Below are positions 1 through 64,000 of a stretch of 64,000 nt of DNA, in pieces. The DNA comes from Roseovarius indicus (lineage in GTDB: Bacteria; Pseudomonadota; Alphaproteobacteria; Rhodobacterales; Rhodobacteraceae), in NCBI RefSeq assembly GCF_008728195.1, contig NZ_CP031598.1, positions 2,604,001 through 2,668,000 of the forward strand. The letters are read 5' to 3'. The notes beneath the pieces were generated by a model, which ran no database searches, had not been told where the DNA came from, and saw nothing but the letters and a program-made list of their open reading frames with translations. Within the stretch, counting starts at the first letter, position 1. Each line of letters begins with the position of its first letter. The translations under genes and the position numbers were made by a program.

Positions 1-1631
1 TCGGGCAGGAATTGCCGCCGACGCTCAAGGCGCGGGTGCTGGCGGTGCAGGGGATGATCGGGGCGGCGTTCTTCGCCTTCATCCTGTTCACGTCGAACCC
101 GTTCCTGCGCATGGCGGTGCCGCCGTTTGACGGGCAGGACCTCAACCCGCTGTTGCAGGATCCGGGCCTCGCGTTCCATCCGCCGTTCCTCTACCTCGGC
201 TATGTCGGGCTTTCGATGACCTTCTCCTTTGCCGTGGCCGCCCTGATCGAGGGGCGGGTCGATGCGGCATGGGGCCGTTGGGTGCGGCCCTATACGCTGG
301 CGGCGTGGATGTTCCTGACCATCGGAATCGGGCTGGGCTCGTGGTGGGCCTATTACGAGCTGGGCTGGGGCGGGTTTTGGTTCTGGGACCCGGTGGAGAA
401 CGCCAGCTTCATGCCGTGGCTGATCGCGGCGGCGCTGCTGCATTCGGCCGTGGTGGTGGAAAAGCGGGAAAGCCTGAAAAGCTGGACAATCCTGCTGGCG
501 ATCATCGCCTTCGGGTTCTCGATGATCGGGGCGTTCATCACCCGATCGGGCGTGATCACCTCGGTGCATGCCTTCGCCTCTGACCCGGAGCGGGGCGTGT
601 TCCTGCTGATGATCCTGGCCGGGTTCATGATGCTGGGGCTGACGCTGTTTGCCGCGCGAGCCAACGTGATGCAGTCGAAGGGCGTGTTCGGGCTGGTGAG
701 CCGCGAGTCGGTGTTGGTGGTGAACAACCTTTTGCTGGGCGTTGCGGCCTTCGTGGTGTTCGTGGGCACGATCTGGCCGCTGATTGCCGAGATGTTCTTT
801 GACCGGAAGCTGTCGGTCGGGGCGCCGTTCTTCAACATGGCCTTCACACCGTTCATGATCGTTCTTGGCCTGGTCCTGCCCGTTGGGGCGATGCTGTCGT
901 GGAAGCGGGCCCAGATGGGCCGTGTGCTGCGCAAGCTGGCGCCGGCGTTCGTGCTGGCGCTGGCCGTCGGTGCGCTGGCGTGGGCCATGCAGACCGGGCG
1001 CAGTGCCGTCGGGCCCGTGGGGCTGTTCCTGGCGGCCTGGCTGATCGGCGGCGCGATCACGGATATCTGGTCGCGCACCGGGCGGAGCGGCGACAAGCTG
1101 GGCCGCCTGCGGCGCCTGCCGCGGGGAGACTGGGGCAAGACGGTGGCCCATGCCGGGCTTGGCGTGACCATGGCGGGTGTGGCCGCGATGACGGCGTGGC
1201 AGGTCGAGGATATCCGCGTGGTTCAGGAAGGCGAGAGCTTCGAAGTGGCGGGCTTTACCCTGACACTGGATGATGTGCGCCGGGTCGAAGGGCCGAATTA
1301 TCGTTCGACGACTGGGGATTTCACGCTGGCCAAGGATGGCAGCGAGATTGCCAGCATGCATCCGGAGAAGCGCGTTTACCCCGTCGCGGGGATGCCGACG
1401 ACCGAGGCTGCGCTCGATAACGGGTTCCTGCGCGATGTCTACGTTGTGATCGGCGATCCGCAGTCGGGTGGTGGCTGGGCCGTGCGGACCTATTACAAGC
1501 CGCTGGCCAACTGGATCTGGGGCGGCGCCATCCTGATGGCGCTTGGCGGGGCGTTGTCGTTGTCTGATAGGCGGTATCGCGTGGCCGCGGGCGCGCGGCG
1601 GACGAAGGCACAGGGAGTGCCGGCGGAATGA
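1..1631 (+). CDS. ccmF: Cytochrome c-type biogenesis protein CcmF (5' end outside window)
   Basis: This is the heme-handling membrane subunit of the System I cytochrome c maturation complex, which works with CcmH to attach heme to apocytochromes. About 540 residues are visible. The frame is open to the left edge, so the start is missing. The tryptophan-rich WWD signature is clear (WWAYYELGWGGFWFWDPVEN), with many hydrophobic segments before and after it and a C-terminal soluble loop. It overlaps ccmH by 4 bases, so the two are translationally coupled. The product call is secure. Confidence 0.95.
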   Translation, partial: GQELPPTLKARVLAVQGMIGAAFFAFILFTSNPFLRMAVPPFDGQDLNPLLQDPGLAFHPPFLYLGYVGLSMTFSFAVAALIEGRVDAAWGRWVRPYTLAAWMFLTIGIGLGSWWAYYELGWGGFWFWDPVENASFMPWLIAAALLHSAVVVEKRESLKSWTILLAIIAFGFSMIGAFITRSGVITSVHAFASDPERGVFLLMILAGFMMLGLTLFAARANVMQSKGVFGLVSRESVLVVNNLLLGVAAFVVFVGTIWPLIAEMFFDRKLSVGAPFFNMAFTPFMIVLGLVLPVGAMLSWKRAQMGRVLRKLAPAFVLALAVGALAWAMQTGRSAVGPVGLFLAAWLIGGAITDIWSRTGRSGDKLGRLRRLPRGDWGKTVAHAGLGVTMAGVAAMTAWQVEDIRVVQEGESFEVAGFTLTLDDVRRVEGPNYRSTTGDFTLAKDGSEIASMHPEKRVYPVAGMPTTEAALDNGFLRDVYVVIGDPQSGGGWAVRTYYKPLANWIWGGAILMALGGALSLSDRRYRVAAGARRTKAQGVPAE

Positions 1632-2080
1632 AGCGGCTGATCCTTGTTCTGTGCGTTCTGGCGGGGCCGCTCTTTGCCGTTCAGCCGGACGAAATGCTGG
1701 ATGATCCGGAGCTGGAGGCGCGGGCCCGGGAAATATCCTCGGGCCTGCGCTGTCTTGTCTGCCGCAACGAGAGCATCGACGATTCGAACGCCGAACTGGC
1801 AGGGGATCTTCGCGTGCTCGTGCGGGAGCGTCTGCTGGCCGGGGACAGCAACGAGGAGGTCGTCGATTACATCGTCGACCGCTACGGGGAATACGTGCTG
1901 TTGAAGCCGCGCGCCGGCGGCTCGAACCTGGTGCTCTGGCTGGCAGGGCCGGCGATGCTGTTGCTGGGCGCGGGCATCGGGTTCGTCTTCGTGCGCCGCC
2001 GCTCGACGGCCACGCAGGAAGCCGAGGCGACGCTGACCGACGAGGAACAGGCGCGCCTGCGGGAGATCATGAAGGAATGA
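1628..2080 (+). CDS. ccmH: Cytochrome c maturation protein CcmH
   Basis: This 150-residue membrane-anchored thiol oxidoreductase helps reduce apocytochrome cysteines before heme attachment. It has an N-terminal signal/anchor, the LRCLVC redox motif at about residues 40-45, and one transmembrane segment near residues 101-122 followed by a short acidic tail. Length and layout fit the short CcmH/CycL form, without the C-terminal TPR part of E. coli CcmH. The ATG overlaps the ccmF stop. Confidence 0.93.
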   Translation: MKRLILVLCVLAGPLFAVQPDEMLDDPELEARAREISSGLRCLVCRNESIDDSNAELAGDLRVLVRERLLAGDSNEEVVDYIVDRYGEYVLLKPRAGGSNLVLWLAGPAMLLLGAGIGFVFVRRRSTATQEAEATLTDEEQARLREIMKE

Positions 2081-2152
2081 CGCATCGTCGGGCTTGGCCC
2101 GCACCGGGTTTTCCGGCTAGACCTTTGACGTGAGACAGGAAAGGCGGGCCAG

Positions 2153-2932
2153 GTGAAACAGTACGAAACCATTTCTCTTGAAATCGAGGACGATATTGCC
2201 GTTCTGCGGCTTGACCGGCCCGACCGGATGAACGCGCTCAGCACGCAGATGCGGGCCGAGGTGGCCGATGGGGTGCGTTTTGCCGGGCAGGAGGCGCGGG
2301 TGGTCGTGCTGACGGGCAATGGCAAGGCCTTCTGTTCGGGGCAGGATCTTTCGGACAGTGGCAATGCCGCCGCCCTCGATCTCGAACGCGTTCTGCGGGA
2401 CGAATACGTGCCCATGCTCAAGGCGATCAGCGACTGCCCGGTGCCGACCATCGCCGCCGTGAACGGGCCGGCCGCGGGCGCGGGGGCAAACCTTGCGCTG
2501 GTGGCGGACGTGGTGATTGCCACGGAAAGCGCCTATTTCCTGCAGGCCTTTACGCGGATCGGCCTGATCCCCGATGCCGGCGGTACGTTCTGGCTGCCGC
2601 GCCAGATGGGGGCGGCCAAGGCGATGGGAGCGGCGCTGTTTGCAGAGCCGATCACCGCGCGCGAGGCAGACCAGTGGGGCATGATCTGGGAGGCGGTGCC
2701 CGATGCGGAGTTCGACGCGCATTGGCGCGCCCGGGCCGAGCATCTGGCCAAGGGGCCGACAGCGGCCTATCGCAACCTGAAACAGGCGATCCGGGAAAGC
2801 TGGGGCAACGGGATCGATGCTCAGCTCGACCTCGAGGCGCGGCTTCAGGGGGAATGCGGCAATTCGCGAGACTTCAAGGAAGGCGTTGTCGCGTTCCAGG
2901 AGAAGCGGAAGGCGAATTTCGAGGGGCGGTAG
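2153..2932 (+). CDS. Enoyl-CoA hydratase/isomerase family protein (PaaG-like)
   Basis: A 259-residue crotonase-fold protein that starts at GTG. Family marks are the oxyanion-hole loop GKAFCSGQDL, the second oxyanion segment with GPAAGAGANLAL, and the helix FTRIGLIPDAGGTFWLPR. The sequence resembles PaaG, the ring-opening isomerase of phenylacetyl-CoA breakdown, but no other paa genes are nearby, so the substrate is uncertain. It stands alone, 72 bases after ccmH. Confidence 0.85.
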   Translation: MKQYETISLEIEDDIAVLRLDRPDRMNALSTQMRAEVADGVRFAGQEARVVVLTGNGKAFCSGQDLSDSGNAAALDLERVLRDEYVPMLKAISDCPVPTIAAVNGPAAGAGANLALVADVVIATESAYFLQAFTRIGLIPDAGGTFWLPRQMGAAKAMGAALFAEPITAREADQWGMIWEAVPDAEFDAHWRARAEHLAKGPTAAYRNLKQAIRESWGNGIDAQLDLEARLQGECGNSRDFKEGVVAFQEKRKANFEGR

Positions 2933-2938
2933 GCCCCG

Positions 2939-3322
2939 TCAATCGTCGGATTGCGTGATCGCCACGTGATCGAGCGAGAAGCCCATGCTTTCGAGGTGAA
3001 GCACGGCCATCGGTTTTCCGTTGGCCAGCAAGGCGCTTATGGCGCGGTCTTCATCCGTTTCTATGCTCAGGTCGGGCATGGCTGCGCCGGATTCGAATTC
3101 CAGCGTCAGGATGTGTTCGCGCGGGTCGAACCCTTCGATACAGATCGGGCTTTCATCCTCGCTCCAGTAGCCGGCGCGTGCCGGGGAGGCCTTCAGAAAG
3201 GCTGGCAAGCCGCCGTGACCGGCAGGCGCTACCGCCTCTGCCTGAGGGCGGTCGGGGTCCGCAGGCCTGCGCAACAGGGGCGCTTGGGGCCATGGGGAGG
3301 TGTGTGTGGCTCGATAGGTCAT
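2939..3322 (-). CDS. Hypothetical protein
   Basis: A 127-residue protein with no family I recognise. The N-terminal third is rich in proline and alanine. The C-terminal part looks folded, with alternating hydrophobic and acidic stretches (EHILTLEFESG, PMAVLHLESMGFSLDHVAI). The opposite strand also has an open frame here, but this strand gives the more protein-like sequence. An upstream ATG at 3331 is an alternative start. Confidence 0.5.
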   Translation of the reverse strand: MTYRATHTSPWPQAPLLRRPADPDRPQAEAVAPAGHGGLPAFLKASPARAGYWSEDESPICIEGFDPREHILTLEFESGAAMPDLSIETDEDRAISALLANGKPMAVLHLESMGFSLDHVAITQSDD

Positions 3323-3425
3323 TTTCTGCATTCCGCCTGTCTACCGAGGCCGTATGGCAGAATGAGGGAAAACAGATGGTAAATCCGGGCCGGTTTCATG
3401 CCGCGGATTTTACGGGACTGTCACG

Positions 3426-3457
3426 AAAAACCCCGGGCAGGGTGGGCCTGCCCGGGG
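3426..3457 (-). terminator. Rho-independent terminator of gltA
   Basis: Read on the minus strand, an 11-bp perfect stem (CCCCGGGCAGG with its complement) and a 5-base loop are followed by TTTTT. It lies about 28 bases beyond the gltA stop. Confidence 0.9.
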
Positions 3458-3484
3458 TCGCAATGCATGGTGTCTCGCCTTGGC

Positions 3485-4780
3485 TCAGCGCTTTTCGATA
3501 TCCACGTAGTCGCGCAGGGTGGCGCCCTGGTAGAGCTGGCGCGGGCGGCCGATCTTGAGTTGGGGATCGGCGATCATTTCCTTCCACTGCGAGATCCAGC
3601 CGACCGTGCGGCTGAGAGCAAAGATCGGCGTGAACATCGAGGTGGGGAAGCCCATCGCCTCGAGGATGATGCCCGAGTAGAAGTCGACATTCGGGAAGAG
3701 CTTCTTGTCGACGAAGTAATCGTCTTCCAGTGCGGCCTTCTCGAGCTCCTTGGCGACCTGGAGGGTCGGGTTGTCCTCGATGCCGAGCAGGTCGAGCACT
3801 TCGTCGGCCGACTGTTTCATCACCTTGGCGCGCGGATCGAAGTTCTTGTAGACCCGGTGGCCGAAGCCCATCAGGCGGAACTCGTCGTTCTTGTCCTTGG
3901 CGCGGGCGATGTATTCGGGGATCTTGTCGACCGAGCCGATCTCGCGCAGCATTTCGAGACAGGCCTGGTTGGCGCCGCCATGGGCCGGGCCCCAGAGACA
4001 GGCGATGCCCGCCGCGATACAGGCGAAGGGGTTGGCGCCCGAGGAGGAGGCCAGACGCACGGTCGAGGTCGAGGCGTTCTGTTCGTGATCGGCATGGAGG
4101 GTGAAGATCCGGTCCATCGCGCGGCTCAGGATCGGGTTCACCTCGTAATCTTCGGCCGGAACGGCAAAGCACATGCGCAGGAAGTTCGACGCGTAGTCGA
4201 TATCGTTGCGCGGGTACACGAAGGGCTGGCCGATGGAATACTTGTAGGCCATCGCCGCGATCGTCGGCATCTTGGCGATCAGACGGATCGAGGCGACCTC
4301 GCGCTGCCACGGGTCGTTGATGTCGGTCGAGTCGTGGTAGAAGGCCGACAGGGCCCCGACCACGCCCACCATGATCGCCATCGGGTGCGCATCCCGGCGG
4401 TAACCGCGGAACAGGAAGTGCATCTGTTCATGCAGCATGGTGTGGTTGGTCACACGATCCTCGAAATCCTCGAGCTGGGCCGCCGAGGGCAGTTCGCCGT
4501 AAAGCAGCAGGTAGCAGACTTCGAGGAAATGAGATTTTTCCGCCAGCTGGTCGATGGGATAGCCGCGGTGAAGCAGCTCGCCCTTGCCACCGTCGATGAA
4601 GGTGATGGTGCTGTCGCAGCTTGCGGTCGAGGTGAAGCCCGGGTCGTAGGTGAACACGCCCGCCTGCCCATAGAGCTTGCGGATGTCGATTACGTCGGGG
4701 CCGGCGGTTGGCGATAGGATCGGCAGTTCGTAGTCGGTACCGTCGATCGTCAGCGTCGCGGATTTGTTACTGTCAGCCAT
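3485..4780 (-). CDS. gltA: Citrate synthase
   Basis: Condenses oxaloacetate and acetyl-CoA in the TCA cycle. The 431 residues match the hexameric type II bacterial enzyme. Visible active-site segments include the histidine-rich HADHEQNAS, the GPAHGGANQ loop and the aspartate region NVDFYSGI, plus the FGHRVYKN motif. It has its own terminator and is followed upstream by gltX on the same strand. Confidence 0.97.
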
Positions 4781-4854
4781 AGGGGTACTCCCTCTTCGCG
4801 CCCGCGCGGAAATTCGCAGTCGGGCAGGTTTCTTTCATCTGGCCTTTCGAGAGG

Positions 4855-6264
4855 TCAACCTTTCTCGCAGGCGGCATCCCCGAGCCGGGCGAGGGATTCC
4901 TCTCGTCCCAGCACGAGCATCATATCGAACACGCTAGGTGTCGCAGCCCGGCCGGCCAGTGCGGCCCGCATCGGGCCCGCCAGCTTGCCGAATTTGGTAT
5001 CAATGGACTCGGCGAACTGCATGGCGGCAGCCTCCAATTCCTCACGGGTCCAAGTAGCATTTTGCAGATGCGGCGTCAATTGGGCCAGTATACCACGGGA
5101 TACATCGTCGAGGTTCTTCGCCGCCTTCTCGTCAGGCTCGATTGGCCGATCCGCCAAGATAAATTCTGCCTTTTCAAGGAGTTCCGGAAACGTCTTGGCC
5201 CGCTCCTTGAGACAATACATGCCCGCGGCGAGCAAGGCTGTCTTTGCGTCAGGCAAGGGCGGCTCGCCGGTGACCGCAAGGTAGGCCTGAAGCTCATGCA
5301 GCAGCGCAGCATCGTCGGATGCGGCGATGTGCTGGCCGCTGAGGTTGTCGAGCTTCTTGAAATCGAACCGGGCGGGCGATTTGCCGATGCCGTTGAGGTC
5401 GAACCAGTCCTGCGCCTGCGCATCGGTGAAGAACTCGTCGTCGCCGTGGCTCCAGCCCAGGCGGGCGAGGTAGTTGCGCATGCCCGCGGCCGGGTAGCCC
5501 ATGCGCTGATACTCCTCGACGCCGAGCGCGCCGTGGCGTTTCGACAGCTTCTTGCCGTCGGGGCCGTGGATCAGCGGAATATGGGCGTAGACGGGCAGGG
5601 GCCAGCCCATCGCCTGGTAGATCATCATCTGCCGGGCGGCGTTGTTGAGGTGGTCATCCCCCCGGATCACGTGCGTGACACCCATGTCATGATCATCCAC
5701 GGCGACGGCCAGCATGTAAACCGGTGTGCCATCGCTGCGTAACAGGACCATGTCGTCGAGCTGGTCGTTGCGGATGGTGACGTCGCCCTGAACCTCGTCG
5801 CGGATGACGGTGCTGCCGTCGCGCGGGGCCTTGATGCGGATGACATAGGGCGCATCCGGGTGGGTCGAGGGATCGGCGTCGCGCCAGGGGCTGCGGAAGA
5901 GGGTCGAGCGGCCCTCGGCGCGGGCGGCCTCGCGGAAGGCTTCGATTTCCTCCTGTGTCGAGAAACACTTGAAGGCTTCGCCCTTGTCCAGAAGTTCGCG
6001 CGCCACCTCGGCATGACGGTCGGCACCGGCGGCCTGGCTGACGGCCTCGCCATCGTGATCCAGGCCAAGCCATTCCAGACCGTCCAGGATGGCCTGCGTC
6101 GCCTCGGGGGTGGAGCGGGCACGGTCGGTGTCCTCGATCCGGAGCAGGAACTTGCCGCCACGCCCGCGTGCATAAAGCCAGTTGAACAGCGCCGTCCGGG
6201 CCCCGCCGATGTGCAGAAAGCCGGTGGGAGAAGGGGCAAATCGGGTGACGACTGTCTCGGACAT
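4855..6264 (-). CDS. gltX: Glutamyl-tRNA synthetase
   Basis: Class I aminoacyl-tRNA synthetase of 469 residues. The start at 6264 is chosen because the product then begins [20 protein letters not shown], the canonical N-terminus with the HIGH-type motif as HIGG. An open frame extends further upstream but reads as low-complexity. The KMSKS-type motif is KKLSKRHG. The upstream region is divergent with comEC. Confidence 0.96.
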
Positions 6265-6372
6265 GTCGGGCAGGGTCCTTTCTGGATTAACCTTTCGGTA
6301 ACGGTTTTGGGGGATAGCGAACGGATCAGTTTTCCATGACTGTCTATCGGCCCGCCGGAGGGGAAACAAGTC

Positions 6373-8379
6373 TTGGAACTCGTCCATAGCGCCGTTTCCG
6401 CATGGCTGGCACAGCGGGGGCACCTGTTTTGCTGGACACCCGTGGCGCTGGCCGCGGGGATTGGTCTGTACTTTGCGTCGAAGGTCGAACCGACGACGAG
6501 TCATTATCTCTGGATCGGCGGTCTGGGTGTGCTGTGCATCGCCCTGGCGCTGCGGGCGGGGGCCGTGGTGTCGCCGGCTTTCTGGGCGGTGGCGCTTGTC
6601 TGCCTGGGCATCTGCATCGCCGGCGCGCGGGCGCATCTTGTCAAGGCGCCGGTGCTGACATGGCGCTATTATGGCCCGGTGGAGGGGCGCGTTACGGGGA
6701 TCGACAGATCGGGGTCGGATGCGCTGCGGCTGACGCTCGATCGGGTCGTGCTGGCGCGTGTCGCGCCCGAGCGCACCCCGGCGCGGGTGCGCGTGTCATT
6801 GCACGGCGCGCAGGGCTGGCTCACGCCCGGCCCGGGGATGAGGGTGATCCTGACAGGGCACCTGTCGCCCCCGTCAGGCCCGGTCGAGCCGGCCGGGTTC
6901 GACTTTCAGCGACATGCGTGGTTCGAAGGGCTGGGCGCGGTGGGATACACGCGAACGCCGGTTCTGTTGCTTGAGCCTGCCGGGGGCGGGCAATGGCTGT
7001 TCAAGGCGCGGATGTGGTTGTCGCAGAGGGTGCAGGCGACCTTGCCGGGGGAAACCGGGGCTTTCGCCGCGGCCATCATGACGGGCGACCGGTCGGGTAT
7101 CGGGCAAGACACGTTGGAGGCGCTGCGGATATCCAACCTGGCGCATCTGCTGGCCATCTCGGGGCTGCACCTGGGGTTGCTGGCCGGCGTGGTCTTCGGG
7201 GCTGTCCGGCTGGCGTTTGCGGCTGTTCCGTACCTGGGCCTGCGTCTTCCGGGCAAGAAGATCGCCGCCTGTGTCGCGGTTCTCGCGGCTGCCGGGTACT
7301 ATGCGCTGTCCGGGGGTAATATCGCAACCGAGCGGGCCTTCATCATGGTCGCGGTCATGCTTTGCGCGGTGATGGCCGACCGGCGGGCCTTGTCGCTGCG
7401 AGCCGTGGCCCTGGCCGCGCTGATCGTGCTGGTCCTGCGGCCGGAAGCCATGCTGGGGCCGGGGTTCCAGATGTCGTTCGCGGCGACGACCGCCCTGGTG
7501 GCCGTCTTTGGCTGGTTCCGCGACCGGGAGATATCGCTCGGCCCGCGATGGCTGCGCCCCGCCGTGGCGGTCGCGGTCTCGTCGCTGGTGGCGGGGCTGG
7601 CCACGGCGCCCTTTGCCGCGGCACATTTCAACCAGATCGCGCATTTCGGGCTGCCCGCCAACCTGCTGAGCGTGCCGTTGATGGGGGTGCTGGTGATGCC
7701 CGCCGCGCTTGTCGCGGTGTGCATTCTGCCCTTTGGGCTGGAGGGGCTGGCGCTTTGGGTGATGGGGCAGGGGCTGGCGTGGATCCTGGGTGTTGCACAT
7801 TGGATCTCGGCACTGGAAGGCGCGCGCGGCACCGTGGCGGGGCCGGGGCCGGCCGTTCTGCCGCTGATCGCCCTCGGGGCGCTCTTGTTGATCTTGTGGC
7901 AGGGGCGCCTTCGGGTTGCCGGGCTTCTACCCGTCGCGGCCGGTTTCCTGCTGTGGTGGCAGGCGGAGCGGCCGGATGTCCTGATCTCGGACAGCGGCAC
8001 GCTGGTCGGGGTCATGACAGAGGAGGGGCGCGCGCTGAGCAAGCCTCGTGGTGCGGGATTCGTGGCGGATATCTGGCTTGAAAACGATGGCGACGCGGCC
8101 GTGCAGGAGGCGGCCCATGCCCGCTGGCCAGATGTGGCCGATACCGGCTGGCCCGTGTTCGCCATGTCGGGCAAGCGTGCGGCAGAGGCGTTGACCACCT
8201 GTCGGCCCGAAGACTGGGTCGTTCTGACGGCGGCCCCGGTCTCGGACCTGCCGTGCCACGTGTTCACGCCGGAAACGCTGCGCGAGACCGGCGCTGTTGC
8301 CCTGTTCCGGGAAGACGGCAAGATCCGCCAGGTCACCGCGCGCCAGGTCACCGGCGCGCGGCTCTGGAACACTCAGTAG
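6373..8379 (+). CDS. comEC: ComEC/Rec2 family DNA-uptake channel protein
   Basis: A 668-residue polytopic membrane protein expected to carry single-stranded DNA across the inner membrane in transformation, and in roseobacters in uptake of gene-transfer-agent DNA. The order is an N-terminal hydrophobic pair and DUF4131-like soluble domain, then the competence domain with [20 protein letters not shown] near residues 250-270, then a polytopic core. The C-terminal domain (about residues 535-668) sits where other ComEC proteins have a metallo-beta-lactamase fold, but I see no HxHxDH motif. The start is TTG. The 3' end overlaps lexA by 7 bases on the other strand. Confidence 0.9.
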
Positions 8380-9071
8380 GTGCGGATCAGGCCCACGAGC
8401 CTGCCCTGCACGCGCACCTTGTCCTCGGGGAGGACGCGGGTTTCATAGGCCGGGTTGGCGGCCTCGAGCGCGATGGCGTTGCCGTTGCGGTAGAATTTCT
8501 TGAGCGTCGCTTCCTGATCTTCGACCAGCGCCACGACGATGTCGCCGTTATCGGCGACCTCGGTCTCGCGGATCACCACGATGTCGCCATCGTTGATGCC
8601 GACGCCGATCATCGAATCGCCTTTGACTTCAAGAGCATAGTGGTTGCCCTTGCCGCTCAGCATGTCGCCGGGCACGGCGACGTTATGGCTGGCATGGGCG
8701 ATGGCCTCGATCGGGACACCGGCGGCGATACGGCCCATCAGCGGAAGTTCCGCCAAGGCGGCGTGCCCGACCGGCAGGGCATTGGCAGGGGGTGTCGCCT
8801 CTGGCTTGTCGCCTTCGATCACCCGGGGCTCGAACCCGCCGGCCTTACCGCCCAGGCTTTCCGGAAGCTTCACGATTTCCAGCGCCCGCGCCCTGTGGGC
8901 GAGGCGGCGGATGAAGCCGCGTTCCTCGAGCGCGGTAATCAGCCGGTGAATACCCGATTTCGACCGCAGGTCGAGCGCATCCTTCATCTCGTCGAAACTG
9001 GGTGGCACGCCATCGCGTTGCACCCGTTTATGGATGAATTCCAGCAGATCGAGCTGTTTCTTGGTCAGCAT
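8373..9071 (-). CDS. lexA: LexA repressor
   Basis: SOS master repressor of 232 residues. It has an N-terminal winged helix (starts [14 protein letters not shown]), a linker, and the autocleavage/protease domain with GDSMIGVGI (nucleophile Ser) and a later Lys in [15 protein letters not shown]. The start at 9071 gives the family N-terminus; an in-frame upstream ATG would add 24 atypical residues. A LexA box lies 35 bases upstream, so it is autoregulated. Confidence 0.96.
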
Positions 9072-9105
9072 GTTGCACGTCCTCCGTGACCATACGTTTA
9101 CGTTT

Positions 9106-9120
9106 GTTCTACGCATGTTC
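9106..9120 (-). promoter_or_regulatory. LexA (SOS) box upstream of lexA
   Basis: GTTC-TACGCAT-GTTC matches the alphaproteobacterial LexA site GTTC-N7-GTTC exactly. It lies between moeA and the lexA start, as expected for autorepression. Confidence 0.88.
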
Positions 9121-9161
9121 CCGTTTTGTGTCAACTCTGCCAAGCAAAGTCTGTGGATAAG

Positions 9162-10334
9162 TCAGATCGGGATGTACTCGATCGTCTCACCCTTTGCGCG
9201 GGGCGCATCGTCGGGCGGGCGGATCATGAGGGCGTTCGCCCGGGCCAGCACCGAGAGGAGCGAACTGTCCTGCCGGTCTTCGGCGAGGATCGTGCCATCG
9301 GCGACGGTGGCGCGCATGTAATGCTCGCGCGGGCCGCCCTTGTCGATGTCCTGCGCGAGGCGGGCCGAGCGACGAGGCGCGGGGGCCTCGCCAAGGCCAA
9401 GCATCAGCCGGATCATGGGTGCAAGGAAGACGTGGCCGCAGACCATGGCCGACACCGGGTTGCCGGGAAGGCCCACCATTGCCGCCTGGCCCATCCGGCC
9501 CGCCATCAGCGGTTTGCCGGGGCGCATGCGCACCTTGTAGAAACTGCGCTCCATCCCGAGGCTGGCGGCGACATCGCCCACCATGTCATGATCGCCCACC
9601 GATGCGCCGCCGATGGTGACGACAAGATCGGCGCCCTCGGCAAGGTCGAAGGCCGTTTCGAGGGAGGCGGTGTTGTCGCGGGCGATGGGCAGAAGCCGGG
9701 CAGTGGCGCCCATCTCTTCGAGCATGGCCTTGAGGCCGAAGGTGTTGGAGGCGATGATCTGGTCCGGCCCCGGGTCTTCGCCCGGCATGACCAGTTCGTC
9801 GCCGGTCGAGATCAGCGCGACGACAGGTTTGCGGGCCACCATCACCCGCGGGATGTTCATCGCCGCCAGAAGCGCCACATCCGACGGTGTGAGGCGGCGT
9901 GGCGCTTTCATTGCGTCGCCCACGGAGAAATCGGTGCCCTTGCGGCGGATATGCGGGCCTTCGTCAAGCTGGTCGCCGAGGGTGATCGTGTTGCCTTCGC
10001 GTGCCACGTCTTCCTGGATGACGACGCGGTCGGCCCCGTCGGGGACCGGCGCGCCGGTAAAGATGCGCACGGCCTGGCCCTGGCTGAGGCCGCCCGCAAA
10101 CCCGTGACCGGCCGCTGCTTCGCCGATCACGGATAACCGGGCGCCAGGCACGGCATCGGATGACTGCACGGCATACCCGTCCATCGCGGAGGCGGAAAAC
10201 GGCGGCTGGTCACGCCGGGCGGTGACGGTTTCGGCAAGAACCCGGCCGCAGGCGTCCTGCAGCGGTGCGGACTCGGCCTCAAGAGGGGCAACGAGCGAGA
10301 AGAGGTGCGAGAGTGCCTCGTCGACCGAGATCAT
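9162..10334 (-). CDS. moeA: Molybdopterin molybdenumtransferase MoeA
   Basis: Inserts molybdate into adenylylated molybdopterin. The 390-residue protein shows the family segments [31 protein letters not shown] and the nucleotide-binding [11 protein letters not shown], and ends with the [10 protein letters not shown] region and a C-terminal beta domain. It overlaps moaC by 4 bases and is the fifth gene of the trpG-trpD-trpC-moaC-moeA cluster. Confidence 0.95.
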
Positions 10335-10807
10335 ATCGCCTCGTACCGCCCTGATTTTCCACCATCTTTCAGGATCACGCGGGTGCCGCCGATCTCCATC
10401 GCGCGATCGACGGCCTTGAGCATGTCATAGACCGTCAGCGCCGCGGTGCTGACCGCTGTCAGCGCTTCCATCTCGACCCCGGTCTGGCCGGTGGTCTTGA
10501 CCGTGGCTTCGATGCGAACACCGGGCAGATCGGTATCGGGCGTCAGATCGACCGTGACCTTCGTCACTGGCAGCGGATGGCAGAGCGGGATCAGCTCGGC
10601 CGTCTTCTTGGCGCCCATGATCCCGGCGAGCCGGGCCACGGCCAGAACGTCGCCCTTCTTGGCGCGGCCTTCCGTCATGATTTCAAAGGTTTCACGGGCC
10701 ATCTTCACATGACCTTCGGCGACGGCGACGCGGGCGGTTACCTGCTTTTCGGAAACGTCGACCATATGCGCATGGCCATCGCCATCGAAATGGGTCAGCC
10801 CGCTCAC
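10331..10807 (-). CDS. moaC: Cyclic pyranopterin monophosphate synthase MoaC
   Basis: Second step of molybdenum cofactor synthesis, forming cyclic pyranopterin monophosphate. The 158 residues are the normal length. They begin [18 protein letters not shown] and carry [13 protein letters not shown] and the [17 protein letters not shown] segment. It overlaps trpC and moeA by 4 bases each, so it is translated within the trp cluster. Confidence 0.96.
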
Positions 10808-11622
10808 ATCATCCCCCCGGGCACGGCCTGTGCGTCGAGCATGGCCTTCGTGGCGGTCATCACGTCATCCTGCCGCATCAGGGCCTCGCCGATCAGGAAA
10901 CAGCGAGCCCCGTAGCGGGCCATGTCGGCCAGGTCGTCTGAACTTGAAAGGCCGCTTTCGCAAACGACGATCCGGTCGGGCGGTACCAGCCGGGACAGGT
11001 GGCGCGACGTATCGAGCGTGGTTTCGAACGTGTTGAGATCGCGGTTGTTGATGCCGATCAGTTTCGACTGCAGGAGCGACGCGCGGTCAAGCTCCGCCTT
11101 GTTGTGCACCTCGATCAGGGCATCCATGCCCCAGCGTGTCGCGGCCGCCTCAAGCTCGGCGGCCTGCTCGTCGGTGACGGAGGCCATGATGATCAGGATA
11201 CAGTCGGCGCCCCAGGCGCGCGCCTCGGCCACCTGGTAGGTGTCGTACATGAAATCCTTGCGCAATACCGGCAGGTTACAGGCCGCTCTTGCCTGCTTCA
11301 GGAACTCGGGCGAGCCCTGGAAACTGGGCGTGTCGGTCAGCACCGAAAGGCAGGCGGCCCCGCCGTCCTCGTAGGCCTTGGCCAGCGCCGGCGGGTCGAA
11401 ATCGGGGCGGATCATCCCCTTCGACGGGCTGGCCTTCTTGATTTCAGCGATCAGGCCGAAGCCGACCTTGCTGGCCTGCAGCAAGGCGTCGGCAAACGGG
11501 CGGACGGGCGGCGCGGCCTCGGCCTGTGCCTCGATTTCCTGCTGGCTCGTTGCCTGCTTGGCGGCGGCGATTTCTTCGAGTTTGTAAGCCTTGATTTCCT
11601 CAAGGATCGTGGGCGTGCTCAT
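10804..11622 (-). CDS. trpC: Indole-3-glycerol-phosphate synthase
   Basis: Closes the indole ring in tryptophan synthesis. A 272-residue TIM barrel with the family motifs [37 protein letters not shown] and [10 protein letters not shown]. It stands alone and is not fused to TrpF. It overlaps its neighbours by 4 bases on both sides. Confidence 0.97.
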
Positions 11623-12638
11623 GCGGCCTCCGATGTAACCTGGGCGAGCGTTTCGACCTTCGCCTTTGCCGCCCCGCTATCGAGGCTTTCCCGGGCAACG
11701 TCCACCCCGTCTTTCAGATTTTCCACTTTACCGGCGACAACCAGCCCGGCGGCCGCGTTGAGCAACACGGCATCGCGATAGGCGCCGGGGGCCCCGTCAA
11801 GAAGGGCGCGGAAGGCGTCTGCGTTTTCCTGCGGGGTGCCTCCGAGGATGTCCTCGAAGGGATGGACCGGCAGGCCGGCATCTTCGGGATGCACTTCCGC
11901 CTCGCGCACGCTGCCATCTTCTTCCAGGGCCGCAAGCCAGGTGATGCCGGTGATGGTCATCTCGTCGGTGCCGTCGCTGCCATGTACCAGCCAGGCCCGC
12001 TCCGACCCGAGCTTGCCCAGGGTTTCGGCCATCGGCCGGATCAGGTCGCGGGCGAAGGCGCCGGTGAGCTGGCGCTTGACCCCGGCGGGGTTGGTCAGCG
12101 GCCCGAGGATGTTGAAAATGGTGCGGGTGCCAAGCTCGGTCCGGACCGGGCCGACATGGGCCATGGCGGGGTGGTGCATGGGCGCCATCATGAAGGCGAT
12201 GCCGGCTGCTTTCAAAGCCTTTTCAACGACTTTCGGGCCGACCATCACGTTGATGCCCATCTGTGTCAGCGCATCCGCCGCCCCGGATTTGGAGCTCAGG
12301 TTGCGGTTCCCGTGCTTGGCCACGGGCACGCCGGCGCCGGCCACGACAAAGGCGGTGGCCGTCGAGATGTTGAGCGTGCCCTTGCCGTCTCCACCCGTAC
12401 CGACAATATCAATAGCGCCGGGCAAGCTACTGACCTTGTTGCATTTTGCCCGCATCACCGAGGCTGCGGCGGTGTATTCATCCACCGTTTCGCCCCGCGT
12501 GCGCAACGCCATCAGGAAACCGCCGGTCTGAGCCGGGGTGGCCTCGCCTTCGAAAAGACAGTTGAACGCAGCCTCGGCCTCTTCGCGGGTCAGCGCGCGG
12601 TCGGCCGCGGTCCCGATCAGGGGTCTGATATCGCTCAT
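11619..12638 (-). CDS. trpD: Anthranilate phosphoribosyltransferase
   Basis: Transfers phosphoribose to anthranilate. 339 residues with the PRPP-binding [14 protein letters not shown] loop and [15 protein letters not shown], and the [12 protein letters not shown] segment. The ATG overlaps the trpG stop by 4 bases. Confidence 0.97.
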
Positions 12639-13216
12639 GCGGGTACCTTCAACATGTCGAGAAAATTCTTCAGGAGCGCATGCCCGTGCTGCGATGCAAT
12701 CGACTCGGGGTGGAATTGCACACCATGGATCGGCAACTCGCGATGCTGCAGGCCCATGATGGTGCCATCTTCGAGTTCTGCCGTGATTTCAAGGCTTTCC
12801 GGGCAGGAGCTGCGCTCGACCACCAGGGAATGATAGCGCGTCGCCTCGAACGGCGATGGCAGGCCGGCGAAGAGGCCCTTGGCGGTGTGCGTGATGTGGC
12901 CCATCTTGCCATGCACGATCTCGGAATGGCGGACGACCTTGCCGCCGAACGCCTGCCCGATGGCCTGATGACCGAGGCACACGCCCAGCAAGGGCGTTTT
13001 CGTCTCGGCCGCGGCTTCGGTCAGGGCGAGGCAGATTCCGGCCTGGTCGGGGTCGCAGGGACCGGGCGACAGCAGGATCCCCGCAGGGTTCATCGCCATC
13101 GCCTCCTGCACGTTCAGGGTGTCGTTGCGCCGCACCACCACATCGGCCCCCAGTTCACCCACGTAATGCACCAGATTGTAGGTAAAACTGTCGTAATTAT
13201 CGATCAGTAGCAGCAT
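12635..13216 (-). CDS. trpG: Anthranilate synthase component II (glutamine amidotransferase)
   Basis: Supplies ammonia from glutamine to TrpE. 193 residues with a class I amidotransferase triad: Cys in [12 protein letters not shown] and the C-terminal His-Glu in GVQFHPESI. The start at 13216 gives the family N-terminus [13 protein letters not shown]; an ATG at 13225 would add three residues. It is first in the trpGDC-moaC-moeA run. trpE is about 4 kb away, so the two subunits are on separate transcripts. Confidence 0.95.
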
Positions 13217-13343
13217 TTCGAGCATCCTGACGGGATTGGGGGGCTTTAGCCCGGGGTGTCGGTCGCGGTATACTTGTTCAGGGTTGCAAGGCACCGTCAA
13301 GGGGCGCAAAGGTAACAAGACGGCAAATAAGAGGGCAGATTTC

Positions 13344-14807
13344 GTGCTACGTGGGGTTTTGGGCGGTTTTCTGACGGGGACCATTCTATCGGGGCTGGCG
13401 CTCGGGACGGCGTCCGTGGTGACGTCGCTTCCGGAGCAGGCGCCGCCGGAAGCATCCGAGGTCGAGGTGCCGGCCGCCTCCGAATTCAACCAGTCGCGCG
13501 AGGATACCGAGGCAGAGATGCCCGCCGCCGACGAAACACCCAGTGCCGATGCCGCGCCCAAGGTCGAGCCGCCGGAGCCGGATGACCTGAGTTCGCTGGA
13601 AGGTGCGGATACGGCACCGGCCTCTCAGCCGCAAACGGGCAGCGCCGAAAGCACGCTGAGCTCGCCCGAGGCGCAATCCGGCAATTCCGGCGTGGACGTC
13701 GACAGTGACGAGCCGGTCTTGCCAAGCCCGCAGGCCCTGGCCCCAGAGGCGCCCGACAGCGAGGAGGGGCTCTCTATCTCGACCGAACCGGCCCAGCCGG
13801 TGCAGCCCGAGGTCGAGCAGGACAGCGGCGTGTTCCAGCCCGAAGCGGACGAGGAGCCCACGCAACCGGAGGCGCCGGAGGCAGAGGCGGCCGACGATCC
13901 GGCGGCCGATGAGACGGTGACCCAAGACGTGGGCGACCCGGCCCCCGTGGACGACGCCCCTTCAGACGGTGCGGCTGACGCCACTGAGGAGAACGCAAGC
14001 GAAGGGGAAATGGCGGCGCTGGATGAGGAGCCGGAGGAGCCCTCGGGCACGATCGGCGATCTTGCGGAGGGTGTCACCACGGACCGTCTGCCATCTGTGA
14101 GCGATGATGGCGCCGGGGCGGAGGATAATCCGCCGCCCCTGGTGAGATATGCCGCGCCATTCTCCAACCCGGAAAACAAGCCTCTCATGGCGATCGTGCT
14201 GATCGATGACGGCAGCAGCCCCATCAGTTTCGAGGCCTTGGCGGATTTCCCGTACCCGATCAGCTATGCCGTCGATGCCGACTGGCCCGGTGCGGCCGAG
14301 GCCGCCGTGAAGTACCGGGGGGCCGGTCTCGAGGTTCTGGCGATGGCCGACCTTCCGCCGGGCGCGGGGGCGACCGATGCCGAGGTGGCGATGCAATCCT
14401 ATCTGGGCGCGGTGCCGGAAGCCGTGGCTGTGATGGAAGGCACGGATACCGGTTTGCAAGCGAGCCGCGCGGCGACGGAACAGCTTATCCCGATCCTGCA
14501 GGATAGCGGGCACGGGCTGGTGCTTTTTCCCAACGGGCTCGACACCGCGCAGAAGCTGATTTCGCGCGAGGGCGTGCCGGTGGTCTCGGTGTTCCGGGAT
14601 TTCGACGGCGATGGCCAGGATGCGACGGTGATCCGGCGTTTCCTCGATCAGGCGGCGTTCAAGGCCGGTCAGGGAGACCAGGGCGTCATCATGGTTGGCC
14701 GACTGCGCGCCGAAACCGTCAGTGCGTTGTTGCTTTGGGGGTTGCAGGACCGGGCCGGCAGCGTGGCGCTGGCGCCGGTATCCGCTGTGCTGCGTGCGGA
14801 GCAATAG
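13344..14807 (+). CDS. Divergent polysaccharide deacetylase family protein with acidic linker
   Basis: A 487-residue predicted secreted or membrane-anchored protein. A hydrophobic N-terminus (about residues 2-27) is followed by some 240 residues of low-complexity Pro/Glu/Ala/Asp linker, then a C-terminal domain ([46 protein letters not shown]) of the divergent polysaccharide deacetylase (YibQ-like) kind. The GTG at 13344 is preferred because AGAGGG lies about 8 bases upstream. The substrate is unknown. It is divergent from trpG. Confidence 0.75.
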
Positions 14808-14824
14808 ATATATAGATCAGGCGG

Positions 14825-15388
14825 TTACGGTGCGATCTTGTGATTGGCGTCGCGCCATTTTCCGGGTTCGAGCCCGTCAAGGCTCCAATCGCCCACATGG
14901 TATCGGACGAGGCGCAAGGTCGGGTGACCCACATGCGCCGTCATCCGCCGCACCTGGCGATTGCGCCCTTCGGAAATCGTGAGTTCGAGCCAGCAATCCG
15001 GGACGGACTTCCGATAACGGATCGGCGGATCCCGCTCCCATATGGACGGCGGAGCGATCCGTTGCACCTTGGCGGGCCGCGTCAGCCCGTCTTTCAGGTC
15101 GACACCGTCGCGCAGGGCTGCGAGAGCGGCCTCGTCAGGCTCTCCCTCGACCTGAACCAGATAGGTTTTTTCCAGCTTATGCCTGGGATCCGAAATACGG
15201 GCCTGCAGGCGGCCATTGTCGGTCAGCACGAGCAACCCCTCGCTGTCACGGTCCAGCCTGCCGGCGGGGTAGACACCGGGCAGGTCGATATAGGCGGACA
15301 GGGTCGGGCGCTTGCTGCCTTCGGTGCCCTTGTCGGTGAATTGCGACAGGACTCCGTAGGGTTTGTTGAAGAGGATCACGCGGGTCAT
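14825..15388 (-). CDS. RsuA/RluE-type rRNA pseudouridine synthase
   Basis: Converts a uridine in rRNA to pseudouridine. 187 residues with the catalytic segment [19 protein letters not shown] (Asp in GRLDRDSEG), the [13 protein letters not shown] start and [23 protein letters not shown] near the end. It lacks an N-terminal S4 domain, as in the short RluE subgroup, which modifies 23S rRNA. The subgroup assignment is by resemblance only. It converges on the deacetylase gene. Confidence 0.87.
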
Positions 15389-15510
15389 GGCCCGGTTTAC
15401 CCGGCCGGCGGGGCCAATTGAAACCATTCTTTCGGCGCAAAATCGCGCGCTTTCGGGGATACTCGAAAAAGGCGGTACCAGTTCGCCTGTTTCTTTGAGG
15501 TTGCGCCTTC

Positions 15511-16326
15511 ATGTCGGTCGTGTTTCGCCTTCGGGTTCTGTGGGTTGCATGGTGGTACCGCGCGATCTTTGCCCGGCTGTCCGGACAGCGTGACATCATC
15601 CGTGGCAACCTGGCCCGGGTCTTTTCCGGTGAAACCGATCGCGCCCGTCGGGCGCTGGAACGGCGGATTATCGGTAACCAGGCCCGGTTCTATGGCGAGA
15701 TCATGAATGCAGACCGGTTCCTGAAGGGCCTTGGCCAACCCGAGATCGACGGGCCGGGGCAGGCGCCCTTTTTCGAAGCGGTGGAGGCCGGAAAGCCGGT
15801 GATCCTGTTGACCGGCCACGTGGGCAACTACGTGGTGGGCCTTCAGATGCTGACGGCGCTCGGTATCCGGGCCGGGTTTCTTTATCGCACGCGGGGCAAC
15901 GTCCTGCTCGACAGTCGCTTCGACCGGGTTCTGAGCGCGATGGGCCAGGTTGGGTTCAAGATCAGTCACCGGAAACACAGGCAGTACGAGGGAAATCTCA
16001 GGGATTTCATTGCCTTCCTGGGGGAAGGTAATCCTGTTGTCATGCTGGGGGACCATCGCGACCGGCGCGGCGCGCGCCTGCGGTTCCTGGGGCAGCGCAA
16101 GGCGCCGACGTCACTAACGCCCGCCAAGCTGGCACTGGCGCATGACGCGCCGCTCATTCCATGTTTCGTGTTGCGAAAGGGAAGGCGCAGCCGCTTTCGC
16201 GTCTACATGGCCGCGCCGATCACGCCGGGAGAGCCCAAAAAGATGATGCAGGCCTTCAACGACGTTGAAAGCGACCTGATTTTCGAGGACCCTGCGCAAT
16301 GGTCATGGACGATCCGCAGATGGTGA
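15511..16326 (+). CDS. Lipid A / lysophospholipid acyltransferase (LpxL/HtrB-like)
   Basis: A 271-residue membrane-associated acyltransferase of the LpxL/HtrB superfamily, expected to acylate a lipid A-type or related envelope lipid. Recognised from the N-terminal hydrophobic segment, ILLTGHVGNYVVG (block I) and VVMLGDHRDRRGARLRFLG. Family members usually read TGHxGNxE; here the acidic residue after the catalytic His is replaced by Val (HVGNYV). Its end overlaps the next gene, so the two are probably co-translated. Confidence 0.75.
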   Translation: MSVVFRLRVLWVAWWYRAIFARLSGQRDIIRGNLARVFSGETDRARRALERRIIGNQARFYGEIMNADRFLKGLGQPEIDGPGQAPFFEAVEAGKPVILLTGHVGNYVVGLQMLTALGIRAGFLYRTRGNVLLDSRFDRVLSAMGQVGFKISHRKHRQYEGNLRDFIAFLGEGNPVVMLGDHRDRRGARLRFLGQRKAPTSLTPAKLALAHDAPLIPCFVLRKGRRSRFRVYMAAPITPGEPKKMMQAFNDVESDLIFEDPAQWSWTIRRW

Positions 16327-17381
16327 CACCCAAACTTTTGATTCACGTACCTGGCAACCTGCTCGACCGGCACGGACAAGCGGGGTTCGGTATCTACGGT
16401 CGCATCGCCCCCGACCTGCGCCGCATGGGGCTGGAGGTCGATTTCGTCGAGCGCCCGTCGACCACCGAGCTCAGCGCGTACACGAAGGAAGACTTTCACC
16501 TCGTTCATCACGGCTTCCTGCGGCGGTTCAACCTGCTCAACTGCGGGATCGCCTATGTCTGGCCGTACTGGTACCTCGATCAGCGCGGCGTGCTGTGCGA
16601 CAGCTCGATGTTGAACGCCAAGCCCAGGCTTGACGGAGTGAATGGCAGGCAGGCCCGGAAGTTTCTGGATGCCCTGCAGCGCAAGACCATTGGGCGCGGC
16701 GTTTCGAAATACGATCAGCCCGAACGGACCGAACCAATCGGTCACGGCGCCATCGTGGTGTTCCTGCAAGGCCTGTCGGATCCCGTGATGCGCAGCATGC
16801 ACATGATGGAAACCGAGATGCTCGACCTTGTCCTACGCCATCGGCAGGGTCGCCGGGTTCTGATCAAGCCGCATCCGAAGTTTCCCGACACGATCGCCTC
16901 GGCCCACGCGCGGATGTTGGCCGAACGCGAGCCGGAGGTGCGTGTCATCGATGCCAACATCCACGACCTTCTGGAAGGCGCTTATTGTTCAGTTTCAATA
17001 TGTTCCGGGGCGTCCTTCGAAGGGCTTTTTCACCGGGTTCCGGCCATTCTCTTCGGGCGGAGCGACTTCGCTGTCTGCGCCTGGACCGTGCGCAATGCGG
17101 AGGAGGCCGAACAGGCACTGACGGAGATCGGGGAGGTGGACTTCCCGTATGAGCGCTTCCTGTTCTGGTTCCTGCGGAAGAAGATGTACAATCAGCGCGA
17201 CCCGAACCTTGTGGCGCGTGTGCTGCAGCGGATCAAGCGGACCGGGTTCGACCTGATGCCGGACGGGCCTGCAGGCCCGGTGACACGGGTTCTGGGGCCT
17301 GCGGAGGATGAGCCTCCGCCTTCGCCGCTGGTGCCACTGTCAGCCAAGTCTGACGACAAAGGGCCCGGCCGGAAAGGGTGA
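16299..17381 (+). CDS. Capsule polysaccharide-type glycan biosynthesis protein
   Basis: A 360-residue soluble protein. The C-terminal half has GAIVVFLQGLSDPV, RVLIKPHPKFPDT and SVSICSGASFEGLFHRVPAILFG, which fit the phosphate/CDP-binding half of KpsC/KpsS-type capsule enzymes (GT-B-like, KPHP motif). The N-terminal half is less typical. The start is uncertain, with ATGs at 16299, 16305 and 16320. It overlaps the acyltransferase, so the pair may work together on a surface lipid-glycan; that is inference. Confidence 0.6.
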   Translation: MVMDDPQMVTPKLLIHVPGNLLDRHGQAGFGIYGRIAPDLRRMGLEVDFVERPSTTELSAYTKEDFHLVHHGFLRRFNLLNCGIAYVWPYWYLDQRGVLCDSSMLNAKPRLDGVNGRQARKFLDALQRKTIGRGVSKYDQPERTEPIGHGAIVVFLQGLSDPVMRSMHMMETEMLDLVLRHRQGRRVLIKPHPKFPDTIASAHARMLAEREPEVRVIDANIHDLLEGAYCSVSICSGASFEGLFHRVPAILFGRSDFAVCAWTVRNAEEAEQALTEIGEVDFPYERFLFWFLRKKMYNQRDPNLVARVLQRIKRTGFDLMPDGPAGPVTRVLGPAEDEPPPSPLVPLSAKSDDKGPGRKG

Positions 17382-17396
17382 GCCTACCCGGCCCTT
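17357..17396. terminator. Possible bidirectional hairpin between convergent genes
   Basis: AAGGGCCCGG and CCCGGCCCTT form a 7-bp stem plus 2 bp after one mismatch, at the junction of two convergent genes. No strong T-run follows on either strand. Confidence 0.35.
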
Positions 17397-18906
17397 AGCT
17401 GTTTCCGTCGCCGCTGAACCGGGCCGCATCGGCCGCCGCGCGGCGAATGGCGTTGGATTTGTGGACCGTCTCCATGTACTCGGCATCCGGGTCGCTGTCA
17501 TAGACGACACCGCCGCCAGCCTGGATATAGAGCTTTTCGTCTTTCACCAGTGCGGTTCGCAGGGCAATACAGATGTCCATGTCGCCGCCGGCGCTGAAAT
17601 AGCCCACACCACCGCCGTAGACGCCCCGTTTCTCGGGTTCGAGCTCGTCGATGATCTCCATCGCGCGGACCTTGGGGGCGCCGCTGACGGTACCGGCGGG
17701 CAGGCCGGCCAGCAAGGCCGACAGCGCGTCCTGATCGTCAGCAAGTTCGCCCACGACGTTCGAGACGATATGCATCACGTGGCTGTAGCGCTCGATGATG
17801 AATTCCTCGGTCGGGCGCACCGTGCCTATGCGGGCGACACGTCCGACGTCGTTCCGGCCAAGGTCGAGCAGCATCAGGTGCTCGGCCAATTCCTTCTGGT
17901 CCGCCAGCAGGTCTGTTTCGTGGGCGCGGTCTTCTTCCGGCGTGGCGCCGCGGGGGCGGGTGCCGGCGATCGGGCGGATCGTGACCTGCTTGTCGAAGAC
18001 GCGCACGAGAATTTCGGGGCTGGCGCCCACCACCTGGAAGCCGCCGAAATTGAAGTAGAACATGAAGGGCGACGGGTTGGTGCGCCGCAGACTTCGGTAG
18101 AGCGCAAAGGGCGGCTGGCGGAAGGGTTGTGTCCAGCGCTGGCTGGGAACAACCTGGAAGATGTCGCCGGCGCGGATGTATTCCTTGGCCTTTTCGACAG
18201 CCTCGCAATAGGCCTCGCGGGTAAAGTTCGATTGCGGCGGAGCGTCCTCGTGCGCTTCGCCGAGGTTGCGGCTGGTTTGGGGCAGGGCGCGGTCGAGGTC
18301 GCGCACGGCGTCCATCACCCGCTCGGCGGCCTGGGCATAGGCCGCACGGGCCGAAAGCCCGGCGTCGGCCCATGCGGGCGCCACGACCGTGACATCGCCC
18401 TTCACACCGTCGAGCACCGCCACCACCGATGGTCGCAGCATCAGCGCGTCGGGCAGGCCAAGCGGGTCGGGGTTCACGTTCGGCAGATGCTCGACCAGGC
18501 GGATCATGTCGTAGCCCAGATAGCCATACAGCCCGGCACTGGCGGCGGGCAGGTCATCGGGGAGGTCGATCTTGCAGGCGGCGATCAGGGCGCGCAGATT
18601 TTCCAGCGGGCCGCCGTCTTCATCCTCGAAGGCGGCGCTGTCATAGCGGGCCTGCCGGTTGATGCGGCTCTTTTCGCCATGGCATTGCCAGATGAGGTCG
18701 GGCTTCATGCCGATGATCGAGTATCGTCCGCGCACTTCTCCGCCGGTCACCGATTCTAGCATGAAGGCATCCTGCGCCGCACCGGTCAACTTGAGCATCA
18801 GCGATACGGGCGTATCGAGATCTGCCGCAAGCCGGGCATAGACAACCTGGTTCTTTCCGGCTTCGTAGCCCTCGGCGAAGGTCTCGAAAGAGGGGGTCAA
18901 TTCCAC
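17395..18906 (-). CDS. trpE: Anthranilate synthase component I
   Basis: Makes anthranilate from chorismate with TrpG. 503 residues with the chorismate-binding segments AGDIFQVVPSQRW, IAGTRPRGATPEED, ERYSHVMHIVSNV, LPAGTVSGAPKVRAMEII and YGGGVGYFSAGGDMD. It begins 12 bases after ppiD, so the two are probably cotranscribed. No leader peptide or attenuator fits in so short a gap. Confidence 0.97.
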   Translation of the reverse strand: MELTPSFETFAEGYEAGKNQVVYARLAADLDTPVSLMLKLTGAAQDAFMLESVTGGEVRGRYSIIGMKPDLIWQCHGEKSRINRQARYDSAAFEDEDGGPLENLRALIAACKIDLPDDLPAASAGLYGYLGYDMIRLVEHLPNVNPDPLGLPDALMLRPSVVAVLDGVKGDVTVVAPAWADAGLSARAAYAQAAERVMDAVRDLDRALPQTSRNLGEAHEDAPPQSNFTREAYCEAVEKAKEYIRAGDIFQVVPSQRWTQPFRQPPFALYRSLRRTNPSPFMFYFNFGGFQVVGASPEILVRVFDKQVTIRPIAGTRPRGATPEEDRAHETDLLADQKELAEHLMLLDLGRNDVGRVARIGTVRPTEEFIIERYSHVMHIVSNVVGELADDQDALSALLAGLPAGTVSGAPKVRAMEIIDELEPEKRGVYGGGVGYFSAGGDMDICIALRTALVKDEKLYIQAGGGVVYDSDPDAEYMETVHKSNAIRRAAADAARFSGDGNS

Positions 18907-18918
18907 CTTAGGGGCCCT

Positions 18919-20760
18919 TTACTGGAAGTTTGAATGAACGGCGTTCATTGCGGCCTGGTCCAGCTCTATCCCGGCGCGATTGCGGATGTCGTTTGCCAGA
19001 ACCTGGAACAGATCCTGCGACAGGCTGGTCGCGGCACGTTGCTGCAGAAGGTCCTGAAGCTCTTGCAGGTCGCTGTCCTCGGAATCGGGCGGCAGGATTT
19101 CGTCGAGCTTGATGACGAACACACGGCCGTCGCCTTCAATCATCGTGGCGCCGCCTTCTTCCATGCCGAACACCGTTTCGATGAATGAGGGCGGGACTTC
19201 TGCGCGGAAGCCGCGGCGCGTCAGCGTCTGCGATCCGTCGACGGAGAGGCCTGCCTCCTCGAGGCTTTCCCCGCCGGCGAGACGTTCGACCACGGGTTCG
19301 GCCTGAGCCTTGAGTTCGGACACCAGCGCCTCCTGTTCCCAGGCGGCGGTAACCGCGTCGCGCACCTCTTCAAGCGGCTGAACCTCGGGCGGAACAACCT
19401 CGTCGAGGCGCATGGCGAAGATCCCGCCCTCGTCGAGTTGCATCACCTCTGGATAATCTCCCTCGCTCACCGCGCTGGCGGCGCTTCGAAACGCGTCATA
19501 GGCGGCGATGCCCTCGCTGATGCCCTCATGCCAGTCGATCTGGCCAAGCTCGAGGTCGGTTTCGTCGGCCAGGTCCTCGATCGTGGCGCCGCCGGCCAGA
19601 AGGTCATCGACCGCGTCGATCCGGCTGTCGACGACGCGGCGGGCGCGGTCGGCGGCCAGTTCGGCGCGCAGGTCGGGTTCGGCTTCCTCGAAGGTGGTGA
19701 CCTGCTCGGACAGGACGGCGTTCACCCGGAACAGGGCAGGGCCCACGGGCGAAGAGAGCGGCCCCACGACATCCCCCGTGCTGGCGGCAAACACGTCGTC
19801 ACCGGCGCCTTCAAGATCGGCGCGCGACACGTCGCCCAAGTCGATATCGGCGAGGTCTAGGCCGCGCTCGGCGACCAAGTCCTCAAAGGTGGAGTCTCCG
19901 CTCTCGATCTGCTCGAGTGCGGCCTGTGCGGCTTCTTCCGAGCCGAAGGCCAGCCGTTCGACCAGCCGGCGTTCGGGCTGGTTGAATTCGCTCTCGCGCG
20001 CCTCGTAGGCGTCGCGAAGCGCCTCTTCATCCACCTCGATCGTATCGATCAGCATGTCGGGCGTCAGCAGGGCATAGGTGATGCGCTTGCGTTCGGGGAC
20101 CGTGAACTGATCTTCGTTTTCAGAATGATAGGTTTGCAGGTCGCTGTCATCGGGCACCGGCATGCCGGTCTGAAGGTCGTCGCGGCCGAGGACGGACCAG
20201 GTCACCGAGCGCTGTTCGCCGAGATAGTCGAGAAGGGTCTGCATGTACCCTTCGGGCATGGTGACGCCGGCCATCACCGCCGCCTGAAGAAAGCTGCGGG
20301 CGGTTTCTGCGCGGATGTCTTCCTCGAACGCCGATTCCGACAGGCCGGCCTGATCGAGCGCGTAGCGATAGCCTTCGCGGTCGAAACTGCCGTCAACGCC
20401 CTGGAACTGCTGCATGCCGACAATCTCGTCACGCAGGTTCTCGTCGCCGATCGACAGCCCGATCTGCCCGGTTTCATGGTCGAAGGCGGCCGAGGCGATG
20501 AGACGCGCCAGAACGGAATCGGTGACACCGATGTCGCGCGCCTCGGCAAAGCTGACAGGCTCTCCCCGCTCGGCCTCGACCGCTCGGATCTCGCGCTGAA
20601 GGGCGCGGGCATACTCGTCGACGTCGATATCGGAGTCGCCGACCGAGCCGATCGAGCGGACGGTGCCCGACAGGTTGGTCACGCCAAAGCCCCCGAGCCC
20701 GAGGATCAGGAGGGCCATCAAGACCCAGACGAGCGTGTTGGTGATGCCCTTTTTCGCCAT
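18919..20760 (-). CDS. Periplasmic peptidyl-prolyl isomerase PpiD-like (SurA_N plus parvulin)
   Basis: A 613-residue inner-membrane-anchored periplasmic folding factor. It has one N-terminal transmembrane segment (about residues 10-30, LVWVLMALLILGLGGFGV), a SurA-type N-terminal chaperone region (about 40-170), a parvulin-like domain in the middle and a second rotamase-like part before the acidic C-terminus. Length and layout match PpiD. Confidence 0.87.
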   Translation of the reverse strand: MAKKGITNTLVWVLMALLILGLGGFGVTNLSGTVRSIGSVGDSDIDVDEYARALQREIRAVEAERGEPVSFAEARDIGVTDSVLARLIASAAFDHETGQIGLSIGDENLRDEIVGMQQFQGVDGSFDREGYRYALDQAGLSESAFEEDIRAETARSFLQAAVMAGVTMPEGYMQTLLDYLGEQRSVTWSVLGRDDLQTGMPVPDDSDLQTYHSENEDQFTVPERKRITYALLTPDMLIDTIEVDEEALRDAYEARESEFNQPERRLVERLAFGSEEAAQAALEQIESGDSTFEDLVAERGLDLADIDLGDVSRADLEGAGDDVFAASTGDVVGPLSSPVGPALFRVNAVLSEQVTTFEEAEPDLRAELAADRARRVVDSRIDAVDDLLAGGATIEDLADETDLELGQIDWHEGISEGIAAYDAFRSAASAVSEGDYPEVMQLDEGGIFAMRLDEVVPPEVQPLEEVRDAVTAAWEQEALVSELKAQAEPVVERLAGGESLEEAGLSVDGSQTLTRRGFRAEVPPSFIETVFGMEEGGATMIEGDGRVFVIKLDEILPPDSEDSDLQELQDLLQQRAATSLSQDLFQVLANDIRNRAGIELDQAAMNAVHSNFQ

Positions 20761-20796
20761 GTTTTCCCCTGTCAGACAGCGATGTTCCGAGCCTGT

Positions 20797-22002
20797 CTAC
20801 GCGCTGTCGCCAGTGGGGGCAAGGGGCAGGCCGAGCCCGGCCAGACGGTCGAAAAACACCCCGATGGCGGCGCGGTCGACATTGGCGAAGGCCACGCGCA
20901 ATTCCCGCCTGCCGCGCGGGTCACCCTCGGGGTAGAACATCGTGGCGGGCAGCAGCAGGATACCGGCTTCACGCACCAGGAGCGGCGCCAGTTCATCAGA
21001 CGGAATGTCGAACGGGTGTTGGAGATAGGCGAAATACGCGCCACAGCCCAGCAGGCGCCAGCCCTGCGGCGTGATTTTCGGCATGTTGTCGTGAATGGCG
21101 GCGCGGCGGTCGAGGATTTCGGCCCGCTCTCCGGCCAGCCATTGCCCGAGGTTGCGCATCCCCCAGAGGGCCGCAATCTGACCCAGCTGATTGGGGCAGA
21201 TGGTGACGGTGTCGAGGAACTTTTCGACCTCGGCCAGAAGGCCCGTGTGGGCCACCATGGCACCGACGCGATGACCGGTCAGCCGGTAGGCCTTGGAGAA
21301 GGAGTAGAGCTGAATCAGCGTGTCGGGCCAGTCCGCATGCGTGAAGAGCTCGTGGGCAGGGCCGGGGCGCGGGTCGAAATCGCGGTAGGTTTCGTCGACG
21401 ATCAGCTTGAGGCCGCGCGCCTGTGCAAGGCGATAGAAGCTCTCGACGAGATCGGCCGGGTATTCGACGCCGCCCGGATTGTTGGGGGTCACCAGAACGA
21501 TCGCGCGGGTCTTGTTGGTCAGCCGCGCCTCGGCCTCGTCCGGGTCAGGCAGGAGTTCGGGCCCGGTCGGCAGGGGCACGGCTGTGACGCCGGACATATC
21601 GAGCCACATTTTATGATTGAAATACCAAGGGATTGGCAGGAGAACTTCATCTCCTTCATTGCACAGCGCGGTGATCGTGGCGCAAAAGGCCTGGTTGCAG
21701 CCAGAGGTGATGGCCACCTGTGCCGCGTCGATTTCGCCGCCATAGGCGCGGCTCCATTGTCCGGCGACTTCCTCGCGCAGGGCCGGCAGGCCGAAAACCG
21801 GGCCGTAAAGATGCGCCGACGGCTGGTTCAGCGCGGCCTCGGCGATGACCTGCCTCAAGGCTTCGGGGGGTGGTTCGGCAGGGGCGGCCTGGCTCACGTT
21901 GATGAGCGGGCGGTCTGCCGGGAAATCGACGCCGTCGAGCCAGCGTTTCGCGGCCATGATCGGCGGGGCAAAGGTCGTCGCGGTGCGGGAGGTGCCGGTC
22001 AT
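20797..22002 (-). CDS. PLP-dependent aminotransferase (class I/II)
   Basis: A 401-residue fold-type I aminotransferase. PLP site: YSFSKAYRLTGHRVG with the Schiff-base Lys, plus LVTPNNPGG and LIVDETYRDFD. The substrate cannot be told from sequence. It lies 9 bases after gpt on the same strand, so the two probably share a transcript. Confidence 0.88.
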   Translation of the reverse strand: MTGTSRTATTFAPPIMAAKRWLDGVDFPADRPLINVSQAAPAEPPPEALRQVIAEAALNQPSAHLYGPVFGLPALREEVAGQWSRAYGGEIDAAQVAITSGCNQAFCATITALCNEGDEVLLPIPWYFNHKMWLDMSGVTAVPLPTGPELLPDPDEAEARLTNKTRAIVLVTPNNPGGVEYPADLVESFYRLAQARGLKLIVDETYRDFDPRPGPAHELFTHADWPDTLIQLYSFSKAYRLTGHRVGAMVAHTGLLAEVEKFLDTVTICPNQLGQIAALWGMRNLGQWLAGERAEILDRRAAIHDNMPKITPQGWRLLGCGAYFAYLQHPFDIPSDELAPLLVREAGILLLPATMFYPEGDPRGRRELRVAFANVDRAAIGVFFDRLAGLGLPLAPTGDSA

Positions 22003-22011
22003 GAACGTGCC

Positions 22012-22509
22012 TCAGGTGCCGCGATAGGGTTCGACATATTGCAGGGCCATGTCCCACGGAAAGAAGATCCACGTGTCCTGGCTGACCTCCGTGACGAAGG
22101 TATCGACCATGTCGCGGCCCATCGGCTTGGCATAGATCGTGGCGACCTTGGCCTTGGGCATATGCTTCCGCACCACTTCCAGCGTCTTGCCCGTATCGAC
22201 AAGGTCGTCGACGATCAGCACGCCGTCGCCGTCGCCGACGAGGGCCATGTCGGGCGACTTGATGACGACGGGCTCGCTTTGCGTCTGGTGATTGTAGGAT
22301 TTCACGCTGATCGTATCCACCGTGCGGATATCAAGCTCGCGCGCGACGATCATGGCCGGCGCCATCCCACCCCGGGTGATGGCGACCACGGCCTTCCAGC
22401 CGTCATCCGGTGCCTCGCCCTGTAGCCGCCACGCCAGCGCGCGGGCGTCGCGGTGAAGCTGATCCCAGCTGACATGGAAGCCTTTTTCGTGGGGCAGGCG
22501 GTCTTGCAT
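22012..22509 (-). CDS. gpt: Xanthine phosphoribosyltransferase
   Basis: Purine salvage enzyme of 165 residues joining xanthine or guanine to PRPP. The PRPP loop is [16 protein letters not shown]. The N-terminal [12 protein letters not shown] and the C-terminal [12 protein letters not shown] are typical of the Gpt subfamily. Confidence 0.93.
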
Positions 22510-22580
22510 GGCGTCTCTCCGTCGTTTGCCCGCGCATAGCGCAAAGAAACAGCGAACGGAAGCCGGTCTTTGGCCCGTTC

Positions 22581-23186
22581 TCAGCTGCGGTCGAACACCA
22601 GTTTCAGCCCGAGCGCCGCCAGTACGCCCGCGGCGATCCGGTCGAAGAGCGGCTTGAGCCGGAGGTAACCGTCACGGGCCGCCCGGGTCGAAAGGGCGAC
22701 TGCGAAGATCGTGTAGGCTGCGTATTCCACCAGCATGTGATTGCCCACGATCAGGGCCTTCTGCGCCAGCCCCATATCGCGCGGAAAGATCACGACCAGG
22801 ACGGCCGAGGCGAAAAGCACCGATTTCGGGTTGGCCAGGTTCACCAGCATGCCGCTGACGAAGGGCCGCCGTCGTGCCGGGGGCGCGGTATCCAGTGGCG
22901 TGTTGGCCTCGCGCCAGATGGATACGGCAAGGTAGATCAGGTAGGCGGCGCCGACAAACTTGAGCGTCATGTAGGCCCAGGGGAAGAGCGTGAAGATCAC
23001 GTCGAGCCCGAGTAGCGCGGCGCCGGTCCAGGCTGCTGCGATGGTGCCAAGGCCCAAGCCTGTCAGGATACCGGCCATGCGCCCCTCGACCAGTGTCGTG
23101 CGCAACGCCATCAGCATCGCCGGCCCCGGGCTGGCCAGGGCGGCCAGCAAAGTCAGGTTGAAGGCGATGAGATGGGCCGTTTCCAT
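22581..23186 (-). CDS. LysE/RhtB family translocator
   Basis: A 201-residue inner-membrane exporter with about six hydrophobic segments. The N-terminal [22 protein letters not shown] is the LysE/RhtB signature, and [19 protein letters not shown] is the conserved middle motif. The family exports amino acids or similar small solutes; this substrate is unknown. Five bases separate it from the fabI stop. Confidence 0.88.
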
Positions 23187-23190
23187 CGGG

Positions 23191-23997
23191 TCAGGTCTTG
23201 TCGATATCCGGTGCGTCGACCGCTTTCATGCCGACCACGTGATAGCCGGCGTCCACGTGCAGAACCTCGCCCGTGGTGCCGCTGCCGAGATCAGACAGAA
23301 GGTACAGCGCGGCCTTGCCGACATCGTCGATCGTCACGTTCCGGCGGAGAGGCGAGTTCAGTTCGTTCCATTTCAGGATATAGCGGAAGTCGCCGATGCC
23401 GCTGGCGGCGAGCGTCTTGATCGGCCCGGCAGAGATCGCGTTGACGCGAATGCCGTCCTTGCCCAGGTCTTCGGCCATGTACATCACCGATGCCTCGAGC
23501 GCCGCCTTGGCGATGCCCATGACGTTGTAATGCGGCATCACTTGCTCGGCCCCGTAATAGGTGAGGGTCAGCATCGAGCCGCCTTCGTTCATCATCTTTT
23601 CGGCGCGCTGAGCGACGGCCGTGAAGGAATAGACCGAGATGTCCATCGTGTTGAGGAAGTTGGTGCGCGAGGTATCGACGTAGCGGCCGCGCAGCTCGGT
23701 CTTGTCGGAAAACCCGATGGCGTGGACAAGGAAATCGATCTTGCCCCAGGTCTTTTCCAGTTCGGCAAAGAGCGCATCGACGCTGTCCATGTCGCTGACG
23801 TCGCAGGGCAGGACGACGTTCGAGCCCAACTGCTCGGCCAATGGCGCCACGCGTTTCTTGAGCGCGTCGCCCTGGTAGGAGAAGGCCAGTTCGGCCCCGG
23901 CCTCGGCGCAGGCGCGGGCGATGCCCCAGGCAATGGATTTATCATTCGCAAGGCCCATGATCAGCCCGCGTTTGCCTGCCATCAACGTATTTGACAT
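23191..23997 (-). CDS. fabI: Enoyl-[acyl-carrier-protein] reductase (NADH)
   Basis: Last step of each fatty-acid elongation round. 268 residues with the NADH-binding start GLIMGLANDKSIAWGIA and the Tyr-(6)-Lys catalytic pair in MTLTYYGAEQVMPHYNVMGIAKAALE (Y and K split by MPHYNVMG). The start at 23997 gives the family N-terminus; an upstream in-frame ATG adds an unlikely basic leader. Confidence 0.95.
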   Translation of the reverse strand: MSNTLMAGKRGLIMGLANDKSIAWGIARACAEAGAELAFSYQGDALKKRVAPLAEQLGSNVVLPCDVSDMDSVDALFAELEKTWGKIDFLVHAIGFSDKTELRGRYVDTSRTNFLNTMDISVYSFTAVAQRAEKMMNEGGSMLTLTYYGAEQVMPHYNVMGIAKAALEASVMYMAEDLGKDGIRVNAISAGPIKTLAASGIGDFRYILKWNELNSPLRRNVTIDDVGKAALYLLSDLGSGTTGEVLHVDAGYHVVGMKAVDAPDIDKT

Positions 23998-24190
23998 TTC
24001 TTGCCCTCGGCGCACTTTGTCTTGTGCTATCCCTTTAGGCGATCGACCACTCCGCATCAAGGGCATGGCGGGCCGAAGAAATGCGCGTGGCTGATCAAGG
24101 GACTAGGCAAACGCGTCGAAAATGGGCTTGTGCGGGGCGCCGCAGCATCCTAGCAGCGGCGAAAAACACCTCATGGAGAGAACAGAGACA

Positions 24191-24793
24191 ATGCAACGCG
24201 ACGGGATTTTCGCAGGGGACAATCCGTTTCAGATTGCGCGCGACTGGCTGGCCGAGGCGGAAACGGGCGAGTTGAACGACCCCAACGCTGTGGCGTTGGC
24301 GACGGTCGACCCATCCGGCTTGCCCAACGTGAGGATGGTTCTTTTGAAAGACATCACGGACACCGGCTTCTGGTTCTACACCAATTACGAAAGCGCGAAG
24401 GGCCAGGAGATCGCGGCATCGGGCAAGGCCGCGATGGTGTTGCACTGGAAGTCGTTGCGCCGTCAGGTGCGTATCCGTGGTGACGTGGTGAAAGAGGACG
24501 GGCCGGAGGCCGACGCCTATTTCGCCTCGCGCTCGCTCAAGAGCCGGCTGGGGGCCTGGGCGTCGCACCAGTCGCAGCCGCTCGAGTCGCGCACGAAACT
24601 GATGGCGGAGGTGGCAAAGGTAACGTCGCGTAAGGGGGCGAATCCCGCGCGACCGCCGTTCTGGGGCGGTTTTCGCATCGTTCCGGTCGAGATCGAGTTC
24701 TGGGCCGACGGTGCCTTCCGCCTGCACGATCGTTTCGTCTGGCGACGGGAAACTCATGAAAACGCATGGGAAATTCAGCGGCTAAGCCCGTGA
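24191..24793 (+). CDS. pdxH: Pyridoxamine/pyridoxine 5'-phosphate oxidase
   Basis: FMN enzyme that makes PLP. 200 residues with [31 protein letters not shown] and the C-terminal [14 protein letters not shown] / RLHDRFVW segment. The ATG at 24191 is preferred because GGAGAG lies about 10 bases upstream; 24173 is an alternative start. Confidence 0.95.
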
Positions 24794-24902
24794 CACCCGT
24801 TTCAGTCGAATTGCAACGTGCTGAATAAAAATGGAATTTCCCTTGCCATGTGTGTCCAATACACCTCTAATAAAGACACATGTCTAGGGCGGGACTTGTA
24901 GG

Positions 24903-25445
24903 TTGAAGGCTGTGACGAAAGACAGGGACAACACGCGGAGACTCAAGGGGCAAGTCAAGTGGTTCGATCCAGTCAAGGGCTTCGGCTTCGTCGTCGCTGA
25001 CGAGGGCGGGCCGGACATCCTGCTTCATGCCAATGTGCTGCGTAATTTCGGGCAAAGTTCGGTCGCTGACCGGGCAGGGATCGAACTGGAAGTTCAGAAG
25101 ACGGATCGTGGCATACAGGCGGTCGAAGTCCTGTCGATTGAACCTCCGGATCAGGATACGCTCGGCGGGCTGGCCGATCTGGAAGACATCGACCCCGACG
25201 AGATACGCGCGGCCCCGCTCGAGCCTGCCCGCGTCAAGTGGTTCGACAAGGGCAAGGGCTTCGGCTTTGCCAACACTTTCGGGCGTGACGAGGACGTGTT
25301 CATCCATATAGAAGTGTTGCGCAGGTCCGGCATGGCCGATCTGCAATCCGGAGAGGCGCTGGCCATCCGGGTGATTAATGGTAAACGCGGCCGGATGGCC
25401 ACGGAGGTATGTGGATGGGAAACCGCGGTAAAGCAATCCGACTGA
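24903..25445 (+). CDS. Tandem cold-shock domain protein
   Basis: A 180-residue RNA/DNA-binding protein with two cold-shock domains, at about residues 17-83 (GQVKWFDPVKGFGFVVAD) and 103-170 (ARVKWFDKGKGFGFANTF), joined by an acidic linker. Each keeps an RNP1-like KGFGF motif; the RNP2 position reads DILLH and DVFIH. The start is TTG 24903 or GTG 24912; TTG is better spaced from GCGGGA. It overlaps the next gene, so they are probably co-expressed. Confidence 0.87.
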   Translation: MKAVTKDRDNTRRLKGQVKWFDPVKGFGFVVADEGGPDILLHANVLRNFGQSSVADRAGIELEVQKTDRGIQAVEVLSIEPPDQDTLGGLADLEDIDPDEIRAAPLEPARVKWFDKGKGFGFANTFGRDEDVFIHIEVLRRSGMADLQSGEALAIRVINGKRGRMATEVCGWETAVKQSD

Positions 25446-25903
25446 TCGTTGCCGGGCTGGGGCTATCGCTGCTTCCGGCCCTTGCTGCGGCTGACGAGGC
25501 CTGTCGAGACGACCAGATTACCCTTCGCGGCGACTGGGGCCAGGCTCGTTTCACCATCGAGGTGGCCGACGATGCCGGCGAACGCGCGCAAGGTCTCATG
25601 CACCGCGAGAGCATGGCACGCAGTGCCGGTATGCTTTTCGTGTACGACAGCCCGCGCACGGTACGCTTCTGGATGAAGAACACGCTCATCCCGCTCGACA
25701 TGATCTTCGCCGACGAGACCGGCACGGTGCGGCACATCCACCGGATGGCCGAGCCGGAAAGCGAAGACATGATCTATGGCGGCAACAACATCCAGTTCAT
25801 CCTCGAAATTAATGGCGGCATGGCTGACGCCTTGAACATCGGCAAGGGCAGCGAGATGCGCCACCCGGCCATTGCGACAGACGACGCCACCTGGCCCTGT
25901 TGA
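25415..25903 (+). CDS. DUF192 family secreted protein
   Basis: A 162-residue protein with a Sec signal peptide (IRLIVAGLGLSLLPALAAADEA) and a DUF192 domain carrying GLMHRESM, GMLFVYDSPRTVRFWMKNT and PLDMIFAD. The biochemical role of the family is not established. The ATG at 25415 is chosen because GGAGG ends 8 bases upstream; the ATG at 25409 is too close to it. Confidence 0.85.
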   Translation: MGNRGKAIRLIVAGLGLSLLPALAAADEACRDDQITLRGDWGQARFTIEVADDAGERAQGLMHRESMARSAGMLFVYDSPRTVRFWMKNTLIPLDMIFADETGTVRHIHRMAEPESEDMIYGGNNIQFILEINGGMADALNIGKGSEMRHPAIATDDATWPC

Positions 25904-25983
25904 GCCCTCGCGGCCGATAGCGCCGATGCGATCAGTTTTGGCTTTTCAAGCGGTCCGTTCCCGATTAGATACCCCCCACGGTC

Positions 25984-26060
25984 CGGGGCGTGGCGCAGTC
26001 TGGTAGCGCACCTGTTTTGGGTACAGGGGGTCGTGAGTTCGAATCTCGCCGCCCCGACCA
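25984..26060 (+). tRNA. tRNA-Pro (UGG)
   Basis: A 77-base cloverleaf with acceptor CGGGGCG/CGCCCCG, anticodon loop TTTGGGT (anticodon TGG), T-loop TTCGAAT and encoded CCA. Confidence 0.96.
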
Positions 26061-26352
26061 TTCCCCACTTTCATCCACTAGATGTAGCTATTGACGTGCC
26101 CGTCGTGCAACAGGTCGTGCTCGGGGGCGACTGTGGCGGTCGATTGCTCATTTTTTCCGCCTCCGCTTCCGAGCCCGATCTCGAGAGAGATGGCATCGGC
26201 TCTCGGCCGAGCTATGGGACTGTCCACACAAGCCCTGCGGCGTAAGGCATAAGCATGCTTAGACTTTCCCGGGCTCATCCACAGGTGGCCCGTGTGATGT
26301 AACAAATCTGTGAATCACCCGGGGGTCGGCGTGGAACCGAACCCCCACCGAT

Positions 26353-26397
26353 GGTCAACTTTTTTTTGGAGAAAATTGTCAAAAAAACACGTTGACC
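26353..26397. repeat. AT-rich inverted repeat upstream of nrdJ
   Basis: The arms GGTCAAC and GTTGACC enclose a second pairing of TTTTTTTG with CAAAAAAA, giving a long stem with a 3-base bulge and an 11-base A-rich loop. Such T/A-tract symmetry is rare in this GC-rich region and may be a protein-binding or termination element. Confidence 0.55.
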
Positions 26398-26440
26398 CTC
26401 TATGGCTTCATACGCCAGTTTGTGTGGGCGGATCGCTAAG

Positions 26441-26456
26441 CCACAAGATATAGTGG
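26441..26456. promoter_or_regulatory. Candidate NrdR box
   Basis: CCACAAGATATAGTGG is a near-palindrome that matches the NrdR consensus acaCwAtATaTwGtgt at most positions. It lies about 190 bases before nrdJ. NrdR represses ribonucleotide reductase genes. NrdR usually binds two boxes; I saw only one clear copy. Confidence 0.6.
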
Positions 26457-26643
26457 CGGCGGGATGCGGTAGGGACGATCCAACTCGGTTACATCGGGCC
26501 ACAGGCCCACAACCCGGCAATGCGGCTCGCGCACAGGCTGCATCGGTGTCCTTTACTGCCCCGTCAAACCGCAAGACAGGTCCGGGCCATCAGGCTGGTT
26601 CCGGAGCCATCACAAACGCAAATGCTGAAGTCACGGGGCAGCA

Positions 26644-29600
26644 ATGAAAATTGAACGCAAATTTACCAAGGCAGGTCAAGACGCATACGCCGAGCTCGAA
26701 TTCGTCACCACGAGCTCGGAGATTCGCAATCCCGACGGGACGACCGTTTTCCGGCTGGACAACGTCGAGGTGCCCGCACGCTGGAGCCAGGTGGCCAGCG
26801 ACGTGATCGCGCAGAAATATTTTCGCAAGGCCGGCGTTCCGGTCAAGCTCAAGAAGGTCAAGGAAAAGGGCGTGCCCGAATTCCTGTGGCGTTCGGTTGC
26901 AGCCTCGGACAAGACCGAACGCACCGGCGAGAGCTCGGCCAAGCAGGTTTTCGACCGGCTGGCCGGCGCATGGGCGTATTGGGGCTGGAAGGGCGGCTAC
27001 TTCTCGACCGAGGACGACGCTCGCGCCTATTACGACGAGATGCGCTTCATGCTGGCGCGCCAGATGGCCGCGCCCAACTCCCCGCAATGGTTCAACACCG
27101 GCCTGCACTGGGCCTATGGCATCGACGGCCCCAGCCAGGGCCACTACTACGTTGATTTCGAAACAGGCGACCTGACCAAATCGAGCAGCGCCTACGAGCA
27201 CCCGCAACCCCATGCCTGCTTCATTCAATCCGTCGCCGATGACCTGGTGGGCGATGGCGGCATCATGGATCTGTGGGTGCGTGAAGCCCGGCTCTTCAAG
27301 TACGGCTCGGGCACCGGCACGAACTTCTCCTCCCTGCGTGCCGAGGGGGAAGCCCTTTCGGGTGGCGGCAAGTCAAGCGGCCTGATGGGCTTCCTCAAAA
27401 TCGGGGACCGCGCCGCCGGCGCCATCAAGTCGGGCGGCACCACGCGCCGTGCCGCCAAGATGGTGATCTGCGACGCCGACCACCCCGATATCGAGGAGTT
27501 CATCAACTGGAAGGTGCGCGAGGAGCAGAAGGTCGCTTCCATCGTGGCCGGGTCCAAGATGCACGAAGCCAAGCTGAACGACATCTTCGCCGCCATCCGC
27601 GGCTGGGACGGCAGCGCGGAAGACGCGGTCGACCCCAAGAAGAACGATCAGCTGAAAGAGGCGATCCGGGGCGCGAAGAAAGCCTCGATCCCCGAAACCT
27701 ATGTCAAGCGCGTGCTCGACTATGCGCGGCAGGGGTATGACAGCATCGAATTCCCGACCTACGACACCGACTGGGACAGTGAAGCCTACGCGTCGGTCTC
27801 CGGACAGAATTCCAACAACTCGATCCGGGTGACCGACGCGTTTCTCAAAGCCGTCGAGGACGATGCCGACTGGGCACTGATCAACCGCACCGATGGCAAG
27901 GTCGCCAAGACCATCAAGGCGCGCGACCTGTGGGAAGACGTGGGCCACGCGGCCTGGGCCTGTGCCGACCCCGGCATCCAGTTCCACGACACGATCAATT
28001 CTTGGCACACCTGCCCGGAAGACGGCGAGATCCGCGGCTCGAACCCGTGCTCGGAATACATGTTCCTCGACGACACGGCCTGCAACCTGGCCTCGATGAA
28101 CCTGCTGACCTTCTTCCGTGACGGTCAGTTCGACGCCGACGCCTATGTCCATGCCACCCGGCTCTGGACGGTGACGCTGGAAATCTCGGTTTTGATGGCG
28201 CAGTTCCCGTCGAAGGAGATCGCCCAGAATTCCTACGACACCCGTACGCTGGGTCTCGGCTACGCCAATATCGGCGGCCTGCTGATGAACATGGGCTTTG
28301 GTTACGACTCGACCGAGGGCCGCGCCCTCTGTGGTGCGCTGACTGCGATCATGACCGGTGTTGCCTATGCAACCTCGGCCGAGATGGCGGGCGAGCTCGG
28401 CGCGTTTCCGGCCTATGAGCGCAACGGCGAGCACATGCTGCGCGTCATGCGCAACCACCGCAACGCCGCATACGGTGCGACCGATGGATACGAGGGGCTG
28501 GCCATTCCGCCGGTGCCGCTCGACCATGATGGCTGCCCCGACGCGCGGCTGATCGATCTCGCCAAGGCCTGCTGGGACGAAGCCCTGAAACTCGGCGAGC
28601 AGCACGGCTACCGTAACGCACAAGCCACCGTGATCGCGCCCACCGGCACGATCGGCCTTGTCATGGACTGCGACACCACCGGCATCGAGCCCGACTTCGC
28701 CCTGGTGAAGTTCAAGAAGCTGGCCGGCGGCGGTTACTTCAAGATCATCAACCGGTCGGTGCCGGCCGCGCTCGAGAAGCTTGGCTATGGCTCGGCCCAG
28801 ATCGAAGAGATCGTCAGCTATGCCGTGGGCCACGGCACCATCGGCAACGCGCCGGGTATCAACCACACCTCGCTGGCCGGTCACGGCTTTGGCGCCGCGG
28901 AGCTTGAGAAGGTCGACAATGCCGTGGGCCAGGCCTTCGACATCCGCTTCGTCTTCAACCAGTGGACCCTGGGCGAGGAATTCTGCACCCGCGTGCTTGG
29001 CATCCCGGCCACCAAGCTGAACGACCCGACCTTCGACATGCTGGCGCATCTGGGCTACTCCAAAGCCGAAATCGAGGCCGCCAACGACCATGTCTGCGGG
29101 ACCATGACGCTGGAAGGTGCGCCGCATCTGAAGCCCGAGCACTACTCGGTCTTCGACTGCGCCAATGCCTGCGGCAAGAAGGGCAAGCGCTTCCTGTCGG
29201 TCAACTCGCATATCGACATGATGGCGGCGGCACAGAGCTTCATCTCGGGCGCGATCTCGAAGACGATCAACATGCCCAACGACGCCACCATCGAGGATTG
29301 TCAGTCGGCCTACGAGCGGAGCTGGAAGATGGGCGTCAAGGCCAACGCGCTCTACCGTGACGGCTCGAAACTCAGCCAGCCGCTCGCTTCGGCTCTTGTC
29401 GAGGATGATGACGAGGCGCAGGAGGTGCTCGAATCCGGCAGCCCGCAGGAAAAGGCACAGGTTCTGGCCGAGAAAATCGTCGAAAAGGTGGTGGTCAAGG
29501 AGATCGTCCGCACCCATCGCGAGAAAATGCCTGATCGCCGCAAGGGCTATACCCAGAAGGCGATGGTCGGCGGCCACAAGGTCTATCTCCGCACCGGGGA

Positions 29601-30315
29601 ATACGGCGACGGCAGCCTGGGCGAGATCTTCATCGACATGCACAAGGAAGGTGCCGGGTTCCGGGCGATGATGAACAACTTCGCCATCGCGGTGTCGGTC
29701 GGCCTGCAATACGGTGTGCCGCTCGAGGAGTTCGTCGACGCCTTCACCTTCACCAAGTTCGAACCGGCCGGCATGGTTCAGGGCAACGACTCGATCAAGA
29801 ACGCGACGTCGATCCTCGACTATATCTTCCGGGAACTGGCGGTCAGCTATCTCGACCGGACGGACCTGGCCCATGTCAAACCGCAGGGCGCGTCTTTCGA
29901 CGACCTTGGCCGGGGCGAAGAAGAGGGCGTCTCGAATATCTCCGAGATGAGCGAGGATGCCGCCAACAAGTCGCTGGAAGTGCTGAAGCAGATCAGCTCG
30001 ACGGGTTACCTCCGCAAGCGGCTGCCGCAGGAGCTGGTGGTGTTCAACGGCGGTCAGGCGATGGGCGCCACGGCGCTTGACGGCGCCTCCGACCCGTCGG
30101 CCACGCTGAAGACGCTGGTGCCGGAAACGGCCCAGGCCACGACCACAACGACGACGGCCGTGTCGTCCGGCAATGTCGGCATGCATGCCGCCACCAAGGC
30201 GCGGATGCAGGGCTTCGAGGGCGAGGCTTGCGGCGATTGCGGCAACTACACGCTGGTGCGCAACGGCACCTGCATGAAGTGCAACACCTGCGGCTCGACG
30301 AGCGGCTGCAGCTGA
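26644..30315 (+). CDS. nrdJ: Adenosylcobalamin-dependent ribonucleoside-diphosphate reductase (class II)
   Basis: Reduces ribonucleotides using a B12-derived thiyl radical, independent of oxygen. The 1223 residues fit the long alphaproteobacterial form. Visible segments are [15 protein letters not shown], the [10 protein letters not shown] loop, the active-site [16 protein letters not shown], and [22 protein letters not shown]. The C-terminus has two pairs of cysteines ([18 protein letters not shown]) that act as a zinc ribbon or disulfide shuttle. It stands alone and ends before a strong terminator. Confidence 0.97.
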
Positions 30316-30517
30316 CGGGACCAAGATCGCGCCCTAGGGCGTGAAGGGGTGGCAGGGCCGAGCCGACCGGTCCGCACCCCGCCGAGACAAGGGGGGATGC
30401 TGCCAAGCTTTTTCCCGAACCGACATGGAGCGGGTGCGCTCGCTCTTTGACGGCACTCAGGCCGCAGGCAGAAACCGGGCGGTACCAAACATCGAGCCTG
30501 AGTGGCGAAACTTTTAC

Positions 30518-30543
30518 CGGGGGGCTTCGGCCCCCCGTTTTTC
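30518..30543 (+). terminator. Rho-independent terminator downstream of nrdJ
   Basis: CGGGGGGC-TTCG-GCCCCCCG, an 8-bp stem with a UUCG tetraloop, is followed by TTTTT. It lies about 200 bases after the nrdJ stop. Confidence 0.92.
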
Positions 30544-30582
30544 TGTTGCATGGCCGGTTGCGGCTGGGGCACAGACACCGGC

Positions 30583-31341
30583 ATGAGCACAGCACCCGCC
30601 ATCAGCATCTGCATCCCCGCCTATGACATGGGCGGCGCGGGGGGCGAGTACCTGGGCTACTCGTTGGAACGTCTCACCCGGCAGGGCTTCACCGATTTCG
30701 AAGTGGTCGTTTCGGATCAGTCCGACGGCTCCGGCGTGGCGGAGACCTGTGCGGCCTATGCTGACCGGCTGACCATCCGCAGGGTCGCGTACACCGAAGG
30801 CAAACGGCAGGCGTCGGCCAATTCGAACAACGCGATGCGCCATGCAAATGGCCGTATTCTGAAGATCCTGTTCCAGGATGATTTCCTGTGTGATGACAGT
30901 GCCTTGCAGCAGGTTTTTGACGCCTTTCAGGAGCCCGGCTGCAAGTGGGCTCTGATGGGCTCGGCCGTCACCCGGGATTGTGAAACACTGGAACGCCCGA
31001 TGGTGCCACGCTGGCACGACCGCATCCGCTGGGGCTTCAACACGATCTCAAGCCCGTCTGTCCTTGCGCTTGAAGCCCGGCATGACCTCTGGTTCGACGA
31101 GAACCTGCAATGGCTGATGGATGGCGACATGTACCAAAGCTGTCACCAGGCTTTCGGCGATCCTGTCATCCTGCCCGACACGCTGGTCGCCAACCGCATC
31201 CACGAGGGTCAGGTCAGTGCCGGCGTGAGCCGCAAGTTGCGTCGGCAGGAGGTGGTCTACACGGCAAGGAAGGGCGGTTTGACGCGGGCGAAGGGTGACC
31301 TGCGGGCGTTTCTCTACCAGTACCTGAAAGCCTTGGGCTGA
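30583..31341 (+). CDS. Glycosyltransferase family 2 protein
   Basis: A 252-residue GT-A fold enzyme. The N-terminus ISICIPAYDMGG starts the nucleotide-sugar fold, followed by FEVVVSDQSDGSG and the metal-binding acidic segment ILFQDDFLCDD. Acceptor and donor are unknown. The start at 30583 (MSTAPAIS) excludes an upstream extension that would run back through the nrdJ terminator. The next gene, a sulfotransferase, converges on it. Confidence 0.85.
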   Translation: MSTAPAISICIPAYDMGGAGGEYLGYSLERLTRQGFTDFEVVVSDQSDGSGVAETCAAYADRLTIRRVAYTEGKRQASANSNNAMRHANGRILKILFQDDFLCDDSALQQVFDAFQEPGCKWALMGSAVTRDCETLERPMVPRWHDRIRWGFNTISSPSVLALEARHDLWFDENLQWLMDGDMYQSCHQAFGDPVILPDTLVANRIHEGQVSAGVSRKLRRQEVVYTARKGGLTRAKGDLRAFLYQYLKALG

Positions 31342-31342
31342 G

Positions 31343-32059
31343 CTATCGGCGGAACAGTCCCTTCAGCAGTGGTTTGCGCTGCTTCGGAAGGGCCTTTTCC
31401 GGTTTCTTCTGCTTCACCACGTCTTCGCAGGTATATCCGAACCGCTTGAAGTCTTCCGCGTAAACCTTTGCGATCACGTCGAGAACCTCGTCTGAAAGTG
31501 GCGCTTGCCCTGCGGCATAGCTGGCGCCGCCGCGGCTCTTGTTCTCATGCGGCATCTCGCGCGGGCCATCGCTTTTCCCGGCAAGGCCGTCGAGATGCGC
31601 CACGACACCCTGAACGCCGTCTTCCAGCCTGAAGACCTTGGCTCCGTCGGGCACGAGGTCGGCCGCCGGGCGTGGGTGGTTGTCATAGCGGAACGGCATT
31701 TCGTCTCGGTGCGCCACCCAGTCCAGGAACCAGGCGTTGATGTCCATGCCCTCTGGAACGGTCTTCTCGCCCGTCAGCTGGTAATCAAAGGCGCTCCGCA
31801 GACGCGTCACCGGGTGGCGGACCACGCCGAAGCTGGATGCAATCCACCCCGGCGGAACCAGCAGGGCCAGCGCCTCGCGGTCGATGTGCTGGGGCGAGGA
31901 TTTCGTCCAGCGCTGTGCCTCGGGCACGTTGTAGAATTGCGAATTGGCAAAAGCGATCTTGCCGAAGCGCTTGCGCAGATACACCTCGACAGAGGCGCCG
32001 GCGCATTTGGGCACGTGCGCAAAGTAATGAAGCTCGCGGTCGATTCGAAAGAACGGCAT
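31343..32059 (-). CDS. Sulfotransferase family 2-type protein
   Basis: A 238-residue protein with the two PAPS-binding segments of the family: HVPKCAGASVEVYLRKR near the N-terminus (5'-phosphosulfate loop) and FGVVRHPVTRLRSAFDY (3'-phosphate site). It may sulfate a glycan, in keeping with the adjacent glycosyltransferase, but the acceptor is unknown. Confidence 0.78.
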   Translation of the reverse strand: MPFFRIDRELHYFAHVPKCAGASVEVYLRKRFGKIAFANSQFYNVPEAQRWTKSSPQHIDREALALLVPPGWIASSFGVVRHPVTRLRSAFDYQLTGEKTVPEGMDINAWFLDWVAHRDEMPFRYDNHPRPAADLVPDGAKVFRLEDGVQGVVAHLDGLAGKSDGPREMPHENKSRGGASYAAGQAPLSDEVLDVIAKVYAEDFKRFGYTCEDVVKQKKPEKALPKQRKPLLKGLFRR

Positions 32060-32096
32060 GGCGCATAGTTACTGGCGCTCTGCGGGGGCGTAAAGC

Positions 32097-33149
32097 TCAG
32101 GCCCCGGCGCGTTGCAGCATCCCGAACAGGTCGCGCGGATCGTCCGGATCGGCCAGCAGATCGAGCTCGAGATAGTAGTCGGTGCCGCCGATATGGTCGC
32201 GGATATAGCGCAGGGCGCTGAAATCCTCGATGGCGAAACCGACGCTGTCGAAGAGCGTGATCTGCTGGGCGCTGGTGCGGCCCTGCGCCTCGCCATTCAT
32301 TACGCGCCACAACTCCGTCACGGGGTGGTCGGCGGCCAGCTGCTGAATCTCGCCCTCGATGCGGGTCTGCTCGGGATATTCGACGAAGATCGACGAGCGC
32401 TCCAGCACTCCCGGTGCCAGTTCCGTCTTGCCCGGGCAGTCGCCGCCGATCGCGTTGATATGCACGCCGCTGCCGACCATGTTGTCGGTCAGGATCGTGG
32501 CATACTGCTTGTCTGCCGTACATGTCGTGATGATCTGGGCGCCTTCCATGGCCTCCTCGGCGCTTTCGCAGGCGACCACGCTCAGGCCCATGCCCTGCAG
32601 GTTCCGCGCGGCCTTCTCGGTGGCCGCCGGGTCGATGTCGTAAAGCCTTACGCTTTTCAGCCCGCAGATGGCCTTCATCGCCATGCTCTGGAATTCCGAT
32701 TGCGCGCCCGCGCCGATCATCGCCATCGTATCGGCGCCTTTGGGCGCAAGGTAACGGGCGACAAGCGCCGAGGTCGCCGCCGTGCGAAGGGCCGTCAGTA
32801 CGGTCATTTCCGACAAGAGCACCGGGTAGCCGTTGCTGACATCCGCGAGCAGGCCGAACGCCGTCACGGTCTGCAGACCTGCCTTGGTGTTCTTCGGGTG
32901 GCCGTTCACGTATTTGAACCCGTACACCTCGCCATCAGACGTCGGCATCAGCTCGATCACGCCCTCGGCCGAGTGGCTGGCCACGCGCGGTGTCTTGTCG
33001 AACAGCTCCCACCGTTTGAAATCGTCTTCGATATAATCGGCCAAGCCCGTCAGCATCTTTTCGATGCCGATATGGTGCACCAGCTTCATCATGTTCTCGA
33101 CGCTGACGAACGGCACCAGCGCCTTGTCGGAGGGGGGCAGAGTGGTCAT
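32097..33149 (-). CDS. Ornithine cyclodeaminase
   Basis: Converts ornithine to proline and ammonia using NAD. 350 residues of the OCD/mu-crystallin family, with GYKYVNGHPKN-like substrate loop (FKYVNGHPKN), TALRTAATSALVARYLA, the dinucleotide-binding MIGAGAQSEFQ and HINAIGGDCPGKTEL. It overlaps the arginase gene by 4 bases, and together they turn arginine into proline. Confidence 0.93.
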   Translation of the reverse strand: MTTLPPSDKALVPFVSVENMMKLVHHIGIEKMLTGLADYIEDDFKRWELFDKTPRVASHSAEGVIELMPTSDGEVYGFKYVNGHPKNTKAGLQTVTAFGLLADVSNGYPVLLSEMTVLTALRTAATSALVARYLAPKGADTMAMIGAGAQSEFQSMAMKAICGLKSVRLYDIDPAATEKAARNLQGMGLSVVACESAEEAMEGAQIITTCTADKQYATILTDNMVGSGVHINAIGGDCPGKTELAPGVLERSSIFVEYPEQTRIEGEIQQLAADHPVTELWRVMNGEAQGRTSAQQITLFDSVGFAIEDFSALRYIRDHIGGTDYYLELDLLADPDDPRDLFGMLQRAGA

Positions 33150-34093
33150 GAGGCAGCCCTTTCATAGGCGAAGGAATGTGTAGGGCGGTCGAAGACGCGG
33201 CGGCCAAGTGCCGAGGCCGTGAGGTCTACCATCACCTGCGCGGTCCGGCCGCGGTCGTCGAGGAAGGGGTTGAGCTCCACGAGGTCGAGCGAGGTCATGA
33301 GGCCGCTGTCGCAGATCATCTCCATCACGAGATGCGCTTCGCGGATCGTGGCGCCGCCGGGCACGGTGGTACCCACGGCAGGGGCGAAGGAGGGGTCGAG
33401 GAAGTCGACATCCAGTGACACGTGCAAAGCCCCGCCCGCCTTGGCCACGTCTTCCAGGAAGGCCGCCAGCGGCCGGGCGATGCCCGCCTCGTCTATGGCG
33501 CGCATGTCGGCATAGCGGATCCGGCTGGCCTGCAGGACTTCACGTTCCGCCGCATCGACCGAGCGGAGGCCGAGGATGCAGATATTCTCCTCCGGCACCG
33601 GGGCCTTCACCTCTGGAAAGCCGTGAAACCCGTCGCGGCCGGTAACATAGCCCAACGGCGTGCCGTGAAGGTTGCCCGAGGCGGTGGATTGGGGTGTGTG
33701 GTAGTCGCTATGCGCATCCAGCCAGAGGACGAATTGCGGCCGGTCGCGGCGTGCAGCATCCATCGCAACACCGGCGACGGAACCCAGCGACAGGCTGTGG
33801 TCGCCGCCAAGAAAGATCGGCAACCCTTCCTGCATCGCTGCTTCGGCAGCGCCGGCCAGCGCCTCTGTCCAGCCGATGGTTTCCGCCGGTTCATGCACAT
33901 GGTTCGGCATCTCGCCCGGGGTGACGGCCGGACGCGGCCGCAGGTTGCCGGCGTCCTGGACATGGTGCCCGAGCCCTTCCAGCGCCTCCGTCAGCCCGGC
34001 CACGCGATAGGCATCCGGCCCCATCAGGCAGCCGCGCCGCTCCTTACCGCTATCGACCGGGGCGCCGATCAGGATACAGGTCTGCTCAGTCAT
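33146..34093 (-). CDS. Arginase
   Basis: Hydrolyses arginine to ornithine and urea. 315 residues of the ureohydrolase family with manganese ligands in LGGDHSLSLG, LWLDAHSDYHTP and VSLDVDFLDP. It precedes ornithine cyclodeaminase in the operon and is divergent from an Lrp-type regulator, a common arrangement for arginine catabolism. Confidence 0.93.
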   Translation of the reverse strand: MTEQTCILIGAPVDSGKERRGCLMGPDAYRVAGLTEALEGLGHHVQDAGNLRPRPAVTPGEMPNHVHEPAETIGWTEALAGAAEAAMQEGLPIFLGGDHSLSLGSVAGVAMDAARRDRPQFVLWLDAHSDYHTPQSTASGNLHGTPLGYVTGRDGFHGFPEVKAPVPEENICILGLRSVDAAEREVLQASRIRYADMRAIDEAGIARPLAAFLEDVAKAGGALHVSLDVDFLDPSFAPAVGTTVPGGATIREAHLVMEMICDSGLMTSLDLVELNPFLDDRGRTAQVMVDLTASALGRRVFDRPTHSFAYERAAS

Positions 34094-34217
34094 CGTTTGC
34101 TCATTTGTCAGAAATGTCAGGTTGCGCGCAGAGTCTGTTCAAATCGGGTTGAAATGAACCCGCCATTTTGCACTATTCGAGTGGAGTTTGGCCAAAACGG
34201 AGGCTTCCGTTTGCGAA

Positions 34218-34646
34218 ATGGATGAGGTTGATCAACGCCTGATTTCGGCGCTCAGGCACGATGCCCGGGCTTCGCTATCCGATCTCGCGCTGACGTTGGG
34301 GGTTTCGCGCACAACCGTGCGCGGCCGGATCGAACGATTGCGCCGGTCGGGCGATATCGTCGGCTTCACGGTGGTGCTGAAGGGCGATGCGGCGCGTGAC
34401 CCCGTGCGGGGCCTGATGATGATCGGCATCGAGGGGCGCGGGACCGATCGTATCCTGCGCCAGTTGAACGGCCTGTCATCGGTTCGGGCCACCCATACGA
34501 CGAACGGACGCTGGGATGTGATCGTCGAGATCGGCACGCCCACGCTGGAGGAGTTCGACGAGGTGCTCGCCCGCATTCGCCGCTTCGATGGCATCGCCCA
34601 TTCCGAGACGAACCTGCTCTTGTCGACCCGGAAGTCGGCCAATTGA
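34218..34646 (+). CDS. Lrp/AsnC family transcriptional regulator
   Basis: A 142-residue regulator with an N-terminal helix-turn-helix (DQRLISALRHDARASLSDLALTL...) and a C-terminal effector-binding domain. Divergent from the arginase-OCD operon, it is the likely arginine- or ornithine-responsive activator of that operon; this is inference from position. The start at 34218 gives the usual MDEVDQRL beginning. Confidence 0.9.
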   Translation: MDEVDQRLISALRHDARASLSDLALTLGVSRTTVRGRIERLRRSGDIVGFTVVLKGDAARDPVRGLMMIGIEGRGTDRILRQLNGLSSVRATHTTNGRWDVIVEIGTPTLEEFDEVLARIRRFDGIAHSETNLLLSTRKSAN

Positions 34647-34658
34647 GGGCAGGGGGTG

Positions 34659-35660
34659 TCAGCCCCCGGCGGCCTCGACCAGCTTCTTCTGGAAATACGC
34701 AACGCCCTGCTCGTGCCGCGGCGAGAGCGGCCCGGCACGATAGCCGCCGCTTTCGTAGTTCTTCTGGGTCTCGATGCAGACTTCGAAATCCTCACGCACC
34801 ACGGCAAGATTGTCGGCGATTGTCTTTTCGCGCGCCGCTTGCCCCTCGGGCGAGGTGTCCTCGAAGTAGAAATTGTAGATCAGCTCCGTCCGACGGTGAT
34901 CGATCGGGTTGATCCGCGACGTGTTCATGCCGCCCGAAAACAGTGAAAGTGTCCAGTTCGGCCACATCCACAGCCATTTGCCGCGATAGAACAGCCCTTC
35001 GCGCGGCGGCGCAGTCATCCGGACCATGCCATCATGCGCCGTGGTCTCGAAGTGATCGAACTCGATGGCGCTGTGAAAGGCCGGGTGAATGCCCGGGATA
35101 TGGTAACCTTCGACGAAATTGTCGGTGTATATCTTCCAGTTGGCGTCGAAGACCATCCGCTCTTCATGCATCCAGGTGAAGCTCTCCATCGGCTCGTCCT
35201 GAAGCTCGGGGATGATCGCGCCAAGCTGGGCCTTGAGCGGTTGCGACGGCGCAATCGCCACGAAGAGCAGCCCCCGCCAGATGTCGAACTCCACCGTGTC
35301 GAGGGCCCAGTCGGACTTCTCGAAATCCGGATCGTCGCCCCACCATGGCACGTTGAGAAGCGAGCCATCCTCGCCCCAGACCCACTGGTGATAGGGGCAG
35401 CGTATGGTGGCGCAACGACCATTTCCCTCGGGCAGAAGCCGGGCGCCCCTGTGGCGGCAGACATTGCGGAAAGCCCGAAGCCCGTCGCGGGTGCGGATCA
35501 CGAAGACCTTCTGCCCGGCAATCTCGGCCGCGATGTAATCGCCCCGCTGAGCCAGCCTCGAGGCCGGCCCGAGCAACTGCCACGTGGACGAGAAGATGTG
35601 GCTGACATCCCCTGCATGGATTTCGGGGGATGTGTAATGAACAGGGTCGAGGTTGCGCAC
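34659..35660 (-). CDS. Rieske-type aromatic ring-hydroxylating oxygenase, alpha subunit
   Basis: A 333-residue oxygenase. The Rieske cluster ligands are CRHRG and CPYHQW (about residues 68-92). The mononuclear iron site is in NWKIYTDNFVEGYHIPGIHPAFH. It resembles the group that includes choline monooxygenase and GbcA-like demethylases more than classic ring dioxygenases. No reductase gene is adjacent, so the electron donor lies elsewhere. Confidence 0.87.
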   Translation of the reverse strand: MRNLDPVHYTSPEIHAGDVSHIFSSTWQLLGPASRLAQRGDYIAAEIAGQKVFVIRTRDGLRAFRNVCRHRGARLLPEGNGRCATIRCPYHQWVWGEDGSLLNVPWWGDDPDFEKSDWALDTVEFDIWRGLLFVAIAPSQPLKAQLGAIIPELQDEPMESFTWMHEERMVFDANWKIYTDNFVEGYHIPGIHPAFHSAIEFDHFETTAHDGMVRMTAPPREGLFYRGKWLWMWPNWTLSLFSGGMNTSRINPIDHRRTELIYNFYFEDTSPEGQAAREKTIADNLAVVREDFEVCIETQKNYESGGYRAGPLSPRHEQGVAYFQKKLVEAAGG

Positions 35661-35716
35661 GGACTGGTCCCTTTGTTGACGGTCATCCGAACGCTAAGGC
35701 CGCGCCGAGTGAAAGG

Positions 35717-36175
35717 TCAAGCGCGCCGCGCGGCCATGGCCCAGATCACGGCAAGTGCCAAAGAAATAAGCATGTTCCAGCTTGCCATCGACAGGCTGAA
35801 CAACTCCCACGGTACTTCGTCACAGCGTACCAGAGGGGCATTCATGATCTGATCGAAAAGCTCATCCGTCGACACATCCGCGGCCGAAGACGAGGTGCAG
35901 GTCGTCGGCCCTTGCCACCAACCGCGCTCGACGCCGGTATGATAGGCGCCGATCCCGGCAGAGGTCAGCGCGGCAAGGCCGCCCAAGACCGGCAGAAGCC
36001 GGCCCGGCAGGAACAGCGCCACAAGGCCGATGGCGATGGCAATGCCATGAGGCCAGCGTTGCCAGATGCACAGTTTGCAGGGCGCCAGACCACCCAGATG
36101 CTGAAACGCCAACGCGCCGAGCAGAAGTGCGGCCGAGCCGCCGGCAGCAAGGATTACAAGGGAGTTTCGTGTCAC
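35717..36175 (-). CDS. dsbB: Disulfide bond formation protein DsbB
   Basis: Inner-membrane quinone-linked oxidase that reoxidises DsbA. 152 residues, four hydrophobic segments, the CKLC motif in APCKLCIWQRWPHG, and periplasmic cysteines in TTCTSSS and LVRCDEVPW. The GTG at 36175 is preferred because GAGG lies 5 bases upstream; an ATG at 36232 would add a non-family leader. Confidence 0.88.
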   Translation of the reverse strand: MTRNSLVILAAGGSAALLLGALAFQHLGGLAPCKLCIWQRWPHGIAIAIGLVALFLPGRLLPVLGGLAALTSAGIGAYHTGVERGWWQGPTTCTSSSAADVSTDELFDQIMNAPLVRCDEVPWELFSLSMASWNMLISLALAVIWAMAARRA

Positions 36176-36268
36176 GATTGCCTCGAACGATAGGTGTTGG
36201 GAGAAGGCGATACGGGGGGCAGGGCCAGGCATTCTCTCATCTTGCAGCGCGCTTTCCGAGCTTTCGCA

Positions 36269-36883
36269 TCACAGGCCGATCCATGTCTTGATCAGGCTGG
36301 CGAGGGACGCGCCGGCGAAAATCAGCGTGGCGATCCACGCGGTGCCAAGCAAGGCTCCAAGCAGAACAAGAACGCCATCGCGTTGCAACAGCCCCATTGC
36401 CACCACGACCACGGCAAAGCCCGGCACGGTATTGGTGGCGGGAAGGGGCACGAGGATCGAGGCGCTGAACAGCACCAGCGCCGCACCGACAATGTGATCG
36501 AGCGGCGTGCGGGTCAGAAAGCCAAGGCGCGGTTTGCTGATCGCCTCGATCCGGCGCAGCCACGGGCCCGCGCGCAGCGACAACCCGCGCAGCCCTTCTG
36601 TCGAGACATTGCGCGCGGCCAGTTTGGCCGGCAGCCAGGGCACCCGACGACCGATCAGGATCTGGACCGAGATGAACATCAGCGGCAGGGCCACGATCTG
36701 AGGCACGCCGTAAAGGAAGGGGATGCAACAGGGCAGGGCCAGGATCAGCAGAAAAAGACCGAAGGCACGTTCATGAAGCTGATCGAGGATCCAGCCGAGC
36801 GACACCTGATCGCCCTCGGCGCGGGCCACCAGTTGGTCAAGCCGGTCCGAGATCGCAAGATCTTCCGGGGTGATCGCAGTCAT
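36269..36883 (-). CDS. ExoD family exopolysaccharide synthesis protein
   Basis: A 204-residue polytopic membrane protein of the ExoD family, with an amphipathic N-terminal helix, ERAFGLFLLILALPCCIPFLYG, and VPLPATNTVPGFAVVVVAMGLLQRDG. The family is linked to exopolysaccharide production and stress tolerance in rhizobia; the mechanism is unknown. The start at 36883 gives MTAITPEDL. Confidence 0.85.
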   Translation of the reverse strand: MTAITPEDLAISDRLDQLVARAEGDQVSLGWILDQLHERAFGLFLLILALPCCIPFLYGVPQIVALPLMFISVQILIGRRVPWLPAKLAARNVSTEGLRGLSLRAGPWLRRIEAISKPRLGFLTRTPLDHIVGAALVLFSASILVPLPATNTVPGFAVVVVAMGLLQRDGVLVLLGALLGTAWIATLIFAGASLASLIKTWIGL

Positions 36884-37013
36884 GCTTTGGGGTCCCTGGT
36901 CAACGTGTCGGGAAGTGTCGACGTGTCTCCGGTAGCAAATCACTTCGACCGATGCCAGCGCCAGTTATGCTATTGTCCTTGTCTGAACAGTTGAGTAGAA
37001 GCGCAAGGCGCGT

Positions 37014-37099
37014 GCCCAAGTGGCGGAATGGTAGACGCAGGGGATTCAAAATCCCCCGGTAGCAATACCGTGTCGGTTCGAGTCCGACCTTGGGCACCA
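37014..37099 (+). tRNA. tRNA-Leu (CAA), likely prophage attachment site
   Basis: An 86-base tRNA with a long variable arm, acceptor GCCCAAG/CTTGGGC, anticodon loop TTCAAAA (anticodon CAA), T-loop TTCGAGT and encoded ACCA. The phage integrase begins about 140 bases downstream, so the 3' end of this tRNA is the probable attL core. The matching attR would be beyond the window. Confidence 0.95.
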
Positions 37100-37241
37100 T
37101 ACCTATATCCCAACCAATCACACACAGTACCAAATCGTCGCGACTATAGGGGTTATCCCCAACTTATCGCGACTGCGTGATTGCCAGCAACACGCATAAT
37201 CGCGCATGGTTCCCCTCACGAATCCCTCATGCGTGAGTGAA

Positions 37242-38204
37242 ATGGCTTCTATCATCAAACACAAGAAGGGCTGGCGGGCGCTGATCGACCGGCGCGGGAT
37301 TCGCAAATCAAAGGTTTTCCCGTCTCGGCAGGAAGCGAAAGATTGGGCCTCGCGGGAAGAATACCGGATCCTGCACGGCGACAAGGTGGCGGCGGCGATG
37401 AAGCTTACCGACTTGCTGGACCGATACGCTAGGGAGGTATCGCCAGGAAAGCGCGGCCACCGCTGGGAGGTTGTCAGGCTTGAAATGTTCCAGCGCTTCG
37501 CGGTCGCGCGGGTGAGCCTCGGTGATCTGTCGGCGAAGGACTTCGCGGCTTGGCGTGACGCTCGCTTGCGCGAGGTGTCGCCGGGCACGGTGCGACGGGA
37601 AATGGTTCTCATGTCGTCTGTGCTGACGCAGGCTCGCAAAGAGTGGGGCCTGATTCCGGCCAACCCGATGCAGGACGTGCGCAAACCTTCTTCGCCACCA
37701 GCGCGGGACAGGCTGCCAACTGGCGGCGAAATCGAGAAGATGCGCCATGTGGCAGGCGATGACCTGACGCTACAAGTTGCCCGCGCCTTCCATGCCTTTC
37801 TGTTCGCCTGTGAGACGGGCATGAGGGCGGGTGAGATTGTCGGGATGGAGTGGGGCCGCGTAGACCTTGAGAGGCGCGTTGTGCGGCTTCCTGAGACGAA
37901 GAACGGCACCGCAAGGGATGTTCCCCTATCCGGCGAGGCTGTGCGGCTCCTGCGGGCGCTGCCAGAGCATGACCCTGTGTTCGGCCTGTCCAGCCAGCAA
38001 CTCGATGTGCAGTGGCGGAAGGTGCGGGACAAATCGGGGGTTGAGGGGCTGACCTTCCACGATGCTCGACACGCGGCCATCACGAAGCTTTCCAAGAAGC
38101 TGGACGTTCTGGCGCTGGCGCGGGCTGTTGGCCATCGGGATATCAGGATGTTGCAGACCTACTACAATGAAAGCGCGGAGGATATAGCGCGGCGGCTGGA
38201 CTAA
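37242..38204 (+). CDS. int: Phage tyrosine integrase
   Basis: Site-specific recombinase of 320 residues. Catalytic residues are in ETGMRAGEIVGMEW (Arg), FHDARHAAITKL (His-x-x-Arg), VGHRDIRMLQTYYNE (His and the nucleophile Tyr). The N-terminal arm-binding region (IIKHKKGWRALID) is short. The ATG at 37242 is preferred over 37206, whose extra residues look non-native. The 3' end overlaps the excisionase-like gene on the other strand by 4 bases. Confidence 0.95.
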   Translation: MASIIKHKKGWRALIDRRGIRKSKVFPSRQEAKDWASREEYRILHGDKVAAAMKLTDLLDRYAREVSPGKRGHRWEVVRLEMFQRFAVARVSLGDLSAKDFAAWRDARLREVSPGTVRREMVLMSSVLTQARKEWGLIPANPMQDVRKPSSPPARDRLPTGGEIEKMRHVAGDDLTLQVARAFHAFLFACETGMRAGEIVGMEWGRVDLERRVVRLPETKNGTARDVPLSGEAVRLLRALPEHDPVFGLSSQQLDVQWRKVRDKSGVEGLTFHDARHAAITKLSKKLDVLALARAVGHRDIRMLQTYYNESAEDIARRLD

Positions 38205-38425
38205 ACCCGGATTCGCCGCGCCTTGCCTTTCCCTTTCGTCTCGACGGAGCCTTCGTCAATCCAGCGGTAGAGCGTGGACGCGGAAACGTCGAAATGATTC
38301 TCGGCCTCTTTGACCGTCAGCCATTCCTTCGGCGGGTCCAGCTTGGCCCGGAGGTCGCGGATTTCCCGAGCGAGGGGCGCGACTGCCTCAGCCACGGCTT
38401 CACGAATTGCGGCGTCTATGGTCAT
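38201..38425 (-). CDS. Excisionase-like helix-turn-helix protein
   Basis: A 74-residue DNA-binding protein. The C-terminal half is a MerR/AlpA-type winged helix (EWLTVKEAENHFDVSASTLYRWIDEG followed by basic residues) as in phage excisionases. It is the last gene of the leftward early operon, next to int, which fits a role in excision. Confidence 0.7.
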   Translation of the reverse strand: MTIDAAIREAVAEAVAPLAREIRDLRAKLDPPKEWLTVKEAENHFDVSASTLYRWIDEGSVETKGKGKARRIRV

Positions 38426-38461
38426 CTCAACTCCTCATGTCGGGGGTGTAGGGGCGGGCGG

Positions 38462-38716
38462 TCATTGGTGGTCCGATCCGAATAGAGGCATTGCCGCAGC
38501 CTCGCGTTCCTTTGCCTTCTTCGTACGAGGCTGGTATCCATAGCGGACTAAGTAGTCTCGTCGTGCAGCCTGCCACGCTTTGCGAGGCCAACTACAACCA
38601 CCCCAATGAGGGCGCGCGGCGTCGACCACCTTCATGCGCTCTTTCAGCGGCGTATCCTCGGGCAGGTCACGGGTTGCATCCGCGATGATCTTCGCGGCTT
38701 CTTCGCGCCAGGTCAT
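38462..38716 (-). CDS. Hypothetical phage protein
   Basis: 84 residues, mainly helical and basic, with a GGCSWPRKAWQAARRDYLVRYGY segment. I do not recognise the family. It abuts the 53-codon gene upstream in the leftward operon. Confidence 0.55.
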   Translation of the reverse strand: MTWREEAAKIIADATRDLPEDTPLKERMKVVDAARPHWGGCSWPRKAWQAARRDYLVRYGYQPRTKKAKEREAAAMPLFGSDHQ

Positions 38717-38878
38717 CTACTCCCCCTCCGCTATCAGTGCCTTGAGGATTCTAATTTGCCGCTCTAGTATGCGGTCAATCTGTGGGACGGGGTCGACTTC
38801 TCCGTTATAGCCTATCCACAAGTTCCTAGTCTGACTTTCGGCGTCATCTAGCAGCTCTCTCAGTGCGTCTCTATCCAT
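38717..38878 (-). CDS. Small hypothetical phage protein (53 aa)
   Basis: Starts MDRDALRELLDDAESQ and ends in a helix rich in Ile, Leu and Glu. Its ATG overlaps the stop of the upstream gene in the string ATGGATAG, preceded by GGAG. The stop abuts the next ATG. Close packing and a ribosome binding site support it. Confidence 0.5.
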   Translation of the reverse strand: MDRDALRELLDDAESQTRNLWIGYNGEVDPVPQIDRILERQIRILKALIAEGE

Positions 38879-38888
38879 TGTCGTCTCC
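38864..38888. repeat. 25-base direct repeat at a gene junction, copy A
   Basis: Identical over 25 bases to copy B at 39180-39204. Both cover a stop/start overlap with the ribosome binding site, so two successive junctions in the operon share the same sequence. Confidence 0.85.
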
Positions 38889-39194
38889 TTGGAGGGCGGG
38901 CAGAACGTTGCATATGTCGGCGAGCATCATGGACATATTGGCCACGTCGGCGCTGTATTCTGCGACCCCCTCCGCGTCTCCGTTTTTTGCCGCTTTTTGG
39001 AGTTTCGCGAGGTGATAGTATATCTCCAGCAACGCCGTTTTGACGTCCATCGCCAGCCATCCTGGGCGATCGCCCTTACCGGAATTCGCGTGAAGTTCTG
39101 CTTCCATCATAGACACGAACGGGATCAGAACATCGTCGTACTTCCCGCCCCATCTCAGCCGGGTCTCAATCGGCTGCCATGCGTCTCTATCCAT
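38871..39194 (-). CDS. Hypothetical phage protein, MazG-like helical
   Basis: 107 residues. The central part (ELHANSGKGDRPGW, LLEIYYHLAKLQKAAKNG, YSADVANMSMMLADICNVL) has the acidic helices of small phage MazG-like pyrophosphohydrolases, but the metal-binding E-x-x-E pattern is incomplete to my eye. It begins MDRDA, like the next gene, and is coupled to both neighbours by stop/start overlaps. Confidence 0.55.
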   Translation of the reverse strand: MDRDAWQPIETRLRWGGKYDDVLIPFVSMMEAELHANSGKGDRPGWLAMDVKTALLEIYYHLAKLQKAAKNGDAEGVAEYSADVANMSMMLADICNVLPALQGDDNG

Positions 39195-39204
39195 TGTCGT
39201 CTCC
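39180..39204. repeat. 25-base direct repeat at a gene junction, copy B
   Basis: Second copy of the junction repeat at 38864-38888. It covers the shared stop of the 196-codon gene (ending DDNG) and the start of the 107-codon gene (MDRDA). Confidence 0.85.
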
Positions 39205-39777
39205 CAAGGCGGCTTCAGCTATAGCTTCCATGCTTTCCATCGTGTGACGAACTTCGCTATCTTCGCCCCACGTCATTTCGGATGGCTTGTCGGCAATCTG
39301 CACCAGCGCCTCTTTCAGCCTGTCCCTCTCTGCCTCCGCCTTTAGCTGTGCTTCATATGCGTCTTGGGCTTGGCCTAGGGTGGTGAGGATTTGAAGCGCC
39401 TGCTCCCGGTTCTCTGCCTGTAGGGCTTCGATGCGACTGTCCGCGTCTTTTCGCTCGGCTTCCATTGCATTAGCATAGCCACGCTGCTCGGCCTCCGCTC
39501 TCACGGCGTCAAGGGCGGCTTGGGCGTCGGTGTCGATGAGGGCGAGGATGTCTTCCCGAGCAAGGCGGACCATGCCCTTCGCGGCTTTTTGGACGCGCAT
39601 AGGCTCATACGTTTTACCGTCCGGCTTCATCACGTCGTAGTTTTTGATAACGTAGGTGCAAGCCTCCGCCGCCTCGTGCAGCTTCGCGGCGACGAGGGCT
39701 TTGCATTGATCCAATGCCTCTCGGTTCCCGTGACGGGCTTCCTCGTTGGCGGCGTGTTCGTGTTCGGTTAGGGTCAT
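39187..39777 (-). CDS. Hypothetical phage coiled-coil protein
   Basis: 196 residues. The N-terminal 70 residues look globular. From about residue 85 the protein is a long Glu/Ala/Arg-rich coiled coil. No enzyme motif is visible. It overlaps the HNH gene upstream by 4 bases. Confidence 0.55.
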   Translation of the reverse strand: MTLTEHEHAANEEARHGNREALDQCKALVAAKLHEAAEACTYVIKNYDVMKPDGKTYEPMRVQKAAKGMVRLAREDILALIDTDAQAALDAVRAEAEQRGYANAMEAERKDADSRIEALQAENREQALQILTTLGQAQDAYEAQLKAEAERDRLKEALVQIADKPSEMTWGEDSEVRHTMESMEAIAEAALGDDNG

Positions 39778-40100
39778 CGCGTCATCCTCTCAATCTTGTC
39801 TCTCGTGGCGTCGATCCAGTCCGTATCCAGACCGTACTTCTCAGCCCATGTTTCCTTCCCCCGATGGATGGCCAGCTTGGAGTTGTCGAACGTGCCTTGG
39901 TGGTGTCCATCACACAGGGGAATGGCCGTATTGTCCGGCGCCTTGGCAAAGCTGAACCTGCCGTGAATGGGGTGATGCGCCGTGGTTGGCGACATCTGCA
40001 TTTCCCCGAACGCCTCGCAGATGCAGCAACCAAGCTCCCGGACCTTCGCCAGATACGCCGGGTCTTTCTTGGCCTTGGGGGGCTTGAAGTTGGCGGTCAT
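39774..40100 (-). CDS. HNH-type nuclease, Ref/DUF968-like
   Basis: 108 residues. CCICEAFGEM, TTAHHPIHGR and IPLCDGHHQGTFDN form a Cys-His HNH metal centre like that of phage P1 Ref and NinB-linked nucleases. The start at 40100 overlaps the ninB stop. It probably acts with NinB and the annealing protein in phage recombination. Confidence 0.7.
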   Translation of the reverse strand: MTANFKPPKAKKDPAYLAKVRELGCCICEAFGEMQMSPTTAHHPIHGRFSFAKAPDNTAIPLCDGHHQGTFDNSKLAIHRGKETWAEKYGLDTDWIDATRDKIERMTR

Positions 40101-40486
40101 GCGGCCTCCTCCGGTTCTGTCCATCTGACGTTGTGGCGGTCGCCGTACTCGGCTATGAACGTGATCAGATCCGCCATCTGTGACTTGCTCAGGCGAGACG
40201 ACCGAAAACCAACCGGGAATGGCTCGCCGTTCAGACCCATCTCAAAGCGCGTCTCGTGGCCCAGAGCGTGCATGAACAACGCCTTCCAGGTTTCCGGCGT
40301 ATGGGTGCGCCCCTCGGGCTTCGAGCGCGACACGTCCGACAGCATGGCCCACATGCGCGCGTTCTGATCCGTGGTGCGCTTGGCCTCTCGTATGTTCAGA
40401 ACCGCCTCGGCCGGCGCGCGGTCTACAAGCTCCTTGGCAAACCGGCGCTGTGCTGGGCCGTGAAGTATGAGGGTCTGGCCGGTCAT
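40097..40486 (-). CDS. NinB family recombination protein
   Basis: 129 residues with the NinB pattern: TTDQNARMWAMLSDVSR, PETWKALFMHALG, then SSRLSKSQMADLITFIAEYG. Lambda NinB (Orf) binds single-stranded DNA and helps recombination. The start at 40486 overlaps the upstream stop, and the C-terminal ATGA overlap leads to the HNH gene. Confidence 0.85.
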   Translation of the reverse strand: MTGQTLILHGPAQRRFAKELVDRAPAEAVLNIREAKRTTDQNARMWAMLSDVSRSKPEGRTHTPETWKALFMHALGHETRFEMGLNGEPFPVGFRSSRLSKSQMADLITFIAEYGDRHNVRWTEPEEAA

Positions 40487-40653
40487 TGCGCCCTCGCCAC
40501 AAACTTCGTATCGAACCCCCGGCGCATAGCCGCGTGGTGAATGCATACAGGCGCTACCCCGTATTTCTCCGCCATCTCTTCAACCGTGGTGCGCGAGTAC
40601 CAAAGGCGCTTGAATTCCTCGCTGTCGTATTCTGCTCGGCGTGGTGCGGGCAT
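40483..40653 (-). CDS. Small helix-turn-helix phage protein (56 aa)
   Basis: 56 residues beginning MPAPRRAEYDSEEFKRLWYS. The middle (TTVEEMAEKYGVAPVCIHHAAMRRGF) is a helix-turn-helix that recalls small phage DNA-binding proteins. Its ATG is adjacent to the upstream stop and its TGA overlaps the ninB start. Confidence 0.55.
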   Translation of the reverse strand: MPAPRRAEYDSEEFKRLWYSRTTVEEMAEKYGVAPVCIHHAAMRRGFDTKFVARAQ

Positions 40654-40814
40654 TATCCTGCCTCCATTCTCTTCTTCATTGCGTCCTTCATGTCGCGGAT
40701 TACCTCGTCTCTCTGATACTCCACTGAGAGGGCCTCCCAGACGGCTCTAAGCCCGTTCAGGTCTGGCGCGTCAGCAAGACGCATGAGGGCGTATGAGCGG
40801 CCTTCTGGGGTCAT
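40653..40814 (-). CDS. Small hypothetical phage protein (53 aa)
   Basis: Starts MTPEGRSYALMRLADAPD and ends in a basic helix. Its ATG overlaps the upstream TGA at 40814. No family recognised. Confidence 0.5.
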   Translation of the reverse strand: MTPEGRSYALMRLADAPDLNGLRAVWEALSVEYQRDEVIRDMKDAMKKRMEAG

Positions 40815-41509
40815 CAAAACGCTTCTTTCTCGGACCACACATTGACGCCATCGATCTTCCTGTCCTTGAAGTTCCGACGAACGTATTCCTCGATGAAGGC
40901 GGTGATGGCGTCACGGTCGTTTGCCGCAATGTCATGCAGCGCCGCCCGGTAGTCGGTAATCTCGTATTTCATTACCGTGCGAAGGCCCTTCACGGTGTCC
41001 TTGTTCGCGGCGCTCGCGGCCTTCTTGGCGTCGACGGCCTCTTGCTTGAGGCGCGCGGCTTCGGAGGATTCCTCGTAATTCGCGGCGTCGGCCTTTGCGG
41101 CGGCTTCTTCAGCGGCACGTTCCTTGGCGCGGGCTTCCTCGTAGGCCTTGCGCTTGGCGGCCTCCTTTTCCTCGGCCAGCTTGCGCTTGAAGGGATCGAC
41201 CACGGCGGCGAGGCCCTTCAGGCGGCGCTCGATATCATCCTCGGTCGGCTTCCAGCGGGCGATTTCCGCTTTCCACGCATCGTGCAGCGGCGCGGTCGCG
41301 CTCTTCTTGGCCTTGGCCAGATCCGACTTTGCCGAACGGATATGCTTGATCAGCATGTCAACGGCGTGCATCTGGTCTTCGTTCTCAACGGGCGATCCGT
41401 CCAGCCAATTTTCTGCCTCGGTGATGGCGTCACCGTATGGGGCAAGTGCCTCGTCAATGGGATCGGGCGGCTGGTTGTGGCCAAGTTCTGCGGTTGCTGA
41501 TTGGGGCAT
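40814..41509 (-). CDS. Hypothetical phage coiled-coil protein beside the annealing protein
   Basis: 231 residues. The N-terminal part (GHNQPPDPIDEALAPYGDAI, ENWLDGSPVENEDQMHAVD) recurs in alphaproteobacterial phages beside recombinase genes. The middle is a long Lys/Glu/Ala coiled coil. The C-terminal 60 residues look folded. Function unknown. It follows the Rad52-like gene by 11 bases. Confidence 0.65.
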   Translation of the reverse strand: MPQSATAELGHNQPPDPIDEALAPYGDAITEAENWLDGSPVENEDQMHAVDMLIKHIRSAKSDLAKAKKSATAPLHDAWKAEIARWKPTEDDIERRLKGLAAVVDPFKRKLAEEKEAAKRKAYEEARAKERAAEEAAAKADAANYEESSEAARLKQEAVDAKKAASAANKDTVKGLRTVMKYEITDYRAALHDIAANDRDAITAFIEEYVRRNFKDRKIDGVNVWSEKEAF

Positions 41510-41520
41510 AATGGTTCCTC

Positions 41521-42264
41521 TCAATAGGGGATTTCGTCGCCGATCATCTCGCCGACACTCTCTTGCGGTCTTTCGAGTGCCGCTTTACGCTTGTCCTTCG
41601 CCTCGATAACGGCAGGCACGTGCTGGACGGGCTTCGGAAGTTCGGACCAGATGGCACGGAGCCGGTCGAGCGTGTCGGCGTTGCTGAGGCTGGTCGTTGC
41701 CGTCTCAATGTCATCCTTGGATGGGCCGTTGTGTTCCGACTTCGGATCTTCCTTCTCAGGCTCATCTTCGGCGGCGTGAAGGTCGCCCTTGTGCCAGAGG
41801 TCGAGGGCCGCACCGAAGCGCATGGCGGCGTTGCGCAATGCATCCCCGATGACTTCCTTGATGGCGTCCCCGCCGCGCTTCCCGTCCGGGTGGCCATACC
41901 CAAGGCGGGTTTGGTTGCAGACGGTAAGCTTGATCCACATCCCGCCATTGTCGTCCATGAGCGGCGTACCGGCTTCACTGAAAGCCATAGGCTCCCAATT
42001 CCAATTCGGATCACAATCAAGCAGCCGATCGGTCAGGGCGGCATGGCCCACGTAGTCAAGGTGAACCACTTGCGGATGATGCCATTGACCGCACTCCTTG
42101 CAGCGGATACCCTTCTTGAAGTCGGCCCGAACCTCGTCGGTTTGTCGCTTCGTAGGCTTCGGCAGTTTGGAGATCTGGTTGGCCGGGAAGGGCTCGCGGA
42201 GAAGGTCAAGACCTGTCGGCGCCTCAACCTTTTTCTCAGCCTTGATCTTCGACTGTGCAGTCAT
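41521..42264 (-). CDS. Rad52-like single-strand annealing protein
   Basis: 247 residues. The core (VVHLDYVGHAALTDRLLDCDPNWNWEPMAF, MWIKLTVCNQTRLGYGHPDGKRGGDAIKEVIGDALRNAAMRFG) is the Rad52/Sak-type annealing fold seen in phages. IRCKECGQWH adds a CxxC pair before it. The C-terminal tail is acidic and linker-like. With NinB and the HNH nuclease it forms the phage recombination set. Confidence 0.78.
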   Translation of the reverse strand: MTAQSKIKAEKKVEAPTGLDLLREPFPANQISKLPKPTKRQTDEVRADFKKGIRCKECGQWHHPQVVHLDYVGHAALTDRLLDCDPNWNWEPMAFSEAGTPLMDDNGGMWIKLTVCNQTRLGYGHPDGKRGGDAIKEVIGDALRNAAMRFGAALDLWHKGDLHAAEDEPEKEDPKSEHNGPSKDDIETATTSLSNADTLDRLRAIWSELPKPVQHVPAVIEAKDKRKAALERPQESVGEMIGDEIPY

Positions 42265-42265
42265 C

Positions 42266-42406
42266 TCAACCTCCGTGAAACAGTGACAGTGTGCAGGCCA
42301 TGACCATAGCCACAGGAAGGCCTATGATCGTGGCGTAGACGTACCCGTGGCGCTTGGCCTGCTTGCGGGGCATGTGCTTCCAGGTGGTGGTGCTGTGGTG
42401 GGTCAT
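42266..42406 (-). CDS. Small membrane protein (46 aa)
   Basis: Begins MTHHSTTTWKHMPRKQAK, then a single hydrophobic segment (VYATIIGLPVAMVMACTLSL). Its start overlaps the upstream stop by 4 bases and it ends one base before the annealing-protein ATG. Confidence 0.5.
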   Translation of the reverse strand: MTHHSTTTWKHMPRKQAKRHGYVYATIIGLPVAMVMACTLSLFHGG

Positions 42407-42651
42407 TGGGCTACCCTTTCGATGTGGTCGGAGTGCATCCAGCGGATCCAGTTCTTGTCATCGCCGCGAACGTCGGTCAGGCTTTCCCACTCAATAAGGA
42501 GTGTTCCATGCCCGTGCTCTTGAGTGAATTTCGGAACCTCTCGCACCATTCCGAAGCGAGGCTTGGACAGCTTCTCGGCCCAATGGGTGCCGTCGTACAG
42601 ATGCGCTAGTTCGGGCTTATTTCTCACTCTGTCGCCAGCCATCCAGTCCAT
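42403..42651 (-). CDS. Hypothetical phage protein (82 aa)
   Basis: Starts MDWMAGDRVRNKPELAH with GGAGG a few bases upstream. The product is Trp- and His-rich with a beta-strand pattern (HGTLLIEWESLTDVRG). An open frame extends further upstream but reads as low complexity. Confidence 0.55.
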   Translation of the reverse strand: MDWMAGDRVRNKPELAHLYDGTHWAEKLSKPRFGMVREVPKFTQEHGHGTLLIEWESLTDVRGDDKNWIRWMHSDHIERVAQ

Positions 42652-42983
42652 CACTGCACCTCCACCGGATCGGGATGCACGGTTGCGGCGTCCCAGACCT
42701 CTGTAAAATGCACGGCCAGCGTTCCGAACAGCAGCACCACGAAGGCGATTTGCAAGGCGGTGGCGGCGCGGTTGGACCACCGTTCCGCACGGCTCAGGCC
42801 GTCATCAATCCAGTCGTAATGCTCCGGTTCAGGTGCATCGCAGAGCGTTGGAAAGGCCATCCTGGCGCGCGAGCCGGGGCGGGGGGTTGAGGATGAAAAA
42901 CCCCGGCCCGCGCTGTCCCCGTTCCGTGAGTGGTCGGGGAGGTCTGTGTAAAAGCCGCAGCCTTCGTCCGTTGGGTAGGTCAT
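42651..42983 (-). CDS. Hypothetical phage membrane protein (110 aa)
   Basis: An N-terminal 55 residues look disordered, followed by a single transmembrane segment near the C-terminus (ALQIAFVVLLFGTLAVHF). Coupled to its neighbours by stop/start overlaps. Confidence 0.5.
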   Translation of the reverse strand: MTYPTDEGCGFYTDLPDHSRNGDSAGRGFSSSTPRPGSRARMAFPTLCDAPEPEHYDWIDDGLSRAERWSNRAATALQIAFVVLLFGTLAVHFTEVWDAATVHPDPVEVQ

Positions 42984-43330
42984 GCCGAGCCCCCTTCGGC
43001 CCAAGCGTGGGCTTTGTCATCGCCAGCCATTTCATGCATTTCCTGCTGACGATCTGCCTCTGCTCTGGTACAGTTTTCGCAGAGATATGAGCCCTGAAAC
43101 TCGGTAAGGTCGTCGCTGCTGTCGCCACATTCTGAGCAGGTGTCGTCGTCAACCTCGACAAGCTTCAGGCCGAGGAGGTCAGCTATTCGTTCGAGATTTT
43201 TGCGCATATCCTTGCGAAGGTGATCAGCGCCAACATCACTGCACTCAAGCCAATATGCAGCATTGGCGTTTTGGCTCATTGAGGAGGCGTGATATGCCAC
43301 GCTGCACAGTTCAATATTGCTCGGTTTCAT
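42980..43330 (-). CDS. Hypothetical zinc-ribbon phage protein
   Basis: 116 residues. The C-terminal half has TCSECG and LCENCT, a four-cysteine zinc ribbon, after a helical segment. Start MKPSNIELCS at 43330. No further family resemblance. Confidence 0.55.
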   Translation of the reverse strand: MKPSNIELCSVAYHASSMSQNANAAYWLECSDVGADHLRKDMRKNLERIADLLGLKLVEVDDDTCSECGDSSDDLTEFQGSYLCENCTRAEADRQQEMHEMAGDDKAHAWAEGGSA

Positions 43331-43341
43331 CTCAGAATCCC

Positions 43342-43491
43342 TCATTCGCTCAAAACTTCAGACCACGGGTTCGTGGCGTTGCGGCTGGAAACCTCGTGCT
43401 GTGCTTGCTCGCGGATTTCCTCGACGGTGCCGGTCAAGACGATGCTGTCTTCGGTGCCGTCCGGCCATGTGAAGTGAATGCGTGCAGTCAT
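43342..43491 (-). CDS. Small hypothetical phage protein (49 aa)
   Basis: MTARIHFTWPDGTEDSIVL at the start, then an acidic helix with TVEEIREQAQHE. The fold suggests a small beta-alpha protein. It sits just downstream of a terminator, so it may have its own promoter or depend on antitermination. Confidence 0.5.
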   Translation of the reverse strand: MTARIHFTWPDGTEDSIVLTGTVEEIREQAQHEVSSRNATNPWSEVLSE

Positions 43492-43505
43492 CTCATATCC
43501 TTTCT

Positions 43506-43551
43506 AAAAAGCCCGGCGGGGCGAAGGGGGTCTGGGGATGGCCCCGCCGGG
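43506..43551 (-). terminator. Rho-independent terminator inside the leftward operon
   Basis: Read on the minus strand, CCCGGCGGGGC pairs with GCCCCGCCGGG (11 bp) and is followed by TTTTT. It lies between the 94-codon gene and the 49-codon gene. Its position inside an early operon suggests a site at which antitermination acts. Confidence 0.85.
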
Positions 43552-43579
43552 AAGTTGCGGCAGATACCGCAGGGAGAAA

Positions 43580-43864
43580 TCAGTAGGCCTCCGCCAGCCA
43601 CTCCGGCATTTCGTGGTATCCGGGGCGGCAGCGAATGCGGGCGGCAATGCGAAGGTTGGCGTCGTCGGTCACGTCCGACATGCTGCCGGCCATCTTCCCA
43701 ACCGGGGGCTGTACGAGGAACACGACGGCGTCTTCGTACCTCTCCATGTGCTCTGAATACGCATCGCAGGCGTCGTCAAAGCTGTGCAGCGGATCGCTTG
43801 TGGCAAGGCCGCAGGGCTCGCCAAGGTCAGCGGCCACTTGGTAGTATGTCGGGGGAAGGTTCAT
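43580..43864 (-). CDS. Hypothetical phage protein (94 aa)
   Basis: Starts MNLPPTYYQVAADLGEPCG. Mixed alpha/beta composition with no recognised motif. It overlaps the upstream stop by 4 bases. Confidence 0.55.
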   Translation of the reverse strand: MNLPPTYYQVAADLGEPCGLATSDPLHSFDDACDAYSEHMERYEDAVVFLVQPPVGKMAGSMSDVTDDANLRIAARIRCRPGYHEMPEWLAEAY

Positions 43865-44094
43865 GCCGCTTTCTCCGCCGGATAGATGCGTGTGGCGGTC
43901 AGCCGGTTCGAAAGCTTCTCGCAGTCGTGAATGTCCGGAACGTACCCGTATTCGTCCACGACCCGCTCAGCGATGGCATGGGCGCCCCACTTGCTGCGGT
44001 GCTTGATGTCGACAACGCGATCCTCGCCGATCTTCAGCGTGACGCGGTAGTACTTGCCGAACCATGTGTCTGATTGCTTCTCTTGGTGGGTCAT
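43861..44094 (-). CDS. Hypothetical phage protein (77 aa)
   Basis: Contains a strand-rich core (YYRVTLKIGEDRVVDIKHRSKW) and a helix ending in a short basic tail. No recognised family. 14 bases separate it from the first gene of the operon. Confidence 0.55.
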   Translation of the reverse strand: MTHQEKQSDTWFGKYYRVTLKIGEDRVVDIKHRSKWGAHAIAERVVDEYGYVPDIHDCEKLSNRLTATRIYPAEKAA

Positions 44095-44108
44095 CGTGTC
44101 CTCCGGGG

Positions 44109-44393
44109 TTAGGCGGCGAGGTGCGGGTTCATCGACATGAAGAGCGATTGCGCCATACCCACACCCGTGGCGTGGAGGCAGATGCGGAAGTACTCCTCGT
44201 CAGTGAAGTCGGAATACTGCGACCGGCCCCCGCCCATATCGACCAGTTTCATGCGGTCGCTGTTGTAGCGGTTGAAGACCTCGCCGCGTTCACGGTCCCA
44301 CCAGATATCATTGCTTTCATCGAGGTTGTCGGCCTCGCCTGCGATGACACGATCAACGCAGTGGAAAGTGACTGTACGGAAATGGCTTATCAT
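44109..44393 (-). CDS. Hypothetical protein, first gene of the leftward operon
   Basis: 94 residues starting MISHFRTVTFHCVDRV. The ATG at 44393 is favoured because GGAGG ends 6 bases upstream; the ATG at 44405 would add four residues. It is first after the leftward promoter and its two leader hairpins. Function unknown. Confidence 0.6.
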   Translation of the reverse strand: MISHFRTVTFHCVDRVIAGEADNLDESNDIWWDRERGEVFNRYNSDRMKLVDMGGGRSQYSDFTDEEYFRICLHATGVGMAQSLFMSMNPHLAA

Positions 44394-44411
44394 GCGTTCC
44401 TCCATCGTTAC

Positions 44412-44450
44412 CCGGTTAAGACTTCGTTAACCGGCCCTGAGTAGTCAGGG
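44412..44450 (-). ncRNA. Two adjacent leader hairpins in the leftward transcript (put-like)
   Basis: In RNA order, CCCTGA-CTAC-TCAGGG (6 bp, 4-base loop) is followed directly by CCGGTTAA-CGAAGTC-TTAACCGG (8 bp, 7-base loop). Both stems are perfect and fill most of the untranslated leader between the promoter and the first gene. Phage HK022 put RNAs have a similar two-hairpin layout near the 5' end; function here is inferred. Confidence 0.55.
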
Positions 44451-44459
44451 TATGGGAGG

Positions 44460-44489
44460 ATACTATCGTGTGAAACATCACACCGTCAA
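44460..44489 (-). promoter_or_regulatory. Leftward early promoter (PL-like)
   Basis: On the minus strand TTGACG is followed after 16-18 bases by GATAGT/TAGTAT, a sigma70-type pair. The 16-bp operator GTGTGA-N4-TCACAC exactly fills the spacer. Confidence 0.65.
44468..44483. promoter_or_regulatory. Left operator (16-bp palindrome)
   Basis: GTGTGAAACATCACAC: perfect half-sites GTGTGA/TCACAC around 4 bases, identical to those of the right operator. Probable CI/Cro-like binding site. Confidence 0.8.
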
Positions 44490-44493
44490 GGCG

Positions 44494-44515
44494 AAATGTG
44501 AGAAAAATCACATTT
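44494..44515. promoter_or_regulatory. 22-bp palindrome with the CRP-consensus half-sites
   Basis: Half-sites AAATGTGA and TCACATTT are separated by 6 bases, the spacing of Crp sites. It lies just upstream of the leftward -35. It may be bound by a host Crp/Fnr-type regulator, or be a variant operator with wider spacing. Confidence 0.6.
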
Positions 44516-44561
44516 GGCGCGCGTTCACAAATGTTCTACCGTGTGGGTACGGGAGGGCTGT

Positions 44562-44753
44562 ATGAGAGATTTAACACATTTTCAGGAAGTCGCGGGTCTA
44601 TTAGCCTTTAGGCGGAGTGCCGGGGAAACAGGTTCAATGCGGACAGAAGCTTTTCTTGCTCATCTTCGCTGTATTGAGAAAGAAATTCTGCAAGATCGGC
44701 CCGAACGCGCTCCCGAGGACCGATACCCATCATCTCGCCAGGATCCCTATTGA
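44562..44753 (+). CDS. Possible small ORF overlapping the repressor gene antisense
   Basis: 63 codons starting MRDLTHFQEVAGLLAF, with GGGAGGG a few bases upstream. Most of it is antisense to the 3' end of the repressor gene. No recognised family. It could be spurious, or an antisense regulator of the repressor. Confidence 0.25.
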   Translation: MRDLTHFQEVAGLLAFRRSAGETGSMRTEAFLAHLRCIEKEILQDRPERAPEDRYPSSRQDPY

Positions 44754-44937
44754 GCGCTTTCGCCAGCTTGAACACTGTTGATAGCTTGGGGCTTTTCACG
44801 CGCCCCTCACGCATATCTGTGACGGCGCGGCGATTAACGCCCGCCGCTTTAGACAGTCCGGCATCCGTCCAGTAGTCGCTCGCATCAACTGCGGCAATCA
44901 GGTTGCGGATAAAAGTTTCGCTCTCTGTCTCTTTCAT
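44608..44937 (-). CDS. CI-like repressor (XRE-type helix-turn-helix)
   Basis: 109 residues with a helix-turn-helix of the XRE kind at about residues 25-60 (LSKAAGVNRRAVTDMREGRVKSPKLSTVFKLAKAL). It lacks the LexA-type cleavage domain of lambda CI, so induction must work another way. The start at 44937 is chosen as MKETESETF; ATGs at 44949 and 45009 also fit the frame. It lies between the two operators and points left. Confidence 0.78.
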   Translation of the reverse strand: MKETESETFIRNLIAAVDASDYWTDAGLSKAAGVNRRAVTDMREGRVKSPKLSTVFKLAKALNRDPGEMMGIGPRERVRADLAEFLSQYSEDEQEKLLSALNLFPRHSA

Positions 44938-44988
44938 AGTGGGAAACATACCGCACCCATCAACTGGGCGCGAATGTGAAATTTCCCG

Positions 44989-45017
44989 TTGCATGGTGTG
45001 ATAAATCACACTAATAT
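44989..45017 (+). promoter_or_regulatory. Rightward early promoter (PR-like)
   Basis: TTGCAT, 17 bases, TAATAT: a strong sigma70-type promoter. The spacer holds the right operator. The first codon of the next gene is 6 bases after the -10, where transcription should start, so that mRNA is probably leaderless. Confidence 0.75.
44996..45011. promoter_or_regulatory. Right operator (16-bp palindrome)
   Basis: GTGTGATAAATCACAC: the same half-sites and 4-base spacing as the left operator, within the -35/-10 spacer of the rightward promoter. A further TGTGA half-site lies at about 44975. Confidence 0.8.
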
Positions 45018-45023
45018 TCCCCT

Positions 45024-45230
45024 ATGAGCATCACCGAACACCTGAAGTCTGAGATCGAGGCGACCGCCGCAAGTCTCGACATTGCCCCCAGCACGGTAGG
45101 CGAGCGCGCCGGACAGGGTGGCCAGTTTTATAAGCGCCTCTGTGATGGCAAGCGCGTTTGGCCGGAAACTGCGGAAGCGGTTCTTGCCCGCCTCGCGGAC
45201 ATGAAGGCCAAGGCCGGAGACGCCGCATGA
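45024..45230 (+). CDS. Cro-like regulator
   Basis: 68 residues, first gene of the rightward operon. ATAASLDIAPSTVGERAGQGGQFYKRLCDGKRVWPETAEAVLARL reads as a small helix-turn-helix. The ATG has no ribosome binding site and sits at the presumed transcription start, so leaderless translation is likely. Confidence 0.65.
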   Translation: MSITEHLKSEIEATAASLDIAPSTVGERAGQGGQFYKRLCDGKRVWPETAEAVLARLADMKAKAGDAA

Positions 45231-45234
45231 CGGC

Positions 45235-45272
45235 GGCAGCACCCACACATGGGGACGGTATAGGGCGCTGCC
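45235..45272 (+). other. Hairpin after the Cro-like gene
   Basis: GGCAGC-A-CCC pairs with GGG-C-GCTGCC around an 18-base loop, 4 bases past the Cro-like stop. No T-run follows. It could be an attenuator or antitermination site. Confidence 0.35.
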
Positions 45273-45333
45273 ACCCGGAGAGGTCTCTGCTTTCTCCATG
45301 CCAGAAACATGCGCCCGACAGAAAGGTTTCGCC

Positions 45334-45804
45334 ATGAGTAACAACCCACTTATCCCCCATGAACTTGCGGTAACGCGGCTCCAAGACGCTCTGCGCCTTC
45401 GCGTAGGGCGCGGCAAGCGGTACAGCGTGCAAGGGCTGGCAGATGCCGCCCGCATCAAGCCCCGCACCATCGAAAGCTATCTGTCCGGTGACGCAACGCC
45501 GGGGCTGAATGGCTTTATCAGCCTCTGCGCAGTTCTCGGGCCTGCTTTCACCTCTGACGTGCTTGCCGAAGCTGGACTAGTCGCCCGGTCCGCCGATGCA
45601 GACGAGCCGGAGCACATGCGCGCCATCAGCCTCATGTCGGAAGGCACTCGCATGATAGCTGACGCGTTAGCGGATGGCTATGTGGACCATCAGGAGCGGG
45701 CGAAGATCAAACCCCACGCTGACCGCATCATTGCCATCATGGAGCCTCTGGCACGGACCGGCGAGACCACCATCCCCCACCTCGGGGAGGTGAAGGCGAG
45801 ATGA
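45334..45804 (+). CDS. Helix-turn-helix regulator (CII-position)
   Basis: 156 residues. The N-terminal domain is an XRE-like helix-turn-helix (YSVQGLADAARIKPRTIESYLSGDATPGLNGFISLCAVLG). The C-terminal half is helical, perhaps for oligomerisation. Start MSNNPLIPHE at 45334 with AAAGG upstream. Its place after the Cro-like gene recalls CII, but no sequence likeness to CII is claimed. Confidence 0.65.
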   Translation: MSNNPLIPHELAVTRLQDALRLRVGRGKRYSVQGLADAARIKPRTIESYLSGDATPGLNGFISLCAVLGPAFTSDVLAEAGLVARSADADEPEHMRAISLMSEGTRMIADALADGYVDHQERAKIKPHADRIIAIMEPLARTGETTIPHLGEVKAR

Positions 45805-45968
45805 CCCTCCTCCGCAACTACCGCCTCCGCCGCGCCTATCGCGCCATAGAAGCCGCCGAGAGGGCCTACACCGCCGCCTGCTCCCGCCGGGACACCCGCG
45901 CCATGCACGTGGCCCGAGCCACGCTCTACGCCGCCCGCCACAACGCTCTCAGGCTGGAGGTGATGTGA
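45801..45968 (+). CDS. Small arginine-rich phage protein (55 aa)
   Basis: Starts MTLLRNYRLRRAYRAIEAAE. Arg/Ala-rich and helical throughout. The ATG overlaps the upstream TGA, and the stop abuts the methyltransferase ATG. Such compact coupling supports translation. Confidence 0.5.
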   Translation: MTLLRNYRLRRAYRAIEAAERAYTAACSRRDTRAMHVARATLYAARHNALRLEVM

Positions 45969-47135
45969 ATGGCTGAGACTGTCACACTCCACCTCGGCGA
46001 TTGCCTCGATGTCCTCCGCGCAATGCCGGGTAACTCCGTCGAGTCCGTCGTGACCGATCCGCCCTACGGTCTCTCCTTCATGGGCAAGGCGTGGGACGGA
46101 AGCGTGCCGGGCGCCGAGATGTGGGCGGAGGTTCTGCGCGTCTTGAAGCCTGGCGGTCACCTTCTCGCCTTCGCTGGAACCAGAACGCAGCACCGCATGG
46201 CGTGCGCCATCGAGGATGCCGGTTTCGAGATCCGTGACATGATCGGCTGGGCCTATGGATCCGGCTTCCCGAAGTCGCATGACGTGGGCAAAAAGCTTGA
46301 CGAGTGGCAGGGTTGGGGTACGGCTCTTAAGCCTGCATGGGAGCCGATCACGGTTGCCCGCAAGCCGCTGGAAGGGACGGTCGTAAAGAACGTGCTGGCC
46401 CACGGCACCGGTGCCCTGAACATCGACGGGTGTCGGATTGATGCGTTGGACAACACCACTAAGGCATGGCGCGGCGCTGGGGGTCGGCGCCGGGATGAGT
46501 ATCGCACCGGCACCAGTGGCGCCTCCGTCCCGACCGATCTCGGCCGCTGGCCAGCGAACATCATCCATGACGGCAGCGACGAGGTTCTCGCCGCATTTCC
46601 GGACGCGAAGGGTCAGGCGGGCGCCGTTGGGCCACAACACGGCGATCGGACAAGCGTCAACTGCTATGGCGACTATGGCCCGCGTCCCCACACGCCGCCT
46701 CGGGTCGAGATAGAGAAAAGCGCCGCCCGGTTCTTCTACTGCGCTAAGGCGAGCAAGGCTGATCGAGATCATGGACTCGACCACCTAGAAGAACAGCAAT
46801 TCGTCCAGTGGCAGACCGGGAACGGCGCCAGCGGTAAGCCGTCCAGCATGTCAGAGGGGCGGGATACACGCCGCAAGAACACGCACCCCACGGTCAAGCC
46901 AACAGACCTCATGCGTTATCTCTGCCGTCTCGTGACGCCGCCCGGCGGTGTGGTTCTGGACCCGTTCATGGGAAGCGGCTCAACCGGTCGCGGCGCGGTT
47001 TTGGAGGGCTTCCGGTTCATCGGCATCGAGATGGACGAGCAATACGTCGAGATCGCTCGCGCCCGTATTGAAGCCGCACGCGATGAGGCTGCAGCCGCAT
47101 CTCAGCAATCCGATTTGTTCGAGGGCACCGCATGA
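45969..47135 (+). CDS. DNA methyltransferase, amino-methylating (DPPY type)
   Basis: A 388-residue adenine-N6 or cytosine-N4 methyltransferase. VVTDPPYGLSFMGKAWDG is the catalytic DPPY motif, near the N-terminus. The SAM-binding motif is at the C-terminus (VVLDPFMGSGSTGRGAVL), the beta-class order. The middle is a long target-recognition region. No partner endonuclease is evident, so it probably protects phage DNA from restriction. Confidence 0.9.
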   Translation: MAETVTLHLGDCLDVLRAMPGNSVESVVTDPPYGLSFMGKAWDGSVPGAEMWAEVLRVLKPGGHLLAFAGTRTQHRMACAIEDAGFEIRDMIGWAYGSGFPKSHDVGKKLDEWQGWGTALKPAWEPITVARKPLEGTVVKNVLAHGTGALNIDGCRIDALDNTTKAWRGAGGRRRDEYRTGTSGASVPTDLGRWPANIIHDGSDEVLAAFPDAKGQAGAVGPQHGDRTSVNCYGDYGPRPHTPPRVEIEKSAARFFYCAKASKADRDHGLDHLEEQQFVQWQTGNGASGKPSSMSEGRDTRRKNTHPTVKPTDLMRYLCRLVTPPGGVVLDPFMGSGSTGRGAVLEGFRFIGIEMDEQYVEIARARIEAARDEAAAASQQSDLFEGTA

Positions 47136-47260
47136 CCACACCCCTCCACAAGAAGCTCATCCCCTACCTAGAAACAATCGCCCGCACGCAATCCATCGCG
47201 GAAGCGCAGCGGGAAGCCATGAAGGCGCGGGAACTGATCTGCCGGGAAACCGGCGAGTAA
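47132..47260 (+). CDS. Small hypothetical phage protein (42 aa)
   Basis: MTTPLHKKLIPYLETIART followed by one amphipathic helix. The ATG overlaps the methyltransferase stop. Confidence 0.45.
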   Translation: MTTPLHKKLIPYLETIARTQSIAEAQREAMKARELICRETGE

Positions 47261-47275
47261 CCACAGGAGATACCC

Positions 47276-47599
47276 ATGCTCGACATTATCGAACGCAGCC
47301 CGTCAGTCGGAAGCCTTCGTTGCGACCCTATGACCACAGACGAGATCGACGCACACCCTGATCGCGACCGCATCTGGGCGACCATTTCGGCAATGTCCGG
47401 CCACATCGAGAGTGAGCGTCACGAGGGATACGAGGAAGGTGCAGCGGAAGTCAAGGATGCCGTCGAGGAGGAAACGGACCGCTGCGAAGAAGAACTGGAT
47501 CGCTGGATTGAGAAGTTGGCTGATGATGCGGAGGGCATGACCAAAGAATGGCTGGTCGACCAGCTCATAACGGCGAGCGCCAAGGAAATCCTGTCATGA
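47276..47599 (+). CDS. Hypothetical acidic phage protein (107 aa)
   Basis: Acidic and helical in the second half (AAEVKDAVEEETDRCEEELDRWIEKL). Recognised family: none. The stop overlaps the clamp ATG by 3 bases. Confidence 0.5.
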   Translation: MLDIIERSPSVGSLRCDPMTTDEIDAHPDRDRIWATISAMSGHIESERHEGYEEGAAEVKDAVEEETDRCEEELDRWIEKLADDAEGMTKEWLVDQLITASAKEILS

Positions 47600-48651
47600 G
47601 ATTCCAGGTTGAAGCCCCACAAATCCGCGCCGCCGTCGAAGCCGCATCGATACCGCTTCGCCGGGGACATGTACCCATCCTCGATTGTCTGCACGTGATC
47701 GCTGACGGCGGGCGCCTGCGCTTCATCGGCACCAACATGGACGTAGAGGCGCAGGCGACGTGCGAAGCCTCTGTTTCTGATGAAGGTAGCTGCAACGTCA
47801 ACGCTGCCGATCTGGCGCGCGTGGTTAAGTCGTCCAGCGGTGTGATCTCCGCCCATGTCGATGATATATACCTCCGACTGGAATCCGCCGGATCGAACGT
47901 CGCCCTGCCGGCCCTCGATCAGGAATTTCCCCGCCTCAAGAAGCCCGAGGATCACGAGGAGATCGAAGACGCTGAGCGCGCCTTTCGCGGACTGACACCC
48001 TTCATGCTCAAGGATGAACACAACGCCATGGGCGGCGTCTGTCTGGATGAGGGTAACGCCGTCGCCACCACCGGAAAGAGGTTGGCCCGGTTCGGCATCA
48101 CGGGCGGCAAGGGTCAGGTAATCCCCGGCGCAGCTATCCCCGCCATCTGCAAGGCCATGAAGCCCGGCGCGCGTCTGTTCGTGGGCGAACGGACATGGCG
48201 CGTGGAAGCGGAGAATATGGCGCTTGCGGGTAAGCTGGTGGAGGCCAAGTTCCCGCCGTGGCGGCGTATCGTGATCGAGCGCAGCCCCATCTGCTCGTTC
48301 GATGCGGATGAAATGCTGGTGGCAATCGACCGGGCGACCATCGGGCAAGCGCGCGACTTGTTCGTTCAGGTAGCAGGCGGAACCGCCACGCTGACGGGGG
48401 AGAAGTGGCCGGCTCAGCATATCGACGCGAAGGCGACGATACGGTGCGATGATGGCGATATCGACTTCGTATGTCTGACCTCCGACCTGATCGAGTGCAT
48501 CAAGCCATTTTCGGGGTCCGTGGTTGATATCTCCGCCACGCCAAATGCCTATCGGTTTTCGGCCAGTGAAAGGCCAGACGACTTTACGATGATGGGGGCG
48601 GTCACAGACCACCGCAACAGGCTTCCGCAAGCGACGGAGGCCACAGCATGA
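47596..48651 (+). CDS. Phage DNA polymerase sliding clamp (DnaN-like)
   Basis: 351 residues of the bacterial beta-clamp family. Segments: VPILDCLHVIADGGRLRFIGTNMDVEAQATC (domain 1 core), SCNVNAADLARVVKSS, and a third domain from about residue 225. Beta clamps ring DNA and tether polymerases. A phage copy may capture the host replicase or serve a phage polymerase. The length is a little short of host DnaN. It overlaps both neighbours. Confidence 0.83.
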   Translation: MRFQVEAPQIRAAVEAASIPLRRGHVPILDCLHVIADGGRLRFIGTNMDVEAQATCEASVSDEGSCNVNAADLARVVKSSSGVISAHVDDIYLRLESAGSNVALPALDQEFPRLKKPEDHEEIEDAERAFRGLTPFMLKDEHNAMGGVCLDEGNAVATTGKRLARFGITGGKGQVIPGAAIPAICKAMKPGARLFVGERTWRVEAENMALAGKLVEAKFPPWRRIVIERSPICSFDADEMLVAIDRATIGQARDLFVQVAGGTATLTGEKWPAQHIDAKATIRCDDGDIDFVCLTSDLIECIKPFSGSVVDISATPNAYRFSASERPDDFTMMGAVTDHRNRLPQATEATA

Positions 48652-48809
48652 CCCCCACCAGATCCCGTAGCTCTGCCGGGCAAAGCAGAGTCTCACCAAC
48701 CATGAAAGGCCGTGACGCCAGCAGAGGCGGTAAAGGTCCGGTTGGAGAGTCCCTCCTCCCTACTACCCCGGCCCTCGTGGTCGGGGGCTTTTCGGCGATG
48801 GTGGCATGA
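48648..48809 (+). CDS. Possible small ORF (53 aa)
   Basis: The ATG overlaps the clamp stop and the TGA overlaps the next ATG, which is the pattern of the operon. But the product is a low-complexity Ser/Arg/Gly sequence and contains a hairpin at 48766-48793, so it may be a non-coding regulatory gap. Confidence 0.3.
   Translation: MTPTRSRSSAGQSRVSPTMKGRDASRGGKGPVGESLLPTTPALVVGGFSAMVA
48766..48793 (+). terminator. Terminator-like hairpin before the cytosine methyltransferase
   Basis: CCCCGGC pairs with GTCGGGG (7 bp, one G-T) around a 7-base loop and is followed by GGCTTTTC. A moderate terminator or attenuator inside the rightward operon. Confidence 0.45.
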
Positions 48810-49984
48810 TCGGAATGACTGTCTGCTCTGGCATTGGCGCTCCTGAACTTTCCGCGCCGTGGATCGACTGGAAATACCAGTCGGAGACAGAGCCTTTCCC
48901 GGCAGCGGTTCTCGCCCATCGCTTTCCGGACGCCATCAACCTGGGCGACATGACAAAATTCGAGGAGTGGCCCGATGCAAATGTCGATGTTCTCTGCGGA
49001 GGAACACCGTGCCAGTCGTTCTCCGTCGCGGGACTTCGCAAGGGACTTGATGACCCGCGCGGAAACCTCATGCTCACCTATCTTGCCATCGCTCGACGCT
49101 ATCAGCCCAAGTGGCTGGTTTGGGAGAACGTCCCCGGCGTCCTGTCAAGCAACGGAGGACGGGATTTTGGTGCCCTTCTCCGGGGCTTGGGGGAACTCGG
49201 GTATGGGTTCGCCTACCGAGTGCTTGACGCTCAGTACGTGCGAACATGCGGCTTCGAGCTCGCTGTCCCGCAGAGACGCCGTCGTGTGTTCGTTGTCGGA
49301 TATCTTGGAGACTGGCGACGTGCCGCAGCGGTACTTTTTGACGGCGAAAGCCTGTCGGGGAATCCTCCGCCGCGCCGAGAAGAGGGGGAAAGACCTGCCC
49401 CCACAATTAGCGCGCGCACTAAAGGCGGTGGCGGACTTGGAACCGACTTCGATTGCGACGGAGGGCTGATCCCGCAGGTTTCTCCAGCAATGAAGGCACG
49501 TGACGCCAAGGGGCCTAGTAGCGATGGCGATGGCGATGGCTTGCCACTCGTTCCGGTCGCCATCCAAGAGCGCGCCGTAAGCGAGAACCCAGAGAACGGC
49601 CCGCAAGGTTCCGGTGTACGTCAGGACGGCAGCGCCTATACGCTGGAGGCGCGCAACAAGGTGCAGGCCGTAGCCTTCGACACCACCCAGATCACCAGCC
49701 CCGGCAATTACAGCCAGCCCAAGCCAGGTGATGCGTGTCACCCGCTCGCAGCCGGGGCGCATCCGCCTGCCATCGCCCGACCGTGGGCAGTGCGCCGTTT
49801 GACGCCCACAGAATGCCACCGCCTTCAGGGATTCCCCGACGACTGGTGCCGCATCCCTTGGCGCGGGAAGCCCGCAGACCAATGCCCGGACGGGCCGCAG
49901 TACAAGTGCCTCGGCAATAGCTGGGCGATCAATTGCGGGGAGTGGATTTTCGACAGGATCAAGATGGTGGAGGCCGCTGCATGA
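48806..49984 (+). CDS. DNA (cytosine-5) methyltransferase
   Basis: 392 residues. Motif I (MTVCSGIGAPE), motif IV GGTPCQSFSVAG with the catalytic Cys, motif VI ENVPGVLS, motif VIII QRRRRVFVVG and the C-terminal LGNSWA (motif X) are all present. The target-recognition region (about residues 180-310) is long. Probably anti-restriction. It overlaps the VRR-NUC gene by 4 bases. Confidence 0.93.
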   Translation: MIGMTVCSGIGAPELSAPWIDWKYQSETEPFPAAVLAHRFPDAINLGDMTKFEEWPDANVDVLCGGTPCQSFSVAGLRKGLDDPRGNLMLTYLAIARRYQPKWLVWENVPGVLSSNGGRDFGALLRGLGELGYGFAYRVLDAQYVRTCGFELAVPQRRRRVFVVGYLGDWRRAAAVLFDGESLSGNPPPRREEGERPAPTISARTKGGGGLGTDFDCDGGLIPQVSPAMKARDAKGPSSDGDGDGLPLVPVAIQERAVSENPENGPQGSGVRQDGSAYTLEARNKVQAVAFDTTQITSPGNYSQPKPGDACHPLAAGAHPPAIARPWAVRRLTPTECHRLQGFPDDWCRIPWRGKPADQCPDGPQYKCLGNSWAINCGEWIFDRIKMVEAAA

Positions 49985-50418
49985 ACCGCGTCGATAGGGA
50001 ATCCCCGATACAGATCCAGATCGTTGAGTACCTACGGTCTGTCCTTCCCGCAGGGTGCATGGTCCATCACTGCAAGAACGAAATCAACAAGCGCGGCAAG
50101 GGTATCGCGATTGAGCTCGCCAAAGCCAAACGCAAGGGCGCCATCACCGGGTTCCCTGACTTGCTGGTGCTGAACTACGCCAACGTAGGCCCGTGTTTTT
50201 TCGAGGTCAAGGCAGAGGGCAACTACGCCACCGATACCCAGAAGGAAGTCCACGAGCAGCTTAGGGCACTCGGATATCGGGTGGCTGTCGTGCGGTCTGT
50301 CGAGGACGTGCGGGAGAGCCTGCGGAAGTGGGCCGTTGGAACGCGCGAGATAACGAGCAATTGGCGGTCTGTCGGAGAGATTGCCGCCGAAATGGTCAAG
50401 GGGCAAAAAGATGAGTGA
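49981..50418 (+). CDS. VRR-NUC domain nuclease
   Basis: 145 residues of the PD-(D/E)xK superfamily VRR-NUC type. GFPDLLVLNYANVGPCFFEVKAEGNYATDTQKEVHEQLRALGYRVAVVRSVEDV gives the D..E-x-K core and the closing strand. Phage members are thought to process branched DNA in replication or repair. It may also pair with the adjacent methyltransferase; that is unproven. Confidence 0.85.
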   Translation: MNRVDRESPIQIQIVEYLRSVLPAGCMVHHCKNEINKRGKGIAIELAKAKRKGAITGFPDLLVLNYANVGPCFFEVKAEGNYATDTQKEVHEQLRALGYRVAVVRSVEDVRESLRKWAVGTREITSNWRSVGEIAAEMVKGQKDE

Positions 50419-50788
50419 ACAGTGGCTCGACAGCAAGGAAATAAAGAAAGCCTTGGTCGAGGACGGCTGGCGCTCACCGGACACCTATGACAACTTCTAC
50501 TGTACCGCGCCGTTATCGCCAGCCGTTTATTTGTTCTTGCTGCACGACGTGGAGAAAGAGTTCTACAGTAAGGCTCTTGTTGCCTACGTCGGCATGTCTG
50601 TTCAACTGGCATGCAGGTGGCATGGCCACGAGATTCTGAACGAAATCAGCGTGCCAGGATACTGGCCGATGCGATGGTTTAAGCCCACGCCCGAGCGCAA
50701 GCTTCGACAAGTCGAGCGGAAGTATATCCAGAAATTTGACCCAGCATGGAACGTCATCGGGCGCACGCGCGGGGTGGCATTGCAATGA
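50411..50788 (+). CDS. GIY-YIG-type nuclease
   Basis: 125 residues. The family pattern reads AVYLFLL (GIY position), AYVGMSVQLACRWHGH (YIG position with a downstream Arg), then a C-terminal ERKLRQVERKYIQKFDPAWN. The first motif is diverged. Role in phage DNA processing is likely but unknown. Overlaps neighbours on both sides. Confidence 0.65.
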   Translation: MSEQWLDSKEIKKALVEDGWRSPDTYDNFYCTAPLSPAVYLFLLHDVEKEFYSKALVAYVGMSVQLACRWHGHEILNEISVPGYWPMRWFKPTPERKLRQVERKYIQKFDPAWNVIGRTRGVALQ

Positions 50789-51243
50789 GTATACGCGCCA
50801 TGAAGTGGGCATACGGGCTTTTTGAGGTGTTAGATATCCCACCAGCGGAGCGTTCGGTGTTGCTGGCAATCTGCTGGTGGCACAAAGAGAAATCCGACGA
50901 GTGCGCGCCTGCGCAAGCCGAACTAGCTAAGATGACTGGATACCGTCGCCAGAGAGTGAATGAAGCGATTTCCAGCCTTGAAGGGTACGGCCTCATAAAG
51001 AGGGAGAAAACCAAAAGGTGCGGGCAATACACCTCATGCAGCTACCGACTTTTTGGCTCGATGAAGCGCCCAGCCATGTCCGGACGGGGGGACACGGCCA
51101 TGTCCAAAAAAAAGGACACGGCGCCCATGTCCGGACGGGGGGACACTATAAGGGGGAATATAAAAGGGGACTGCGACGAAAGTTTTAACGTTTTGGAATT
51201 TCCTGGCCAAGAAATGTTGAAAGCTGGTGGCCGCAATGTTTGA
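50785..51243 (+). CDS. Phage replication protein with winged helix (O-like)
   Basis: 152 residues. The N-terminal 90 form a winged helix (IPPAERSVLLAICWWHKEK, CAPAQAELAKMTGYRRQRVNEAISSLEGYGLIKRE) of the kind found in phage O and DnaD-type initiators. From about residue 98 it encodes a repeated MSGRGDT/MSKKKDT segment whose DNA is the iteron-like repeat. It sits just before the helicase and primase-like genes, fitting the lambda O position. Confidence 0.7.
   Translation: MSIRAMKWAYGLFEVLDIPPAERSVLLAICWWHKEKSDECAPAQAELAKMTGYRRQRVNEAISSLEGYGLIKREKTKRCGQYTSCSYRLFGSMKRPAMSGRGDTAMSKKKDTAPMSGRGDTIRGNIKGDCDESFNVLEFPGQEMLKAGGRNV
51076..51160. repeat. Three iteron-like repeats and AT-rich tract, candidate phage replication origin
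   Basis: Three copies of a 20-base unit, ATGTCC-N8-GGACAC, start at 51076, 51100 and 51127; copies 1 and 3 are identical, copy 2 has an A8 core. Each is itself an inverted repeat (TGTCC/GGACA). An AT-rich stretch follows. Iterons in an initiator gene followed by an AT-rich region is the layout of the lambda origin. Confidence 0.6.
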
Positions 51244-53650
51244 CCTTTTCGCCAAACCCGAGCCCCGCACCCCTCGCAAGCACCAGCGTCAGTCTATCGA
51301 CCGGCTTCGTCAATCTCTGGCTAGGGGATGTTCCCGTCCTTGCCTCCAGCTTCCGACAGGCGCGGGAAAAACCTTCGTCGCCTCGATGATCGTCAACGGG
51401 GCGCTGGCAAAGGGCAACCGGGTGGTGTTCACCGTTCCCGCCTTGAGCCTCATCAACCAGACGGTCGAGGCATTCGAGGCGGAGGGCGTTACGCAGATCG
51501 GGGTAATCCAAGCTGACCATCCCCGCACCGATTGGACCGCGCCAGTTCAAGTCGCGTCGGTTCAAACTCTTGCCCGGAGGGACCGTCCGGATTGCGAGGT
51601 GGTGGTGGTCGATGAGTGCCATATCGGTAGCAAGGTCATCTCCGAGTGGATGGCGGAATGCCCGGATGTCCCGTTCATCGGCCTGTCAGCTACGCCTTGG
51701 CGTCAGGGCATGTCCTCGGAATACGACGACCTGATCATCGGCGCCACGATGCAGGAGCTGATTGATGCGGGATTTCTATCTTCGTTCCGGGTTTTTGCCC
51801 CCGCGCACCCCGACCTTTCCGGCGTCAAGACGACCGCTGGCGACTTCAACCAGGGTCAACTTGGGGAGGTCATGGGCGAGGGCCAGATGGTGGCCGATGT
51901 GGTCAGCACGTGGCTTGAGAAGGGCGAGGCGAGGCCGACGCTTTGCTTCGCCGTGGACCGGGCGCACGCCAAGAAGCTGCAAGCCGATTTCGAGCGGTCT
52001 GGAGTGCCCACGGGCTACGTTGACGCCTACACCGACGAGGTAGAGCGGGCACTAGTGGCCCGGCGTTTCGAGCGTGGGGAAATCAAGGTTGTCTGCAATG
52101 TCGGTTGCCTGACCACGGGTGTTGATTGGGATGTGCGTTGTATCATTCTGGCGCGGCCAACCAAATCCGAAATGCTTTACGTCCAGATGATTGGTCGGGG
52201 CCTTCGGACAGCAGATGGCAAGAACGACTGCTTAGCATCTGGGACGCAAATTTTAACACAACGTGGGCCAGTACCGATTGAGAAAGTTTTGCTTTCTGAT
52301 AAGCTATGGGACGGACAACAATGGGTCAGTCACCAAGGTGTAATCAGCAAGGGAAAGCGACATGTCATCACGTACCAAGGGCTCACAGGGACGCCCGATC
52401 ACAAAGTCTGGACGGAGAAAGGGTGGCGCACCCTTGGGGAATGTGAACGCGAGAAAATCGCCATCATCCAGACCGGACTTGGTGGGCGTGAAATTCGGCT
52501 CCGTCCGGGTGATCTCCCCGGAACTGGAGTGGAGGGGCAAGCCTGGGGCGCGCCGGATATTTGTTCAAACCCGTTGCGATGGGTGTGGAGCAGAGCGGTC
52601 AATCTCTCTAGGAAATTTGGAGCGTGGGCGCACGAAAGGCTGTCGATCCTGCAATCAGCCTGTGCGTTTCCCAAAGTGGCTCTATCGGCGGATGCAGGCT
52701 GCGGAGCAGCGTTGCTGCAATCCGAGCAACGGTCGTTTTGCGGACTATGGGGGCAGAGGCGTTACTTTCGATTTTTCTTCTCCGGCGGAAGCGGCGCTTT
52801 GGGTTCAGTCGAACCTTGGTTTGCCGGAAAGCCCGAAAGCAGTGGAGATCGACAGAATCGACAACGACAAGGGCTATGCGCCGGGGAATCTTCGTTGGTC
52901 CACAGCGCGGCACAACAAGCTCAATCAGCGATCACAGTTGACGGCAAACATGCATCGCTTTCGAAGCGAGTATCCGGAAGTCAAGTATGCGGACGCTACG
53001 TTGAAGCGGATGATTGGGTTGGGAATGACCGATCAGCAGATATTAGAGCAGTGGGCAAAGCCTTCGGCGAAACCGAAAGGGAAGTATGGGACATTCTCAA
53101 CGCCGGACCCCGAAATTGTTTCACTGCTGAAGGACTCCTAGTCCACAACTGCCTCATCCTCGACCATGCCGACAACACGCTTCGGCTCGGGTTCGTAACG
53201 GATATTCACCACACCCGGTTGAAGGGCGGCAAGTGCGAGGAGAGAGCCGCACGGGAGAGGCAGGAGCCTTTGCCGAAGGAGTGCGCGGCCTGCGGGTACG
53301 TGAAGCCCGCCAAGGTTGCCAAGTGCCCATCCTGTGGGTTCAAGCCGGAACGTCAAACCGATGTGGAAATGGGTGATGGTGAGCTGATCGAGGTCAGGGG
53401 CGCCAAGCACCAGCCGACAAAGCAGGAAAAGCAAGACTTCTGGTCCGGCCTTTTGTGGATCGCCAAAGAGCGTGGCCGAAAGAAGGGTTGGGCTTCACAC
53501 GCCTACAAGGAGAAATTCAAGGTTTGGCCGCGAGGCCTGGACGACAACCCGCAACGCCCGTCTCAACAGGTCAAGAATTGGGTGAAGGCGAAAGACATTC
53601 GTTTCGCCAAAAGCAAGCAACGTCAGGAGGTGCGGCGTGCGGCAACGTGA
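51236..53650 (+). CDS. SF2 DNA helicase interrupted by an intein
   Basis: An 804-residue precursor from ATG 51236 (a GTG at 51227 is possible). The helicase extein has Walker A (QLPTGAGKTF), a DECH box (VVVVDECHIG), LSATPW, and motif VI QMIGRGLR just before the intein. The C-extein continues CLILDHADNTLRLG and has a four-cysteine zinc ribbon (CAACGYVKPAKVAKCPSCG). After splicing about 497 residues remain. It resembles phage DEAD/DEAH-type replication helicases. It overlaps the upstream gene and precedes the primase-like gene. Confidence 0.87.
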   Translation: MFDLFAKPEPRTPRKHQRQSIDRLRQSLARGCSRPCLQLPTGAGKTFVASMIVNGALAKGNRVVFTVPALSLINQTVEAFEAEGVTQIGVIQADHPRTDWTAPVQVASVQTLARRDRPDCEVVVVDECHIGSKVISEWMAECPDVPFIGLSATPWRQGMSSEYDDLIIGATMQELIDAGFLSSFRVFAPAHPDLSGVKTTAGDFNQGQLGEVMGEGQMVADVVSTWLEKGEARPTLCFAVDRAHAKKLQADFERSGVPTGYVDAYTDEVERALVARRFERGEIKVVCNVGCLTTGVDWDVRCIILARPTKSEMLYVQMIGRGLRTADGKNDCLASGTQILTQRGPVPIEKVLLSDKLWDGQQWVSHQGVISKGKRHVITYQGLTGTPDHKVWTEKGWRTLGECEREKIAIIQTGLGGREIRLRPGDLPGTGVEGQAWGAPDICSNPLRWVWSRAVNLSRKFGAWAHERLSILQSACAFPKVALSADAGCGAALLQSEQRSFCGLWGQRRYFRFFFSGGSGALGSVEPWFAGKPESSGDRQNRQRQGLCAGESSLVHSAAQQAQSAITVDGKHASLSKRVSGSQVCGRYVEADDWVGNDRSADIRAVGKAFGETEREVWDILNAGPRNCFTAEGLLVHNCLILDHADNTLRLGFVTDIHHTRLKGGKCEERAARERQEPLPKECAACGYVKPAKVAKCPSCGFKPERQTDVEMGDGELIEVRGAKHQPTKQEKQDFWSGLLWIAKERGRKKGWASHAYKEKFKVWPRGLDDNPQRPSQQVKNWVKAKDIRFAKSKQRQEVRRAAT
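52349..52354 (+). promoter_or_regulatory. Ribosome binding site of the nested endonuclease
   Basis: AAGGGA with a 7-base gap to the ATG at 52362, inside the intein reading frame. It decides the start of the nested gene. Confidence 0.55.
52362..53141 (+). CDS. HNH-type homing endonuclease nested out of frame in the intein
   Basis: 259 codons in the +1 frame relative to the intein. The N-terminus has GRPITKSGRRKGGAPLGNVN, a basic DNA-binding type tail. Then VGVKFGSVRVIS and a zinc ribbon with Cys 72, 75, 94 and 97. The nuclease core has YGGRG (129-133), VEIDRIDNDKGYAPGNLRW (161-179) and HNKLNQR. A C-terminal helix-turn-helix-like segment follows. This is the layout of phage HNH homing endonucleases. 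The start has its own AAGGGA site, and the TAG lies 8 bases before the intein end, so the gene is wholly within the intein. Confidence 0.88.
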   Translation: MSSRTKGSQGRPITKSGRRKGGAPLGNVNARKSPSSRPDLVGVKFGSVRVISPELEWRGKPGARRIFVQTRCDGCGAERSISLGNLERGRTKGCRSCNQPVRFPKWLYRRMQAAEQRCCNPSNGRFADYGGRGVTFDFSSPAEAALWVQSNLGLPESPKAVEIDRIDNDKGYAPGNLRWSTARHNKLNQRSQLTANMHRFRSEYPEVKYADATLKRMIGLGMTDQQILEQWAKPSAKPKGKYGTFSTPDPEIVSLLKDS

Positions 53651-54572
53651 TGACATTAGGGATTATGTCACGGGCAAGTGGCGCGGCATTCTGGCGAGTC
53701 TTGGCGTGCCGGATAGCGCTCTGAAAGACCAGCACGGGCCATGCCCGATGTGCGGCGGGCGTGATCGGTTCCGGTTCGACAACAAGGAAGGTCGGGGAAC
53801 GTATTTCTGCAACCAGTGCGGCTCTGGAGACGGCTGGAACCTCCTGATGAATTTCCGCGGCTGGAATTTTGCCGAGGCGGCTGACGAGGTAAGGGCTGTA
53901 TGCGGCAGGGTAAACCCCGAGCCCATACGCCAGGAGGCTAGCGACGAGCAGAAGCGCGAGCGACTGCGGGAATTGTGGAAAGCCAGCGTCCCCGTACAGA
54001 GGGGGGATGTTGTCGATCGGTATTTCCAATCCCGTGGGATTGATGAGCTGTCCTACCCTGAAAGCCTGCGGTTCTGCCCGAGTTGTTGGTATGCAGGGGA
54101 CAAGCACTATCCCGCATTGATCGGCGTTGTGTCAGACGCTGACGGCAAGCCAGTGACGCTCCACAGGACATGGCTTGCGCCGGATGGGAGTGGGAAAGCG
54201 CCCGAGGATGAAGTGCGCCGCATCATGCCGGGCAAGATCCCGGACGGTGCCGCAATCAGGCTTGGTGAGGCGGGTTACGCTCTTGGAATAGCCGAGGGCA
54301 TAGAAACCGCGCTGTCTGCCATGCAGATGTATGAATTGCCTGTGTGGGCGGTAATCAACTCAACGATGATGGAGAAGTGGGAGCCGCCTGCATCTGTCGA
54401 GGAACTGACCATCTTCGCCGACAATGACGCGAAATTCGGAGGTCAGAAGGCGGCTTATGCGCTGGCGCACAGGCTGTCCGTGAAGGGCCTATCGGTGGCG
54501 GTGAAGGTGCCCGGCGATGTTGGCACAGATTTTAACGACATGCTCAAGCTTAAAGAAAGGCTGGTGGCCTAA
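53637..54572 (+). CDS. Primase-like protein (zinc ribbon plus Toprim)
   Basis: 311 residues. The N-terminal zinc ribbon (CPMCGGRDRFRFD, CNQCG) is that of DnaG/P4-type primases. The C-terminal Toprim domain has IAEGIETALS and TIFADND. No helicase domain is attached; helicase activity may come from the adjacent SF2 gene. The start is GTG at 53637, overlapping the helicase gene by 14 bases. Confidence 0.85.
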   Translation: MRQRDDIRDYVTGKWRGILASLGVPDSALKDQHGPCPMCGGRDRFRFDNKEGRGTYFCNQCGSGDGWNLLMNFRGWNFAEAADEVRAVCGRVNPEPIRQEASDEQKRERLRELWKASVPVQRGDVVDRYFQSRGIDELSYPESLRFCPSCWYAGDKHYPALIGVVSDADGKPVTLHRTWLAPDGSGKAPEDEVRRIMPGKIPDGAAIRLGEAGYALGIAEGIETALSAMQMYELPVWAVINSTMMEKWEPPASVEELTIFADNDAKFGGQKAAYALAHRLSVKGLSVAVKVPGDVGTDFNDMLKLKERLVA

Positions 54573-54874
54573 TGCGACAGACACGAAACAGAACCCCACA
54601 CGCCCAAGAGCGCGCTTCTTTGGAGGATCGGTCAAAGATCCTAGCCGCAATCGCCAAGGCAAACCACACTCTCGGCCCGACCCATATCAACGCCATCGGT
54701 CGCCGCTTGAAGATGTGCCACACCCGCGTCAGTAGGGCCATGACCCATCTGCACCATGCCGAGATGGTCTTCCATGACCCGAACCCGGAAGACAGCAACT
54801 GGCATTTGACCGAAAAGGGCTGGGCTGCCGTTGGCCAGACCCCGCCGATATGGAAGCGGGAGGTAGCGTCATGA
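54572..54874 (+). CDS. Winged-helix phage protein
   Basis: 100 residues. RSKILAAIAKANHTLGPTHINAIGRRLKMCHTRVSRAMTHLHHAEMV with a following beta hairpin (NWHLTEKGWAAV) is a winged helix. Likely a DNA-binding regulator. Its ATG overlaps the primase-like stop. A 17-codon frame (54871-54924) follows it with an overlapping start; I do not count it. Confidence 0.6.
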   Translation: MRQTRNRTPHAQERASLEDRSKILAAIAKANHTLGPTHINAIGRRLKMCHTRVSRAMTHLHHAEMVFHDPNPEDSNWHLTEKGWAAVGQTPPIWKREVAS

Positions 54875-54950
54875 CCCCCGACCAGCGCGACCAGATGACA
54901 CGTAAAAACGACAGCAAAACATAGCACCACAGGCAAAGAGAGGGCAGGAT

Positions 54951-55523
54951 ATGATGGAATACCGCATAGGCCAAATCGTCCCATTCGAGCAGAGCAGGGG
55001 CGTCACGGGCGGGAGGCTGGCAAGGCCCCGATGGCATGCGTTGACAGTTCGATCGGGGAAGGAGCGCGCTACCTGCGAGCACCTCAAGCAGAAGGGCGTT
55101 CATGCCTGCTTCCCAGAGAGGGAAAAGTCATGGGTGATCCGCGGCAAGCGCCATCAGCGGAAGTATCCCGTCATTGCAGGGATCGTCTACGCCAAATTCA
55201 AGCATGAGCCGAATTGGGATATCCTTAAAGCACGCAACCTGATCACGGGCGTTTTCAGTTATGGCGTCACGCCGATTGCTTTGCCGGATGCAATCGTTCG
55301 CGCCGTTATGGGGCTGCCCAGCCGGGAAGAGGAGTTGGCACAGGCACGGGCGGATCTTCTCAGGGTTCGTGTCGGGGATAGGGCGGAGGTTGCGTCAGGC
55401 CCGCTGGCGGGCGCCGTTGTCGATGTTCGCAAGGTGGAAAAGGGCAGGGTGTGGTTTGAAACCCTCACCGGAATAAAAGGCGAGACATCCCTGCCTAGAC
55501 TGGTGCGGAAAGATGTTGATTGA
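54951..55523 (+). CDS. NusG/RfaH-like transcription factor
   Basis: 190 residues. The N-terminal NGN-like domain has WHALTVRSGKERATCEHLKQKGVHACFPEREKSWVIRGKRHQRKYPVIAGIVYAKF. The C-terminal KOW motif is VRVGDRAEVASGPLAGAVVDVRKVEKGRVWFETL. It is the last gene before the tRNA-like element and head genes. NusG paralogs alter elongation, so a late-gene antitermination role is a reasonable inference. The start could be the second ATG at 54954. Confidence 0.82.
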   Translation: MMEYRIGQIVPFEQSRGVTGGRLARPRWHALTVRSGKERATCEHLKQKGVHACFPEREKSWVIRGKRHQRKYPVIAGIVYAKFKHEPNWDILKARNLITGVFSYGVTPIALPDAIVRAVMGLPSREEELAQARADLLRVRVGDRAEVASGPLAGAVVDVRKVEKGRVWFETLTGIKGETSLPRLVRKDVD

Positions 55524-55806
55524 TCCGATGGCATGCGGTAGGGTCTTCGCAACCCGGCGGGCACATAACCGCCGAAGGGGAAGGCCCATCGCTCGAACCG
55601 AGTTGAGAGCCGATGTTGGGTCGGGCGCCCGAAAGGCCAAATTCGCGCTGAAGGCAAGAGCCAAAAAATTGCGCGAAGTCGTAGGGATTATTACGAGAAA
55701 AGCAATGCGGGAAGGTGTTCCATCACCATTCCCGCATCTATCCACCTATGAACATGTGAGGTTCAAAGATGGCTGGGAAAACTCTAGCAGGACAATGGAT
55801 GTCTGA
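55513..55806 (+). CDS. Hypothetical basic phage protein (97 aa)
   Basis: The ATG at 55513 overlaps the NusG-like stop. The product is very Arg/Lys/Ala rich and could bind nucleic acid or be spurious. It overlaps the HNH gene start by 38 bases. Confidence 0.35.
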   Translation: MLIDPMACGRVFATRRAHNRRRGRPIARTELRADVGSGARKAKFALKARAKKLREVVGIITRKAMREGVPSPFPHLSTYEHVRFKDGWENSSRTMDV

Positions 55807-56245
55807 AAATGGCATCAAGTGGAAAAAACACGGGCGTTGGCCAAAAACCAGAGATCCCAACAATCCGAGCAGCAAAACAAAGCGGTGTAGGCGCGGAAAG
55901 ATACTTGGCGAAAGGGTGAAGTGCCCAATTCGAGTATTTGTAGAAGAAAACAGACATGCTGCACGCGTGGAGTGTATATTCGTACCAGCCGCGCAAAGAG
56001 ATGTTCCCGCCCAGATGCCTTTCTGTGGCAGGAGTATCAGTGCAGCAAGATACATGCTGCTTTTGACGAGAGGGGCGCCTAAGTCGGACGGAATGGTAAC
56101 CCGCCACCTTTGCGGCAATGGGCATCTTTCGTGTGTGAACCCCAGTCACCTCGTTTGGGGCACGACCGGCGACAATATATCAGACGCCAACAAGCACCGG
56201 AAAGCCGGTGATGACGCTCAGGATCGTATTAACGCGATCGACTGA
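55769..56245 (+). CDS. HNH-type endonuclease with zinc-binding loop
   Basis: 158 residues. The C-terminal CGNGHLSCVNPSHLVWGTTGDNISDA is the zinc-binding loop and Asn-His segment of HNH_3-type homing endonucleases. GRSISAARYMLLLTRG precedes it. Start MAGKTLAGQW at 55769 with GAGG upstream. A free-standing homing endonuclease that may move within phages. Confidence 0.75.
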   Translation: MAGKTLAGQWMSENGIKWKKHGRWPKTRDPNNPSSKTKRCRRGKILGERVKCPIRVFVEENRHAARVECIFVPAAQRDVPAQMPFCGRSISAARYMLLLTRGAPKSDGMVTRHLCGNGHLSCVNPSHLVWGTTGDNISDANKHRKAGDDAQDRINAID

Positions 56246-56259
56246 CGACAGCAGGTTCA

Positions 56260-56335
56260 GCGGATAAGCTTGCGGGACAAGTCCGGGGCCCTCCAAGCCT
56301 TCGTGAGCAGGGTTCGATTCCCTCTATCCGCTCCA
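56260..56335 (+). tRNA. tRNA-like element with degenerate arms
   Basis: 76 bases. The acceptor stem GCGGATA/TATCCGC pairs perfectly, with discriminator T and encoded CCA, and the T-loop TTCGATT sits at canonical positions 54-60 after a 4-bp stem. With canonical numbering the anticodon is CCA (Trp) with U33, but two pairs of the anticodon stem fail. A shifted fold pairs better and would give UCC (Gly) with C33. The D-arm is poor. It may be a decayed or specialised phage tRNA. Confidence 0.55.
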
Positions 56336-56467
56336 CAATACCCGTTGCACCCCTCTCCCTCGCAGGACAAGCCCGTATCCTCTAGCGCTGCCATGCGCGA
56401 AAGCGTCAACACCGTTGGGGTGCAGACTTCAAGGCAAAGCGGTGAATGGCAGAGGCGGGCGCAACAC

Positions 56468-56815
56468 ATGACAAAGGCTCATCCATTCAGCACGAGAAAG
56501 GGCAGGGCGCTTCGTCAATCCATTCTCGAGCGTGACCTATTCACCTGCTGTATGTGCGGCGCCATTCTGACAGACGGAAGACACAGCCAGAAATCGGCAG
56601 TGGTCGACCATGCGGAGCCACTGGATCTTGCACCAGACAAAGCGCTGGACCCTGACAACCTCCGCACCTGTTGCAAGTCGTGTGACCACCAAGTGAACCG
56701 CACTATAGAGAACAGGGCCAGACGATCCGGCTTATGGAACGCAAGAGGAGCGCAGTGGATAGCCTCTGAGAAGCGAAGATACCGCTTCGTCGGGGTGGAT
56801 GGCTCGACCATCTGA
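56468..56815 (+). CDS. HNH endonuclease adjacent to the terminase genes
   Basis: 115 residues. CCMCGAILTDGRHSQKSAVVDHAEPLDL, then LDPDNLRTCCKSCDHQVN, is the classic HNH fold with two Cys pairs and the D-H motif. In HK97-like phages such a protein next to TerS-TerL takes part in packaging cleavage. The start at 56468 (MTKAHPFS) avoids the long upstream frame that runs into the tRNA-like element. Confidence 0.85.
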   Translation: MTKAHPFSTRKGRALRQSILERDLFTCCMCGAILTDGRHSQKSAVVDHAEPLDLAPDKALDPDNLRTCCKSCDHQVNRTIENRARRSGLWNARGAQWIASEKRRYRFVGVDGSTI

Positions 56816-56965
56816 CGCACCCCAGCGGCTACTGCACGGTATGCCGGGTGTGGCCAGCCGGGGGGGGTATGCAGCGATCTGGGAGCCTGTGGGACGGAAA
56901 CCCGGCGCCCACCATCATTTTCACACAGATCACCCCGAAAACAGGGGTGGGGGTTATAGTATAAC
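56816..56965. other. Gap before the terminase genes
   Basis: 150 bases without a gene. A TATAGT element lies 22 bases upstream of the terminase start, and the stretch contains GC-rich short repeats. A cos or pac site could lie here but none can be shown. Confidence 0.3.
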
Positions 56966-57364
56966 ATGCGGAAGCCAGTTTACAGCCGGATCTACGCCAA
57001 CGCCCCAGATGGAGACGCGCGGGCCAGTATGGCGGATTCCGAGTGGAAGGCGCTGATTGAGGACGTCGACGGACGCGGGCAACTCACAGAACAGCGGAAG
57101 CGGATTATCGATCGGCTGGTACGTGAGCGGGTCGAGTATGAATTCCTTTATCCGACCGTTGCGGAGCAGGGCGCGATCAAGGAAGGCCCGAACGGCGGCG
57201 ATGTGTTCAACTTTCATTGGTCGGCGCTGCAGAAGATCAAGGACCAGATTACGAAGCTTGAGGAGCAGTTGAAAATTCCGGTTGAGCGCGCGGCGCCGGC
57301 GGGTGCTCCGAAGCCTGCGCAGACAAAAGCGGATAAATTCCTTGAGCGACTTGGACCCCACTAG
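56966..57364 (+). CDS. Terminase small subunit
   Basis: 132 residues, mainly helical. The central LTEQRKRIIDRLVRERVEYEFLYPTVAEQG and the C-terminal SALQKIKDQITKLEEQLKIP resemble P27-type small terminases. It binds the packaging site and loads TerL. Position before TerL supports the call. Confidence 0.7.
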   Translation: MRKPVYSRIYANAPDGDARASMADSEWKALIEDVDGRGQLTEQRKRIIDRLVRERVEYEFLYPTVAEQGAIKEGPNGGDVFNFHWSALQKIKDQITKLEEQLKIPVERAAPAGAPKPAQTKADKFLERLGPH

Positions 57365-59108
57365 CGAATATGCGCGTCGGGTTCTAGATGGCGAAATCGT
57401 TGCCGGCAAGTTCGTGCGCTTGGCGTGCGAGCGTCATTTCGAGGACTTGGAATCCGGCGCTCCGCGCGGTCTTTATTTCGATGCGGATAAGGCCCAGGAA
57501 GCGATAGATTTCTTCCCGGCGATGTTTACCATCACGGATGGGCCGCTGGCTGGTGAGCCATTCGAGTTGCTGGAATGGCATAAATTCGTGGTCGGGTCTT
57601 TGTTCGGCTGGCACAAGTCAGGTCGTCTAAGGTTCCGAAACCTCTGGATAGAGACAGGCAAGGGGCAGGCAAAATCGCCGCTGATGGGCGGCATCTCGCT
57701 TTACGTCGCGGGGTTCATGGGGATCAGGCGGGCGCAGTGCTATGCGATCGCGTCCAAGCTGGATCAGGCAAAGATACCGTTCAAGGATGCCGCGGCGCTG
57801 TGCCGGGCTGAGGTGCCCGGCCACGGTGAAAGCCTCGAGGATAAAGGCATCGTTTTCGTCTCCGGGAAGGGCGAGAACGCTTGGCGAATAGAATTTGTGG
57901 GCTCCGGGTCGTTCTTTGAGGCGAAAGCCACGACGGACACGCTTTCAGGCCCGCGGCCGGACGTGGTGATCGGGGACGAGATCCACGAGTTTGCGACGAA
58001 CAGGCCGATTGAGCTTTGGTCAGCCGGCATCGCAAAAAAGGCCGGGTCAGCCTTCATGATCCTCGGCACAAACACCCCGGCAATTGACCAGATCGTCGGG
58101 ACGGAACAGTCGGAATACTACCAGCGCATGCTGGAAAAGGTGTTCGATGACGACGAGGCTTTTGCGTTCATCGCTCGGGTCGACGAGGAAGACGATCCAT
58201 TCAATGACGAGTCTTGCTGGGTAAAGTCTCTGCCGGCACTCGGCAAGACATTCGGCCATGAGAACTTGCGCGGCGAAGTAAACCGCGCCAAGAACGACGA
58301 AGGGAGGCGGCTTTCGGTTTCCCGCCTCTATTTCGGGATTCCGGTCGGCTCGTCCGGTTTCTGGGTTGACGAGGCGGCTTGGCGGGCATGTATCGGCAAG
58401 TTCGAGCCCGAGAAGGTCGAAGGCCAGAAATGCTTCCTGTCGCTCGACCTGTCGGAAAAGAACGACCTTACAGCGCTCGGTGCCGTCTGGAAGGGTGATG
58501 CGGACTACCTTACGGCGAGGTGCTGGTATTGGACGACGCCGGCGGGCCTTGAGCGCCGATCGGCCTTGGACCGCATCCCGTACAAGACATACGTTGAAAA
58601 AGGTGAGTTGAGCGTCACGCAGTCGGCGGTGATCGACTATGAATTCGTCGCGATGCAGGTGAAGTCCCTGGTTGCGGAAAACGATGTCGACAGCCTGACA
58701 ATCGACCCGAGTTTCTGGGAGAAGTTTCGGGACGCATGCGAGGCGATCGGGCTGGCGGTTTGGGTTTATGAGGGGCCAGAGAAGCCGGAAGGTGATGGGT
58801 TAAAGGTTGTCCGGCACTCGCAAGGCACGAAGGTAGCGTTTGGCGAGCGCAATCTCTGCATGCCGCACAGCATCACGCGCTTCACTGACAAGGTTCTGGA
58901 AGGCGAAATCCTCATCGAAGAGAACCGGTTGACGCAATACTGCGCGGCCAACACGGTCATCAAGACGGACGCCATCGGAAACCAGATGTTTGACAAGTCG
59001 CGCCAGCGCGGCCGGATGGACGGCATGATCGCACTGGCGATGGCCGTTGGGGCGTCTGAGGGCGTCAGGGGTGAAGCGGAGCCCGAATATCAATTCATAA
59101 CCATTTAG
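57342..59108 (+). CDS. Terminase large subunit
   Basis: 588 residues from the likely TTG at 57342 (57282 also TTG). The ATPase has a Walker A variant ETGKGQAKSPL at about residues 104-114 and a Walker B VVIGDEIHEF near 208-217. The nuclease part has LSLDLSEKNDLTALG in the C-terminal half. It packages DNA into the prohead. Belongs to the Terminase_1 kind. It is followed 9 bases later by the protease-capsid gene. Confidence 0.93.
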   Translation: MSDLDPTSEYARRVLDGEIVAGKFVRLACERHFEDLESGAPRGLYFDADKAQEAIDFFPAMFTITDGPLAGEPFELLEWHKFVVGSLFGWHKSGRLRFRNLWIETGKGQAKSPLMGGISLYVAGFMGIRRAQCYAIASKLDQAKIPFKDAAALCRAEVPGHGESLEDKGIVFVSGKGENAWRIEFVGSGSFFEAKATTDTLSGPRPDVVIGDEIHEFATNRPIELWSAGIAKKAGSAFMILGTNTPAIDQIVGTEQSEYYQRMLEKVFDDDEAFAFIARVDEEDDPFNDESCWVKSLPALGKTFGHENLRGEVNRAKNDEGRRLSVSRLYFGIPVGSSGFWVDEAAWRACIGKFEPEKVEGQKCFLSLDLSEKNDLTALGAVWKGDADYLTARCWYWTTPAGLERRSALDRIPYKTYVEKGELSVTQSAVIDYEFVAMQVKSLVAENDVDSLTIDPSFWEKFRDACEAIGLAVWVYEGPEKPEGDGLKVVRHSQGTKVAFGERNLCMPHSITRFTDKVLEGEILIEENRLTQYCAANTVIKTDAIGNQMFDKSRQRGRMDGMIALAMAVGASEGVRGEAEPEYQFITI

Positions 59109-59117
59109 GAGGCCGAC

Positions 59118-61082
59118 ATGGATCGTGCCTACGCAACCCTTGAAATCAAGGAAATGGATGAGGATTCCGGCACGATTACCGGCATCGCATCGACACCTGC
59201 GACTGACCGCATGGACGATATCGTTCTGCCGGAGGGCGCGAAGTACCAACTGCCTATCCCATTGCTTTGGCAGCACAATCACGGTGACCCGATTGGTCAA
59301 GTGACAGAGGCCAAGGTAACGAAAAAGGGTATTGAGATTGTCGCCAACGTTTCGCGTGGGGTGACAGACGAGATCGACAGGTATTGGAAACTGATCAAGG
59401 CCGGTTTGGTTCGGGGTTTGAGTATCGGTTTCCGAGGGTTGGAGGTCGAGCAGATCGAGGGATCTTGGGGTGTTCGCTTCAAGGAATGGGAATGGCTGGA
59501 ATTGTCAGCCGTCACAATTCCCGCAAATGCGGAGGCGAATATCGCCACCGTGAAGGAATACGCAGCCAAGCCAGCCGCGACAGGCACCGGCAAGGATGCG
59601 GACAGCGCCAAGGGCGCAAAATCTCCCGGCGTCACGGGAAATCAACGAAAACCAATCTCACTGACGCCCAAGGAGGGCAGAAACATGAAGACCATTGCAG
59701 AGCAGATCGCCGCTTTCGAGGCGAAACGCGCGGCATCGCAGGCCCGGATGGAAGAAATCCAGGATGCGGCCGTTGAACGTGGCGAGTCCAAGACCGCCGA
59801 GGAAAAAGAGGAATTCGACAACCTCAAGGCCGAGGTCAAGGAGATCGACGGAGAACTCGGCGATCTTCGCGACCTTGAGGCCACCAAAGCCAAGGCAGCC
59901 AAGGTTGTCACCGGCGACAAGTCGGACGATGCTTCTCAGTCTCGCGACTACCGCGCTCCTGTGCGGGTGAAGGCTGCGAAATCGGCACCCGGTGTTGAGT
60001 TCGCCCGGCTTGCTCGTGCCAAGGCAATCAGCCGCCTTGACTCGGAGCCAGCGCGCGAGGTTGCCAAGCGCCTTTATGGCGAGGACTCGCCGGTAACTGG
60101 CATCTTGACCAAAGCCACGGTCGTCGGTGGTGAATCCACGTCGAGCAACTGGGCCGCCGATCTGGTAGGTGACGAAACCTCGGTTTATGCCGATTTCGTT
60201 GAATACCTACGCCCGATGACGATCGTTGGGAAGTTCGGCGCTGATGGCGTGCCGGCACTTCGGACGGTTCCGTTCCGCACCCCGCTTATCAGCCAAACCG
60301 CTGGGGGTTCGGCATACTGGGTCGGTGAAGGTGCGCCCAAGCCGCTGACCGCGCTGGATTTCAGCCGCACCACTCTGGACGAACTGAAAGTCGCGACCAT
60401 CTCGGTTGTGACCGAGGAACTTCTACGGAAGTCCAGCCCGTCTGCTGATGCTGTCCTGCGTGACAGTCTCGCAGCCGCGGTTGCCGAGAAGATCGACCAG
60501 ACGTTCATTGACCCGGCGGTTTCGGCATCGGCGGGTGTTTCGCCGGCTTCGATCACCAACGGCGTCAGCGCGACCACCTCGACCGGCAACGATGCGGACG
60601 CGATCCGCGAGGACATCCGGGCGCTGTGGGCGACCTTCGTCGCGGCCAACAACCCGCCGACGACCGCGGCTTATGTCATGTCGTCTTCGACGGCACTGGC
60701 TCTGTCGCTGATGCAGAACCCGCTCGGCCAGCCTGAGTTCACCGGCATCAACATGCGCGGTGGCACTCTCCTGGGTGTTCCGGTCATCGCATCGGAATAT
60801 CTGTCGGCGGTTTCCGCTGGCGGTTATGTGGCTCTGGTCAACGCCTCGGATATCTACTTCGGTGATGAAGGCGGCGTGAACGTCGATATGTCCCGCGAGG
60901 CATCGCTGCAGATGCTGGACAACCCGACGAACAACGTGGACGGCACCGCAACCTCTATGGTGTCCATGTTCCAGACCAACTCGGTTGCATTCCGCGCCGA
61001 GCGCATCCTGAACTGGTCCAAGCGCCGCTCGTCGGCTGTGGCCCTTCTGGATGAGGTCAACTGGGGCCTGCCGACCCCGTAA
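59118..61082 (+). CDS. HK97-type prohead protease fused to major capsid protein
   Basis: A single 654-residue frame. Residues 1-150 are the S78 prohead protease: GIASTPATDRMDDIVLPEG, catalytic His near 53-55 (WQHNHGD) and Ser 102 (LSIGFRG). A short linker leads to the capsid part from Met190 (MKTIAEQIAAFEAKR), beginning with a coiled-coil delta/scaffold region (190-285) and then the HK97 fold. An internal AGGAGG and ATG allow the capsid part to be made separately. Confidence 0.9.
   Translation: MDRAYATLEIKEMDEDSGTITGIASTPATDRMDDIVLPEGAKYQLPIPLLWQHNHGDPIGQVTEAKVTKKGIEIVANVSRGVTDEIDRYWKLIKAGLVRGLSIGFRGLEVEQIEGSWGVRFKEWEWLELSAVTIPANAEANIATVKEYAAKPAATGTGKDADSAKGAKSPGVTGNQRKPISLTPKEGRNMKTIAEQIAAFEAKRAASQARMEEIQDAAVERGESKTAEEKEEFDNLKAEVKEIDGELGDLRDLEATKAKAAKVVTGDKSDDASQSRDYRAPVRVKAAKSAPGVEFARLARAKAISRLDSEPAREVAKRLYGEDSPVTGILTKATVVGGESTSSNWAADLVGDETSVYADFVEYLRPMTIVGKFGADGVPALRTVPFRTPLISQTAGGSAYWVGEGAPKPLTALDFSRTTLDELKVATISVVTEELLRKSSPSADAVLRDSLAAAVAEKIDQTFIDPAVSASAGVSPASITNGVSATTSTGNDADAIREDIRALWATFVAANNPPTTAAYVMSSSTALALSLMQNPLGQPEFTGINMRGGTLLGVPVIASEYLSAVSAGGYVALVNASDIYFGDEGGVNVDMSREASLQMLDNPTNNVDGTATSMVSMFQTNSVAFRAERILNWSKRRSSAVALLDEVNWGLPTP
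59671..59687 (+). promoter_or_regulatory. Internal ribosome binding site and start for the capsid part
   Basis: AGGAGG at 59671-59676 lies 8 bases before an in-frame ATG at 59685 (codon 190). It is the strongest ribosome binding site in this gene. It would give a 465-residue capsid protein free of the protease. Confidence 0.75.
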
Positions 61083-61089
61083 CCTGAAT

Positions 61090-61112
61090 GGGCGGGCCAA
61101 TAAGGCCCGCCC
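61090..61112 (+). terminator. Hairpin after the capsid gene
   Basis: GGGCGGGCC-AATAA-GGCCCGCCC, a perfect 9-bp stem 7 bases after the capsid stop. The T-run is weak (CCGTTTTGG), so it may act as an attenuator or mRNA stabiliser that raises capsid mRNA relative to portal. Confidence 0.65.
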
Positions 61113-61136
61113 TAACCGTTTTGGAGAGGCAGCAGC

Positions 61137-61361
61137 ATGAAACAGAATTACATTGATCGCGCCATGCGCGCGCGCGACCCGCGTTTCGCCAAGATTGTCG
61201 ATCGCCTGGGGTACAAGCGCCGCGATATGGTCGCAGAAGAACCGGCAGACCCGATTTCCGCCTTGCGGGAGGAATATGAGCGCGTGGTTGGCAAACGGCC
61301 GTTCATGGGCTGGGATGCTGACAAGCTGCGCGAGAAGATCGCCGCGGCGAAGGCCGGTTGA
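61137..61361 (+). CDS. Hypothetical phage head-region protein (74 aa)
   Basis: A small basic protein with a C-terminal PISALREEYERVVGKRPFMGWDADKLREKIAAAK that looks like a LEM/HeH-type helical unit. GGAGAGGC precedes the ATG. It lies between the capsid and portal genes and its stop overlaps the portal start. Confidence 0.6.
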   Translation: MKQNYIDRAMRARDPRFAKIVDRLGYKRRDMVAEEPADPISALREEYERVVGKRPFMGWDADKLREKIAAAKAG

Positions 61362-62698
61362 TGAAACTTCCCCGGCTATTCAGGAGCCGTGAGAAGGCGA
61401 TTTCGCCCGTCGCGCAGTCGCGCGGATCGTGGTATCCCGTCTTCGAAAGCTATTCCGGCGCATGGCAGAGCAATGTCGTCGTCTCGCTGGATAGCGTCCT
61501 ATCGAATCCCTACATTTTCGCCTGTCAAACGCTTATCGCGCGGGATATCGCGAAGCTTCGCGTTAGGTTGATCGAGCGCGAAGGAAAGGTGTGGAAAGAA
61601 GTAAGCAAGCCTTCGTTCTCGCCTGTTCTGCGCAAGCCGAACGCCTTCCAGACGCGCAACCAGTTTTGGGAAAGCTGGATGCTGTCCAAGCTTTCGCGCG
61701 GCAACACATACGTTCTCAAACAGCGCGATCAACGCGGTGTCGTGGTCGGGATGTATGTTCTTGACCCTACGCGGGTTACGCCTTTGGTTGCTGACGACGG
61801 GTCGGTGTTCTACGATCTGTCGGTCGACAACATCTCGGGCATCGAGGAACAGTTGGTTGTCCCGGCGCGTGAGGTCATTCACGACCGCTGGAATACGCTC
61901 TTTCACCCGCTGGTCGGTCTGTCGCCGATTTTTGCAAATGGGGTTGCAGCCACCCAAGGGCTCCGAATTCAGGATAATTCGGCGACGTTCTTTGGCAATC
62001 AGTCCAACCCGAGCGGCATTCTTTCTGCGCCCGGAAAGATCAGCGATGAAACGGCAGGGCGCCTGAAAACAAGCTGGGAAGCGAACTATACCGGTGCGAA
62101 CGCCGGAAAGGTTGCCGTTCTGGGTGATGGTCTGGCATTCCAGCAAATGGCCGTATCTGCAGAAGATTCCCAGATGGTCGAGCAGTTGAAATGGACGGCA
62201 GAAGCTATCGCCGCAACATATCATGTTCCGCTCTACAAGATCGGCGCGGGGCCGGTTCCAACCGCCGGCAACGTCCAGACCCTGAATCTCGAGTATTACA
62301 GCCAGTGCCTGCAATCGTTGATCGAGGATGCGGAGAGTCTTCTGAATGAAGGTCTCGGCCTCGACGGGCACAGCATCGGCACCGAGTTCGATACCGAAAA
62401 CCTTCTGCGAATGGACAGCAAGACGCAGATGGAGACCTTGGCGCTTGGCACAGGCGCGGGGATCATCGCCCCGGACGAGGCGCGCGAGCGTGTGAACCGT
62501 GGTCCGGTTCCTGGCGGCGGTATGCCCTACCTGCAGCAGCAGAACTACAGTCTCGAGGCGTTGGCCAAGAGGGACGCGCGGGAAGACCCGTGGGCTGGTC
62601 CTGCCACGCCGGAGCCGCCAACTGATGAAGAGCCGGATCTACCCCCAGAAGAGCGCAGAAGCGCTATTTGGGCAGAACTGAGGAGAGCGGCCGTATGA
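61361..62698 (+). CDS. Phage portal protein
   Basis: 445 residues of the HK97 portal family. VVSLDSVLSNPYIFACQTLIARDIAKL at the N-terminus, RGNTYVLKQRD, IIDRWNTLFHPLVG-like VIHDRWNTLFHPLVGLSP, and MVEQLKWTAEAIAATYHVPLYKIG in the clip/stem region are typical. It is the dodecameric ring through which DNA passes. In HK97-like phages it usually precedes the protease and capsid; here it follows them. Confidence 0.9.
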   Translation: MKLPRLFRSREKAISPVAQSRGSWYPVFESYSGAWQSNVVVSLDSVLSNPYIFACQTLIARDIAKLRVRLIEREGKVWKEVSKPSFSPVLRKPNAFQTRNQFWESWMLSKLSRGNTYVLKQRDQRGVVVGMYVLDPTRVTPLVADDGSVFYDLSVDNISGIEEQLVVPAREVIHDRWNTLFHPLVGLSPIFANGVAATQGLRIQDNSATFFGNQSNPSGILSAPGKISDETAGRLKTSWEANYTGANAGKVAVLGDGLAFQQMAVSAEDSQMVEQLKWTAEAIAATYHVPLYKIGAGPVPTAGNVQTLNLEYYSQCLQSLIEDAESLLNEGLGLDGHSIGTEFDTENLLRMDSKTQMETLALGTGAGIIAPDEARERVNRGPVPGGGMPYLQQQNYSLEALAKRDAREDPWAGPATPEPPTDEEPDLPPEERRSAIWAELRRAAV

Positions 62699-63549
62699 AG
62701 CATTCCGAGATAAAGATGCTGGCCGAAGAAATCGGACCGGTGGTCCGTAGCCTAATAGACGACGCGACTTCCCCCCTTAAGCAGGAAATTTCCCACCTAA
62801 AAGAAATCCTGTCGCAACGGTCAGAGGGTTTTTCTGATGTTTCAAAGTCGGTTGACCGTCTGGAGCAACAGTTAAACAAGGCCAAGGAATACGTAGAGGC
62901 GGAAAAAAAGGCAGTAAGCGACCGTTTCGACGCTATAGAAGCTATGGAGCCGCCCAAGCCGCCGGAACTACCTGATATTGCCTCTATGGTAGCCGAAGAG
63001 GTTGCAAAATCGATTGCGAAATTACCGGAACCAAATCCTGGTATGGATGGGGCACCGGGAAAAGATGGTAAGACCGGCGAAAAGGGTGAGCCAGGCAAAG
63101 ATGGTGTCGGCCTCGCCGGTGCCTTCATTGACCGTGCCGGCGAGTTGACGGTGACGCTAACCAACGGCGAAACGCGCTCCCTTGGCGTGATCGTGGGCAA
63201 GGACGGTGCTCCGGGCAAAGATGGCGAAGACGGGATCGGGTTTGAGGACATGGATATTGTCCACGATGGAGAGCGCGGGTTTACATTCCGGTTTCAGCGC
63301 GGCGCGAAGATCGTTGAACGGGCATTCACCCTGCCGGTGATGCTCGATCGTGGCGTTTTCTCCGAAGGCAAGGGTTATGCCGCGGGCGATGTGGTCAGTT
63401 TTGGCGGTTCTATGTGGGTGGCGCAAAAAGACACAGAAGAGCGCCCCGGCGATGGCGATGGCTGGCGGCTGTCCGTCAAGAGGGGCCGCGACGGCAAGGA
63501 TGGGGTTATGAAACCCGCGCCGGAGCCCAAGACCGTAAAGGTTAAGTGA
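62695..63549 (+). CDS. Collagen-like phage protein
   Basis: 284 residues. An N-terminal coiled coil (about 1-85) is followed by short Gly-X-Y runs (GAPGKDGKTGEKGEPGKDG and later GKDGAPGKDGEDG) and a C-terminal GYAAGDVVSFGGSMWVAQKDT domain that recalls carbohydrate-binding modules of the CBM5/12 kind. It could be a head fibre or decoration protein. The ATG overlaps the portal stop, and codon use is less GC-biased at the N-terminus. Confidence 0.65.
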   Translation: MKHSEIKMLAEEIGPVVRSLIDDATSPLKQEISHLKEILSQRSEGFSDVSKSVDRLEQQLNKAKEYVEAEKKAVSDRFDAIEAMEPPKPPELPDIASMVAEEVAKSIAKLPEPNPGMDGAPGKDGKTGEKGEPGKDGVGLAGAFIDRAGELTVTLTNGETRSLGVIVGKDGAPGKDGEDGIGFEDMDIVHDGERGFTFRFQRGAKIVERAFTLPVMLDRGVFSEGKGYAAGDVVSFGGSMWVAQKDTEERPGDGDGWRLSVKRGRDGKDGVMKPAPEPKTVKVK

Positions 63550-63875
63550 TGGTCGCGCTGGTCCAGTTGGAAGAGACGAAATTGGCGCTGCGTGTCTGGC
63601 ATGACGATGACGACATCGACCTGTCCGGTATCATCGAGGCGGCTTCGGAGGCGGTGATTGACTACCTCGACACGCGGGCGGAATCATATCTCACATTCGA
63701 CAGCGGTGGCGACATCGCCAGCGAGTCATCTGTGCCGGAGAAAATCAAGCGGGCGACCATGATTGTCTGCCAACACCTGTACGAACCAGATGACGATGCG
63801 AAAATGGGGCCGGGCGGGTTACCGCATCGCGCCGAAATGCTTCTTTACCGCCTTGCCGACCCACCGCTTGCCTGA
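63549..63875 (+). CDS. Head-tail connector (gp6-like)
   Basis: 108 residues, helical. LSGIIEAASEAVIDYLDTR near the N-terminus and PEKIKRATMIVCQHLYE in the middle are the pattern of HK97 gp6-type adaptor proteins that join portal and tail. Its ATG overlaps the upstream TGA by one base. Confidence 0.75.
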   Translation: MVALVQLEETKLALRVWHDDDDIDLSGIIEAASEAVIDYLDTRAESYLTFDSGGDIASESSVPEKIKRATMIVCQHLYEPDDDAKMGPGGLPHRAEMLLYRLADPPLA

Positions 63876-64000
63876 ATGGTGGCCCTCATGGGAGGGCGAG
63901 ACCCTCGTGATCGTTGCAAGTGGGCCGTCTGCGGGGGGTGTGCCGATTGAGATGGCGAGAGGCCGCGCCAAGGTTATCGCGATCAACAATTCTTGGGAAT
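63868..64000 (+). CDS. Unidentified phage protein, 5' part (runs off window)
   Basis: A frame from TTG 63868, overlapping the connector stop, reads PEWWPSWEGETLVIVASGP and later AKVIAINNSW. The VIVASGPSA loop looks like a nucleotide-binding turn. The gene continues past the window, so the family is not named. Confidence 0.5.
   Translation, partial: MPEWWPSWEGETLVIVASGPSAGGVPIEMARGRAKVIAINNSWE

Follow-up and report, generated by a model that had tools for sequence, protein, structure and literature searches.

Large inteins such as PI-SceI and the Mtu RecA intein carry their homing endonuclease as a domain of the same polypeptide, and the usual view is that this domain is released by splicing. 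The prophage helicase gene described here raises the question of how an endonuclease is made, and what it does, when its gene lies inside an intein and is read in another frame. The window, ie the whole stretch of 64,000 nucleotides that was analysed, is from Roseovarius indicus, and all coordinates are positions within it. The helicase gene (51227..53650, + strand) is a single open frame in which the intein is contained, encoding an SF2 helicase of 807 amino acids from the GTG at 51227. An alternative start is the ATG at 51236, which fits the 804 amino acids of the database entry. The protein matches the Pfam families ResIII, DEAD and Helicase_C, and phrog_16 DNA helicase with an E-value of 8.5e-86. 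Its neighbours (replication initiator, primase, antiterminator, large terminase, head and portal proteins) give a prophage setting, and the two methyltransferase genes of the same prophage contained no hidden HNH genes. Both the helicase frame and the HNH frame, in +1, were found at the positions given by an earlier note on this DNA.

The intein occupies 307 codons of the helicase frame (52229..53149, + strand) and is delimited by its splicing blocks. It is placed between D and C codons of the helicase, at what we take to be motif VI; it starts CLASGTQILTQRG, with C at 52229 as its first residue, and ends FTAEGLLVHN, the final HN being completed at 53149, after which the next residue is C. The splicing blocks are referred to here as A, B, F and G. 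Block A, CLASGTQILTQRG, lies at 52229..52267 (+ strand) and was recognised from the sequence; block B, GLTGTPDHKVWTEKGW, at 52379..52426 (+ strand), from the sequence and the aligned members; and blocks F and G together, REVWDILNAGPRNCFTAEGLLVHN, at 53078..53149 (+ strand), from their identity to 23 relatives (74%) and their pLDDT of 92-96. Residues C1, T55, H58 and N307 are all present and are invariant across 46 aligned members, so that the N-terminal nucleophile, the T..H of block B, the C-terminal N and the following C of an intein are all in place. The AlphaFold model of the intein frame has a confident Hint fold and a low-confidence linker of about 195 residues. The linker corresponds to a stop-free stretch, intein residues 85-280 (52481..53068, + strand), where the endonuclease is encoded in +1. 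The host gene and the intein are not broken into two ORFs, as they would be in a split intein, since 51227-53650 is one frame.

The HNH endonuclease gene has 259 codons (52362..53141, + strand) in the +1 frame and lies entirely within the intein. It was identified from its ORF, its homologues, an AlphaFold model and a match to phrog_374 HNH endonuclease (3.9e-27); four more PHROGs matching below 1e-7 are named HNH, restriction or endonuclease VII, and no Pfam or NCBIfam match was obtained up to an E-value of 0.1. There are 52 homologues, the closest 86% identical over the full length, and four of the first eight are also 259 amino acids long, which supports the annotated start. Across an alignment of 51 endonuclease sequences (A2, from which search rows P0053 and P0054 were left out) D164, R165 and N176 are invariant, and C72, C75, C94, C97, W179 and N185 are each at least 90% conserved. 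The four cysteines mark a zinc-ribbon-like part (52575..52652, + strand), and D164, R165, N176, W179 and N185 an HNH-type core (52842..52931, + strand), at which the model predicts strands 161-165 and 177-181 and a helix at 182-189. The model is mostly confident (mean pLDDT 85); the low-confidence parts are the first 30 or so residues, encoded by the DNA around block B, parts near 181-190, and the end. Structure searches with the model and a profile search gave no trustworthy PDB match. The gene is single-copy in the genome, and 198 genomes of the host's family gave one weak further match only. The earlier note had proposed intact splicing blocks with an HNH gene nested out of frame, and the sequence, the relatives and the structure models all back that proposal.

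The earlier note had also put the intein frame as open for about 190 codons into the endonuclease gene. It is indeed open, but over the whole of that gene. There are no stops in the helicase frame across the endonuclease, compared with 12.6 (s.d. 3.1) expected, and none of 20,000 recodings was open when synonymous codons for the endonuclease were drawn at extein codon usage. Permuting the endonuclease's own synonymous codons gave 12.5 stops on average and again no open frame in 20,000, so the chance of about 1 in 10,000 that had been suggested is too mild. The third frame contains 10 stops where 7.6 are expected, ie there is no stop avoidance in it. For 96 family members (taken from the best 80 of at least 581 stretches, and others) no stops are found in the host frame, where 955.6 are expected, and 1,032 in the third frame, where 768.8 are expected; the zero is in part by construction, since both blocks were sought within one open frame. 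No N-block match was lost to a stop; three ended at contig ends. The pLDDT patterns of the two models indicate that, over most of the overlap, one frame yields confident structure and the other a stretch of low confidence. In +1 the DNA of block B, 52379-52426, also encodes the endonuclease's N-terminal tail, which is of low confidence. At the 3' end this pattern does not hold: there the DNA of blocks F and G as far as 53141 also encodes the endonuclease tail, and both are conserved.

This layout is not peculiar to the window. Scanning viral contigs with the endonuclease gave 61 loci, in 27 of which the host frame is open across it, in ORFs of about 610-1290 amino acids, some cut by contig ends. 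The other 34 loci served as a control: no host frame is open over the endonuclease, and no intein frame is found there. A genome scan with the same query gave 21 loci, of which eight are nested, all eight in +1. A scan with the intein N-block, which is blind to the endonuclease, gave at least 581 confirmed stretches; the best 80 were kept, and these were not drawn at random but are the ones nearest to the window's block. With annotated phages and the window added, the kept rows made 129 N-block matches and, after omissions, 105 distinct inteins with both blocks. Omitted were three matches that reach contig ends and are without a C block (L079, L091 and L143), 19 identical copies, and two weaker upstream matches in the same genes (L013 at 2710 and L138 at 227), both of which are excluded from the in-frame count below. 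The C ends of L075 and L076 were set by pattern and by eye.

An HNH gene or remnant is present in 96 of these 105 distinct inteins (which include the best 80 of at least 581), 84 in +1 and 12 in +2. The HNH profile gave no in-frame or opposite-strand match in any of the 105, again including the best 80 of at least 581, and hence in no case is the endonuclease in the frame of the splicing domain as in a canonical large intein. The remaining nine of the 105 are all mini-inteins of at most 147 amino acids, and seven of the 96 HNH genes are truncated remnants (both counts with the best 80 of at least 581 included). Loci that were new from the N-block alone, among those best 80 of at least 581, number 66 distinct: 55 in +1, four in +2, seven mini-inteins and none in frame. 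A large protein database yielded 412 proteins matching the intein-frame region. The 120 listed of these all have both blocks, their inteins having a median length of 309 (range 146-687), and none of these 120 gave an in-frame match to the HNH profile, which does recover 53 of 53 endonucleases. Homologues carrying an in-frame endonuclease, which the earlier note had named as grounds for abandoning its interpretation, were therefore absent from the 96 members (including the best 80 of at least 581), from the eight nested among 21 genome loci and from the 120 listed of 412 proteins. The out-of-frame layout is the rule in this intein family, and the window's copy belongs to a large family that is found in phage DNA polymerases and helicases. 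In contrast, a methylase of a mycobacteriophage, reached by an N-block search, has an intein-like segment with Hint_2 followed by LAGLIDADG_3 in the same frame, the matches of 7e-5 and 7e-4 both being below Pfam's cut-offs. The host frame is broken in the record of Salmonella phage SS3e. The intein-frame protein as a query of the viral contigs gave three pattern matches, none confirmed, and a search of phages at the DNA level with the intein gave no match.

An own ATG or GTG is found near the domain start in 88 of 89 full-length nested genes (including the best 80 of at least 581), the best candidate's distance from the intein start having a median of 48 codons (range 25-117; 44 in the window). 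A ribosome-site match of at least 6 nt accompanies 39 of 88 nested starts in that same set including the best 80 of at least 581, a figure somewhat favoured because the best of a few candidates was taken, compared with 21 of 1,350 control starts, which were ATG or GTG codons of N-exteins in the same relative frame. This enrichment favours translation of the nested endonuclease as a free protein. The window's own match is weak, 4 nt (AAGG) within AAGGGA (52349..52354, + strand), a possible ribosome-binding site 7 nt 5' of the ATG. The motif is found in five of nine mini-inteins and in 44 of 77 nested cases; since mini-inteins keep it as often, it may be intein sequence put to use, and there is no support for the view that the K/R-E-V codons are retained to serve the endonuclease as a ribosome site.

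A single mRNA with two overlapping coding frames, and block B right at the endonuclease start, would also suit ribosomal frameshifting from the intein, in which case the first intein block would be fused to the endonuclease. That is improbable in view of the starts and the enriched strong ribosome sites just described. Moreover, many members have a stop in the endonuclease frame shortly upstream of the start (in the window that frame opens six codons before the ATG), and the relative frame varies between members, +1 or +2. Since many phage replication genes have the overlapping arrangement, one DNA stretch likely gives rise to the two proteins separately. The best reading, which we infer from these features of the sequence, is that the endonuclease is a free protein and that homing is uncoupled from splicing.

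The pattern of change along the intein bears on whether the nested frame is used at all. Within a group of 309-amino-acid members in polymerases (135 pairs, 58-99% identical) the fastest position over codons 1-60 is the intein's third. Over codons 61-285 every bin is fastest at the intein's first position, which is the endonuclease's third; there is a near tie at codons 286-300, and the intein's third is fastest again at 301-309. Four closer pairs of this group display the same switch, with one of 15 bins in 61-285 fastest at the second position; in codons 286-300, which encode both tails, change is slow at each of the three positions. The switch is also seen in six pairs of a 262-amino-acid group, over codons 51-200. 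For members with the endonuclease in +2 the fast position moves to the intein's second, which is then the endonuclease's third: over codons 61-260 between phages SO-1 and vB-SeS-01 (83% identical), over codons 76-275 between L044 and L048, and in seven of nine bins over codons 101-325 between L136 and L147. The window was compared with 23 relatives, 18 viral loci of the helicase-type clusters and five of the eight nested genome loci. Identity is 53% in the N-block, 45% in the endonuclease core, 27% for the same DNA read in the intein frame, and 74% in the C-block. Within the core, the endonuclease's third position changes most often, 0.64 compared with 0.46 and 0.36, these relatives being diverged. 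Judged by these codon positions, the endonuclease frame is under purifying selection.

Homing genes are expected to decay, and the nested ORF might be an untranslated relic that persists because the intein frame stays open; seven of 96 copies are truncated and nine of 105 inteins have lost the endonuclease altogether (including the best 80 of at least 581). For the window this is quite unlikely, given that the endonuclease frame is conserved in most members with changes falling at its third codon position, that the window and its homologues retain the zinc-ribbon and HNH residues, and that the gene in the window is intact and has homologues matching it over the full length at 68-86% identity. 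Two natural deletion pairs show, directly in the sequences, that the endonuclease is lost without loss of the intein. The contigs of L111 and L113 have names with the same sample number; around the intein their identity is 99.6-100%, and the difference between them is exactly 177 codons, whose loss takes away the endonuclease match but leaves both blocks and the intein frame in place. L115 and L116 (91-92% identical) have a 185-codon difference with the same effect. As for the origin of nesting, FastTree grouped the members at the second PolA site, and L100, among free-standing HNH genes; rows L016, L023 and L050, labelled free in that tree, were copies of nested loci and were later removed. 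A single clade of nested genes was not rejected by the AU test (p 0.224).

HNH genes are common in phage introns, and the record of Sodalis phage SO-1 labels its own copy as a type I self-splicing intron. A group I intron spliced at the RNA level, with an intronic endonuclease gene, is nevertheless a very remote prospect for the window: positions 50000-55000 gave no Rfam match to group I or II intron structure up to an E-value of 1, the host frame continues without a stop across the insert, and the Hint residues and the predicted fold are present. Two compensating sequencing errors that moved an in-frame endonuclease out of frame, a further ground for rejection named by the earlier note, are extremely improbable, as the same layout occurs in many separate assemblies at the same and other sites and both frames have codon-position signatures of selection.

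The junction sequences fall, by alignment, into 14 clusters. Host proteins are family A DNA polymerases in six of the nine tested by Pfam, with several insertion points, and two such inteins lie within one polymerase gene in L001 and in L002. The hosts in L003 and L005 are DnaB-like helicases. The host in L100 had been judged by look to be a terminase; this label was dropped, as the protein matched no Pfam or PHROG family. Fifteen loci in the junction clustering have the window's helicase site, and in Methylobacterium platani the same site is filled by a 258-amino-acid member. Empty sites, with a gap-free alignment over the junction, are found in two phages and three other genomes, including helicases of the same genus, ie the window's intein is an in-frame insertion for which intein-free alleles exist. 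In the same-genus empty alleles the residue after the site is L, not C.

Very probably, then, the window's intein is spliced out of the helicase, and the HNH gene in +1 is translated as a free protein from its internal start, its product cutting helicase genes that are without the intein. The helicase precursor would be made and the intein would splice itself out; in the helicase frame it would consist of two Hint halves and a long linker, for which the main visible requirement is the absence of stop codons. Ribosomes initiating within the same mRNA would make the endonuclease. Cleavage of an intein-free helicase gene would be followed by repair that copies the whole element, both frames together. 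Splicing and homing would thus reside on two polypeptides from one DNA stretch, and deletion of the endonuclease would leave a mini-intein in frame. We think it on balance probable that this holds for a large class of phage inteins, in DNA polymerases and two kinds of helicase, in which the endonuclease exists only as an overprinted second gene, in +1 or +2 and never in frame. One DNA would give both a self-splicing precursor and a free endonuclease as the standard architecture, homing and splicing would evolve and be lost independently, and the class would have been missed since gene callers keep only the host frame.

Compared with PI-SceI and the Mtu RecA intein, the window's intein has in common the Hint domain, an endonuclease between blocks B and F, and a position within a conserved motif of a replication or repair gene; it differs in that its endonuclease is read in a different frame and has a start and a stop of its own. 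Dassa et al. reportedly described, in 2009, split inteins whose two halves flank a free-standing endonuclease gene. Such inteins likewise have splicing and the endonuclease on separate polypeptides, but theirs are encoded by two ORFs, whereas in the window the host frame is unbroken and is overlapped by the endonuclease gene. Relatives of the phrog_374 type, which the nested protein matches, also occur free-standing in phage genomes, as at 34 of the 61 viral loci.

A closer precedent is the ShiLan domain, where an HNH gene lies out of frame within a phage methylase and no splicing motifs are reported (Arsenault, Gosselin and Gogarten 2025, PMC11855218). Its authors expect the insert to remain in the methylase and found no ribosome-binding site. 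An out-of-frame HNH gene in a phage gene that remains open across the insert is common to the window, the ShiLan domain and the Pacc40 insertion (PMC11855218). The window differs from ShiLan in having splicing blocks and a predicted Hint fold where ShiLan has no splicing domain, and in belonging to a family in which strong ribosome sites are enriched. On overlapping frames in actinobacteriophages the same article points to a preprint about inteins of these phages with 'non-canonical architecture' and to 'Non-canonical inteins' by Gorbalenya (1998). No paper on an intein with splicing blocks and an out-of-frame endonuclease was recognised among titles and the beginnings of abstracts, a search that lay outside preprints and most subscription journals, and there is a real risk that part of the finding on overlapping-frame inteins has already been published.

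As splicing and homing overlap in the DNA but are predicted to belong to separate proteins, this family makes it possible to study, independently of splicing, how homing is expressed, evolves and is lost. It would also be a clear case, in bacteria and phages, of long overlapping genes on the same strand with a predicted function and a codon-position signature for each frame. Phage APSE-1 (P45/P46) and Sodalis phage SO-1 (gp38/gp39) belong to the same family, and their records list the nested HNH gene as a CDS of its own, although the features do not name an out-of-frame endonuclease in an intein. The nested gene is annotated in two of the 11 annotated phage records that have an open host frame and a substantial nested gene, which exposes a blind spot of annotation.

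Two pairs of near-identical viral loci differ in the presence of the endonuclease part of the intein. In the first pair (L111, 4422-4826, and L113, 4186-5121), pairwise comparison showed the absent stretch to be 177 whole codons, with a 4-base overlap at the joint. In the second (L115, 3501-3872, and L116, 3501-4427) it is 185 whole codons, with a 9-base overlap. Because the missing stretches are whole codons, the intein frame is preserved in both pairs.

One DNA polymerase gene, in L001, holds two inteins of the family, at 3835-4812 and 5353-6273, and double-intein polymerase genes likewise occur in L002, L021, L108 and L113. In all five, both inteins carry an out-of-frame HNH gene or its remnant. 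Weaker matches to the N-terminal splicing block (N-block) were observed at L013:2710 and L138:227, upstream within genes that also bear a family intein; these are possibly inteins of another kind.

Among the records opened, only that of Salmonella phage SS3e (L186, NC_006940.2) has a host frame, ie the frame of the intein-bearing gene, that is broken within the intein. Its annotation runs polymerase, HNH endonuclease, polymerase, and the break may be either real or a sequencing error. The record of Sodalis phage SO-1 (L075, NC_013600.1) lists the nested HNH gene but notes it as a type I self-splicing intron; an open host frame and the intein N-block of the family are both present in the sequence.

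Positions 123-182 of phrog_26005, a PHROG family of unknown function, match residues 25-84 of the window's intein (8.9e-12), and from this match the family seems to include intein-bearing proteins. The prophage that carries the window's intein has a second, free-standing HNH-type gene at window positions 55769-56245, which matches phrog_1872 (7.9e-12) and zf-His_Me_endon (3.7e-5, under Pfam's cut-off). A 171-codon open stretch (48954-49466) lies in the +1 frame of a C5 methyltransferase gene of the prophage. A match to phrog_16143, a PHROG with the name DNA methyltransferase, covers part of this stretch (48975-49469; 3.5e-9) and may reflect either a PHROG built in the wrong frame or another overlap.
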